This document shows, in pieces, positions 1 through 64,000 of a stretch of DNA of 64,000 nt. The stretch is from Ailanthus altissimus (lineage: Eukaryota; Streptophyta; Magnoliopsida; Sapindales; Simaroubaceae). Under the pieces are notes generated by a model. It was not told the DNA's origin. It ran no database searches and worked only from the letters and a program-made list of their open reading frames with translations. The stretch's first letter is position 1. Every line of letters starts with the position of its first letter. Location of the stretch: the NCBI GenBank assembly GCA_946807835.1, contig OX327704.1, forward strand, positions 5,704,001 through 5,768,000, read 5' to 3'. Made by a program: the position numbers and the translations under genes.

Positions 1-340
1 ATAGTTTTTAAGAACATACTTGCAACATTTCTTAGCACCTTATTACAACTCTTACAATTATATTATTACTAATATACCTTCAGGTCTTTGTCCCGTTACA
101 GACAAGGATCCAACTCCTTGGTTTCACTGATTCTTATAACCTTTTAACTCTTTGCAGTCAGAATTCTCAGTGTTGCTAATTCTTAACCCTGATCTAAACT
201 CATTTAGATCATACAATGTCTGTTGTGTTACAGGCATTATACCATATCATTATTATAAATAGAGATTTAATAAAATGTACATTGTATAAACATCAAATAT
301 TAATACAAACAAGGATGGCACGTAAGCACAAACCCTAACA
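1..340 (-). mobile_element. Ty1/copia LTR, partial (copy A), 3' LTR of copia A
   Basis: Partial long terminal repeat running off the left edge. Read on the minus strand it begins TGTTAGGG at 340. The same sequence recurs, diverged, at 6166-6511, and related ends occur at 27397 and 33618, so it is one LTR family present four times. It serves as the 3' LTR of the minus-strand element in 341-4257. Confidence 0.8.
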
Positions 341-3300
341 AATTATTTGTCATATTGACATATGCGAGTTTCAAGTAAAGGACAAGAACATAGATGGGTA
401 ATGAACTTGAACTCAAAGATATGTAATTGGTGAAAGTTTGATCTTAGATAACCTCATTGCACTTAAACTCATTGCACTTAAACATTTTTTATTTGCAGGC
501 ACGACGGGCTATAATTTTAAGGACACTCTAAATTAAATTACCCACTTAGCATTTGATAAAACGTTGACCACATTATAATATATAATGAGTGAACTCTACA
601 TAAAGCTGTTGTGGTTATTGTTGACTATGGATTTGTGCTCAAAAGATCTTTAATTTTTCCTTTGCTAGAAAGCAATTATACTTTTACCTAGCAAGTAGCC
701 AATAAAATTCGAATTGACTCTAACATTACTATTGGTGCAAAAGTCTCCTCATAATCAATCCCAGACCACTGAGCATAACCTTTTGCTATTGGTTGGGCCA
801 TGAAGCTCTTTACCTTCCCATTGAGCCCAAGCTTCCTCTTGTAAATCTAATTACAACCGATATGAACTATTCTTCTTGAAAGCTCAACCAAGTTCTAGAC
901 TTGATTATGATGCATTGAGTCAATTTTGCATTTCATGGCTTCTTGCCATTTTCCTGAGTTGATGTCTAACATCGCTTCCCTTTAAGTCAAATGATCATTT
1001 TCTTTGACTAAGAAAACTCCAAGGGCATCTTCAGGCATCTGAACATACCTAAGAGATGGCCTTGACATTCTTTTTTACCTACGTGAAAGGTGTGTTAAAG
1101 GTGTTTTCCTCAATTGATCTTAGGTTTCCATCTTTAGTTCATTTGGTTTTTGATTGAATTCATCTAGTTCAATCTTTCTACAACCACCACGATCCATGAG
1201 AAACTCTTTCTCTAGAAAAGTGGCATAGCGAGAAATGAACACATTTCGTTCATCTTGATCATAAAATTAGTATCCTATAAAATTCTTGAGATACCAAATG
1301 AACTAATACTTGTACCCTCTGGGTGTAAGTTTATCCTACTGCACAACTCTTACGTAAGTAGGAAAGCCCAAATCTTAAAATATTTAAGACTTGGTTTCCT
1401 TCTATTCAATATCTCATATGGAATAGTCAAAATAACTTGTGGATGAAACTCTGTTCAATGTATGAGCAGTAGTTTCTAGAGCATGACCCTACAAGTATTT
1501 TGGGAGATTGGTGAAGCACATTATCGATCGGACCATATCTAATAAAGTCTAATTCCTCAATTAAATAATCCAAAACTTCACTGTCTATGTACTCACCGCT
1601 TCAATCTGATCGAAGGCACTTAACATTCTTTAAAATTTTTAAAGATTTTTGACTTATGTTTCATAAGAAACACGTACTCGTATTGTGACAAATCATCAAT
1701 AAAAGTTACAAAGTATCAAAACTCATCTATTACAGCGTGATTCATTGGACCACATACATCACTATGTACCAGTTTTAATAAATTAGAGGCAAAATATTCA
1801 CACTTGTAAATTAAGATTTGGTCATCTTTCTTTGAATACAAGATTTATAAACTAGATAAGGCTCTATAGTCAAATTAGGTATCCGACTATCCTTAACTAG
1901 ATGAGTTAGACGTCTTGCACCTATATGACCTAATCTCATATACCATAATTGCGTATTATTTAAAGTTTCCAATCTTTATTTATTACTAGAATTGGCTTAC
2001 ACATTCATGAAAATTTTAGTTTTATCCAAAATATAATGCCCATTAATTAACTGACATTCACATTATATAAACATAAGAAAAAACTGCTAATATAAATATG
2101 ATATCCTTCATAGTCAAGTACAGGAAGGGAGACAATCTATCTAATGATGTTAGGCACATAATAACAATTATGTAATACAACTATTCTATTACAAGGGAGA
2201 AGTAAATCAAAATGTCCAATAACTTAGACTTACAGGAAATCATTATTTCCTACTCAAAGCATCACCTTTCTACGCTGTAGCAATCTAACTTCCCTAAGTC
2301 CTTGTAATATATTACAAATGTGAGAAACATATACGGTATCTAATACCCAACCAGAATAGGCATCAAATGCTATAGAAACGTCAATAATAGTTAAGCATAT
2401 ATGTGAAGGAGTCTTCTTAATAGTGGCAAAGTATTTGGGGCAGTTTTCTTTTGCCTTGCTCTTTTATGGAGGCTTAGATATCTGTTGCATATGAGGATCC
2501 GTTTAGGGTGTCTACTTTATTTTCTATTTCTTCTTCCTCTTGGACTTCCCAAAAGCCTTTGGAATAAAAGATGAAACACCCCAAACAAATAAGGTTAAAC
2601 CACATTTGTGCATATCCTCTTCAGCTATCTTCAATATATTATAAAGATCAGCATAAGTAGGGGTCAATCCCTATATGTTAAAGTTCATAATAAACTGTAC
2701 AGATAACCTTGACAATAATTAGAGAACCAAACTATTTTCAAAGTTATTATTTAAAGATATATCCATAGTCTTAAGCTTTTCGATTAATCCAATCATCTTG
2801 AGGACATGAGGACTTACTAGACTGCCTTCAGCCGGTCTAGCCTAAAAAATCACTTTGGCGATCTTGTAAATCTCAACCTACAATCGGTCACCAAAGAGCT
2901 CCTTCAAATAAAAGATGATGCTGCTAGCATTGTCTATATGGATATACTCTTGCTGCAAATCTATAGACATGGAGGCAAGGATATAAGATTTAACTTTTAA
3001 ACTGTTATCCAACCATTTATGATAAGTCACCTCTTCTCTGAGGTGGCACTATTAGAAATAACTCTGAGAAATTTTTGATCAATAACATATACAAACTTTT
3101 CTAAATCTATAATAATTCTAAGATTCATAAGCCAATATGAGTAGTTTTCCATGCCTTTGAGTTGGTTTGCATCAAGTATGCACACCAAAGGATTTATAAG
3201 GGTCATTAGTTCTTCACAAGATAAAATAAATAGAAGATATTAGTGAAATGATTAAATTGCTAATAACAAACGTTTTAAATCATGGGTATAACAATCATAT

Positions 3301-4257
3301 TTTTTTAATTTAAAACACCCCATATTACTTTATATAATCCATATAATCTCTCAAACAGGATAACAATAGTTTAAAATTTTCAAGCTATATAGTGAAAAAT
3401 AGACCCTATTGATATTTTACTCTGGCCGCACATTGTAACGACCTAGAATTTTGTAAATCTAACATGTAGACAAGTCTTGTTAATTGCATCTCATGTAACT
3501 CTTACTACTGATCCTAAATAATATTATCTACACACTGTAGCGATCTAGGACAATACTTTCGTATATGATTTAGACTATGTGAATAGATCAACGTGACATG
3601 TCTACAGTGGATTGACAAGACGAATCATTTAAAACACTATTTCATAATGTAATAAAATTTAATCTAATTAAAAGAGATTTTTAAATACTAGCTCTCATTC
3701 TATGGGAAAGTGATTTTTCAATCAATCATTTATTTTTGTGCAAACATAACTAACCTTACCAGTATGGCTTCCATTATAGTTACCAATAAAGAGAAAAATG
3801 ATTCTAGTTTATAATGGAGACTAATAACTTTTATCACTGCATCTTATAAACCCTCACATGCATATTCAATTATTTAAACGATTTAAAAAATTAACTTTTG
3901 AGTGAATAGTTTTAGCTCCGTGGCACTGGCTACCAACATTGGAGGCAAAGGCCCCAACGCTGTGGCAACAGCCCATTAGCAATGAGGCACTGAGAGTCAT
4001 AGCGCTGGCTTACCAGCACTACAACACAGGGAGTTAGAACCCCCAACGTCGCGGCGCTCACCATTTAATACTATGGCGTTGAAGCCTTGAAGGCCCCAAC
4101 ACCACGGCGCCAAATTCAGGGCTATGGCATCGTTGTGTTTTCCACTATGGTATATCCATTTCAACATTTGAAATGCACCATTTAACATCGGGACTTCACC
4201 AACATTCCCAAACACTTAAAACTCACCCAAATCCATATAAATCGCTCTAATATCATT
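341..4257 (-). mobile_element. Degenerate Ty1/copia internal region (copia A)
   Basis: Copia gag-pol remnant on the minus strand, with stops in every frame. Gag (UBN2-like) is readable at about 3245-2600, including text close to 'SPHVLKMIGLIEKL'. Gag-pre-integrase with a 'MRLGHIGARRLTHL'-like stretch lies near 1950-1880. Integrase pieces ('VTFIDDLSQYEY', 'LRSDRSGEYI') fall at about 1720-1560. Reverse transcriptase starts near 850 and breaks off after 'ETFAPIVMLESIRILLAT' near 690. The RT core and RNase H are missing. A degenerate tRNA-Met primer site (minus strand, TGATATTAGAGC) sits just inside the LTR near 4244-4255. Dead, non-autonomous copy. Confidence 0.8.
3900..4257. other. Copia A 5' leader, GC-richer; no gene
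   Basis: A GC-richer patch with repeated words such as ggcgc, cagc and ccccaac between the copia LTR and gag. An open frame of 72 codons on the minus strand resembles nothing I know and lies in the element's untranslated leader, so I do not call it a gene. Confidence 0.5.
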
Positions 4258-6511
4258 TGACAGTGTCGATTAAATATATATATATATATATATAAAAATA
4301 CGTATTTTATACATATTTATGCGCAGTAAAAATATCGAAGCAAGAAATGAATACAATTTAAAATATTTTAATCACATTAATACAGGATTGAGATATATTC
4401 ACCTTAGAAGCCTTTGAATTATTTTTTTGGGAGACCGCTCGAAGTGAAGCTCGTGTGCAGTTCTAGTAACTAACTGGATGGGCTTGATCGTCTAGAATGA
4501 CAGATCTAATCCAACAATTGGTTTAACTTTTAAACCTATAGGTTAACACTTAATCCAATACTTAACTCTTAAGCAATAGATATACTATAAAGCAATTAGT
4601 GTTCTTCTTCTAATTCAACATTTGAACATAAGAAACATGTTCTTTTGCCTTGCTCTTTTGTAGAGGCTTAGATAATTTGACTAGCTTTTGTAAAGAAATG
4701 AAGAAGATGAAAAATTGACTTTTGGTGTTCTTTTATTTCTAACTCTTAGAACATAAACAAAATGAGCTTCTCATCCATCAAAATTAAATGACTAGCCACA
4801 CATGAATATATATATATATAAAGAATTGATTTTATGCATTATAATAATATTTGTTTTATTATTAAATTACATTTTAACTAAACCAAGGTTAACATATTAA
4901 CTTTAGTTTAGTTAAAGAAAACTTAACACTTAAATTTAGGTGAGATATTCTGTTAACCAAACCTTAGTTAACTATTAACTTAGTTTAGTTTACAAAATAT
5001 CTTAATTTTACTTAACCACTTGGTTAACTATTAACCAAAATTAACTATTAACCAAAGTTAACTTAACAATTAAATAAATATATATACATGTATATTAATT
5101 ATTTAACAATTAAATAATCAATTAATAATATTACCCCCAAGCCTTTATTTTACCCAAAATAGGTCCACCAAACCCTAAACTTGAAAGTTTTTGTCCCAAT
5201 ACTCACTATGCGCCATGTGTCACTATTTAATTGATCAATAATAATTGTTAATTAATTCATGTACTTAACACTTAAGTATCGACACGCATGCATTCCGAGG
5301 GTTCCTAAAATAAATATTCAATTTTGTTGAATTTTACTCGATTAAATTATTCAATTCGGTACGCTGCCCCAGTGCACAACGAGTACATTTTATATTACGA
5401 GACTCCTGGGTCCACACTCAATTAGTCAAATGGAACTATTCTATGAGTCTGTGATCAATGCCCTACACACACGTCACGAATATTACAAATCAATGCATTA
5501 GATCATTCAAGTTGAGGTCATAATATATATGTATAATCCTTCCGTCATTTATACCCTAGATGTGCGAGGATATAGATCAACATTGTCAAATCCCCATGAG
5601 CTCATCCATGAACTCATCTCCAGATTCGTATCTCGATAAATAATATACGCAAACACCTTTACTATATTATTCAACCCTATGGGAAACTCCTTTCATGGGT
5701 ATATTATTTATGGCCATAAGACTTTTTGAGATACAATCTTAAAGCATCAGATATATGTAACTCCCTATATGAGTTGGTGAATCTCATATCTACACACATC
5801 AAACTCCATGAGCATCAGACCATACCATCGACACGCAGCGGGCAGACCATGAAAGGTCTTTAACATCCATGAAGCCTAAGTATAGTGGATTACTCACAAG
5901 TCTGCTATGGTACAAAAGTTAAAGGACCACGAATACTACTTAACTCAAAAGGACCTTTCATTGACGGCTTACATAAGATGTCTATTGGGGTCCTCATGAG
6001 TCTGTTCAGTATCCAGTCTTGATTAGATACCTATATGCCTATACAAGCTCTAAGCTCATAGTCAGTTAAAAATAACCATCTATACCCTGTAGATATAAAC
6101 ATACACTGATATATATGAGAAGGAATTCACCGACAGACCTGCATCGATAAAAATAGATTAGGTACATAGTTTTTGAGAACATACTTGCAAAATGACATTT
6201 CTTAGCACATTATTGCAATTCTTGCAACTATGTCATTACTAGTATACCCTCAGGTCTTTGTCCCATTACAGACAAGGCTTTAACTCCTTGGATTTCATTG
6301 ATTCTTATAACATGTTGACTATTAGCAGTCATAATTCTCATTGTTGTTAATTCTTAACCCTGATCTAAACTTTTTTAGATCATATAATATCTGTAGCTTT
6401 ATAAGGATTGTATTATATAATTAATGTAATTAGCAATTTAATAAAATATAAATTATATAAACATCAAATATTCATACAAACAAGGATGGCATATAAGCAC
6501 AAACCCTAACA
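4258..6511 (-). mobile_element. Complete Ty1/copia LTR shared by two tandem copies (copy B)
   Basis: A 2,254-bp LTR: TGTTAGGG at 6511 and ...CTGTCA at 4258 when read on the minus strand, so it has TG...CA ends. The PBS of copia A follows at lower coordinates. On the other side (6512-6842) lies sequence matching the 3' internal end of copia A (341-684). The LTR is therefore both the 5' LTR of copia A and the 3' LTR of a second copy: an LTR-internal-LTR-internal tandem. An (AT)n run is at 4274-4296. Confidence 0.8.
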
Positions 6512-6842
6512 AATTATTTTTCATATTGACATATATGAGTTTTAAGTAAAGGACAAGAGCATAGATAAGTAATGAACTTGAACTCAAAGACATGCAATTG
6601 GTGAAAGTTTGATCTTAGATAACTTCATTACACTTAAACATTTTCTATTTGCAAGCATAACAGGCTATAACTTTAAGGACACCCCAAATTAAAATTACCC
6701 ACTTAGCATTTGATAAAATGTCAACCACATTATGATAAATAATGAGTGAACTCTGCCTAAAGTTGTCATGGTTGTTATGGATTATGGATTTGTGCTCAAA
6801 ATATCTGTAATTTTCTTTTGCTAGAAAGCAACTATGCTTTTA
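6512..6842 (-). mobile_element. 3' internal stub of a second tandem copia copy
   Basis: About 330 bp closely similar to 341-684 of copia A, directly abutting LTR copy B. The similarity stops at about 6842, where sequence of the next element begins. No coding potential. Confidence 0.7.
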
Positions 6843-6865
6843 GGAGATTAATGTTTTTGGTTTAA

Positions 6866-7425
6866 AAAGTCATATATTAGAGGTGAGACCTTTATTATTT
6901 TACACGTTCATATTTACTCATTTGAAAGATTAAATTATTTTATTTATCAATTAATTTATTTATTTTATTCAAGTGTTTGTCGGGAAACACTTTGAGAATA
7001 GAGTGGTTACTCCTTAGTTATAAGTTAGGTGTTTGTGAGAAATACTTTAAGATGAGAGTTATTATTCTTTTATTGTGAAGGTTTATTTTGTACCTTGAAA
7101 ATTAATTTATTATAAAGGTTCCTTCACACCTTGGAAGTCAAGTGTATTGAATCTTAGCCTTGGTTTAAGGCAAACTAATGGAATCCTCAAGGCGAGTTAC
7201 TTAGAGCATGGATGTAGACCGTATGGAATGTCAAACCATATACACATCCGGGTATTATTCTCTTTATCCCATACTTCATTATTTATTGTAATTATTTGTT
7301 CTTGAATTTGCTTACATTTTAATAATTGCATAAATTGTTCATATTAGTGCATTAAATTTTAAATACCCAATTCACCCCCTTACCTACCTATTTATTAAAT
7401 TTTTATTTAGTATTGTTTTCCTCTA
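6866..7425 (+). mobile_element. Truncated 5' LTR of a second copia family (copia H)
   Basis: Matches the last ~550 bp of the LTR at 10391-11453. Shared stretches include 'tttgtgggaaacactttgag', 'accttggaagtcaagtgtat' and a pyrimidine-rich end. Its 5' half is missing, probably lost at the junction with the neighbouring copia. Confidence 0.7.
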
Positions 7426-7429
7426 GAAA

Positions 7430-8580
7430 TATCCACAGTGGCCCAACTCGTAAAGGCCTAAAAGGCCTTCAGAGTAACCTATTGATGGGCCAGCTTAAGT
7501 GTCAAATGAGATAAGTGGCCCAAGTATTTAAGGAGAAATAAGTCACCAAGGCATGGTAAACCAGGCCTCAAGTAGCTCCCAAAGTATAAAACTTGCTCAG
7601 TCGTTTGGATCAAACTAGTGTGAATTGCCTAAATACCAGCTCTGTACCATTCATAACTGCACCAATAAAAAATCTGAGACATTTACATAGTCAAGGCCTA
7701 TAAAACACAAGAATACTGGATCAAATAAAGTATCAGACTTACTCAGAAGTCGAGTAGGTCCGTGGGCCAAACAATTTATTTTATAATTAAACATCACCAC
7801 ATGGACACTCGCTTGGCCTACCAAAGCGATACTTAAGGTAGCTGTTATCAAGCACATCATAAGAAAGATCGACTCTGCAGAAATATCATAATTGCTCTCA
7901 CACAATAAGACCAAACAAGGCCACACATTATAGAGTGTCAAGCCAAACAGTAGCCAACGACCTAAAAAGGCAACCTACATTGTTTAAAAGACAGAGTCAC
8001 AAAAGAAGAAGAATTATAATACTTTTGGGAAGGAATCCCCCAAATTACACGAAGAGATCAAAGGATTAACAAAAAATAATAAGGACTTAAACAACTACAA
8101 ATAACGACGAAGATAAGCATAAGCACAAAGAATTTTCCAGGAATACCAATGTTATAAAAATATGAGAAAACTATACATAAGGGATAGAGACAACATAGGT
8201 ATCCAATTCTTCCATTTTATTTATTGGATTTTGTTCTCTTTTTCTCCTACGACCTCACTAAATAGCGTATACCTGACTTAAGCATTGGAGAGTCTTCACG
8301 GAAACCCACAACAGCGAGGTCTTAATGATAGTTTCAATGTTTTGTAGATGTTTGCAACCATTGTGATGAAAGAGAAGCCCGGAGAGATTGAAGCCTCAAG
8401 CTTAGTCAAACAAAGCCCGAGGTACCGATTCTTTCAACAAAATAAATTCAAAAAAACATTGGCCCGAAGAACTTTTTTTTCGATCAATAGGTATCAAAAG
8501 TTCGTACTCTAGAAAAGGACTTAACTATCCTAGAGTAATCCTTGGCAACCCTTAAAGAACCCAACATATATTAGGGCAAA
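7430..8580 (+). mobile_element. Probable Ty3/gypsy LTR remnant
   Basis: About 1.1 kb inserted between the copia H LTR and its gag. The stretch near 8265-8330 ('tatacctgacttaagcattg', then 'gagtcttcacggaaaccc') resembles the R/U5 end typical of plant gypsy LTRs. I could not define both ends or a TSD. The 96-codon open frame on the minus strand here has no recognisable protein features. Confidence 0.4.
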
Positions 8581-8599
8581 TTTACCACTAGACCTTCAT

Positions 8600-9575
8600 T
8601 TTTAATGGATTCAATTATAGTTCTTGAAAAATTAGGATGGGGACTTATTTGCAAGCTTCTAATTATAATCTTTGGATTATTATTCAAAATGGTCCTCATG
8701 TGCCCATGAAAAAGAATAAAAATAGCAAGCTAATTTTTGTAATAGCCACGAACCATTTATTTTGTGCATTAGATAAAAATGTGTTCAATAAAATTTGTAA
8801 TTATAATTTCGCATATGCAATTTGGCATACATTAGAAGTACTATATAAGAAAAAATGAAATTAAGAGAAAGAAAAGAAAGGCCATAACTTAGGATGAAGA
8901 AGAATACTAGACTTCAAATTTTGCACTCATGGCTATTGGAGATGACAAATTTGAAAATCTTAATGAGGTATATGAACAATTCTCTCATGATGAATTGTAT
9001 AATGCATCTAAAAACTTTGCTTAGAAAGAAATTTTTTTATCTTTCAAATAAAATTGAAGAACTTAAAAAAGAAAATGATGTGCTAAAAAGTGAAAATATT
9101 TACTTAGAAGAAAAGGTCATTTCTTTTAAAAGAGAAAAAGAATATCTTGAAAAAACAAACTTGAAGTATTTGAAGCATGTATCCAAGAGTTAAATGAGAA
9201 CCCCAAAATCAATAAGATAATTTTAGAAAATGAAACATATGAAAGGAAACTCATTGATTTACAAGAAATTGCCCTAAATTCACTAATGGGCAAAAGAATT
9301 TTGAAAAATTACTTGGTTCTCAAAAATTTGTGTTTGACAAGGGTGGTATATGATATAAATCATTTCTAAAGCAAAAAACTTAAAATATTATTTTATAAAA
9401 TCAAAATTTGAAATTAAACCTAATTCAATTTTTCATTATTGCAATAAAAATGGTTATAAAGTTTATAATTTTTATTTCAAGAAATTTGGAGTAAAACAAA
9501 TTTAGGTTCCAAAAGAAATCATTCCTAACTTTCAAGGACCCAAGGAATATTGGGTACCGAAATATGCATTTTAAA
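8600..9575 (+). pseudogene. Copia gag remnant (UBN2-type, zinc-knuckle region)
   Basis: Broken gag of copia H. An open stretch from about 8637 carries 'NYNLWIIIQNGP', the signature of the N-terminal UBN2 domain of copia Gag. A second open stretch (8894-9193) is a lysine- and glutamate-rich coiled coil. The end reads 'IIPNFQGPKEYWVPK', the usual junction just before the pol domains. Frameshifts and stops break it at 8858 and 9193. The N-terminus is lost to the insertion at 7430-8580. Confidence 0.75.
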
Positions 9576-10390
9576 TTTATTTTTATAGGTACATAAAAAA
9601 AATGATTTGAATTTGTAATAATTAATTTTTTTTCCTTAGTAGTAGATATTACGTTTGATGGTACATTGATATTGTGTGAAAAAATTTTCTTTGATGGAAT
9701 ACTATCAATAATTATAAATTATTTTGATGTCTTTAGTTTCACTAATGAGTTACAGATTATCTTAAAATTGTTTGATATGCAGTTGGTTGTCATAGGGGGA
9801 ACTATATGATTTTCTAATCATTTTGGATATATAATTGATTTTCTAAGGAGGAGATTTGTGTATATTATATTTAGGGGGAGCAATGTATTAAAAGCATATA
9901 GTTTGTGAATGATATTTTTGCTTGAACTTAGAACTTGTTCATAAATTCTTTATAGCTTGAATTTCTCCTCATGGACAAGTTCTTGGTGATTCATCAATTT
10001 AAAAACAATAGATGCATTTTGATATGATGTTTTGATGAAATAGTATATATATTGAAAATTATTTTTCATAGGGGGAGAAATGTAATTTGATTTGATTAAT
10101 ATTGCTTATGGTTATGGTGATTATGATTGAGTCGTGTATGTCTATTAAAATGTGTTGATGATTTTATAAGTTATTTTGCATATTAGAAAAATATTTTTAA
10201 AGGGGAAAATATTATATGAGCGTTAGACTTTTGATAAATACCCTAATAATTTTTGTTCTTTTGATGATGTCAAAAATGGGAGAATTTTGATGTATTTTGA
10301 TGTGAAATTATGACATAAAAGTTTCTTTATAAAATATCCAGTAAAGTTATCAAAATATATGAGGTATTTGTTATCAGCAAAAAGAGAGAT
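9576..10390 (+). mobile_element. Copia H 3' internal region; pol deleted
   Basis: The sequence passes from the end of gag straight into the 3' non-coding part, with several 'aggggga' purine clusters (9790s, 9870s, 10070s) and a purine tract (10379-10390) next to the LTR. Protease, integrase, RT and RNase H are all absent, so this is a large internal deletion derivative. Confidence 0.65.
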
Positions 10391-11453
10391 TGTTGACTTT
10401 CTAGTCATACATGTTGAAGTTTTGATAATAACAATCCCATGTTTAGGCATAGAAATGATTCAATGCATAAGTGAGATAAATTAGTAGTAAACAAAATAGA
10501 AGAGCACATTCGGAATTATATTAGTACTATATGAGACAAAATATGCACAACTTGATGACAACAAGAAGATAATTGTGCTAGCTTTCCGAAGAATTTTACG
10601 GAAGCAAATTTAGAGTTGTTTACATAAAGTTATGATCAAATCATTCAAGTATGTTATAGTTGGATCAAAGTGCAAAGTTTTAAATTTTCAAAAAATTGAC
10701 TAAATTGCAAAGTTTTGAAAAGATCACTATAGTGGCACTATGACAATGGTAACGACACTATAGTAATGGTAAAACATTGTAAGTAGGTATTATAGCAATG
10801 GAAAAGTTACTGTAGCAACATATATTTTTTACTCTTTATAAATATTTGATTCATTTGAAGCTTAAGAACAAGAGAAGAAAGGAAGAAAAATGTCATATAT
10901 CAGAATTGAGAGCTTTATTATTCTATACATTCATATTTACTCATTTGGGAGATTAAATAATTTTATTTATCAATTCATGTATTGATTTTATTCAAGTGTT
11001 TGTGGGAAACACTTTGAGAAGAGAGTGATTACTCTTTTATTGTAAGTCAAGTGTTTGTGGAAAAATACTTTGAGAGAAAAGTTGTTACTCTTTTATTGTG
11101 AGTGTTTAATTGGTACCTTGAAAACTAATTTATTGTAAAAGTCTCTTGACACCTTGGAAGTCAAGTGTATTGAATCTTGGTCTTATTTTAAGGTAAGCTA
11201 ATTAAATCCTCAAGGCGGTTGCTTGAAAACATAGACGTAGGTTGGGTGGAGTATCGAACTATATAAACATCCGAGTGCTATTCTCTTAATTTCTTACTTT
11301 ATTATTTATTGTAATTATTTGTTATTAAATTTGTTTACATTTTAATAATTACATAAATTATTCATATTATGGCATTAATTTTTAAATACTTAATTTACCC
11401 CCTTTCGGGTTGCCTATTTAAAATTTTTAATTAGGTTAAAATCAATTCTAACA
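10391..11453 (+). mobile_element. 3' LTR of copia H
   Basis: A 1,063-bp LTR beginning TGTTGACTTT directly after a purine tract and ending TTCTAACA. Its 3' half repeats the fragment at 6866-7425 in direct orientation. Confidence 0.75.
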
Positions 11454-13736
11454 TAACCAAATTGATTTGATAGGGGCAGGTATGCCATAATTTTAGTTTT
11501 TGGACTAAAGAGAGTGAGTTAAGAGCATTTTAAGATTTTTGTTGAGGGAGATTGGTGTTTGAAAATTGAAAAGATGAGGGTATTTGATCATTTCAAAAAT
11601 TGATAAATAAAATAATTGAAAAAAAAAGTGTGAAGACACTATTACGAGTGATTTGATGCATGAAATTCATAGTTTACTTTGAGTATGAAAAAAGACTAAG
11701 ATTTTTAAGGATGTAAGAAAACTCGCATAATTTTAGGACTCCTTTTTAATAATGTGGGCATTTAAAAACGTGCGAGGTTGCCATAATATGAAGAGGGATG
11801 AAAGATTGACCAAAAAATAAGGAAAAAAATTATTCCTTTAATATGAAAGAGAGGAGTTTTTTTATAGGATAAGAGTTTTTAAATTTTTAAAACATCTCTT
11901 TTGACTCGTAATCCTCTTAAAGTTCTAGTTATTTAATGAGCTGTACCTTATTTAAAAGAGAAAAATAAATTTTACATATAAAATTGTAAATTTATTTTGA
12001 ATAAAATTTTAATAAATTAATTACTTACCTTAATATATAAGTAACTAATTTTTTTAATTTTAAAAGGACTTTTAAATATTAAGAGATGTTTTATTACGTT
12101 AAATGAGCCTCCGCCTAAAGGTTTCAATACTTTAGACGTTACTTACTGCAAACATATATCTATTAAATTATAATTCACAAATTATGCTATATAAAGTGGC
12201 TTAGACTTATATACCATATAGATTTGACTGTGCTTGGATTTGGCCTTTTTTTTATTTTTGTAAAATATAAATTAATAAGCAAATAAGAGTAAACTTAAAT
12301 TGATAAGCAAATCAGAGGAAACTTATTCTCTTAGAGAGGACGTTAATATCTTGTTTACTTCACTATTAATTTTTGACTTAAAATCCAAAACAAGATTAGA
12401 GTAAGGGAGAAGATTATTATTTATCCTTTGTTAAATTATAATTATCACTTGTTTTCTTATCTTTTTAAAAATATCTAATTTCTTTTTTATTGGTACCATT
12501 CACTCCTTAAAAGAGGACAGGTCATCTCTAAAAAAGAGCAATGAAATATTTTTAAAAATATAGAGATGAAGGTATAATTTTAAAATTTTACAAGAGGTAA
12601 CTAATGTGTAGATACGTGGATATATATATATATATATGTATATATTATTTTTTATATATATTATATATGTATGTATATATTATTTTTTATTTAGCTAGAA
12701 TATCTCTAACTCTTAACTCCCTTTTGAATTATATCAAGTGATATATTTTAAGACTTAATTGTGTTTTTATTAGTGTAGTTATTTAGATGGATTATTAATG
12801 AGTGATGAAAGTTTTATTTAAAGTTAATAGTTTATAATTGTTTGTTGTATGTTTATGCTCTTTACTATTATTTTGTTGTAAACAATGATGTATTTCTGTT
12901 GCATGTAATATTTTTATTATACGAGTTATTTTTATGGATACTTTTCAAGCATGATCTAATATCAGTAGTATTCTACATGTTTTAAAATTAGTCTTTAATA
13001 TCTTTATTGCTTGTGGAATGCCATTAAAGTGGATGAAATATACCAAAATTATTATAAAATGACTAATCATTTTAGTACTTTCTATTTCTTTTTAACTTAA
13101 GTACTAAAATAAAATAATTTTTTAACAAAATATTTATTATTTTCATTTTTACCATTTATTTACAATAATATTTTTTAAATTTTGATACTCTTTTTTTTTT
13201 TTTTTTACTTGAGTATTAAAATAAAAAGTTAACAAAATATTTGTTATTTCTATTTTTTAACATTTGTTTAAACTTTTAAATATTTTAATATTAATAGAAG
13301 TTTACTATAAAAATAAGATTTTAAATAAGTGTCAAAAATTAAAAATAATAAATATTTTTAATAGTCAAGTATAAAAATATATATATAAAAGAAGAGAATA
13401 CTAATTCAAGTTATACCTTAAAAATATTTATAAAAATAACTTATTTAAACATTCAAGAAATGATAATTTACCTTTTTATTTATTTATTTATTTATTTTTG
13501 AAATACCACTTTGCTTATGTGTCATTACTTTATTTTAGAGTTTCTTTAAGAGTTTTAACCTAAATAGTATTGGTTGGACATTTTGTTCTTTATGACTTAA
13601 GTTTCTTAAAAGTGTAAAGAAAAACAATGTTATTACGAGGATTTCAACCTAAGTAAGGTGTTCTCAAATTTTTTTAGTGTTAGGGTTTTTTGATAGGATT
13701 TGACTCAAGATCTTTAACTATAGATTCTAACGGTCC
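11454..13736. other. AT-rich intergenic DNA, no gene seen
   Basis: About 2.3 kb of strongly AT-rich sequence with simple repeats: TA/TATG runs at 12620-12690, a T tract near 13190-13206, and (TTTA)n near 13475-13500. I found no coding exon, RNA gene or transposon end. Confidence 0.6.
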
Positions 13737-16471
13737 TGTCGGGCATTTCGACAAAAGTTCCTCATAATTTAACTGGGTAAATTAAGAAATTTTGTGAGGC
13801 GAACCCCTTTTTAATTCTTGCTACTATTGAGAAAGTCTTGTAATATACATGAAAATGACATCTTAATTTTTAAAAAAAACGGACAGAGTTTCCCCTGTTT
13901 TTCAAAAAATCCATATAAAACTTGTAAAGAAATATCACTTCTATTTCAAAACACTTCTCGATACTATCAATTCGGACCTTCGGTCCTTTTCAAATCAAAT
14001 CCAACACAACTTAATAGTTTCATTTAAATTACAAAATGAACATAATCATAAAACGCAAAAATGATCATCATAAAATCAAAATCTCTTCTTGTTAGTTCAA
14101 ATATACATACAAATATACATGCCTACAACTATTATGCATAAAGTAAAGAGTGCTATTTAGTACATTTACATGTACAAAAATGATCTTCGGATTCGGCCCA
14201 CTAGCCGGCAATAGGAGAATCAACAGCTTGCGTACCGAGACCTGCACCTGGGAAGGGGGTTTAGAAAACATAAAACACAAAACCAGTGAGCTAAAGGAGC
14301 TCAGTAAGTGCAATTAAGATTTCAATTACAATAACATTATGCATAGATAGCAAATTCTAAAGTACATACAGAAATCATGCTTCTAAAACTGATGTAAAAT
14401 TGTAAAACGGTTTCTAATATCATATGCTAATAAAATCTTGCCGAGCGGGTTTTATCTACATCTTTGAAAAATAATATCCAGAATCTATATAACATAATAA
14501 CTGCTTTGTGCATATAAATACATAAATGCTATCGGTAAATCGCAAACTAGTAAAATCCTCGCTCGACCATTTTCTTTCTAAACTGTACCAATGGTAACCC
14601 TAAAACTATATACTCACGCAGTGACTCAACTAGCGCCGCACACGTGAGTAGGTCATGGTGCACCTCAACTAGCAGCACCCATAGTGACATCTCAAGATAT
14701 CTCACTGGCTATGCAGTGGAATCCTACATCGCATACATATAGCGAGACAATACCCCGTACACATAGGGCGACTCACATGACTACACATCCCAACTTTCCG
14801 GACTTAGTGACACACCCCCAAGACCTGCCCATGTGCACGGGATATACTGGCCGGGTCTAATACAATCACCATCACTATAATCTGAGGGTACCAATGGCCT
14901 TTAAAACAAATGCATAAATTTTAAAACTGTTTCTTAAACCGAACGTGTAAATGCATATCTATGGATACATATCAATATCATAATCATGTTTATGCATTGA
15001 AAACTCATAAAACATACATTTTCATTATGCGGAAACATAATAAACGAAAGATAACAAAAAAAGGCAGATTTGCACTCACAACTGCTCCACGCTCAATTTC
15101 GCTCCCAATTTCTGCTCCTGTTACTGCTCTCAGTTATCTTCACCTACATGCCACAAATGACATTTAGAACTAAATCGAATGCTAGAATCGTATTTAATTA
15201 CTAAACGCCATAATCAGCATACAAAGCCCGGTTTCATACTACTTCCTGATTTTTATTTACAGAGTCATTTAATCTAATCTAACTCACCATCCGGTGCCCT
15301 GAAAATTATTGAACGCCATATAACTTGGTTGGACATAATTGCCCTTCACCTTTCCAAAATGAACAATTATGTCCCATTTTCTTCATTCTTGGTTTTTCCA
15401 TCAACCATATACATTCAATTTACAATATGCACCATTTACACACAACAACTCAATCAAAACACCACTCAATCCCTAACTTCCCTAAAGTAGCAGAATTTCA
15501 CCATAGGTTCCAACACATTCCTTTTCTCAATTTCTTATTCCAATTACAATAAAATCAAGCCAATTTCATTCTAAAGCCCTAATTACAACCAATTGAAATC
15601 TCTACATCAAAATCACCAAAAACCTTAATTCTTACCTTGCCAATTTCTTTAAATTGATGATTCCTTCAAGCTCCACACTAGAATTCAACTCAATCTAAGC
15701 CAAGAACACACACAAGAATATCAATTGAAGCATTCTTGAAAGCTCACTATCAAATTCATAAAACAATGGTTTTCTTACCTCTTTTTCTTGAATTTTCACT
15801 AATTGAGACTTCAATTGAGCTTAGGGATTCATATGTAACCTTATTTTGGCTTGATTACACATGAAAAATCATAAAAAAAAAATTGAAATTTCACTGTAGT
15901 AGCACCTTCAACCTTTGCACAAATTTGCTCTCTTTTTGCTCTAAGTGTTGGCTTTTGATCTCTTGAAAACTCTACACACTTCCAACATATATATAGTACT
16001 CCCTTAATTGACCATTTTGCCCTTCAACTTACTCAAAACTTCTAATTTTTCATTAGTTCAAATGGAAGGATTTAATTGGTTCATTTGTAACTATCTAGTT
16101 AGAATAGTCAAAGGAACTTACTAGAATTCCCAACTTGGCAATTCATGAGATTGCTTCTAATTGGTCAATTTCTTAATATATGGATTGTATTTCTCAACAA
16201 AGGCTTGTTCCATACATAACCCTTAAATGGAAATGCATGTAGTAAATTAGAATTTTCTTTTCCAAGCCAATAGAGAAAAATTCTAAAAATATTCTAGGGT
16301 CGTCCGACGCTCCGACCGCGTGTGAAATTACTAAATTGGGTCTAATATCTCTCATGTGCACCATAACAAAAATATGTCTAATAGGGTTAAAATCGGGTAA
16401 CCCTACGGTGCCTTCATTACTCTATACCGAAATCTATGCGCTAATACTACTAATAGGGATTGGATATTACA
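13737..16471 (-). mobile_element. Orphan Ty3/gypsy-type LTR
   Basis: A 2,735-bp sequence with TG...CA ends. Read on the minus strand it starts TGTAATATCC at 16471 and ends GCCCGACA at 13737. The bases just outside the start (16472-16491) are a minus-strand purine tract, the expected PPT of a 3' LTR. The start and the middle (a 'gctcagtaag'-type block) resemble the LTRs of the LOG-carrying element at 34786-43961, suggesting the same broad gypsy group. No TSD matches across the ends. Confidence 0.65.
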
Positions 16472-16827
16472 TTTTCTCTCAACTTTTTTTAAAAGAAAAG
16501 TAGCTGCCATACTCTTTTCCTCCTTCCCCGATAAGGAGACCTTAAGCCCCTCTTCGACAAATGAATCTCTTTTTCCTTGCCCTAATTCTCAGCATCTCTT
16601 AGATTTTTCCTCTTTTGTCTTTTTTCCTATTTTCTTTTAGTTTTAATCGCCCTATTTTTTTTCCTTTCTTGTTTTTCGCTGGTCTTCTACCCTTGATCTA
16701 GCAATGTCATCGGCCGCGATAATGCCCAGATCCCTTGACGAAGACCCTGTATCACTGTTTTGGAAGCCTCTGCGCCAGACTGCTGTCAAGCCCTTTTGGT
16801 CCCAACAACCTTCATGGCTTTATTTTA
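16472..16827. other. Junction region after the orphan LTR, no gene
   Basis: Pyrimidine-rich sequence following the putative PPT. Short open frames here run into the tandem repeat and have no known protein similarity. I could not tell whether it belongs to the orphan LTR's element or to the Tat-type element. Confidence 0.4.
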
Positions 16828-17270
16828 ATTTCAACTACGTTAAATATCATAATTTCGATTTCAATTCTAATTTTAATTTTCTTAAGTTATAATACAAATC
16901 CAATTTTAATTTCAATTGTGTTAAATGTTATAATTCTAAATCATATTTCTATTTCTATTACGTTAACTGTTATAATTCTAAATTACAAATTCAATTTCAA
17001 TTATATTAAATATTATAATTTAAGTTCTAATTCTAATTTCAATTACGTTAAATGTTATAATCCAAATCAAATTTTAATTTCAACCATGTTAAATGTTATA
17101 AATTCTATTCCAATTCTAATTTTAATTTTGCTAAATACTATAATCCAAATCTAATTTTAATTTCAAATACGTTAAATGTTATAATTTTAAATCTAATTTC
17201 AATTTCAATTATGTTAAATATATTTTTAATTTCAATTAGGTTAAATGTTGTAATTTCAAATCTAATTGAA
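16828..17270. repeat. Degenerate ~41-bp minisatellite, about 10 copies
   Basis: The core 'gttaaatgttataattctaa' and close variants recur near 16838, 16917, 16958, 17003, 17044, 17087, 17128, 17168, 17210 and 17237, giving a period of 40-45 bp. Between cores lies a T/A-only stretch of the 'attttaatttcaatt' type. The 139-codon frame across it (asparagine, isoleucine and leucine only) is a by-product of the repeat. Confidence 0.8.
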
Positions 17271-19519
17271 TATTGATAATTTAATTAGTCTTCAATATCA
17301 ATTCGCTTAAATAAAGTCATAAATACAAATTGAGATGAAATATTTTAGAAAAATAAAGCTTATAATTTGTTAATTAACTTATAAAGTTGACAAAAAAAAG
17401 TAGTTTTCGGGTCAACAAGCTTTGAATTTATTTTGTTAGCGAGAATCAACACTTGGGCCTTGTCCTGGTTGAGCTTGTTTATGGGGGCCTAGTCCTTCTC
17501 TCCTTTGGCAGCTACGACAGAACTTGCAAATCACAAGCAGAGCTTATCGTGATGGTCTTGTTGGGATAGGTTCTAGCGAAGACTCTTCGATGCTTAAGTT
17601 AGAAAAAATCTATATATAGTAAGATGGGGGATTCGATAAAAAGGTGGTGACAAGTGTATTAGAGTTCAAGAAGAAAACCTTTTTTCTGTGTGTTAATTCT
17701 TCTGATCTTTGAGCATCATTCCTCTTCAGTGTCTTTTTCTCTTTCTTTATAGTACTAGTCTTCGAATGACCTTTCGGGTATTCTGCTTCTGCTGTACTTT
17801 TGATACACGCTAAATATCCTTCTATTGTGCGTCTAACACATGCTAAATATCCTTCTGCTGTGCGTTTGACACACGCCCAATATATTTTTAACATCCATTC
17901 TAGGCATATTTAAGGCATATTCCTTATACATGTCTTCACTGGTGGATTAGGTTAAGGGAGGCTAAGAACGATCTGCTCGGGTCAGTCTTCTGATAATCAA
18001 TACTTGTTCTGCTTTGACGGGTTCTCAGGTTTTCTTGGGAGGTCTTCTATAGTGACGCTACTATATTTATTCGGCAAACAGCCGTTTTGTCCTAGTGTTT
18101 GCATTTGATCATGTTCTTCGAGATGAACTGATCTAGTTAGTATTTCGAAGGGTAGTTTCGATTGTATCACGGTTTGTCATACTGAGTAGGTGCTTTAGTC
18201 TGCCGACCCAGTCCCTTAAATCTGAATAAATTTGAGGCAGTCCACCATGCTAAGACCTGCCTTCATGACTGTCCCTATAGGCTCATCCTTGAAGTGAGCC
18301 ATCCTGGGCTTTAGGAGAAGTTATCTCGTGGGAAGTTTTCTAGTTGGGTCCTTAGGGTTCCAACTTTTCTTGGGCCTGGGGGCTCTGGATCCAAACTTGT
18401 GTTTTTAGGGGGTAGGTGTCCACCAATTTCTAGTTTTTGAATGTATTCGAAACTGGAAAGTTTATCTGGTTTCAGATAGTATGGACCGTGGTAATCTCTA
18501 TCCAATTTCTCTACTCTGTTGGTTTGTTGTTTTGTCCAAGCTAGTTTGAACGAGTTTTCTGAGAGTAAACTATCTTCAAGCATTTTTGCCATGGTTGGAA
18601 ATTTCAAGGCTGCTCGGCTAAGCGTGATGATGCTACAGTTGTTTGAAGGGTCACTGCCATGTGGTTTACACCTATCTCACAATTATTCTAATAATAATAT
18701 ATCTTTTTAAGCGTTAGCTTTAGTGAGTATAAGAAGTTTCTCGAATAAGGAACTCACTACTAGCCACTGATCTACTCTTGATTGTGCGGCTGCAATTATC
18801 CGAGATCTAAAAAGATGCACTTTTTCTATTCTCTAAATGACATTTATAGGTCGAGGTAATCTAGGCTGTTAATCGGCTAGATCCATTGGTTTGAGTCTCT
18901 GTTCTTTTGAAGAGGCGCATTAGTGCACCTAAAAACCTATAGCCTCACTCATTTTTTCCAACAGGCATCTCTCTGTTTCCTCGGCTAATGTTGTCTATTT
19001 GTTCGTTCAATCTAGATAGCCTAGATTATTTCACTATTATCTAAAAACAACTGTCTTTTTCTTCGTTTGGTTCTTTACTTTATATTTTCTCTTCCTTGCC
19101 GTCATTTTATTGCGCTGGTATGACTCTATTTCTTTGAAGGCGTTCTCACTATTTGACAATTTTGACTATTGCTACTGCTGGTTGTTTATTTCTACGCTTC
19201 CTGCGGATAAGTTCGTATTTCTCTCACCTTTCTTTTTATGAAGATTTTTTTCTTTAGTGTTTTGATATTTGAGGGATGGGTTTGTATTGTTTTCTGGGTA
19301 ACTTTATAGTTTCTTAGGCCACTTCTATGCTTTCGTTACTATTTTCTTGCATTGTTTGCCTTTGTGTTTCTGGTTCTGATATTTGTTGCCTACTTTCATT
19401 ATTTTCTAGGTGCGGTTAGTTTGTATTTGTCCTTGCCCCATTGTGCAAGTAGTTTTTTAAGGAAATGTTCTTTTGCTCTAATGACTTTTAGAGATAATCT
19501 TGGTTTTTTGGCTGTGAAC
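17271..19519. other. Non-coding flank of the Tat-type element; no firm gene
   Basis: About 2.2 kb with moderate GC content that resembles the non-coding 3' part or LTR of the gypsy element to its right, but I could not find LTR ends. It contains a small 33-bp tandem repeat (17785-17883). Open frames of 60-98 codons in both directions look like chance frames. Confidence 0.4.
17785..17883 (-). repeat. Three 33-bp tandem copies encoding an 11-residue repeat
   Basis: Units at 17785-17817, 17818-17850 and 17851-17883, each ending in a caatat/aaatat block. Because 33 bp is eleven codons, the minus-strand frame (17894-17610, 94 codons) keeps register and reads a repeated 'YLACVRRTIEG'-like unit. 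No known domain is recognised. Confidence 0.65.
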
Positions 19520-22065
19520 ATGGCTGAGGAGGAGGAGGAGGAACCAACCCTTAAGATCCCACTGGTCAAGAGGGGTAGTAGATCCAGATCTAGTGAAAAG
19601 GTGTCCACCTCAGTAGGTGATGTGCCCTCCTGATCAGGAGTAGTTTTTAATGAGGACGAGCCGATCTCTAGTACTAGAGAATGAGAGGGTAATGACCCAA
19701 TGGACCCTGAATGGGCCAATAACGTAGAGGTGGTAGGGTTCGAGATGGACACTAGATATCATACGTCCTATTTGAACAAGATTAACCTAGACCTTATTAA
19801 GCATTCTTATGATATCCCTAAGTTAGTCACCCTTACGCTGCCCTTCGATAAGGATTACTCTAGCAGCCCCATCAGCTGTAAGGTGGCTATCCATGTAGAG
19901 TTCTTAAAGCTGAACCTTAGGCTCCCCTTGTAGCGTTACGTTGCTAAGATGTTAGCTCACCTAAGAATAGTTCAGTCCCAACTAAGGCCCAATTTCTAAA
20001 GGGTATTAGCTGGTCTTTACGTTCTATGGGCAATGGCAGAGCAGTCTCCCCCTTCCCCCCCTCTAATTTTTAGGAACTATGCTACTTGTACCACTTCATG
20101 AGCAATGTTAAGAGCCAAATGGGCTTTTACTATCTCTCTTTCCATAATTTTCAAGACCTAGTTCTTGGTTAACCTATCTTCATGAAATATTGAAAGGGGA
20201 GAGTAGGGTCAGAAAGTCCCTGCGAGAGATAAGTGAGAGTAGCTCGTCCTTGTTGGTTTTTCTATGAATGCAGGTCCTTACCCCCTCTTTTTTTTTTGCA
20301 CAGCTCGACTGACATCTTTGAATTTTCTACAGTGACCAAGGCTATCGACATAGAGATATTCGAACATATCTATCTGATTTAAGAGTTTTTGTCACCGGCC
20401 AGCCTTGTTAAATTATGCTTGTTTACCTCTTTGTCGTCCCTTCCCCGAATTCGAACTGAGTTTTTACTTTAGTCTATGACCAATCTCCCTTATTTTCCTT
20501 CTTTGTTTTTAGCTTACACTGTGTGCACTATGCAGGGATATCTGAATAAGGCGGTGGAAAAAGGAAAAAAAAGAAGATGAATCGAAGGCTATTCTTCTTT
20601 CAGTGGTCGGGGTCCTCTGAACCCTAACAATATTATGAAAATGTTGTACAACTCTGGTTTGAGAGGAAGTCAAGCAAGGGGGTTATCCCACAGGAGGGGG
20701 TCGTTGACTCAAGCTATTGGCAAGCAGGCCCGTGAAGAAAGGACCACACAAAGCTCAATTGCCTGGAAAATGCCACAAGTTTAGGCTGGCTCTTCAGAGA
20801 GAGGGCGAGCCTTTACCTAGACTCCTCAATCACAAGACACCCCTATCCTTTAAACTTAAGGCAGTGGGTGGGGTTCACCAGCTCGTCCCACAATGTAAAC
20901 TACCTCGATCGAGCGAACTGTGGTAGCATCCAACTCCATAAGGTGTGAGGGCCAGCAGCTATCCAGCAAAAGTACTCCCTCTCGAGTGTCCACTTTCGTG
21001 CTAGTCCCTGAAGAAAGAAGGAATTGGGTTTCCTACTCTTCATAATGTGGGAGTTGAATAGGTACATGACCCCAACCTGAGCGGGTCGGGTGTCTTCTTT
21101 GGACCGTGTCACTGGGTTTAATGTTGCAATGGAGTCCGCTCTTGACGTAAGCACTTTCTGCCTTTCTGTTCCATTCTTGTTTACGTACTCACCTGTTCTG
21201 ACACTTTTCATGTTTCGTGCAATCCGTCTTTCTTTTTTCTCAGTTTCGGGCCGATATTCTTGGCATGGCAGCTTGAGCTCAAAGGACTAAGGACAATCTT
21301 GCTCGGTCTCAAGCTGAGACCCAATGGGCAGAGAGGATTGCTGAATAGGAAAGGAGGATGGCAGACGAGATGGGGACTAAATTAGAAGAGATGATGACTG
21401 CTCGGGCTGAGGTAGAGAACAAGTTGTCTAAGCTAGACCATAAAAAAAATTGGTCGAACAGAAGATGACTAATGCTCGCGCTGTAGCAGGGACCCATATT
21501 GCTAAGCTAATGCAATAACGTAAGGAACTCGATGCACAACTCATAGTGGTTCAGAGGGAGAGAGAGTTGATCCAGTAGGGCAGGAAATTCTTGGCAGCAG
21601 AACTTGAGCAGCACAAGAATCATTGGTCTGCCGATCATGATGACGGCTTTCGCTGAGGGGTGATTGAGGGATTTTTGAGGTCAATCAACCTCTTTAAAAA
21701 ACACTACCTAGAAGTTAACCTCCAATAGTTGTGGGACATGGCCACTGAGGGTTCATACTATGATGGGGAGACCTCATGGGCTAGAGACGCTGAAGAGGTT
21801 TCAGTGCCTTTGGTGCTGGTGCTGATGCAGTTATTCCGGTCAAGGCAACTATTGCTGCTGGCGGTGTTGTTGTTGTTGCTTGTTCTAGTAAGGCGTCCCT
21901 TGCTGCCGACCAAAGCCAAGCTACTATGGCTGCTGCACTCAACTCCTTGGGCTAGCTGAAGCTCCAACAGGTTCTTTTACTCCTGCTAATCCTTTGGTGG
22001 ATATTGATCGAGAGGCGGTTCCTATTATAGACCTAGAGATCCTTGACACGGCCCCTGCTACCTAA
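19520..22065 (+). pseudogene. Additional ORF (aORF) of a Tat-type gypsy element, antisense to pol
   Basis: Decayed plus-strand ORF from the ATG at 19520 (acidic start MAEEEEEEP) to the TAA at 22063-22065 (end reads 'DLEILDTAPAT'). A central block around 19880-20040 ('VEFLKLNLRLPL', then 'VQSQLRPNF', 'RVLAGLYVLWA') resembles the 'putative gypsy type transposon' family (Pfam Transposase_28), which is common in plant gypsy elements. The later part (about 21270-21650) is a charged, heptad-like coiled coil. At least ten in-frame stops and shifts are visible. It is antisense to the pol remnant at 23531-26640 and on its 3' side, the position described for antisense aORFs of Tat-lineage elements. The function of such proteins is not known. 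Family assignment is from memory of motif shape. Confidence 0.6.
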
Positions 22066-23530
22066 GCCGATGAGCTTCTCTTCAACCTTTTCTTTCTCCT
22101 CCACTTTCTCTTCTTTGTTTTCTTTTTATTTATGTTTGCAAAGTTTAAAAAAGTTTCTGTAAGGTCTAGAATTTTTTGTAATGCTTTTTATGTATGAATA
22201 CAAATATAATCTGTTCTAGTGTTTCTTGCACCACTTTTTTCCTTATTTAACATTTTGTATTAAACCTATTTTCTCGTGGGGGAATTATTAATAACATAGT
22301 CGAACTGCATTTTGAACTTGTAACATGCTATCATAGCTAGGCTATTCATAGTTACTAAGCTACAAACGATCATTTTTTATAACCGTACTGAAAATAAAAT
22401 AGGCAACAAGAAAAGTTAACCATATTGTCAAATTGCCTACCAAGTTCAAACAATAATGGTTATCTCTAGATACTTCAGTGAGCTTTGGTTATAGACGAGT
22501 AGCTCTTCCTTTGCCCTAGGGCATTTAGGCTTAGCTAGTGGAGTGCTAATGATAGTTTTGCGAATTTAATCTCGATTAAAACATAAAGACCTACTCGGTG
22601 TGCTCTATAGGGATAACTAGTTTGATGAGTTGTTGACTGAAGTTATTAATAGCAAGTTCCACGTAATAGCTAGGTTGGTGCTGATAAAGATGTTCGAATC
22701 AGAGTCATCAAAGGTGCTTGGCTAGTTTGGTTGCAGAAGTATGATTTATCGAAGTAGGTAGGTTATAATAGTTGGCCCAGCATTATATCATCGAACGGAT
22801 AGTTGGCGATCATTGAGATCGTTGGAGGAACGTAGGTTGGTCGGAGTAATAAGTTTGGCCGAGCAACTTTTCAGCATTTTTTAAAGATCGGCTCATCGTA
22901 ATAATGCTGAATAGCGTGTTATGGGTGCTATGGAAAAGCCATAGTGATGCTGTGAAAAAGCCACGGTCAAATCCTCTTCAATGGGCATCATGGTGTAACC
23001 TATGGTAGTGGTGGAAATGCCACAGTGTTTCCCCCACCGAGCTATCTTAATTATCCCTGTGTCGAGCCATTGATGGCGATATACTCCGCGAGCGTTGAAC
23101 CGATCATGGCAAAGTACTCCGTGAGCGTTGAGCTGGTGACGGTAAATGAGGATGACACGATGATACAATGGCAGAGATGAGAATGGGATGTAACAATGAT
23201 ATCATGATGATGATAATGATGTCATGATGGGATGATGTGATAGGGTGTTTCAATCAATTTGAGGCGTACCTTTAGAGAGAGTCATCTCAATTAGGTCAAC
23301 CCGGATAACCTTTCCAGAACGATCTTTGCGAAGCCTTTGTTAAATAGCCTTGGGACGACATTTGTGAGCATTCAAACTCAGACTTTGAGTAGTTCTATTT
23401 CCATGGTCATACATACAAAAACGTAAATGACTTTATTAAGTATGGTATTCATATATAGGAAATATCATTGCATAAAAAGTAGTTAAGAGTGATATGTTTT
23501 TAGTAGTTCTACATTCCATGGCTTTCTCAT
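22066..23530. other. Non-coding region between aORF and integrase of the Tat-type element
   Basis: After the aORF comes a T-rich trailer. Around 22900-23110 are reiterated words ('gtgatgctgtg', 'atggtgtaacc', 'gagcgttgaac'), and at 23140-23240 an ATGATG-rich low-complexity stretch. No convincing gene. Confidence 0.45.
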
Positions 23531-26500
23531 GACACGTCCATCTCCTCCTTTGAGCTCATAGGCTCCCCTAATGCGTTTGAGAACTTTGTAGGGCCCTTCC
23601 TAAGTTAGGCTGAGAACTTCGTTTGCTGGATTCCTTGTGTTGAGCACTACTCTCCTTAGCACTAGGTCTCCCTTATCGAATTCTCTGGCCTTGGCCTTCT
23701 TGTTGTAATATCTGACGGTCATCTGTTGGTATGCCACTGCTTGAATATGAGGCTAATCTCTGAGCTGTTCGATTGAATCTAGTTTTCCTTGTATCAACTT
23801 GTTGTTCAGCACTTGGTAAGTTAGGGTTCCTATCTCTGTGAAAATTATCTCTTTATTTCTAAAAGTTAACAAGAATGACATCTCACTTGTTGCTGTCTTG
23901 CTAGTCATTTAGAGTACCTATAGTACTTTTGTCAACTCTTCTACCCATGCTCCCTTTCTTTCTGTCAGCTTTTTTTTATGTAGCTTCTTGACCAACTTAT
24001 TAGAAGATTCAACCTAACCGTTGTTCTTGGGAAGGACAGGGGAGGTGAATGACAATCGCACTCTAATCTATTTCATAAAAGTTCTTGAAGCTGTTATTAT
24101 CAAACTATTCCCGTAGTCGGTAATGACAGTATGGGGGATCCCTTAGCAGCCTATCATGTTTCTTCAAATGAAGTCCTGGACACTTTTCTTTATTATCTTT
24201 AATAGCGGCTCAGCCTCGATCTATTTAGTGAAGTAGTCAACTGCTACGACCACATATTTACAAGATCCTTTACCCCTGGATAAAGATCCAATCAAATCGA
24301 GCCCTCACAGAGCAAATGGCCAGGGTCTACTCATTATGGTTAGTTTTTTTGCGGGTACTTAAATCTTGTCTGTAAATCTTTGGCATATATCGCAGCGTTG
24401 AACCAGACTTTTAGCATCTTGTTGGGCGGTTGGTCGGCCAGTAATACTCGGTACTGAACACCCTGTGAGCTAATGCTTCTGTCCCAAAGTAGTTACAGTA
24501 AACCCCCTCATGGATTTCTCTAAGGACTAGTTCCGCCTCTATTGGACCCAGGCACCGCATATAGGGGTGTGAGAAACCTCTTCGATATAACACGCCACCT
24601 ATCATAGAGTACCTAATGGCTCGATATTTAATTCTTCGGGCTTCTTTTCTGTCAGTCAGGATTGTCCCATTCAAAATATAGTTTCTAATGGGGTCAATCT
24701 AGCTTGGTTTTGACCCGATTTGCATGACATGTTCTTCTTCTGAATGTTGGGCTTTATCAAGAGTTCCCCAGGGACCGTTTAAGGAAAACGAGTGTCTTCT
24801 GCTGATGCCATTTAGGCGACGATGTCTACCCGATGATTCTCACTTCTTGAGATCAATTCTACTTGTACTTCTCAAAACTGGCTAGCCAAGCTCCTCGCCT
24901 TTGCTAAATATGATGCCATTCTCTCTTTCATGGTCTCAAAGCTGCCATCGACCTGATTCACCACTAATTGGGAGTCATTATTTATTAATATTCCTCTTGT
25001 ATTTAGTGCTCAAGCTACTCTTAACCCAGTCAGGAGGGCTTCGTATTGTTCCTCATTGTTCGAGGCTTTAAACTCAAAGTAAACTGCGTAACTGACCTCA
25101 TATCATTCAGAGCTTACTAGAACGATATCTGCCCTACTTCCTTGTAGGTTAGATGCCCCATCAATGTAGAGTAGCCATTTTTTTGAAGTAAGGTCGGTGG
25201 CTTGGGCCCTTATCTCATCAACCTCTATCGACTCGCAGGTGCATTCGACTATGAAGTCAGCTAAGGCCTACCATTTGATAGTTATTCGAGGCTTATAGTG
25301 GATGCCAAACTCACTCAACTTCATAGACCATTTAACCAGTCGATCGGATAGGTCTGGTTTGTGCAGGATCTATCTTAGTGGTAGGGTAGTCCGTACTATG
25401 ATAGTGTGTGCCTAGAAATAGGGCTGCAGCTTCTTTTTAGACATAATTATGGCCAGAGCTAACTTCTCAGGGGGGGGAGTATCGAGTCTCTGGGTTGGTG
25501 AAGGCTTTACTTGTATAGTGTACCGACTGTTGTATCCCTTCTTCTTCTTTGGCTAGCACCAAACTTATAACCCACTCGGAGACTCCCAAGTACAGTATCA
25601 ATACCTCCCATTGAACAAGGACAACTAAGTGCACTGGTTTAGAGATGAGGGCTTTCAACTATTAAAAGGTCTGCTTACATTCCTCTGTCCACCTGTTCTT
25701 CTGCTTCCTCTTTATGGCTTAGAAGAAGGTGAAGCACTTATCCGTGGCTTTGGAAATGAACTTGTCCAGAGTCGCGATTCTTCCTGTGAGTCACTAGATT
25801 TCTTTTACCGTAGTTGGAGACTTCATTTCTAGAATGGGCTGAACTTTATCTGAGTTAACTTTTATCCCCCTCTGGCTCACCATAAAGCTCAAGCATTTTT
25901 TAGACTTTACCCTAAAAGCACATTTCTCCGGATTCAGCCTCATTTTGTTCTCCCTTAATATTACAAAAATTTCCTTCAGATCAGCTATGCGATCTTCCAC
26001 CTTCACGGACTTAGCGACCATATCATCTACGTAGATTTTCATATTCCTACTGATCTGGTTTTTAAAGAGCTTGTTTACCAGTCTTTGATAGGTAGCCCTA
26101 ATATTGTTTTTAATTCGAATGGCATTACCCAGTAACATTATGTCTCTTGGTGGATGATAAATGATATTTTTTCTTGGTTAAAGGGAAATATCAGGATTTG
26201 ATTATAGTCGAAGAAGGCATCCATGAAGCTCAACAGCTCATGTTCAACCGTGGCATTTACAATCTAGTCGATTTTCAGGAGGGAAAAACTATCCTTTGTA
26301 TACGCCTTATTTAGATCAGTGAAATCTACGCATATCCTTCACTTTTCATAGGCCTTTTTTACTATTACCACATTGACCAACCAGTCAGGGTAATGGACCT
26401 CTCTGACAAAACCTATTTCTGATAGTTTCTCCACCTCTATTGCCACAGCCTCGTTCTACTCCTAGTTAAAGATTCTCCTCTTCTGCTTAATTGGTCGGGA

Positions 26501-26640
26501 TATAAGGTTAATGGTCAACCTGTGGGAAGCCAGTTTTGGATCGATCCCAGGCATGTCCTTGTGAGACCAAGTGAAGACGTCTAAAATTTTTTGAACCAGC
26601 CGAGCCATCCCTTCACTGACCTCTCACTTCAACTAGGCTC
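23531..26640 (-). pseudogene. Ty3/gypsy pol remnant, Tat-like (RT, RNase H, second RNase H, integrase)
   Basis: Minus-strand pol reading from high to low coordinates. Reverse transcriptase occupies about 26640-25790, with the catalytic motif YVDDM at about 26031-26017 followed by 'ADLKEIFVILRENKMRLNPEKCAF'-type text (25794-26138 is open). A first RNase H fragment is at about 25660-25440. A second RNase H carries 'LYIDGASN' near 25185-25160, then 'NNEEQYEALL'. Integrase, including the zinc-binding region, lies at about 24674-23600 and ends near 'VLKRIRGAYEL'. An RT-RNH-aRNH-INT order is the hallmark of the Tat/Ogre/Retand group. Many stops and shifts. Gag, protease and the 5' end are cut off at 26640 by a copia LTR fragment. 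Confidence 0.8.
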
Positions 26641-26646
26641 CCATTC

Positions 26647-27397
26647 GGACTTCATAAGCATCTGACCATACCCAGTGACACCCAGTGGTCACACTATGAA
26701 AGGTCTGTAACATACATGGAACCAAAGTATGATGGATCACTTATAAGCCCACCATGACACTCAGGTCAAAGAACTACATATATTACTCAACTCAAGAAGA
26801 CCTTCCGTTGACGACTTACATAGTGTCTATTAGAGGCCCTCGTGAGTCTTTCCCATATCTAATCCTAACTGGATACCCATATATCAATACGAGTTCCAAG
26901 CTCACGGTCAGCTAGGAACAACCATTTATACCCTATAGGTACAATATATGCTGATCTATATATAAAGGTATCCGCCGACAAACCCGCATCAGTAGAAATA
27001 GATTAGGGACAATAATTCGAGAACATACTTTGTGCAACTAGCATTTTCTTGCACCCAATTGCAACTCTTGTAACTATGCAGTTACTAGTATATTCTCAAG
27101 TCTATGTCCCATTATAGACTAGGCTCCAACTCTTAGATCTGCTGAGTATTATAACCAGCTAACACTTAACTGTGCTAACATTTAGCATTTATATCTCTCA
27201 ACGTGGTTAATTGTAGGCCCTTATCTAAACTCCTTTAGATTTGATCTGAACTCCTTCAAATCGTACAATATCTGTAACTTTACATTGCATCGTACCTTAT
27301 AAATTGGTATTAGCAATTTCATGGGAATGTACACTTGGATAAAAAATACACAAGTATATGTACATTCAGGGATGACACGTAAGCATCAACCCTGACA
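26647..27397 (-). mobile_element. Truncated Ty1/copia LTR (copy C)
   Basis: About 750 bp matching the first part of the solo LTR at 31612-33618 (compare 26647-27397 with 32875-33618). It begins TGTCAGGG at 27397 on the minus strand. The rest of the LTR is missing, and its broken end interrupts the gypsy RT. Confidence 0.75.
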
Positions 27398-27557
27398 AAC
27401 ATTCGGGTTCCTCATTTTAAGACCTGAACATGTCTTAGCCCTTCGTTCCATCTCATAAATTTTAGGAGAAGATGGGACATTTACCCACCCCTACCTACTG
27501 CTCACAAAATATTAAGTACCTTATTAATGGCCTTCTGTGACAGAAGTGATGAATTAT

Positions 27558-28913
27558 TGACAAAGGTTAATTAAGTATAATAATTTAATCTTTCAAACTT
27601 AATATTTATTCAATTAAATTTATATTATTTAAATTCTTATATATTTTATTATTGTTTTATAGGTTTGGAGTTAATGGAACAAATAGGGATGAAATTAAAG
27701 ATTACAAAGCAAAAATATCAAAATTACTATAGTAGATTGCTATAATAACAGTGAACAAGAATTTTTGTTACAGTACTTGTTAAAAGTGCTAGTGTTGTGA
27801 TGTACAAGTCAGAGTCTCTAGTGTTGTGATGCTTAACCAGTATATCAAAAGAATGACTTTCCAAGTCTCAGCGTCGTGATGCCAGGATCTGGCGTCACGA
27901 TGCTAATGCAATTAAAGAGACTTTTAACTTACTTTGGATACAAATTCGTCCTAATTTATAGCCACCAAACCTAAAAATAAAAGACTTTTGAAACAAAAAA
28001 ATAGACAATAAGAGAGAGAACAAAATAGAACAAGTTTTATAGAGTTTAGATTAAGATTTGAAGATTGAAGAAGGGATTTAGCTACAAGTTAGAGAGAAAA
28101 AGTGTTGAAGGAAGACATTGATCTATGTTTTCTTCTTCTCTTACTTATATATTTTATTCTTCTTTGTTATGTCTATCAATTTATGTTCTAAAACTCTTTA
28201 TTTCACTATGAACTAAGTTTTTATTCTAAGGTTACAACTTTGAACTTGATATGTGATTGAATTCAAATTCTTTTCTTATTTTTATGAACTCAATAATAGA
28301 ATTGTTTTGTTATTTTGTACTTAATGCGTTCTTATTACTTGATTACTACTTAGATTGTTATGGGACCCTCATGAACTTGACGAAGAAATTTTGTGTTAGC
28401 TATGAATAATTTGATATATGATCATAGGATAACAACTATGAGTTTACTATATGATAAAAATATACTTATATGGCATATATGATAGAAATAGATTAATTCT
28501 TAATGAATCTTATTCTATTCTAATTACCATAGACATATAGGTAACGATTAAGGTGAGATATAGTCATTTGACCATTAACAGGGGTTTGTGATGATATTAA
28601 AGATCTAGCCAATGATTCATATTGAGGAATTAACTTAAGAAAAGACTAATTGATTCAAATAACATATTGAGAGATAGTTGTAATCTTAGGTTTTATTTAT
28701 TATTGGTGCCTATATCTTGTTATTTTTTTTTTGTTTATTTAGCTTTGATTACTATCTCTTGATTTTCATTCGTTTGAATAAAAGTAAGAAGACACTCTCA
28801 GTACTTTACATCATAATAACAATAATTCCTCGTGGGAATGATACTTAGACTCAAATCCTATATTACTTGTTGCGATAGCGTGCACTTGCACTTTAGCTAA
28901 AAATTGCACATCA
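27558..28913 (+). mobile_element. Solo Ty3/gypsy LTR (Athila/Tat-like) with 5-bp TSD
   Basis: A 1,356-bp sequence with TG (27558) and CA (28913) ends, flanked on both sides by attat (27553-27557 and 28914-28918). The 3' end 'gatagcgtgcacttgcac' resembles the U5 end common in Athila/Tat-type LTRs. No internal region remains, so it is a solo LTR made by recombination. The 160 bp to its left (27398-27552) holds nothing recognisable. Confidence 0.75.
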
Positions 28914-28918
28914 ATTAT

Positions 28919-29986
28919 AGTTTTTCTTCTTGAACCATATAGCCTTTATAGCTAACCAAAGTGGAAAATCACTCACTATAAATTATGGAGAGTTGACTGA
29001 AATCTTCTAACAATTAGACAATTGAGATAAAGTGGTCATTAAAGATCTTGATAATGCTAAAGCGTATCAAAAGTCCATTAAATGACTAAAGATACACATA
29101 TTTCTTGTCAGATTGGACGAGGAGATTGAACAAATTTATAGAGAGGTTTTATATAAAAAATCGATCCTAAATTTAGAAGAATGTTATTCTTTGGTTCGAC
29201 GTAAGATAATACATCATACCACCTTAAATAAGGAGACCACAAACTCTGCCACTTCATCAATGGTGCTTGAAACCGATCTAATGTACGCACTGCAATAAAA
29301 CTGGTCATACCAAAAGTCAATTCAATAATCTTAAGACTATAAATAATACCAACAAGTCAACTTACATATATACTCTCTACAACCAAACTGACTATACTAA
29401 AAGTTGATGTTTTGAACTCATTGGATTATCCTGAATGTTAGGAACCATGATCTATGGAAGATGAAGTATAAAAAAAACTTTACTAATTTGATTTTTGAAA
29501 CAAAGGTATAAGATGATGTTGCTGGATAGACCTTAGCATTAGTAATCACTGTTGATAATGACAATAAGGTTTTAAATATATCTATATCTATTTTTAATAC
29601 TGCATAGATAATTGATACTCGTTCTATAGATCATATGGAATTTAATTCTAAACAGGGCTCAACCTTGACACAATCCTCCCAAAAGTTTGTTTTTATTGCC
29701 AATAGTACATCAACCTTAGTTATTAGAGAATGATCTTTGACCATCATTGATATATTAAATTTAGATTTATTTTAGTTGCATTAATAATTAATAGTGGATT
29801 ACTTTGAGAGAGAGAAGAAGAAATTTGACATTTGGTTTTGGCATCAACATTTAGGCAATGTTCCCTTTGGGTACCTGAAAAATTTATTTCCTAGTTTATT
29901 TGTGAAATTTGATGCTTTTAGTTCTAATGTGATATTTGTGAACCAGCAAAGAGCCATTGTACTTTATTTCCATTAATTTTAAATAA
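28919..29986 (+). pseudogene. Copia E gag and gag-pre-integrase, broken
   Basis: 5' part of an old plus-strand copia. Gag text runs from about 28985: 'EIFQQLDN', then 'KVVIKDLDNAKAYQKSIK', then an open stretch 29119-29298 with 'DEEIEQIYREVLYKKS' and 'LEECYSLVRRK'. The gag-pre-integrase region is open at 29794-29976 ('FWHQHLGNVPFGYLKNLFP'). Stops and frameshifts throughout; the gag N-terminus is missing. The remainder of the same polyprotein continues at 31088, 33624 and 43967 after later insertions. Confidence 0.8.
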
Positions 29987-31080
29987 GAAAAATAATATTT
30001 GGACTCTTAAGATTTCAAAAAAGAGAAATACGAATTTTAATAATTTTAAAAATCTCATTTATACCTCTGTTAGGTAACAAATTTCATTAACTTCAACACA
30101 AAAAAAAGGGCAAAATGGTGAAAGTACCATTTTGCTCCTATTTTGATAAAAAAAAGTCAAATTTAATTTAATACTAAAAGGAGAACTTGAACCTTTGACC
30201 TCATATTAAGGACCACACATTTTAACCAATTAAGTTATTCCAATTTTATGTTTATGTATAAATCTCCTCCTTAAGACTAAAATGATTTTAAAAAAATGTC
30301 ATTAATAAGGTTTGAACATTGGTTATATATATGATAAGAAAGAGTACTCACCACTGAGCTACAATAAATTTTATGACATAATGTCAAAATACAAAAATGT
30401 AAAATGATAGAGCCCTAGTCACCACCTATCGGTCATTATTCGCTATCCACCCACACTGGCCATTATTTGCCGCCGTTCATCGCCCGCCACCAAAGTGGCC
30501 AACAAGTGGTGGCTAGCAGTGACCAGCAGTGGGTGGTGACTAATGATAAGTGGTGGTGGCGGATGGTGGCTAGTGGAGGCAAGCGTGACTGGTGGCAAGC
30601 GGTGAGCGCCAGCTGAGGCGAGGGAGAGGATGTCTATGGTCCTTTTGTTTTGTCTTTTTATATTTTTTGCTTTAACATTGTGTTATAAATTTTGTTATAG
30701 CTTAGTGGTGAGTACTGGTCATATTGGTGACCAAAGTTTAAATTCTATCAATCTCGTTTTTAAAATTATTAACATGTGGTTTTGAGGATAATATATTAAT
30801 AAAATTTACATATATATACATAAACATAAAATTAGAATAATTTAATTGGTTAAATTGTGTGGTCTTTAACTATAAGATCAAAGGTTTAAGTTCTTTTTAT
30901 AGCATTTAATTGAATTTTGACTTTTTTGGATCAAAATAGGATGGATTTCTATTTTTACACTTTCTACCGTAAAGTTAACAGAATCCATTGCCTTACAGGG
31001 GTGTCAATGAGATTTTTGAAACTATTAAGGTCTGTATGTTCCTTTTCTGAACCTAAGGGATCCAGATGTCCTTTCCCTTC
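29987..31080. mobile_element. Non-autonomous DNA transposon with ~410-bp terminal inverted repeats
   Basis: A 1,094-bp element. The left arm (29987 to about 30400) is the reverse complement, with mismatches, of the right arm (about 30660-31080). For example 'aataattttaaaaatctcat' at the left pairs with 'atgagatttttgaaactatt' at the right. It is flanked by taaataa (29980-29986 and 31081-31087), and removing the element plus one copy rejoins the copia E reading. The centre (30411-30640) is much more GC-rich and full of ggtgg/ccacc words. No transposase. The very long TIRs suggest a Mutator-like or foldback element; a 7-bp match is short of the 9-bp Mutator norm, so class is uncertain. Confidence 0.75.
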
Positions 31081-31087
31081 TAAATAA

Positions 31088-31606
31088 ATGTTTAATCCCC
31101 TTTTAGTTATACATTCAGATGTTTATGGTCCATACAAAGTCACTATTTTGGGTAAATCACGTTAGTTTGTTACTTTTATTAATGACTGTACTAGGATGGC
31201 CTAAGTAGACTTGATGAAGTCCAAAGGTAAAGTTTACTTGTTGTCTAAAAGATTTAATAAAATGGTTAGTAATTAATATAACATATAGGTTCAATTTCTT
31301 CACAATGACAGTGGCAGAGAATATCATAGTTATGATCTCTAGTAGTATTTAAAAGCATCTTAAACTATTCATCAAACTACCTATTCTTATACACCCTAGG
31401 AAAATATGGTCGTGTAACATAAAAATCGACATTTGTTAGAAGTTATTAGTTCTTTTGTTAATAAATGCTATTATATCATGATCCTATTAAGGAGAAGCAC
31501 TTGTCTTTATTACATATTTAATTAATTGTGTACCTTTTAGCTATATTAATGTCTAAATAGCATTTCAAGCGCTTAGTGAAGTAGTTATAGCCCTAATTGC
31601 TGTAAA
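31088..31606 (+). pseudogene. Copia E integrase core, broken
   Basis: Continues copia E after the DNA transposon. Readable pieces are the '..SDVYGPYKV..' start of the integrase core, 'FVTFINDCTRMA', 'VDLMKSKGKVY' and 'IQFLHNDSGREY' (the D..E region), with stops between them. Interrupted at 31607 by a solo LTR. Confidence 0.75.
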
Positions 31607-31611
31607 CTTAC

Positions 31612-33618
31612 TGTTGGTGGATCTAAGGCACGTGGGTGTATACATGTGCAATTGTGTCTATTGTCTAACGCAACGAAAATGTATAAATTTTACAATAAAC
31701 ACAATAAATTCAATATATTAATCACATTAACATATTAATAAGGTTAGGAAACTCACCAAACATGTATGTTATACACGTGTTTTTTTTGGAGTCCGCATGG
31801 AGACCAACTCGCGTGCAGTTCTAGTCACCAACTCGGTGGACTTGGTAAACTAGAACAGCAGCTTCATATTCAGCCTAGGATTAACTCTTAATCCCCAAAA
31901 TGGGCGGGAGTGAATTTACATCATTTTCTCCAAAAGGATAAGAAATGGAAATTTGAAACAATTCATAATTGCTCCAATTGAAAGGATAGAGAAAAATAAA
32001 ACAATTTTATTTTTCCTCTCCACATTGTTTTTTTCTTTTCTTCTTCTTCTTCCTTTCCTTTCTCTCCCTCGGCCGTTTGGCCAAATTCAATCTCTTTCTT
32101 TTTCTTTATATAAATATATAATATAATATAATAATAATATATAATATAATATATAATATAAAAAGAAAGATATTCTGATTATTTAACTATTAAATAATCA
32201 AACTAAGAATTGATCATTTTGCCCCTTATGAATAATTACTAAGTTTACCCTTTAGTGGGTCCCACCAAATCCCACACTTGGATAAACTCAACTGAGGGTC
32301 TACAATACACTACGTGTCATTATGTAATTAGTAAATAACAATTATTGACTAATTATTATATTTAACACTTAAATACAAACATGCATGCATTCCCGTGGTA
32401 ATGCTAAATATTGTTGGATTAAACAATTTAATCCAGCACGCTGCCCCAGTGCACAACGAGTACACTTCATATAGCAAGACTCCTTAGGTTCTATGCTCGA
32501 TTCATCAAATGGAACTATTCTATGAGTCTGTGAGTAATGCCCCATGCACACGTCACGGATATACAAATCAGCGCGTTGAACCATACAGGCTGAGGTTACA
32601 ACGCATACGTATAGTCCTTCCGCCATGGTATCCTAGATGTGCGGGGATATAGATTATCACTGTCAAATTCCCTAGTGCTCATCTATATCTTATCTCGAGA
32701 CTTTTATCTCACTGAACAATATGCGCAAACTCTTTTGCCATATTATTTTACCCTGACGGAACTCTTTCCCGGGATTGATACTTGTGGCCACAAGATTTTC
32801 TGAGATACAATCTCGAAGCATTTGGATATCAAACTCCCTATAAGAGCTAACTGATCCCATATCTGTACGCACCGGACTCCATAAGCATCGGACCATACCC
32901 AGCGACACCCAGCGGTCACACCATAAAAGGTCTGTGACATGCGTGAAACCAAAGTATGGTAGATCACTTACAAGCCCACCGTGGCACTCAGGTCAAAGAA
33001 TCACGTATACTACTCAACTCGAGAGGACCCTCTGTTGATAACTTATATAAGATGTCTATCGGAGGCCCTCGTGAGTCTGTCCCATATCCAGTCCTAACTG
33101 GATACCCATATGTCAATACAAGCTCCAAGCTCACAGTCGGCTAGGAACGACCAATTATACCCTATAGGTACGATATATGCTGATCTATATAAAAGTATCC
33201 ACCGATAGACCCTGCATCGGTAGAAATAGATAAGGGACAATTATTCGAGAACATACTTATACAACTTGCATTTCTTGGCACCCGATTGCAACTCTTGCAA
33301 CTATGCGGTTACTAGTATACTCCCAGGTCTATGTCCCATTTCTGGTAAGGCTACAATTCTTGAATCTGTTGAGTATTATAACCAGGTAACACTTAGTTGT
33401 GCTAACATTTAGCATTTATATCTCTTAGCGTGGTTAATTATGAGCCCTTATCTAAACCTTTTAGATCTAATTCGAACTCCTTCAGATCTACAATGTCTGC
33501 AACGTTACATGCATAATACCATATAATTAGGTATTAGCGATTTAATGGGAATGTACAATTGTATAAATACATAAGTATATGTACATTCAAGGATAGCACG
33601 TAAGTACCGACCTTAACA
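31612..33618 (-). mobile_element. Solo Ty1/copia LTR with 5-bp TSD (copy D)
   Basis: A 2,007-bp LTR (TGTTAAGG at 33618, ...CCAACA at 31612 on the minus strand), flanked by cttac at 31607-31611 and 33619-33623. Same family as copies A-C: the block 'cgctgccccagtgcacaacg' occurs here near 32439 and in copy B near 5361. It sits inside the copia E integrase. No internal region. Frames of 62-85 codons within it are chance. Confidence 0.9.
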
Positions 33619-33623
33619 CTTAC

Positions 33624-34785
33624 CTCTTCATATTTTGATTGTGTAGCACTTATACATCTCCATAAGCATCTGTACAATAAGTTAACTCCTCAAGCATTAC
33701 AATGTGTTTTTCTTGGGTATTTTGCTTACCAAAAGGGTACTAATATCATCCTCTAACTCAAGTAATGTTTATCACAATAGATGTTATGTTCCATAAAGAC
33801 TTAATGTACTTTTCCTTTAAGTTTAAACTTCAAGGGGAGTATCAGGAGGAAATTCAAACTTTAGACTATGATTTTCACACTTTTGATGTAAGAGAATCTA
33901 AAACCAAGATATTAGCATAAACATGGATTCTAGTGGTAATGACTCACAATAGAACTAATTAATTAGGAAGTGTGTGAGTTAGATTTAAATGGTATCACAT
34001 TGGATCTATATAGTGATCAACAACTAGAAACTGAAGCTGAAAGTATAGATCCACCTATATCTTCGTTAGAGTCAGAGATCTAATCCAAGTCTTTCATACC
34101 AAAACCAACAGATATGCTAAACCAATCACTTGCTAAGGATGTTCCTAAGTTAAATTATAAGCCATTAATAAAACAATTATTGTAATGTTGCATTAGAGTT
34201 ATCCTTAAACCCATACATAAACTTACATTTTCTAGTAAAGTTAAATATCCCATGAATCATTATATGTCTAACCATCGTTTGTTAGAATCAGATTAGTTAT
34301 TTGTATATAAATTATCTATTGTATCTATTTCTTATAGTGTGCATGAAGCCTTAGCTGTCCTAAGGTAGAAATTTTGTTATAAATGAGAAGATAAAATCTT
34401 TATAAAAGAATGAAACCTATAAACTCATTAATTATTTTCCAAAGAAGAAATCGGTTGAATATTGATAGATTTACACTATAAAGTATAAATAGATGGCATA
34501 ATTGAACACTTTAAAGCAAGATTTATGGTAAAATAGTACACCTAAACCTATGGAATTGATAATATAGAGACATTTGCTTCCGTAGCTAAAATAAACATAA
34601 TTAGAGCTTTGTTGTCTTTAATTGTAAACTAGGATTGGCCATTCAACAATTCGATGTAAATAATGCCTTTATACATGGAAAATTGTCTGAAGATGTCTAC
34701 ATTTATCTCTTACCCGGATGCATGATATTAGAAAGTCATAATCAGAAGTTGTGCAGATTAACAAGAGCATTTGATGGGTTGAAGC
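33624..34785 (+). pseudogene. Copia E integrase C-terminus and start of reverse transcriptase
   Basis: Resumes after the solo LTR with 'QALQCVFLGYFAYQKG', the conserved block after the copia integrase core. It then passes through the linker to the RT: 'NTLKQDLW' then an open stretch at 34635-34785 ('FDVNNAFIHGKLSEDVYIYLLPG', then 'LCRLTRAFDGLK'). The reading is cut in the conserved 'GLK/QS' region of the RT by the LTR retrotransposon at 34786. Confidence 0.8.
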
Positions 34786-37503
34786 TGTCACGCCCCAGAC
34801 CCAAAAGATCTGACACACGACATCACTTACATTCATTCAATAATACTTAAACATTCATTTTAATTTCTTTCAGAATTATAGTAATTGAATTATGACTGGG
34901 ACAATTAGTAAACCGGAGATACGCAGAGTTTTCTCAGAGATTAACACTCTACTACGTCACCAGTAACAACTTTATTACCGGAAGCCCAGAATATATTCAT
35001 TGTAAATTCTTACTTAAAATCAATCTATTACTACACTTGGTGAAACTTAAACTAAATCCAACCACACATAATAAAATAATACATAAGTATTTATTCACTA
35101 GGGACAAATCAAATATCTTATCCCACGTGTCCCCAAATGAAACACTTAGCAACCTAACAACTTAGGGAACCCAAGGAACAGCAGAAGCCTTGCCAAATCC
35201 GCTAAGCACACATGTACCTTATTTACCTGAAATCACCATAAACTATAATGAGTATAAAACTCAGTAAGCATACTAGTTTTTCATATATCAAATACAAATA
35301 CATATATGTACACAATGCATATGTATGATATGTTGTGATCAATCAAAATCATAATCTTATCAAATCACATATCATGTAAGCGCTTACATATTCTTTCAAA
35401 ACACATAATAGGAATACCATCACTCAACTACTACTTAGTAGGACTTACATATCACATATCACATAATGAGCCAAATGTCACTCGTAGGTGACATACCGTA
35501 TGAGAGGAATAGTACAAGTGAGGTCTTTAAATCACACATATATAACGCTTATGCCCGAAGCTAAAAGCCAAACCCTCACCCTGATCATCGGTGAGTCCTC
35601 TCACGTGTACCAATACGCCACCACATGAATGTGATGACTCACACTTCCTTTAGGTACCAATAGGATCCTCCCTACATACGGAACACATAACATATACCAA
35701 TCCCGAAGGAAAGGCCACACATAAAGGCTCCACAAATCACATAAAATGCCTACTAAGTTAACAGTGAGTTCAAGTACCCTCAAATCACAAAATATTTCTC
35801 ATGGACATATTACACTTCAAAAGCTTTCTTTGTTAAACGCATCTTATTTTGGAAAGCTCACTTTCAAAAACACATGTATGTCCATGCTCAATGTCAATGC
35901 TCACATTCATAAACATATATTCACATTTCATATCAAAATATACTTTGACATATCATAAACATATTCTTAACCCCATTTACAAAATCATACAAAACAATTA
36001 TTATGTTTATTGTGATTCCAGTAGTAAGTCTAGTATACTTACCTCTTAACACTTTCAGCTACAAGGCTTAAATCTCCTTAACCTATCAATGGAGATTAAT
36101 CCTTTCATAAGCCTCACAATTCACACAAAATACTTTAAATAGCTTACAAAATTATACACAATGCATTTATCACATCAAATTAGTCTAAATATTTGGTTTA
36201 TCAAAACCTGTCATTCTGACCACTTACACTTAACAAAAATTTCTAATACATCAAATGATATCCAATTACTCCAAAATCAGAATATACCATTCTTGACTCA
36301 TATATCCTTCTTATATATGAATATTATATCAAATTTCCTACACAATCCATTCCATACACACCATCGAATCCAAACTACAAACCTGACAGGATCAAGATAC
36401 TTACTGAACAGTATTCAATCTCCCAATTTTATAAAATCATATACTAACTCAAAAATTATAAAACTACCACATAATTACTCTTAACACATATATCAGTTCA
36501 TGATAAATATTTCACTTCCAAATCACTGCCAAAAGTATTTTAAAACTATTTTATTCTATAACTTTAAAAATCTGTTAATCAAATATTGCAATGAGCTGAT
36601 ACACTTTAGAAATTCATAACACTTCAACCACATTGATCTAAATTCTCAATTCCGAGTATATCATATTAGACATATAAACTTATCATATTCCACAAATTCA
36701 TAATTTTTTAAGATCATTCAGTAGGACAAAAATTATTTTTCACTGTACTATACTGTTTACACAGGAAATTTCCAGAATTTCAGGGTCATTTTGGTAAATT
36801 CACTATAAATTCAATTTCCAGAATTTTCAATCGATTCAAAGTCTCAGATGATCCTTAACATGTCTAATTTCATATACTCAAAATTCAAAACCAGAATCGA
36901 ATCACAAAAATTTATAAAATTCCTAGATCAAGAGGTTATCCAGCAGAAATTCCACAATTCATCATGATTTATCAAACTATCTTATAGATCATCATCAATT
37001 CTCATATGATCTTACGAAATACACAACAAATTCTCAATTATACATATTTTCAGAAATCAAAACTTAAAGGAATTAACTTAATTAATACCAATAAATTGAA
37101 AAATACGTATGATATACCTCTTGAAATTCAAAATTCCAATTTCTTCTTCTTTTTCTTCTTCTTCTCCTCTTTCTCTCTCCTCTATTTCTCTCTTCTCTCT
37201 CTTAAAATGGGTAGCTCGACCTAAAAATGGTAAATTAGGGTTCAAAAGTGTATTTTTATACTAAGAGGCTAATTTTTAGTATTTATGAATTTGCCCCCAA
37301 AACTTTCAAAGTATAACAATTTGGTCCCTAAAATAAATCTAAAGTCTTGCAATTAAACCCAATGTTAATAGTATGACCTTAACCTATACAAACACTACTA
37401 ATAATAATATATAAATCAAATATCCCCCACATACAAATAAAATACGTATATTTATACATATATAAATATTTATTATTACCGGTTGTAGATACTGGTTACT
37501 ACA
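34786..37503 (-). repeat. 3' LTR of the LOG-carrying element
   Basis: 2,718 bp with TG...CA ends, duplicated at a fixed offset of 6,458 bp as 41244-43961. Every stretch I compared, including the short open frames at 35601, 35849, 36161 and 37006, is identical in the two copies. These frames are LTR by-products, not genes. A pyrimidine-rich block (37139-37205; GA-rich on the transcribed minus strand) follows the U3 TATA box. Confidence 0.95.
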
Positions 37504-37630
37504 ATTCTCCCCTCCTTATATGAATTTCGTCCTCGAAATTCATGACTTGAGTAAACATATTAGGATACTTAAATCTCATTTCTTATTCTCATTCCCAAGT
37601 TGCCTTTTCAACCGTATGGTTTATTCATAA
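37504..37630 (-). pseudogene. Chromovirus integrase C-terminal relic plus polypurine tract
   Basis: On the minus strand, just before the 3' LTR, the sequence reads 'VEKATWE', two stops, then 'MRFKYPNMFTQVMNFEDEI' and 'RRGEL'. This is the chromodomain-side tail of a Ty3/gypsy chromovirus polyprotein, whose terminal codons normally overlap the PPT (AAGGAGGGGAGAA, about 37505-37517). It identifies the parent of the element as a chromovirus and shows that the rest of pol has been lost. Confidence 0.75.
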
Positions 37631-38329
37631 AACATTTACAAAACAATCTTCTTGGTATATAAGATTTGCTCATAGCTTAGTCTGTGAGAGGAGTACGAAA
37701 CATTCATCCATAAAATAAACACATGACACACATTATGGACTTATAAAATTATACACACATAATTTTTACTCTTTTCTCCCATTCGTTCAATATTTAATAG
37801 GCATCTATACACTTCACCTTTTATTCATTAAAGAATAACATAGATGTAGAATACTCATACTAAACTCTTAAATAAAATTTTTAACTCTTCTGAAAATTTT
37901 AATCCTTTCAACATATACTCATACGTCATAATATCATTCACTTCTTTGATATCATTCTAAAAAAATGTAGCATTTCTACGCAACTAAGTTGTCATTCAAA
38001 TCAGAATATTGAAGGCATTATCTTAAATGATCAAAAATCAACTTCAATAAAATAAAATAAAAACCTTTAGTTCAATTGATTCTCAAACTATAAATCTCAA
38101 CATTATATCTCTTACTCTAAATCTTAAAAAAAATAGTCCACCTTATTGGACATCATTTTCTCATTGAGACTGACATGTCTGCTTTTTCTAATATGCTCGA
38201 TTTCAAATAGAAAAGATTTCACTAGCACAATTACTGCGATGGCAAATATGATTCTTTTAACTATTCCTTTAACGTCATCCACGTAAAAGGAAAGGACAAA
38301 ACGATTATTGATTTTCTTTCATAAAACTC
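37631..38329. other. Upstream region of the first cargo gene
   Basis: About 700 bp of AT-rich sequence between the chromodomain relic and the TATA box at 38330. I see neither coding text nor gypsy pol similarity. It may hold the promoter captured with the cargo gene. Confidence 0.4.
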
Positions 38330-38337
38330 TATAAATA
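38330..38337 (+). promoter_or_regulatory. TATA box of the first cargo gene
   Basis: TATAAATA within 'ctctataaatag', 63 bp before the cargo ORF's last upstream base. Spacing predicts a leader of roughly 35-40 nt. Nearly the same box (tctataaata) precedes the LOG gene. Confidence 0.6.
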
Positions 38338-38399
38338 GCCTAAACCTCATAATCACTTTTCTAGCAATAAATAAAACCAACCTTCTTACCATCTTCATA

Positions 38400-39560
38400 A
38401 TGAATCCCATTATCATAACTCCTCCTGTTCCTTTTTCTCCACCACAATTTCCAGACCTAATCAAAACCAGAACACTCCATTCCCGTGCCAAAGAATTCAT
38501 CAGACACTACGCCATCTTAGCAGTCCAAGAACACGGCCTTACAGTTCTTGGTGGCCCTTTGTTCAACTTAGAATACCCTTTCTTCCACCTACACTCTTTT
38601 TTCCCATTTTCCCAATGGTCCAAACCTGTCCTTTACTTGTTATGGTACCTGTTGGATCTGTATACAATCGCCATGGAATTCCCATTACTTAGAACCCTCC
38701 AAAAATTAGAAAAATGTGATGAAGATCATCCAGCCCTGATTTTTCTCCAATGGTTTTACCCAAAGACATGATGGATAACTAAATTTCAATACATGATTGC
38801 AAACAACACAAATGCTGCAGTCCCCAGACAACATCTTTGGTCAGTCTTACTTCTCCAACGGAAGGGTATGATTATTTCAGATCACGAGATTCATTATTAC
38901 CCCACGGTTAAGGATTACTTCACATTTACCCTTTCACTAAAGGGATCAATTAAGCTCTGGCCTGAAGAAGTAATTCAGCAAAAGAGAGAACTTGAAAGAA
39001 TTCTTGCTCAGGAAAATCAAATAATTCCTCCGTCTGTTTGGATCTCCCCAGAAGATGCTGCACCTTGGGAACAAGTTGAAGCTGACTTTACAGAAGACCT
39101 GAATTTTGCCAATATACTCAAATTCCAACAAAGACAAAAATATCATCTTTCACATCTCAGAAATACAGATTACTCTATTCATCATCACCATATCCCAAAC
39201 ATGACTTATTATGCCAGATACAGACAAGCAATGGATAACCTTCACCAATGGCCTCAGCTAACTGTCCCGACAGAACCTACCCAATCTCAGCCAGTTGTCC
39301 CGACAGAACCTGACCAACACCAACCCAATCTTGACTTATCCCTCTTTCAAGACTCCCAACCTTATCTAACCGACACTCAAATCCAAGGGGAATCCAGCAC
39401 ATCCCTCATCCAGACCAGCTCACCTGCAAAAGATCAAGATATGGTAGACCCACCTTCCACTCAGCCAGAGCCCTCATTCAATGTATGGGAACAACAACTC
39501 CATAAGTTTCTCTCTTACGGATACGACACAGATGAAAGCGACGAGAGAGACTCATTTTAA
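38400..39560 (+). pseudogene. Unrecognised 386-residue protein, one in-frame stop; cargo of the retrotransposon
   Basis: ATG at 38400, TAA at 39558-39560, one reading frame with a single TGA at 38769-38771 (codon 124; a C-to-T from CGA or G-to-A from TGG would explain it). The N-terminal part is proline-rich then aromatic, with a hydrophobic stretch 'PVLYLLWYLLDLYTIAMEF' at about 77-95. The middle has a charged helix (about 189-205), then HHHH at 261-264. A duplicated 11-residue unit starting VPTEP (289-310) follows, and the tail is acidic and serine-rich, ending 'DTDESDERDSF'. It is not gag, protease, RT, RNase H or integrase, and I recognise no family. It is antisense to the element and has its own TATA box, 1.75 kb from the matching box of the LOG gene. 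With the stop intact it would make a 123-residue fragment. Reinitiation at codon 132 (38793) would give 255 residues. Confidence 0.75.
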
Positions 39561-40085
39561 CCTACATTGTTGTTTCTGCATTTCACAGAAACTAGATCCG
39601 TGTTGTTCTATCACATCAAAGAGAGACTGACTACTGCTTTATCTTTATGTCAAGTGTGCTTTATTTTTCTTTATGTCTGCTTTTAATCTATCGGCCAAAA
39701 ATCAATGTTAAGACCACAAAAATTCTTATAATTAATAAAGTTAATTTGGCCTCTTGTCCAAAGTCTAGTTGGTAGCTTTTAAAAGTCTTCAAGTCATATA
39801 TGCATTGTCGGCCATTAGTGCCAAAACGGCAAAGTCCCTAAATCCATAAAATAGGCATTTATTGACTTTTCTTAATCATCTTACCTAACTCATCACGCTT
39901 CCGACACAATTTTATTACACTTACATATCAACAAATATTTATTCAAAATTTTGCGGCCTATTGTCCCTTATAGAATAATAAAGTAAAACTCATTCTTTTC
40001 TTTTTACCTCACAAGAATTGAGAAAAACGTATATACTTGAACATACTTACACATATGCTCCACAGCTATTATCAATTTGTTTCTC
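39561..40085. other. Intergenic region between the two cargo genes
   Basis: About 525 bp: the trailer of the first gene (an 'aataaag' near 39736 could be a poly(A) signal) and the upstream region of the LOG gene. No open frame or retrotransposon coding text. Confidence 0.45.
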
Positions 40086-40093
40086 TATAAATA
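40086..40093 (+). promoter_or_regulatory. TATA box of the LOG cargo gene
   Basis: TATAAATA in 'ctctataaatacattg', 60 bp before the ATG at 40154, implying a leader of roughly 35 nt. A TATA box at normal distance suggests the gene was captured with, or has gained, its own promoter, on the strand opposite to the LTR promoter. Confidence 0.6.
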
Positions 40094-40153
40094 CATTGTT
40101 TTTGCATCCTTATACAAACTCAAAAATATTCAAAGATTAGGGTGAGTGTAACA

Positions 40154-40807
40154 ATGGAGGAAACCTCAGCTCGTCGATTTACAAAAATTTGTGTCTTTTA
40201 TGGATCCAACCCTGGAAATACTGAAGAGTTTACAAAAGTTGCAGAAAATCTTGGTAAGGTATTAGCTGAGCGAAATATACATTTAGTATATGGAGGAGGT
40301 AACCGAGGGTTAATGGAGTCTGTGGCAAAAGCTGCACATAATAAAGGTAGTCGAGTTTTGGGTATCATTCCAAAACCTCTAGCTATTGAAAATATTGTAG
40401 GAAAAACAGTTGGGGATGAGTTACAAGTCTCATCTATGCACGAGCGAATGGCTCAAATGCTTAGGCATGCAGATGCTTTCATAGCTCTACCAGGAGGTTT
40501 CGGGACCTTGGAGGAAATTTTTTAAATTATCTCATGGGCACAATTACAAATCCACCAAAAACCCATTGGTTTGTTAAATGTTAATGGCTTTTACGACGGG
40601 TTGATATCTTTTCTTGACTATGCAGCGGGAACACAATTCATCCCACTTCTAGCACGACGGATTCTTATTTCAGATCCAACTGTTGATCAACTAATTGATC
40701 AATTACAGTCTTTTATTCCTCTGTCTAATCCAACATTGCATCAGTTAGATTGGTCTACTCATGACAGTCAGAAGAAGCGCAAAATAGACTTAAATCTCAC
40801 TCCGTAG
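40154..40807 (+). pseudogene. LOG-like: LOG-family cytokinin riboside 5'-monophosphate phosphoribohydrolase, intronless, one nonsense codon
   Basis: LOG enzymes release active cytokinin bases from their riboside monophosphates in the cytosol and nucleus. The start is the ATG at 40154 in 'acaATGG'; a GTG four codons upstream is in frame but not a likely start. Readable blocks are 'ICVFYGSN' (N-terminal strand), 'LVYGGGNRGLM' (nucleotide-binding loop), 'MHERM' (95-99), the family signature PGGFGTLEE (113-121), then 'SWAQLQIHQKPIGLLNVNGFYD'. Codon 124 is TAA (40523-40525); a C-to-T change from CAA is the simplest cause. The length without it, 217 residues, is normal for LOG. Arg98 is kept, but the Lys usually next to it in the canonical LOG motif is Met. 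The tail is KKRK (207-210) followed by DLNLTP (212-217), which fits a nuclear-localisation-like basic patch plus an EAR-type DLNxxP motif. Plant LOG genes normally have several introns, so this looks like a processed copy. A poly(A) signal follows at 40854. Confidence 0.9.
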
Positions 40808-40853
40808 CCTCTACTGTATTTTTGTTGTTGCTATTGTTGTTGTTTTCCTTTTC

Positions 40854-40859
40854 AATAAA
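40854..40859 (+). terminator. Poly(A) signal of the LOG cargo gene
   Basis: AATAAA in 'tttcaataaaagttg', 47 bp after the stop codon, following a TTGTTG-rich trailer. No genomic A-tail follows it. Confidence 0.55.
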
Positions 40860-40907
40860 AGTTGTTTCAATTGATGTCTTCAATACTCAACTTCTCTATA
40901 TTTTGTC

Positions 40908-40927
40908 ATTGAGAAAATTTTCTCAAT
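40908..40927. repeat. Perfect 20-bp palindrome
   Basis: attgagaaaattttctcaat reads the same on both strands and lies about 50 bp after the LOG poly(A) signal, close to the edge of the captured segment. It may be chance in AT-rich DNA or a scar of the capture event. Confidence 0.6.
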
Positions 40928-40929
40928 TT

Positions 40930-41226
40930 GCTCTATGACATGCAAATTATCATTATAAGATATTCGACATCATTCTTGCTAAGCATATTAGTCACAACTT
41001 AAAAAAAATTCTAAATGGTAACATAAGATCCACAAGGTACCATTATCCACAACAACAACAATCTTAGCAGCTCTTGGATAATGTGTCAACTTCACAAAAT
41101 CATACAAAATTTAAGGAATATGTCAAACTTTTACACAACAAAGCTACAAATACAATCCTAAGGATTTGGCATCTGCTCGGTTCCCTTGACTCGACACTTA
41201 AAAGTCTATAGAATCATATCTTAGCT
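40930..41226 (-). mobile_element. Retained 5' leader of the LOG-carrying element
   Basis: Sequence between the PBS and the LOG transcription unit. Its start (minus: 'CTAAGATATGATTCTATAGAC') looks like the leader that follows the PBS in chromoviruses. Gag would be expected after it but is not found. No open frame of note. Confidence 0.5.
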
Positions 41227-41238
41227 CTGATACCAATA
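41227..41238 (-). other. Primer-binding site (tRNA-Met type)
   Basis: The plus strand shows ctctgatacca next to the LTR; the minus strand reads TTGGTATCAGAGC, complementary to the 3' end of plant initiator tRNA-Met. A few bases (ttttat) separate it from the LTR end. It fixes the element's orientation. Confidence 0.85.
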
Positions 41239-41243
41239 AAAGC

Positions 41244-43961
41244 TGTCACGCCCCAGACCCAAAAGATCTGACACACGACATCACTTACATTCATTCAATA
41301 ATACTTAAACATTCATTTTAATTTCTTTCAGAATTATAGTAATTGAATTATGACTGGGACAATTAGTAAACCGGAGATACGCAGAGTTTTCTCAGAGATT
41401 AACACTCTACTACGTCACCAGTAACAACTTTATTACCGGAAGCCCAGAATATATTCATTGTAAATTCTTACTTAAAATCAATCTATTACTACACTTGGTG
41501 AAACTTAAACTAAATCCAACCACACATAATAAAATAATACATAAGTATTTATTCACTAGGGACAAATCAAATATCTTATCCCACGTGTCCCCAAATGAAA
41601 CACTTAGCAACCTAACAACTTAGGGAACCCAAGGAACAGCAGAAGCCTTGCCAAATCCGCTAAGCACACATGTACCTTATTTACCTGAAATCACCATAAA
41701 CTATAATGAGTATAAAACTCAGTAAGCATACTAGTTTTTCATATATCAAATACAAATACATATATGTACACAATGCATATGTATGATATGTTGTGATCAA
41801 TCAAAATCATAATCTTATCAAATCACATATCATGTAAGCGCTTACATATTCTTTCAAAACACATAATAGGAATACCATCACTCAACTACTACTTAGTAGG
41901 ACTTACATATCACATATCACATAATGAGCCAAATGTCACTCGTAGGTGACATACCGTATGAGAGGAATAGTACAAGTGAGGTCTTTAAATCACACATATA
42001 TAACGCTTATGCCCGAAGCTAAAAGCCAAACCCTCACCCTGATCATCGGTGAGTCCTCTCACGTGTACCAATACGCCACCACATGAATGTGATGACTCAC
42101 ACTTCCTTTAGGTACCAATAGGATCCTCCCTACATACGGAACACATAACATATACCAATCCCGAAGGAAAGGCCACACATAAAGGCTCCACAAATCACAT
42201 AAAATGCCTACTAAGTTAACAGTGAGTTCAAGTACCCTCAAATCACAAAATATTTCTCATGGACATATTACACTTCAAAAGCTTTCTTTGTTAAACGCAT
42301 CTTATTTTGGAAAGCTCACTTTCAAAAACACATGTATGTCCATGCTCAATGTCAATGCTCACATTCATAAACATATATTCACATTTCATATCAAAATATA
42401 CTTTGACATATCATAAACATATTCTTAACCCCATTTACAAAATCATACAAAACAATTATTATGTTTATTGTGATTCCAGTAGTAAGTCTAGTATACTTAC
42501 CTCTTAACACTTTCAGCTACAAGGCTTAAATCTCCTTAACCTATCAATGGAGATTAATCCTTTCATAAGCCTCACAATTCACACAAAATACTTTAAATAG
42601 CTTACAAAATTATACACAATGCATTTATCACATCAAATTAGTCTAAATATTTGGTTTATCAAAACCTGTCATTCTGACCACTTACACTTAACAAAAATTT
42701 CTAATACATCAAATGATATCCAATTACTCCAAAATCAGAATATACCATTCTTGACTCATATATCCTTCTTATATATGAATATTATATCAAATTTCCTACA
42801 CAATCCATTCCATACACACCATCGAATCCAAACTACAAACCTGACAGGATCAAGATACTTACTGAACAGTATTCAATCTCCCAATTTTATAAAATCATAT
42901 ACTAACTCAAAAATTATAAAACTACCACATAATTACTCTTAACACATATATCAGTTCATGATAAATATTTCACTTCCAAATCACTGCCAAAAGTATTTTA
43001 AAACTATTTTATTCTATAACTTTAAAAATCTGTTAATCAAATATTGCAATGAGCTGATACACTTTAGAAATTCATAACACTTCAACCACATTGATCTAAA
43101 TTCTCAATTCCGAGTATATCATATTAGACATATAAACTTATCATATTCCACAAATTCATAATTTTTTAAGATCATTCAGTAGGACAAAAATTATTTTTCA
43201 CTGTACTATACTGTTTACACAGGAAATTTCCAGAATTTCAGGGTCATTTTGGTAAATTCACTATAAATTCAATTTCCAGAATTTTCAATCGATTCAAAGT
43301 CTCAGATGATCCTTAACATGTCTAATTTCATATACTCAAAATTCAAAACCAGAATCGAATCACAAAAATTTATAAAATTCCTAGATCAAGAGGTTATCCA
43401 GCAGAAATTCCACAATTCATCATGATTTATCAAACTATCTTATAGATCATCATCAATTCTCATATGATCTTACGAAATACACAACAAATTCTCAATTATA
43501 CATATTTTCAGAAATCAAAACTTAAAGGAATTAACTTAATTAATACCAATAAATTGAAAAATACGTATGATATACCTCTTGAAATTCAAAATTCCAATTT
43601 CTTCTTCTTTTTCTTCTTCTTCTCCTCTTTCTCTCTCCTCTATTTCTCTCTTCTCTCTCTTAAAATGGGTAGCTCGACCTAAAAATGGTAAATTAGGGTT
43701 CAAAAGTGTATTTTTATACTAAGAGGCTAATTTTTAGTATTTATGAATTTGCCCCCAAAACTTTCAAAGTATAACAATTTGGTCCCTAAAATAAATCTAA
43801 AGTCTTGCAATTAAACCCAATGTTAATAGTATGACCTTAACCTATACAAACACTACTAATAATAATATATAAATCAAATATCCCCCACATACAAATAAAA
43901 TACGTATATTTATACATATATAAATATTTATTATTACCGGTTGTAGATACTGGTTACTACA
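41244..43961 (-). repeat. 5' LTR of the LOG-carrying element
   Basis: Second copy of the 2,718-bp LTR. On the minus strand it runs from TGTAGTAACC (43961) to GGGGCGTGACA (41244) and is followed by the primer-binding site. Transcription from this copy would read leftward through the internal region. Confidence 0.95.
43709..43718 (-). promoter_or_regulatory. TATA box of the 5' LTR promoter
   Basis: Minus strand TATAAAAATA, followed about 35-110 bp downstream by a long GA-rich tract, as in transcribed leaders of plant LTRs. The same box is in the other LTR at 37251-37260. It would drive the genomic RNA leftward, antisense to both internal genes. Start site inferred. Confidence 0.55.
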
Positions 43962-43966
43962 GAAGC

Positions 43967-44637
43967 AATCTTTCTTAGTGTAGTTTGAAAGATTCACAAA
44001 GTTTATGCTAAACTTTGGTTACCATCAAAGCAATTCAGACCACACTTTATTCTTAAAGAAATAGTAAGGTAAGATTACTGCACTCAGTATGAAAGGGTTC
44101 AACATGGTGGTTATTGAAAATGATTTTAAAGAAAGGGAAGCTTTGCAGAAGTACTTGTTTAAAGAGTTTAAATTGAAAGACCTTGGTCATTTGAAATACT
44201 TTCTTAGGATTGAAATATCTTAATTTGATAGAGGAATCTCTTTATCTCAAAGAAAGTATACCTTAGATTTATTGCATGAGACTTGTATCACTACAAGTCA
44301 ACTAGTTGATACACTAGTGGAAGAATGATTAAAGTTATATGTTGAGTTTGATAAAGTACTTGTTGACAAAGGAAGATACAAAAGACTTGTGGGGAGACTA
44401 ATATACTTAGCTCACACAAGATTGGATCTTGCTTATGCATTGAGTATTGTCAGCCAGTTATACATAATCCTAGATAGCAACGTATGAATGCAATCATGTA
44501 TATTTTGAAGCATTTGAAATCTTCTCGGGAATTTATTCAATAAGAATATAGATTACTAAAGATTATATGTATACACTGATGCAATAGGGTTGAAACAGTA
44601 GATGATAGAAAATCTTGTTACATGAAGAAGCAAAAAG

Positions 44638-44668
<31 letters not shown>

Positions 44669-45038
44669 CGTTGTTGCGTGCTCAATTGTTGAAAGTAAAT
44701 TTAGAGGTATAGCTCTTAGAATTTATGAAGTATAACATCTAAGACTTTTATTATAAGATTTGGGGCATCCACCAAAGCAACTAATTCAACTATACTGCGA
44801 CATTAAAGCAACATGTGATATTTCTTATAATTTGATTCAACATGATTGTATAAATGTGTAAAAGTAGATAAATTCTTCATTAAGGAAAAACTAGATGAGA
44901 AAATTATAGAGTTACCTCAAATACATTCAAAGAATCAGTTGGTTGAAATCCTTACTAAAATAGTCTCAAATCAAGTATTCTCAAAGGTTTTAAACAAATT
45001 GGGCATATGTGATATTTATGTACTCACTTGAGGGAGAA
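43967..45038 (+). pseudogene. Copia E reverse transcriptase and RNase H, broken
   Basis: Picks up copia E exactly where 34785 left it. RT text follows: 'EALQKYLFKEFKLKDLGHLKYFLRIEI', 'SLSQRKYTLDLL', 'GRLIYLAHTRLDLAYALSIVSQL'. RNase H text is 'VESKFRGIAL' and the open tail 44846-45031 with 'DKFFIKEKLDEKIIELPQI', 'LVEILTKIVSNQVFSKVLNKLGICDIY'. Several stops and shifts. An A/G-rich simple repeat (gaaaa)n is inserted at about 44628-44668. A purine tract (gagggagaa) precedes the 3' LTR. Confidence 0.82.
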
Positions 45039-46398
45039 TGTTAAGATATTGACTTGATTGTAAATGATTCTTATAATTACTGCTTATGATTCTTTCTTTT
45101 AAGTAGTGGTATAGGAATGAAGGCATAAGCCTATTCTTTGGTAACTTTTTCTCTCAATGAAAACCCTAACTGCCTAAGTTATTATCTTACCGAAATAAGG
45201 GCTTAGGGCCTCCTCTCTGGTGGACTTAAGCCATTGATGAACCTATGCTGCTTTTTGCCTTTTTTTTCTTTTAGATTTATTTATTTTCTTCTATTTTTAT
45301 ATTTTTTTCCCCCATTTTTTCTATTCTAGTGTTTTCCTTTTTCTTTTCTCATACTGAGCAAATGATGTAAAGCCACCACCCCTTTAGACTTGGGTCACTG
45401 ACAAGCAACAACTTGGGTTTTGTCCTCTACTGAGATTCCCAATCTCAGCCAAGTGTAACCACTATATTGAGCATGTAGAGGCCATTGGTTGCTACCACAG
45501 TCTTAATCTCCGTCTCCGACCCTTTTTTCGTCAGCTACCAGCACATTTGGTCATCTATTCAAATAAAACTCTAATACTCATCGCTAGCCACTGTTATTTA
45601 CCACTACTGACTAGTAGCCACTGGCAACTGAGCAAACACCACTCACCGACAGTCACTCAACCCCTTGTTCAGCAGGACATTTTTTATAGTGGTTTCCTTA
45701 CCTTATATAGCCATTTGTTATTGATTGAATTTAACTTATTGTTGGCTTAGTTTAGGGTTGAAATGGTTGTGCTAGATCTATATTAGATATTTGGAATAGT
45801 GTGGTGTGTTGTATTTCCCTCCTATATAGGGTTATTTTTTTATACCTCTTACGTGAGGTTTGTTTTGTACCTCCTACGTGCAGTTTATTTTTGTACCTTT
45901 TATATAGGGTTGTTTTATCCCTCTTGTGTGAGGGTAGAACTCCTCGTCTTCAAAAGGCATAGAGATAGATCCCGATGTAGGGATGAACCTCGATAATGAG
46001 GTTACTTGTATTGTCTTTTAAGAAGAGATTTAGGTTCGGGCGTATCTAAGTGGACTTATCTTGTATAGCATCCTGGTAATATGTTTAATTTTATATCAGC
46101 AGTTCTAAGATGTAATAGGTATGATTTAATCAATGATATTACATTTATTTGATGATTAAAAAAATTAGTGGTATAGATGTAAATTAATCCTTGATGGGAG
46201 ATTGATAGCTTAATTATAAGAAATTAATTGTAGAAGTCAAACTCATAATCGATGGAGATTCTCTTATATATAAATGTACAAATACTTTGAAAATAATAAA
46301 AACATAAAAAATATTCTTCTCTTATTTTCTAGACTTTTCCTATTTTTGTACCTTAGTAAAAACTTACTAGTTGGAGTCAGAAACAAAAAGTGAGATAC
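45039..46398 (+). mobile_element. 3' LTR of copia E, split by a retroposon
   Basis: Begins TGTTAAGATATT right after the PPT. The LTR is read from 45039 to 45114 and resumes at 46166 after the inserted retroposon. Its end is not clear, because copia F is inserted at 46399 (possible TSD gatac). Confidence 0.6.
45115..46165 (+). mobile_element. A-tailed retroposon with 11-bp TSD (LINE- or SINE-like)
   Basis: 1,051 bp flanked by tagtggtatag (45104-45114 and 46166-46176) and ending in a short A tail (about 46158-46164). That is the signature of target-primed reverse transcription. The internal sequence has no RT or endonuclease coding text. It contains a repeated 'cctcttacgtgagg/cctcctacgtgcag/cctcttgtgtgagg' motif near 45846-45932 at ~35-bp steps. 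It may be a 5'-truncated or internally deleted LINE. Open frames of about 65 codons here do not look like genes. Confidence 0.7.
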
Positions 46399-49300
46399 TG
46401 TTATAAAATGAATAATAAAGGCAAGAGCTAAAGATAATTTAGATCAAAATCTCTAGAAAGTATTATAGAAATTTGGAAAGTATTGAAAGTGGATGAATTA
46501 TAAAAAGGATTGGATACATATTTATAGGTGAATGAGAAGGGTAGAATTCAGCAAAATAACCCTCCCCCACTGCCTCACAATACTCCCTATTGAATTCCAC
46601 CACTTAGCTTGTATTTTACATTTATTAAGAAAAAACCTGGTGGGACAAAAAAAAACTAAGTAAAATTAAATACAACTACATAATGTATAGTGGCATGAAT
46701 GTGCTTCAAGACTACTTTATTAAAAACCTTACTAGTAAATTCAATGGGATAAAACCTGGTCGAAGAGAAAAAGAGTATAGTGCATGTTTGTAACTGATGT
46801 GATTCTTCTTCTGGAAGAATGTGCTCCCCCTGATTAAATGCTCCCTCTCAGAGTAACATCTATTAATTCGACAACTTGTTGAGCCGGCACATACCAACTT
46901 TGTGAACTAATTTCTCAAAAGTTGATATAGGTAGAGATTTGGTGAACAGACCTGCAAAATTTTTGGTAGAGTATATTTGTATAACATCAATCATCTTTCT
47001 TTGCTGTAACTCATGAGTGTAAAAGAATTTTGGAGAAATATGTTCAGTTATATCTCATTTGATGTGTCCGCCTCTAACTTGAGCAATACATGTGGCATTG
47101 TCTTCATATATTATATTTGGAATATTTGTTGTAAAAGGTAGGTTGCATATACTCTGGATGTGGTGAATGATAAATTGCAGCCATATGCATTCTCTGCTTG
47201 CTTCATGTGGTGCTAAAATCTCAGAGTGATTTGATGAGGTGGCAACAAAAGTTTGCTTTGTAGATCACCATGAAATTGTTGTATTATTGTAAGTAAAAAT
47301 ATATTCTATTTGTGAGCAGGCTTTAAGGTGATCAGATAAGTAGTCAACATCTACATAATTAGACCTGAATTTTTTTATAGGTTCATCAGAATAAAATAGT
47401 CCCAAATCTTTTGTTCCACAAAGTTAACGAAATATATGTTTGACCCCATTCCAATGACGTTGAGTTGGTATAGAACTAAATCTTGTCAATAAGTTTACTA
47501 CAAAAGCTATGTTCAGTCTGGTATATTGGGTTAGATATAATAATGTATTAATTGCATTAAGGTATGGTACTTTTGGACCAAGTATTGTCTCATCATCTTC
47601 TTTGTGATGAAATAAATCTTTATTGGGATTAAGAGACCAAACAACTATAAGGGTATTTAAAGGATGAGCTTTATCCATATTGAATCTTCTTATAATCTTT
47701 TAAGTATAGGTAGATTGATGAATAAAGATTTTATTTGATTTATGCTCAATCTACAGGCCGAGACAATATTTAGTTTTCTTTAAGTCTTTCATTTCAAACT
47801 TTCTTTTTAAGTATTCTACAGTCTTCGTGAGCTTTTTAGGAGACTCAATCAAATTCATATCATCCACATATATAGCTACAATGGCAAATCCAGATTCTGT
47901 CCTTTTTATAAATACACATGGACATATTGGATTATTAATATATCCTTCTTTTATCAAGTACTCACTTAGGCGGTTGTATCATATACACCTAAATTGTTTC
48001 AATCCATATAAAGATCTTTATAACTTGATTGAATACAAATTGCGATTACATGCTTCAGGCATGTTAAATCCTTCAAGAATTTTTGTATAAATATCTGTTT
48101 CAGGTGACCCATATAGGTAAATGGTCACTACATCCATAAGATATATATCAATATTTTTTTAGACTGCCAAACTTATAAAAAATTAAAATGTAATTATGTC
48201 TATCACGGGATAAATAAGTTTTATCAAAATCAATACCAGGTCTTTGCAAGAAATCTTGAGCAACGAGTCTTACTTTATATTTGATAATCTTGTTATTTTC
48301 ATTATGTTTTTGTACAAAAAATTATTTATAAACAATAGGCTTGACATCTTTAGGTATCCGGACTACAGGTCCAAATACTTTACGTTTGATTAAAGAAGTC
48401 AATTCTGCTTGAATTGCTTCTTTCTATTGGAACCAGTCATGTCTTTTTTTGTATTCATCAACAGTTGATGGCTCAAAATCATCATTCATAATTTCAGTAG
48501 CTACTGCAAATGAAAATACATCATTGACAATTATTTCATCACATTTTCACATTTCTCTTGTATAAGCATAATTTATACTTTTTATTTTTATTTTTCACTT
48601 CTTGTACCTCTTCTGGGACTAATGTTTCTTCTGAGACTATTGTCTCTTTAAGGTATGTCACTTCAAGGACTATTAAATCATTTAATATTAGTGATTTAGA
48701 GAATGTGTGTTTATTAGCTCGAGCATTATTTTCAATAGGATCTGAATTTTTCACTTTCTTCTTCTATGGAACAATATCTTTTAAACCTAGTAGTCTGTCA
48801 CACTTTTAGCGTGTAATAGAAGATTTATTTGCTACTCTTCTGATTAGATTGTTCTACAAGAACAATCACCCAGATTGGTGTATTGGCAGTTGGTATATAT
48901 AACTTGGTTACTTTTAATGCATCTGTAAATACTTCAGGTAATTCATTTGTAATTTTTTGAAGATGAACAATCCTTTGTACCTATTTTTCATGTTGATTTG
49001 TGAGAGAATCCAAATGAGACATGGTGGTCATTTTCACAGAAAGTTCATGCCTGACTTTAGGAGGCAATTTTCTTTCCTGTAATGATTGGAATATTGTCTC
49101 ATCAAAATGGTAATCCATAAATTGTGCGATAAACAAATCACTTATTAGGGATTCAAGATACCTTATAATTGATGGTGAGTTAAAACCAACATAAATTAAC
49201 AAACGATGTTGAGGTCCCATCTTAGTGCATTGTAGGGGTGCTATAGGTACATACATAGCATAACTAAAGATATGCAAATATAATACATCAAGTTGATAAC

Positions 49301-51346
49301 TAAATACAAGTTGTAATGGAGAAATTGATTATATGTAGTGGACCTAAAATGAATTAATTGTGTAGAATGTAAAATAGCATGACCCCATACAGAAATTGGT
49401 AATTATGTGTACATCAATAAAGTACGGATAATTACCTGATGTCGTTTAATTAAGGATTCTGCTAATCCATTTGTGTGTGATCATATGGCACAAGATATTC
49501 TATATCTATTCTCACTGATGTACAATAATCATAAAATATTTTAGATGTAAATTCATCACTATTATCTAAACGTATGGTCTTAATAGGGTATTTTAAAAAT
49601 TGTGCCCTCAATTTAATAATTTGTGCTAGTAATATAGTGAATGCAACATTTCGTATAGACAGTAAACAAACATATGACCACCGTGCAGATGCATTAATTA
49701 AAATCATAAAATAATAAAAAGGTCCACTTGGTAGATGAATTGGTCTATAGATATCTCTTTAGATCTTTTGTAAAAATGATGGAGATTCTAGACCAATATT
49801 GGAAGGAGATGGTCTAATTACAAGTTTACCTTATGAGCAAGAATTACAAATATTCTCATTAGGCAACAAAATCTTCAAATTTTTTAATGGGTGCCCATGA
49901 GAATTTTCAATAATTATACGCATTATTGTTGATCCTAGATGATTAAGTTGATCATGCTATAATATAAACATTTTGAATCACTATATTTCTTGTTCGTTAC
50001 TCCATAGCTCTCAATTAAATTTGTAATTGTATAACATGAACCAGATGATAGGGCATAAAGCTTTTCAAGTATACATTTCTTGTTTGAGACATTAGAAGTA
50101 ATGCAAAAATATTCTACATCATTTTTACTTAAGGTCTCTATGTGATATCCATTTTAGATATTGAGCTTTCAATTTCGTATGTAGATGATAACAAAGAAAA
50201 ATCATAGCTTTCGACGTGTCCTACAGGGAAACGTTATTTTTCTTTTTTAATATTTTTTTTCAAACCATTAGTTTGAAGATGCATTTTAGTATCAAGTTTC
50301 CATGATAGATAATTTTTCAAAGACGTCAAATACAGGGATTTGTAAATTTATAAAAGATATTTTTAGGGGCTTTAAATATAAGAAAAGGAATTAAAATTAG
50401 TATGATGAAATATAAATATTATTTAACAAATATCTAACGTAAAAAATAAATATAAAAAGAAATTTCAAGATACACTGCCTTCTATATATATAAATAATCA
50501 AAATTAGGAGGCAGTGTCTTCCATATATCAGTAGTATTGAAAAAGTACAACCTTCCATTTATTGATAACAATAGGGAGGCGTGGCCTTCTATAGATTAAT
50601 AGTAATAATAAGGTATAACCTTCCATAAAATGATAATAGTGAGGAGGCGTAGTCTTCTATAAGATGATAATAATGAGGAGGCGTAGTCTTCTATAAGATG
50701 ATAATAATGAGGAGGCGTAACTTTTCATATAATAATAAGGATGCATGACCTTTCATATGAATAAATAACAAATTAAAAAATTATGATATAGAATTTCAAA
50801 TTCTAAATCAATAAGATTAATTATTAGAATTACATGTTTTAACTTATTGATTTTGTTATACAAACTTAAGGTTGCATATACAATATTTAAATTTAAAAGA
50901 ATAGACATAATATAAATAGAAGATAACTGATGTATAATATTACCCTTATTTTTTGATGTGAAAAATTTAAATAAATGACAACCACAATGCATACTCATAA
51001 GAATTATATTATATAATAATATAAACACAATATAAATAATAATTGAATATAAATGAAACATGTATAAATAAATGAATATAAACTAAAGTAAGTTAAGAAC
51101 TTAATCTAAAAGTTAAGAATTAAATTTACCTAAAAATTGTACTGATAATGTGTTATAAAATAAATAATAAAAGCAAAAATTAAAGATAATTTAGATAAAA
51201 ATCTTTAAAAAAGATTATAAAAATTTGAAAAGTATTGAAAATTAATAAATTACAAAGTAGTGTATACATGTTTATAAACATATGAGAGGGGTAGAATTTA
51301 CCAACACGTCCCTCCCCTACTAACTCTATTTACCGCCTCACAATCG
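46399..51346 (-). mobile_element. Gag-less Ty1/copia element (copia F)
   Basis: Minus-strand copia with short LTRs (about 46399-46582 and 51151-51346, ~185-195 bp), both starting tgttataaaat on the plus strand. A degenerate PBS (minus: ATTATCAGTAC) is at 51140-51150, and a possible TSD gatac at 46394-46398 and 51347-51351. Domains from high to low coordinates: leader with tandem repeats, gag-pre-integrase (about 50160-49840), integrase (49707-49462 open: 'LINASARWSYVCLLS', 'IRLDNSDEFTSK'), RT (47957-47751: 'GFAIVAIYVDDMN'), then RT/RNase H (47678-47424 and onward). Gag, the zinc knuckle and protease are missing between the leader and pre-integrase. Multiple stops. A long plus-strand frame at 47827-48090 is a shadow of the RT. 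Confidence 0.82.
50474..50750 (-). repeat. 34-bp tandem repeats in the copia F leader
   Basis: Two perfect 34-bp copies (50641-50674, 50675-50708) of 'gaggaggcgtagtcttctat' plus 14 more bases, with diverged copies on both sides (near 50503, 50570, 50709). The repeated core is ggaggcgt followed by cttctata. Confidence 0.8.
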
Positions 51347-51353
51347 ATACTGA

Positions 51354-51354
<1 letters not shown>

Positions 51355-51385
<31 letters not shown>

Positions 51386-51386
51386 G
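51355..51386. repeat. (TTA)n microsatellite
   Basis: About ten tandem att/tta units immediately beyond the copia F right flank. Confidence 0.9.
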
Positions 51387-54310
<2,924 letters not shown>

Positions 54311-55024
54311 ATATATGTTGGAGGAATGCTGCATGTTGTACTGTGTTACTGGTTGTCTCATGGAAAATATGTTAGCATTAAAGAGTTGGTAATATAGACA
54401 TTTAGGAATGTGACTTTTGTTATGTTAGACATCAGATGTTCTGAGAGTATTTCTAGCCATATAAGTTTGGTTTTTGTATGCTTTTGACATTTAAGCCCTT
54501 CATTTTGTTGTGTTGATGCAGTTATCTTATACATTCTGCAGTATCATTTGGGGACGTGATGCAGTCGCCTTTTTTATCTGAGTTCGATTCTTTTGATTTT
54601 TATTCATCAAATGAAATGTATGAGGAAGAAAAAGCCCCTTAAATGGGGATGAATTTTTCTTGTGGGTAAAATTATCAAGAATCTGAAGAATTTTGCCATA
54701 AGAAATACAAGGAATATGCATTGCTCTACCAAATGTCGTTCAGAGTTCTGATTAGGACTTGCTTGTTCATCGGAGGTAAACAATGACATTTGTTTAAAGT
54801 TTCTTCCCTTCACGTAGCCCGTTTAGTCCCCAATTATCCAACTCTTACGACTGCCAACTTAGAGCCTTCTGTATGTGATTTTTTTCATCTCCTGATGTAG
54901 ATTTCCTTGGCCGTCTCATTTCTCATTTCGTCTGTTCGAAAGAAAAACGATTGTGGGCAGTTCCTCTTTGTGTAAATGGATTCATACTTCAACTTATAAC
55001 TTGGAAACATGTGAGATAACAAAC
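54311..55024. other. 3' UTR of the eL40 gene and intergenic spacer
   Basis: The trailer contains an ATTAAA at about 54375, the best poly(A) signal candidate, and T-rich sequence to about 54540. Beyond that I see no gene. Frames of 64-68 codons on the minus strand overlap each other and look like chance. Confidence 0.5.
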
Positions 55025-56387
55025 TCACCTTGTCTGGAAAATGTTTTGGATCATTTTCTGCGGAGATTCACTTCCTGCATATTCTAATTGAAGCAACTCA
55101 TCCGAATTTAGACGCCAATCAAGAGCTCCCAAATTCTCCTCTGCCATTTTCCATGTCATAATTCCAGGTATGGGTATGGTGCCCTTACATATGCACCGGT
55201 TTATTGCAACCTGCAAACAGAAAATTGTCTTATATAAGCCAAGTATAACTAACAAAATAAAAATTCCCGTCTCCTAAATGGATTAGAATTATGATTTGGA
55301 TACTAGATATAAAATAATCTAATATTATAATAGCAAAGCTATCTAGTATTGGTTGAATAAGAATGCCGCAGCTTGGTTCCATTATGTTCTGCCCTCAGAT
55401 TCTACAATTTATGCGTAAAGTGAAAATGCATGTTTAATCTCAAAATGAATATGTACTCTCCTATGAAGATCTATTTGTCAACTTGGTGGGATTCCAAGAC
55501 AAGAAAATAACATGAAATACCCAATTATAAATAGTACAACAGGAATAGATGGTGAAGTGATTAATGGGAAAAATGCTCAGAACAAATACCTGTGGGATGG
55601 TTTTTCGCCGTCTTTGTGCAATTTCTTTTTTAGAGAGCTTAATAAGGGCTCCAATCCAGAAAGAGTTTGTCTGAATAACAGGCCCCCGATAGAAGACAAT
55701 GCATCCTATCATGAGGAAGCAACGAATGCAAGAAAAAAAAAGAATTGAAAGGAGAAAAAGAAAAAAAAAGGATTGATCTTTCACCAATTTAGCACACACC
55801 AATAGTTATAGTGAATAAAAGCAATACCGAGGTCCACTTGGAAGTTTACAAGGTAAGCATTCCAAGTCCTAGAGGGCTATAAGAAATCAAGTGTATACCC
55901 AGAGAATCACATATATTCTTGATTTCCAGCTGATTTTCTCCCATGCTCAACAAAGAAAATTGCACCTGAAATTCAAGCCTTCTTAATATAAGATACAGTT
56001 TTATGACAAATCTGCGTATAGGTTATTAGTGACAAACGATGTAAATGCAGCATGGTTTTGTTAATTGTATATATCTTTTAGTTCTACTTCAAGTTTGAGC
56101 TAAAAGATATATTGTTTTAAATTAGCATCTTGTAATTATACCATATTCAGTAAACGCTGTGCCATTTTTGATGCATACAATAGTAAGATAATGTTGTTTC
56201 CGATGGGACCTCAAAGAAACTGGCTAATGAGTCATATGGAGGCCACTATATGATAGTGTTGATGAATGAAGAAATTTTATAAATTTGTTATCTGAGCTGA
56301 GCATAGGGGGCTCCTTGGGTTTTGAGGTAATCAAGTATCTTCACAAGCTGGGATATAATTGCTCACCCCAACTGCTCGAACTAAACC
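55025..56387 (-). pseudogene. PLR1-like: Pyridoxal reductase (aldo-keto reductase) pseudogene, 5'-truncated
   Basis: Matches the C-terminal half of plant chloroplast pyridoxal reductase (Arabidopsis PLR1 type), which reduces pyridoxal to pyridoxine with NADPH. Exon remnants on minus: 56387-56292 ('GLVRAVGVSNY', 'PLCSAQ'), about 55965-55828 ('VQFSLLSMGENQLEIKNICD', 'LISYSPLGLGMLT'), about 55690-55590 ('RQTLSGLEPLLSSLK', 'EIAQRRRKTIPQ'), 55210-55025 ('VAINRCICKGTIPIPG', 'MIQNIFQTR' and stop TGA). Intron positions are kept, so it is not a processed copy. Damage: a frameshift pair in the first remnant, a stop and shift after 'GLGMLT', a shift in an A-run in the third, a GT donor changed to AT at 56291-56290, and Trp to Arg in the 'INWCICKG' motif. 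The upstream exons (NADPH barrel start, catalytic Tyr) are absent, replaced by LTR sequence at 56522. Confidence 0.85.
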
Positions 56388-56521
56388 CTGCACGTTAATA
56401 TTTCCGTGAGTTAAATTCAGATGGCAATTTTACTTATCTATTTCAAATGCATTCGGGCAGCTACTGAATTCATATGCTTGCCAAAATGAAGCCAATTCTT
56501 TGGGATATTACAGATGCTATT

Positions 56522-56985
56522 GTTGGCGGAAATGCTTCACATAAGTATAAATAATGCACTAAACAATGGAGAAACATAAATATTTATACGTATATGATAC
56601 AGAGATAGAAAGGATAGAAAAAAGAACACAAATATTTACTTGGTTCAACAATTGCCTACGTCTATGACAGATTAAAATATTACTTTTTATTATTGAATCA
56701 ATAAGAATTTCTAAAGAACTCTTAGAAAGAACTCACAAAGAATCTATTTCTCACTATAAGGGATTGCAAACAATTGCTTTCTCTTGGCGTCTATGTTATG
56801 ATCCTTGTTGTGATCCCATTCTCAAGTCAAAATATGTCCTAAGTTAACTTTAGTTTGAGTTGAAACAAAATATGTTGTTCGAGACAACTTACGAATCCTA
56901 ATAAGTGTAGAAGATGAACCGATGACGCATCGCCCAGGAGCTTTTAGGGTTGTGGCATTCGCCCTGAAAAATTAGGCACCGCGGT
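56522..56985 (+). mobile_element. LTR fragment of another retrotransposon
   Basis: Begins TGTTGGCGGAAATGC. It contains the phrase 'aatatttacttggttcaaca', then 'attgcctacgtctatg', which is typical of copia LTRs just after the transcription start. It is cut at about 56985 by the copia G LTR, and its other end truncates the reductase pseudogene. Confidence 0.5.
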
Positions 56986-58267
56986 AAGTGATCTATGTAT
57001 TAGGCATATGATATTAATACAGAGGGTATAGATCACAAGTTCTTTATAAATTAAATCTAGTTCGCAGCCATTAATGAAAAAGGGCATCTCATTATATAAG
57101 GTTGTAGTTTTTCTACTTCTTATAGTGAAAGATTTGCCTTGATAATTGAAGTAGAGATTTCAAGTAGAAAAATTAGTGTATATGTTACATTGAACGGGAC
57201 CACTGTGATTTTTGATCTGGTTAACTAAATGTCGTAAATTTTAATTCACAAAAGTTTTAATAAGCTTGATTGATCTTAATCCTGAGCAGATAATGAGCTT
57301 ACATTCATGCATTGTATCTTTTGAGTTATCACGGAGTGAGATCCAAATAAATAGTCAAAACCTCGATAGCTTGGAGATATAATTTTATGGGTCGTAGGAA
57401 CATATATTTGCAAAATAAAATCTAATAATTAATATCCACCTAAGCTGTGTACAGTACTTGGTCATTAGAATCTGTAGTCACAGTTTATTTAATAAATTAT
57501 TTATTGATTAATAATATTTATTTGTAAATTTATTTACAAGTACAGACATATTAAAAGTGACTTATGGGCAAATAAATAATTAAAGAGGTAAGACATTTTT
57601 TCAAAGCCTAACTTTAATTATGGACATCAATTATAGGATCAATTAATTAGTTATTATTGGTCTAAAAATCAAGTCCAATTTAATTAAAATGAGTTTTAAT
57701 TAAATGAGCTTTTACTTTATAACATGGGTTACTACAGTATAGCCCTTAATTTTTAGTGGAATAGCCCAGGGTTAACTTAGAAGAATTGGTGTATTATAAG
57801 ATAATAAGGACTATGCCTTTTAAGTTGGAGCTAGGAAGCTCATGGGTCTTGCAGTCCTCTACTAGCTCAAATTTTAATCAAACTCTAATTTTTTAATCCT
57901 AATCAAATTCTAAATACCTAAGGGAGATTTCTATATATATGAGAGGTATGGAGTAATAAAGAAGACAACAACAATATAGAAATTTTTTTTTTACGTATTC
58001 TTACGTGGAAAAAGAATTTAATTAATATCATTCTCTTAGATTTGGGTATTAGTGTTTTTAGAGATTAAGAAAGATCCACGTGTCCACACGTATTGAGTTT
58101 GAAGATTGAGGATAGTAGAGAAGATTGCAGCCAGTCAATTCAAAAGCTGTCATAATGAGGAATTGAGGTAATCTTCTATCCCTATACATGTAATTATGAA
58201 CAAGACGATCTGACTTCCGCTGTGTTTTTTTTTTATAAACAAAAAATTTTTATTTTACCAACTAACA
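56986..58267 (+). mobile_element. 5' LTR of copia G, left end missing
   Basis: The first bases ('gtgatctatgtattaggcat' and following) repeat the sequence at 63948-64000 in direct orientation, which identifies the LTR pair. It ends CTAACA at 58267, just before the primer site (58270-58281, tggtattagaac). About 120 bp of the LTR's start are missing relative to the 3' copy. Confidence 0.75.
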
Positions 58268-58281
58268 ACTGGTATTAGAAC

Positions 58282-60253
58282 CGCCTTATTTCATATTACA
58301 TGTATAGTTTATTTTGTGTATGGTAGTAATTATTTATTTTATTATTTTTTATTAATGATGTGATGAATAGTTATACCCAATGATTCATAATTAGATACTT
58401 GTTTGTATTTTTTATTGAAAATTGTAACAAGAGGAGGTGATGAAATAATATTACAATTTTCCCTCTTAGTTAGATTAAATTTTTTAAATTATTTTTATTG
58501 TAATTAAAAAAGAAGAAGAGAAAAACGAACAAAAAGAAGCAAGAAAGAGCCATGCACGTAGCCACTAGTTTATGGTAGCAAAGTGCATGGTCGCTTGGCA
58601 CCTGCGACGGTAAGTCACGGCAGCAACAACATTGGACGGCCTCCCTTTCAATGGTGACATAGCAGTTGGCTTGGCGTAACAATCGACATATGAAACGGTG
58701 CAGCGGTGTAATGCGATTTAGCTACGAGCTGTGGTGGTTGGGCTGTTCGTGGCGAGTTGAGCTAGTCAACGTCGCCTAAAGCCGTTGGTCTCTTCTCGGC
58801 ATCGATCAACAACTGGAAGCGGTAGTCGAAATCGCAGCCGGTGATAGGTTGGGAAAGAGAAGAAGCGACACTATGCGAAATTATGATGGAATTAGGGTTT
58901 CATTTGGATAATATCAACTAACCCCCCTCTTTGTTTTATTAATTTTATTTTGGCCTAGTTAAATTTACATATATTATAAATTGACCCTTAAAAGTTTTAG
59001 GCTAGGAAAAAATTTTAATTTTCACTCGGCCTCCCTCAAATTTTGGGTAATTAAAGTTTGATTAGATAACTTCGAGATATTTTGCAAATAGGTCCTAAAT
59101 TAACCAAAATTTATTTTTGGATTAATTTTGTGTATTTGCAAATTTAAAGTTGGTCCAAACTTTTTTTTAATCTTGGTTCAATTTTATAAAATTTTATTTG
59201 GGCCATTTTATTAAAATTATTGGGTCTAAAAATATTTTCATTTAAATATTTTTGGAAGACCCAAAGAATTTTAAGTTTAAAATATGCCCAATTTATTTTT
59301 AAAATAAGTGGACCAAAGAAAATTAAGAGGTCCAAAATTCAAGCCCATAAAAGAAGACAAGTAAGAGGAGGTAACATTATAGAAAAGCCCAAGTTGACTT
59401 CAAGGAAGACTTTGAAGAATTTAAACTTAGTTTTTAATGTTTTTCTTCCTAGGAAAAATCATGAATTATGGGTTATTTATTTATCTAGTTAATTGATTGG
59501 ATGAATAACATGTCATATAGATTAAGGATGCCACATTCACATGTCTATGCATAAATATATCATATTGTATGACATTAATGTTCTAATGAAACCAGGATAA
59601 GATTATTGTCATATTTTTAATATTATATTAATTTATTATTTGACGTGGCCTTATTAATTATTTTATGAAAATGAAATTAGATATTAATGAGTAGAACGTC
59701 ATTTTATAAATTAATTAAAAACTCTAAAAATTAAAATATTGAGCGAGAGAGGGCTTTAGGCATAAAGCCCATGCCCTCCATTATTAGTCCTATAACAAGG
59801 AAGATTATTGCCTTACCTCAAATTTTGTGAGCTCCCTACGAAGGGTATTAATAAAATATTAGTTACTAGATAGAACTTTCCTAAAGGATAATATCCAATA
59901 TAAGACTCATGCGAAACTAACTATTCTACAGTGGCTTTTTTAATTGAAAAATATAAAGAATTGAAATAATGGTTGTACACTCAACTTAGTTTGATTGATA
60001 TCCTCCCTACGGAGTTCTTGTCAATGAAATCTAAGGGCTAAAGAATCGATAGTTTATTATTATTTGATATAGGATATCTAGACAATAATAAAAAATTAGT
60101 ATGGTACTAGTCCGATTTATGACGGATATGACCACCTTATGGAGGCGTATTTTGAATGAAAATTAGATTACTGATGTATAATGTAGTTAAAGAGTTCTAC
60201 ATAAATGCATTTCATGTATTCATACAAAAGTAACACATACTTTCAGATAATGT
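58282..60253 (+). mobile_element. Long untranslated leader of copia G
   Basis: About 2 kb between the PBS and gag, with a GC-richer patch (58550-58860) of unclear origin, then AT-rich sequence. Open frames of 63-90 codons overlap on opposite strands around 59144-59492 and look like chance. No gene recognised. Confidence 0.5.
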
Positions 60254-61296
60254 ATGCTCATGTATAATTTATTTTTCAAAATCATGTCTTTATTCAGCCC
60301 ACTAGCATCCATCCTTAACCAAAACAAGTTAACTGAAAATAATTATGTAGATTGGAAGAGGAACTTAGACATTGAACTCACAGTTGAAAAGCACAAGTAT
60401 GTTTGGACTGATAAATGCCCTCAAATACCTAATGAAAATGCACCTCAAGATGAAATAGATGCTTAGAATAGTCATTTGACTAAGGGCTCATCTTCATCTT
60501 TTAGTCTCAATCCTAGAGGAAAGAGTAGTAAGAAGAAGAATAATAAGCTAAAGAAAGCATCTAATTCAGGATTTGTGTAAATTCATAAAAGGTAATAAGG
60601 CCCAAAGGAGAGTGTTTCCAATATGGCATTAAAGGGCATTGGAAGAGAAACTATTCTTTAGTTAAGTTTTCAATAGCTAAAAGAACAGCTTCACCTTTTG
60701 GTAATATTCTTTTCATTGAGACATGTTTAGTGGTTGACTCTACAGATTCCTAGATAATAGATTCTAAAGCCAATAATCATATTTGTAATTTGTTGCAAGG
60801 GTCCTAGGAAACTAAATCACTTAATGAATAAGAGATCAGTCTTAGGTTAGGAAATGGCGCAACTGTTGCAGCCAAGGCAGTGGGAGTTGTTCAACTTTAT
60901 TTTGATGATTTTAGGACTAGTATTAGATGATTGTTTATTAGTGCCAAAACTCAAATGCAATTTGATTTCAGTTAGTTATTTAAATAAATTTGGTTGTTCT
61001 GTTATTTTTGACTCAATTGTGGTGATAAAAAAAAGTCGTTTATATGTTCTGGTACATTAGTTAATAATCTATATTGCATATATCCTAAAATCAACTCATT
61101 GTATGACACATAATTGAATAATGAATCTAATCACCATAAGAGGATTAAAGTTACTCCCACTAATCAAACGTATCTATGACATTTACGTCTTGGTCATATC
61201 AGTCTAGATAGGATCCAAAGACTGGTCACAGATGGGCCTTTCAGTTCATTAAATATTGAACCATTACCAGTTTACAGATTCTGTATAGACGAAAAA
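60254..61296 (+). pseudogene. Copia G gag and protease, broken
   Basis: Gag begins with 'MSLFSPLASILNQNKLTENN' at 60284, followed by 'YVDWKRNLDIELTVEKHKYV', the UBN2-type start of copia Gag. It stops at 60466, and the middle of gag is deleted. A zinc-knuckle remnant ('QYGIKGHWKRN') is near 60620-60660. A protease remnant with 'DSKANNHI' is near 60760-60790. An open stretch to 61060 covers the protease end ('LVPKLKCNLISVSYLNKFG'). Confidence 0.75.
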
Positions 61297-63825
61297 ATGA
61301 CCAGAAGACCCTTTAATACTAAAGGAAATAGAGCCATTGGAACGTTAGAATTAGTGCACTTTAACGTATATGGGCCCTCTATGAGGACACAAACTAGGGG
61401 AGGTTATGAATATTTCATCACTTTCATTGATGATCATTCTAGATTCGGTTATGTGTACCTAGTGCGCCACAAGTCTGAGGCGTTTGATAAATTCAAAGAG
61501 TTTTTGGCAAAAGTGGAAAGGCAATTAGGAAAACACATAAATGCACTTCGATTTGATCGAGGTGGTGAATACCTCTATAGTGAGTTTAGGACCTATTTGT
61601 GAGACAATGAGATATTATCCCAGTTGATTGCAGAACGAAATGGTGTAGCAGAACGAAGAAATAAAACTCTTCTTGAAATGGTGAGGTCAATGATAAGTTA
61701 TTCAACTTTACCCATCTCGTTCTGGGGTTATGCCTTAGAAACCACCATGTATCTTCTTAACTTAATTCCATCTAAGTCAGTCCCTAAAACACCTTTGGAA
61801 ATATGGATAAGACGTAAACTAAGTTTATGTCACATACATATATGAGGTCGTCCAGCTCATGTGTTAAAAGGAAAGACAGATAAGTTGGAATCTAAGTTAG
61901 AAGTTTGTCTATTTATTAGCTATTCTAAAGGAATAAAAGTGAGTCTTTTCTATAGTTCTCAAGATAAGAAAGTATTAGTTAGCACTAATTCAATCTTTCT
62001 TGAAGAAAACTATATGAAAGATTTTAAGCCTAGGAGTAAGATAATTTTTTATGAGTTATCTGAGAACTCTAATATTGTGCCTGATAGAGTCAATGAGTTA
62101 ATTTTCAATCCATATTATAATAACCAACTAGAGCTAGTTGTAGAACAACAACCACCGGTACTTCGTTATAGTAGGAGGATTATTAAACGTCCAACTAGGT
62201 ACATGTTAATTAGAGAGTCATTTTAGGCAGTCTCTAATGAGTATGAACTAGATCCCACTAGTTATGATGAAGCAATGGTTGATAAAGATGCAAACCATTG
62301 ACATAAAGCTATGAAATCAGAAATGGATTCCATATATTTCAATAAAGTCTGAGAACTTGTAGAGAAACTGAAGGGATAAAATCCATAGGGTACAAATGGG
62401 TCTACAAGAGAAAGATAGGGTAGATGGGAAGATGGAAACCTTCAAAGTTAGGCTTATTGTTAAAGGGTACACTCAAAAAGAATGTATCGATTATGAGGAG
62501 ACCTTTTCGCCGGTAGCCATACTTAAGTCTATTAGAATTCTCTTATCTACTACAGTAAACTTGATTATGAGATTTGGTAAATGGATGTCAAGACTACTTT
62601 TCTTAATGACAATCTTGACAAAAATATCTATATGATACAACCAGATGGTTTTATAGCTATAGACTAAGAGCATATGGTTTGTAAACTACACAAATCTATC
62701 TATGGGCTTAAATAAACATCTAGATCGTGAAACATCAAATTTGATTAGGCAATCAAATCGTTTAGTTTTGATCAAAATCCTGATGAACCTTGTGTTTATA
62801 AGAAGATAGATAGACGGTTGGTGATTTTTATAGTCCTGTATTTTAGATGATATACTACTAATTGAAAATGATGTAGGAGCATTATCATCAGATAAAATAT
62901 GATTATGTAACTATTTTGATATAAATGATCTAGAAGAAGCCAATAACATCATTGGGATCAAAGTATTAAGGGATCTCAAGTTAAAGATATTAGGTTATTC
63001 CTAAACTGAATATATTAACAAAATTATGATCAAGTTTACCATGCATAATTCCAAAAGGGATTGTTTTCCTTTAGATATAGAATTGATCTATTCAAGTATC
63101 AGTTTCTTAAATTGAAGAGATAGATTGCATGAGAAGTATTCCTTATGCATTAATAGTGGAAAGTCTTATGCATGTAATGCCATGTACTAGACTAGATGTT
63201 TGTTATGTAGTTTGAATGATCATTGGATATCAATCTAATCCAGGACTAGAACACTGGACTTCAGTAAAGCATATATTTAAGTACCTTCGGAGAACAAAAG
63301 ATTATATGTTTGTATGTTTTAGTGAGAATCTTATACCTATTGGGTATACAGATTTAAAATTCTAATAACATAGGATATCCGGATCTTCAGGATATGTGTT
63401 CACTTTAAGTGGTGGAGTTATAAGTTAGAGTTCAAAACAATCATATATTGCAGACTCTACTATGGAAGCTGAATATGTAGCTGTGTCATAAGCTGCAAAA
63501 GAGGCTGTATGGCTCCGCAAGTTCCTTATGGAACTTGAAGTGGTGCCTAGTGCTAAGATACCCATTGTTATTTATTGTGATAATAGCGGAGCTGTAGCAC
63601 AATCAAAGGAACCAAGATACCAAAAGAAAGGAAAACACATTGAGAGAAAATACCATTTGGTACGGGAGCTAGTGTAAAAAGGTAAAGTTATAGTATCTAA
63701 GATTGCATTAGCAGAAAATTTAGCGGATCCATTCACCAAATCATTGCTAGCAAAGTGTTTTGAAACTCATATATATGATATAGGAGTTCGACAGATGCCC
63801 GACATGCTTTAGGGCAAGTGAGAGA
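61297..63825 (+). pseudogene. Copia G integrase, reverse transcriptase and RNase H, broken
   Basis: Integrase core is open at 61297-61602 ('LVHFNVYGPSMRT', 'YFITFIDDHSRFGYVYLV', 'LRFDRGGEYL'), then 61624-61845 ('ERNGVAERRNKTLLEMVRSM') and 61861-62226 to the linker. RT spans about 62350-63000, with 'YTQKECIDYEETFSPVAILKSI' and the catalytic block as 'LDDILLIEND' near 62851 (the YVDD Tyr-Val is disturbed by a shift). RNase H spans 63458-63810 ('STMEAEYVAVS', 'IVIYCDNSGAVAQSKEP', 'LAENLADPFTKSLL'). A dozen or so stops; the better-preserved of the copias here. Confidence 0.85.
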
Positions 63826-64000
63826 TTATTAGATATTTTATGTTATTTTATGCCTTTAAAGCATATGTAATAACATTTTATAAGATTAATAAAGTTTATT
63901 CATATATATAATTGAGCATAAATTGATAAGCCCATATTTATAAAGTGTGATCTATATATTAGGCATATGATGCTAATACAAAGGGCATAAATCACAAGTT
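63826..64000 (+). mobile_element. 3' LTR of copia G, cut by the window edge
   Basis: Starts after the purine-rich 'gggcaagtgagaga' at about 63826 with tattagatattt (a TGTTAGATATT-like start). From 63948 it matches the beginning of the 5' LTR fragment at 56986. Confidence 0.75.

Follow-up and report, generated by a model that had tools for sequence, protein, structure and literature searches.

An LTR retrotransposon family of Ailanthus altissimus without gag-pol that carries a LOG gene and an orphan gene in antisense

Introduction

Two Athila-like elements are reportedly described in the abstract of Steinbauerova et al. 2011 as similar to LOGL4. LARDs, which have LTRs, a primer binding site (PBS) and a polypurine tract (PPT) without gag-pol, are mostly non-coding. 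The carriage of LOG by LTR elements is known: according to excerpts of PMC9289625, in which an earlier 2011 report is cited, Gypsy elements of Citrus and Populus have a YgdH (LOG) domain, and they have pol, since RT served as the marker for finding them. The view in an earlier note on the DNA analysed here, that LOG-carrying LTR elements were undescribed, is not supported in the light of those elements. Antisense ORFs in the internal region are found in Grande (gene23), RIRE2 and Retand, all of which carry gag-pol, and the antisense gene of Grande is driven by a promoter of its own and encodes a nuclear protein (excerpts of PMC7264820 and PMC11963269). As far as the excerpts of PMC7264820 go, such ORFs have no clear similarity to other proteins, and what they do in plant retrotransposons is treated there as an open question. 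Genes that have been transduced lie in sense as a rule, in one or few copies, according to the same source.

The Ailanthus family described here resembles the Citrus and Populus elements in being an LTR family with a LOG-type gene in several copies, but it has no pol, its LOG gene runs antisense from a TATA box of its own, and it has a second, orphan gene. It shares an antisense ORF with Grande, RIRE2 and Retand, unlike which it lacks gag-pol and carries cargo of an identified enzyme family. In addition, its LTRs, PBS and PPT without gag-pol are LARD-like, and a host-type gene inside the element recalls maize Bs1 (named in PMC7264820), from which it differs by the antisense placement of its cargo and by the retention of that cargo across a large family. 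In the literature we found no description of an antisense design without gag-pol, of the selection signal or of the C-terminal tail, and among the papers listed on LOG capture and on Ailanthus LTR retrotransposons no title or abstract described this LOG family.

Results

Structure and insertion site of the window copy

The window, that is the whole 64,000-nucleotide stretch of DNA that was analysed, contains at 34786-43961 a complete LTR element inserted in minus orientation into the reverse transcriptase of an old Copia element. In the sense of the element, the 3' LTR (34786-37503, minus strand) and the 5' LTR (41244-43961, minus strand) are direct TG...CA repeats of 2,718 bp, and in a pairwise comparison 2,718 of 2,718 bases were the same. 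The 5-bp TSD, GAAGC, which is assigned no strand, matches between its left (34781-34785) and right (43962-43966) copies and sits immediately outside the LTRs. A PBS of tRNA-Met type, TGGTATCAGAGC, was located by motif search at the 5' LTR (41224-41235, minus strand), and a PPT that reads AAGGAGGGGAGAAT in element sense in the window copy adjoins the 3' LTR (37504-37517, minus strand). The PBS occurs once in the window and in none of 100 shuffles, and each of 28 family copies compared retains its 12 bases. The placement of PBS and PPT puts the window element on the minus strand and its cargo genes on the plus strand. The earlier note had described these LTRs, the TSD, the PBS and PPT and two internal genes opposite to the element strand, and each was found as described; its view that the insertion is very young is supported by the LTR identity of this copy. 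An Rfam scan of the window gave no match at gathering scores.

The target was recognised in Pfam as RVT_2-like sequence on the plus strand at 34605-34785, resuming past 43966. The RVT_2 match itself, on 34605-34847, had an E-value of 6.4e-07 and 29.6 bits, slightly below the cut-off of 31.6. When the flanks were joined with one copy of the TSD, the Copia reverse transcriptase frame ran through the insertion site, with stops farther along.

Family size and dispersal

At least 150 LOG matches were found in the Ailanthus genome, and a DNA search identified 39 full or nearly full copies of the internal region that could be scored, which excludes a single-copy locus. The LTR sequence of the family was present in 20 of 20 copies taken near the top of the LOG match list; 16 of them have a perfect 5-bp TSD (15 by script, L012 by eye), and the aligned LTR pairs of this sample are 99.3-100% identical. 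TSDs differ between copies at dispersed sites, so that dispersal over differing targets joins the direct LTRs, 5-bp TSD, PBS and PPT as evidence of an LTR retrotransposon, and the earlier note's proposal of a mobile family by which a LOG gene is spread around this genome is borne out. No intron-containing Ailanthus host LOG gene was among the matches listed, at least 150 in number and all uninterrupted.

By eye, 27 of the best 150 LOG matches fall into 13 groups with a spacing of 6.4-6.7 kb, which resemble tandem arrays and would fit a segmental or assembly artefact. We consider that origin, including an artefactual joining of two LTRs, to have almost no likelihood, since TSDs differ at dispersed sites, the HiFi assembly has a QV of 61.1 and the empty site is clean. 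Chance and a single-copy locus were rejected together with it, given also the many copies and identical LTRs.

Absence of gag-pol

None of the 14 element-sense internal ORFs of at least 40 aa had a Pfam match to gag, RT, RNase H or integrase, in agreement with the earlier reading; the longest is 84 aa, and one weakly matches the unrelated COS family, below the cut-off (E 0.049). The window element therefore lacks the gag and pol ORFs of an autonomous Gypsy or Copia element. A search pattern for an autonomous partner returned 16 sites; the four that were read gave no partner and all belonged to the same LOG family, one of them, L061, by a match limited to 275 of 400 bases. Beside L018, some older LTR pieces were rejected as a partner, being a solo LTR with the TSD ACATC. 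Since no autonomous sibling was found, we infer rather than observe that cargo genes replaced gag-pol. The PBS provides no lineage diagnosis, as tRNA-Met is the most frequent PBS type of plants (excerpts of PMC6317226).

The two cargo genes

Both cargo genes lie on the plus strand and are preceded by the same TATA box, TATAAATA. For ORF1 (38400-39560), whose intact versions encode an orphan protein with a length of 386 or 397 aa, the box is at 38330-38337, 70 bp before the ATG, and an AATAAA poly(A) signal follows at 39734-39739. For LOG, which encodes 217 aa where intact (40154-40807), the box is at 40086-40093, 68 bp before the ATG, and AATAAA is at 40854-40859. All four signals are present in 28 of 28 copies, which supports the earlier suggestion that the cargo is independently promoted, as judged from these putative signals. 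In L065 and L066 the same TATA box is likewise upstream of LOG.

The claim of two cargo genes stands for the family, as LOG and ORF1 are present and intact in other copies, but not for the window copy, whose genes hold in-frame stops at 40523-40525 (LOG) and 38769-38771 (ORF1). The window copy has 10 private changes that its two LTRs have in common, a count that may be too high because L002-L008, its nearest relatives by internal sequence, did not contribute LTRs to the comparison, and 18 private changes in 3,544 internal bases. Because of these changes, the stops were probably already there when it last transposed, and a copy with broken cargo could in that case still move.

ORF1 had no match in Pfam or NCBIfam, its sole relative found was P0121 (93% identical), and its fold prediction was unusable (pLDDT 38.8).

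The LOG protein and its tail

The LOG gene matches the PF03641 and TIGR00730 profiles and has the catalytic-type Arg and PGGxGTxxE motif of LOG enzymes, with the Arg and PGGFGTLE kept in 55 of 58 LOG copies. It did not reach the cut-off of the NCBIfam equivalog CtkRMPhLog (124.5 versus 300 bits), a model built for bacterial and archaeal annotation. The plant LOGs AtLOG3 (PDB 2a33) and At5g11950 (PDB 1ydh) align with it over residues 6-201 and 2-200 of 217, respectively, and the Arg and PGGxGTLE are conserved between them, whereas it differs from AtLOG3 at about half of residues.

Beyond the aligned region the element LOG adds a tail, SQKKRKIDLNLTP (40766-40804, plus strand), recognised by sequence comparison and consisting of a basic cluster and an EAR motif. 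The EAR motif is defined as LxLxL or DLNxxP (excerpts of PMC6283911 and PMC9956375), and the Ailanthus family has the DLNxxP form, DLNLTP, whereas the majority of relatives have the other. LxLxL was found in 97 of 120 relatives, and a basic cluster with EAR in 93, versus none of 120 LOG1/3/4-type host proteins in either case; the 120 relatives are non-independent, about 41 (by eye) being from Reevesia. LOG copies of Xanthoceras are without LxLxL.

The clade to which the window LOG belongs is made up of multicopy LOGs of several eudicot orders, and in a tail-trimmed tree (rows of at most 222 aa) it formed one group with support of 100/100 unrooted and 98/95 with bacterial outgroups. Other intronless LOG families are present in the Ailanthus genome, and two of them, from each of which one copy was read, have open frames of 217 and 215 aa with 73% and 59% protein identity to the window-family LOG and keep both TATA box and tail. 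Because the clade spans several eudicot orders, the LOG gene has probably been part of such elements for a long time, in contrast to a single recent transduction of the Bs1 kind.

Selection on the cargo

Nucleotide diversity across 28 copies was lowest in LOG for the internal region (0.015), with 0.027 in ORF1 and 0.045 in the intergenic part. The dN/dS of LOG was 0.404 in all 39 DNA-picked copies, a set that is less biased but still not unbiased since the query contained LOG, 0.302 in the 20 intact copies and 0.56 in the 19 in which LOG or its start codon is broken; a first estimate of 0.149 from 19 intact copies was replaced because those copies had mostly been picked by LOG protein similarity. 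For codons 124-217, which lie outside the search query, dN was 0.0087 and dS 0.046 in L009-L028. Among 36 copies (three tandem ones dropped), the ratio of nonsynonymous to synonymous LOG variants was 67:19 for single and 26:18 for shared variants (Fisher p 0.039), a signal consistent with purifying selection that is visible in shared variants and absent from single ones. ORF1 had a dN/dS of 0.385 (26 copies), and its single versus shared contrast was not significant (p 0.147). Two stops, each present in a pair of copies, look as if they arose separately and not by descent, and a single stop is common to three tandem copies.

The broken copies weigh against a function for the cargo, and with the barely diverged LTR pairs and a broken lineage that seems to have jumped they would fit a captured LOG that is useless to the element and seems conserved through a recent burst from few source copies. 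We regard such a passenger as unlikely, given that LOG has the lowest internal diversity, that its nonsynonymous share falls in shared variants and that the two further LOG families keep open frames, TATA box and tail at their greater divergence. Less likely again is that antisense transcription itself is kept, with RNA from the LOG and ORF1 promoters regulating the element or its silencing and the proteins irrelevant. Both TATA boxes are conserved and antisense to the element, and regulatory antisense transcription is discussed for other plant elements (excerpts of PMC7264820), but conservation tracks codons, catalytic-type residues and the tail, none of which a role of RNA only would need. 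The many apparently intact LOG units might also point to selection on the plant, with one or several copies serving it as cytokinin genes. That benefit to the host is very improbable, as the selection signal belongs to variants shared family-wide, at least 150 near-identical dispersed copies are unlike maintained host genes, and the tail is missing from every one of the LOG1/3/4-type host proteins.

Discussion

The best explanation overall, which we consider probable, is that the window element is a young member of a non-autonomous LTR family with LOG and ORF1 as antisense accessory transcription units; the structural and selection part of this explanation is highly probable. An autonomous partner would supply Gag-Pol in trans. 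It is likely that the LOG of intact copies activates cytokinin, converting cytokinin nucleotides to free cytokinin. A nuclear and TOPLESS step, in which the tail would direct the protein to the nucleus and the TOPLESS corepressor, is a tentative prediction. Either route or both could make the cell more permissive for the element, via kept division competence or damped host transcriptional responses.

A more far-reaching reading, which we consider doubtful, is that an old retrotransposon-borne LOG clade, which occurs across several eudicot orders and, within one genome, in three families, gained an NLS and EAR tail and became a selfish host-manipulation protein, activating cytokinin and recruiting nuclear TOPLESS so that copies would be made in division-competent, permissive cells. 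The occurrence of DLNxxP here versus LxLxL in relatives would then look as if function, not letters, had been kept. The presence, in a large and recently active family without the usual transposition genes, of a LOG gene with its own TATA box and a conserved tail suggests that some mobile elements may manipulate the host plant.

One of the Ailanthus antisense ORFs, LOG, is a member of an enzyme family whose chemistry is known, and its conserved tail is of a recognised motif class. As many copies are intact and RNA-seq of the species is public (ERR9435026, ERR9435027), the question of antisense ORF function is directly testable. Should the tail act as an EAR motif, mobile elements of plants would share a corepressor handle with Jsi1 and HaRxL21, effectors of fungi and oomycetes. 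A literature search that combined retrotransposon, EAR motif and LONELY GUY brought up PMC5425979, in excerpt.

Structure of the Element

The LOG-carrying LTR retrotransposon at 34786–43961 of the window belongs to a family that is real, young and large; the new and testable parts of the analysis are the C-terminal tail of its LOG protein and the selection signal on its LOG gene. The earlier note had described a complete LTR element that lacks gag-pol and holds two genes opposite to its own strand, and this description was borne out. The two LTRs are identical over their full 2,718 bp, the TSD GAAGC flanks the element on either side, the PBS (TGGTATCAGAGC, minus strand) has its sole occurrence within the window, and the PPT adjoins the LTR opposite to the PBS-side LTR; the element is complete and its sense strand is the minus strand. 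The element's sense strand has 14 ORFs of at least 40 aa, the longest of 84 aa, and none of them has a Pfam match to gag or pol. On the plus strand are LOG, for a cytokinin-activating enzyme (40154–40807), and an orphan gene, ORF1 (38400–39560), each with one in-frame stop in the window copy. Joining the flanks with a single TSD copy restores a Copia RT frame that spans the site, and thus the element lies within the decayed remains of an older Copia element. Tandem-repeat arrays lie outside the element at 16822–17261 (unit ~42/83 bases) and 50563–50764 (unit ~34 bases).

Size and Age of the Family

The genome searched comprised 37 sequences (939 Mb); excerpts of the report on Ailanthus altissima drAilAlti1.1 describe a HiFi assembly with QV 61.1, 31 chromosomes and 2.28% of the assembly outside them (PMC10472066). 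The mobile family that the earlier note had proposed was recovered. Searching the genome with the DNA of the internal region (3,955 first-look candidates) identified at least 39 complete or almost complete copies of it, and the first 123 LOG residues as query (5,122 candidates) gave at least 150 matches of 96–100% identity. By eye count, 133 of the 150 matches listed lie in open frames of at least 238 aa and 13 in frames shorter than 217 aa, the other four being ambiguous (218–226 aa). Twenty of these matches, all ranking near the top, were fetched in full: all 20 have family LTR sequence, and a perfect 5-bp TSD with TG...CA ends was found in 15 by script and in one more (L012) by eye. Two of them, L009 and L013, resemble tandem arrays, their sequence continuing into a second internal region, and L019 and L026 are damaged. 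We also noted 13 groups of matches spaced 6.4–6.7 kb apart (27 of the 150 listed, by eye; e.g., C7:26384640, 26391339 and 26398038), as expected of LTR-internal-LTR-internal-LTR arrays.

LTR pairs differ by 0 to 16 mismatches per copy in ~2,720 bases, with 18 additional gap positions in one copy (L027). With an assumed substitution rate between 2.5e-9 and 1.3e-8 per site per year, 16 mismatches correspond to roughly 0.2 to 1.2 million years and identical LTRs to far less, although gene conversion between LTRs could make ages appear too young. Around L018, an older member of the family is represented by a solo LTR with TSD ACATC (L059:4967 to L060:488), into which a young copy has inserted.

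Identity and Origin of the LOG Protein

The element LOG matches PF03641 and TIGR00730, can be aligned to two Arabidopsis LOGs of solved structure (2a33 and 1ydh), and scores 124.5 bits against the NCBIfam equivalog CtkRMPhLog, below its cut-off of 300. The Arg and PGGFGTLE are retained in 55 of 58 Ailanthus copies; by pattern match, PGGxGT is present in 106 of 120 relatives, 102 of which also have the Arg. In 5zbj and 5zbk the second Glu of the motif differs, which we read as a catalytic mutation. The best 120 of 7,924 relatives, mostly of 212–217 aa, are LOGs from plants including Reevesia, Xanthoceras, Paulownia, Populus and Diplodiscus, and are not independent because ~41 (by eye) come from Reevesia.

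Most of these relatives have tails that combine a basic cluster with an EAR motif, given in excerpts of the literature as LxLxL or DLNx(x)P (PMC6283911, PMC9956375). An LxLxL end was found in 97/120 best relatives versus 0/120 LOG1/3/4-type host proteins (a set with a few fusions with odd C-termini), DLNxxP in 1/120 (P0001, 100% identical to the element family) versus 0/120, the basic cluster in 108/120 versus 1/120, and both features together in 93/120 versus 0/120. Xanthoceras copies end in the basic cluster without LxLxL.

For trees, three fusions were removed, leaving 117 relatives. To exclude the tail, every row no longer than 222 aa was trimmed at residue 200, with the few longer rows untrimmed. 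The 31 host rows were 29 of the 120 host proteins plus two Arabidopsis PDB sequences, host LOG2, LOG5 and LOG7 being outside the sample. Against these, 49 of the 117 relatives formed one group (support 100/100); with two bacterial outgroups, support was 98/95 for the relatives' group, now of 29 rows, and 100/97 for the 17 rows of the host group. Judging from copy number and the Ailanthus families, the LOG copies of other genomes are probably element-borne as well.

Selection on the Cargo Genes

Both genes resemble separate transcription units: in 28/28 copies each has TATAAATA, a putative promoter box, ~70 bp upstream of its ATG and AATAAA downstream of its stop. Diversity among these copies is 0.015 in LOG and 0.027 in ORF1, against 0.045 in the stretch separating them and 0.030 3' of LOG. 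ORF1 is under moderate constraint (dN/dS 0.385, 26 copies), and its protein had a single match at E up to 1 among 5.8 billion proteins (P0121, 93% identity).

Among the first 28 copies, of which 20 had been chosen by LOG protein similarity, 19 have an intact LOG and 13 an intact ORF1. Intact LOG cargo was likewise present in 20 of the 39 DNA-picked copies, a set that is less biased yet not bias-free because the DNA query included LOG. Over these 39, LOG dN/dS was 0.40 (bootstrap over copies 0.34–0.49), with 0.30 in intact versus 0.56 in broken copies. In the 36 copies left after exclusion of three tandem ones, nonsynonymous to synonymous variants seen in one copy numbered 67:19 (1.32 times the neutral ratio) versus 26:18 (0.54 times) for those shared by several copies (Fisher p 0.039), and adding protein-picked copies (55 in total) gave 72:20 versus 33:26 (p 0.006). 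Free decay of copies once inserted, with LOG retained in the lineages that go on replicating, would produce such a pattern. The corresponding ORF1 contrast was not significant (p 0.147). Against a strict requirement for LOG stands the window copy itself: 10 private changes occur in both its LTRs (compared with 37 LTRs, those of its closest internal relatives not among them) and 18 in 3,544 internal bases (versus 27 copies), and therefore the copy from which it derives probably had these stops already.

Precedents and Other LOG Families

LOG-carrying LTR elements as such had already been described: excerpts of one study report Gypsy elements with YgdH/LOG domains from Citrus and Populus and cite an earlier report (PMC9289625). 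A precedent for the antisense arrangement, from an excerpt, is Grande gene23, which is transcribed from a promoter of its own and whose product is nuclear (PMC7264820). The literature searched yielded no description of this family, of the tail or of any LOG element that lacks gag-pol. The mechanism is one we infer.

Further multicopy intronless LOG families exist in the Ailanthus genome. An AtLOG3 query (5,694 candidates) gave at least 150 matches of 51–54% identity; those listed are all uninterrupted over residues 3–195 or 3–188, most are in 250- or 253-aa frames, 24 of the 150 have one or two internal stops, and their places seem disjoint from the 150 listed for the element LOG (the latter two by eye). 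Two copies were read, in stretches L065 (217 aa, 73% identity to the element family LOG, tail KKRRIDLTLRL) and L066 (215 aa, 59%, NKRKFDLTLRL); both tails are basic with LxLxL, and both genes have upstream the same TATA box, CTCTATAAATAC, as the element LOG. No LTR or PBS of the element family was seen in 2.1 kb around L065 or 1.1 kb of L066, stretches that end before any LTRs of their own. Similarity of L065 to the element runs from just before the TATA box to past the stop (80.5% over 734 bases) and resumes in the 3' region (77.6% over 98), which indicates that the module in common, within the 2.1 kb read, is the LOG transcription unit. Downstream of LOG, at L065:996–1033, GACATTAAGGACAATG is followed by TTGGGGGGAGG, an arrangement resembling what we take to be the post-pol region of Athila-type elements, and this motif may tie the LOG module to Athila-like elements.
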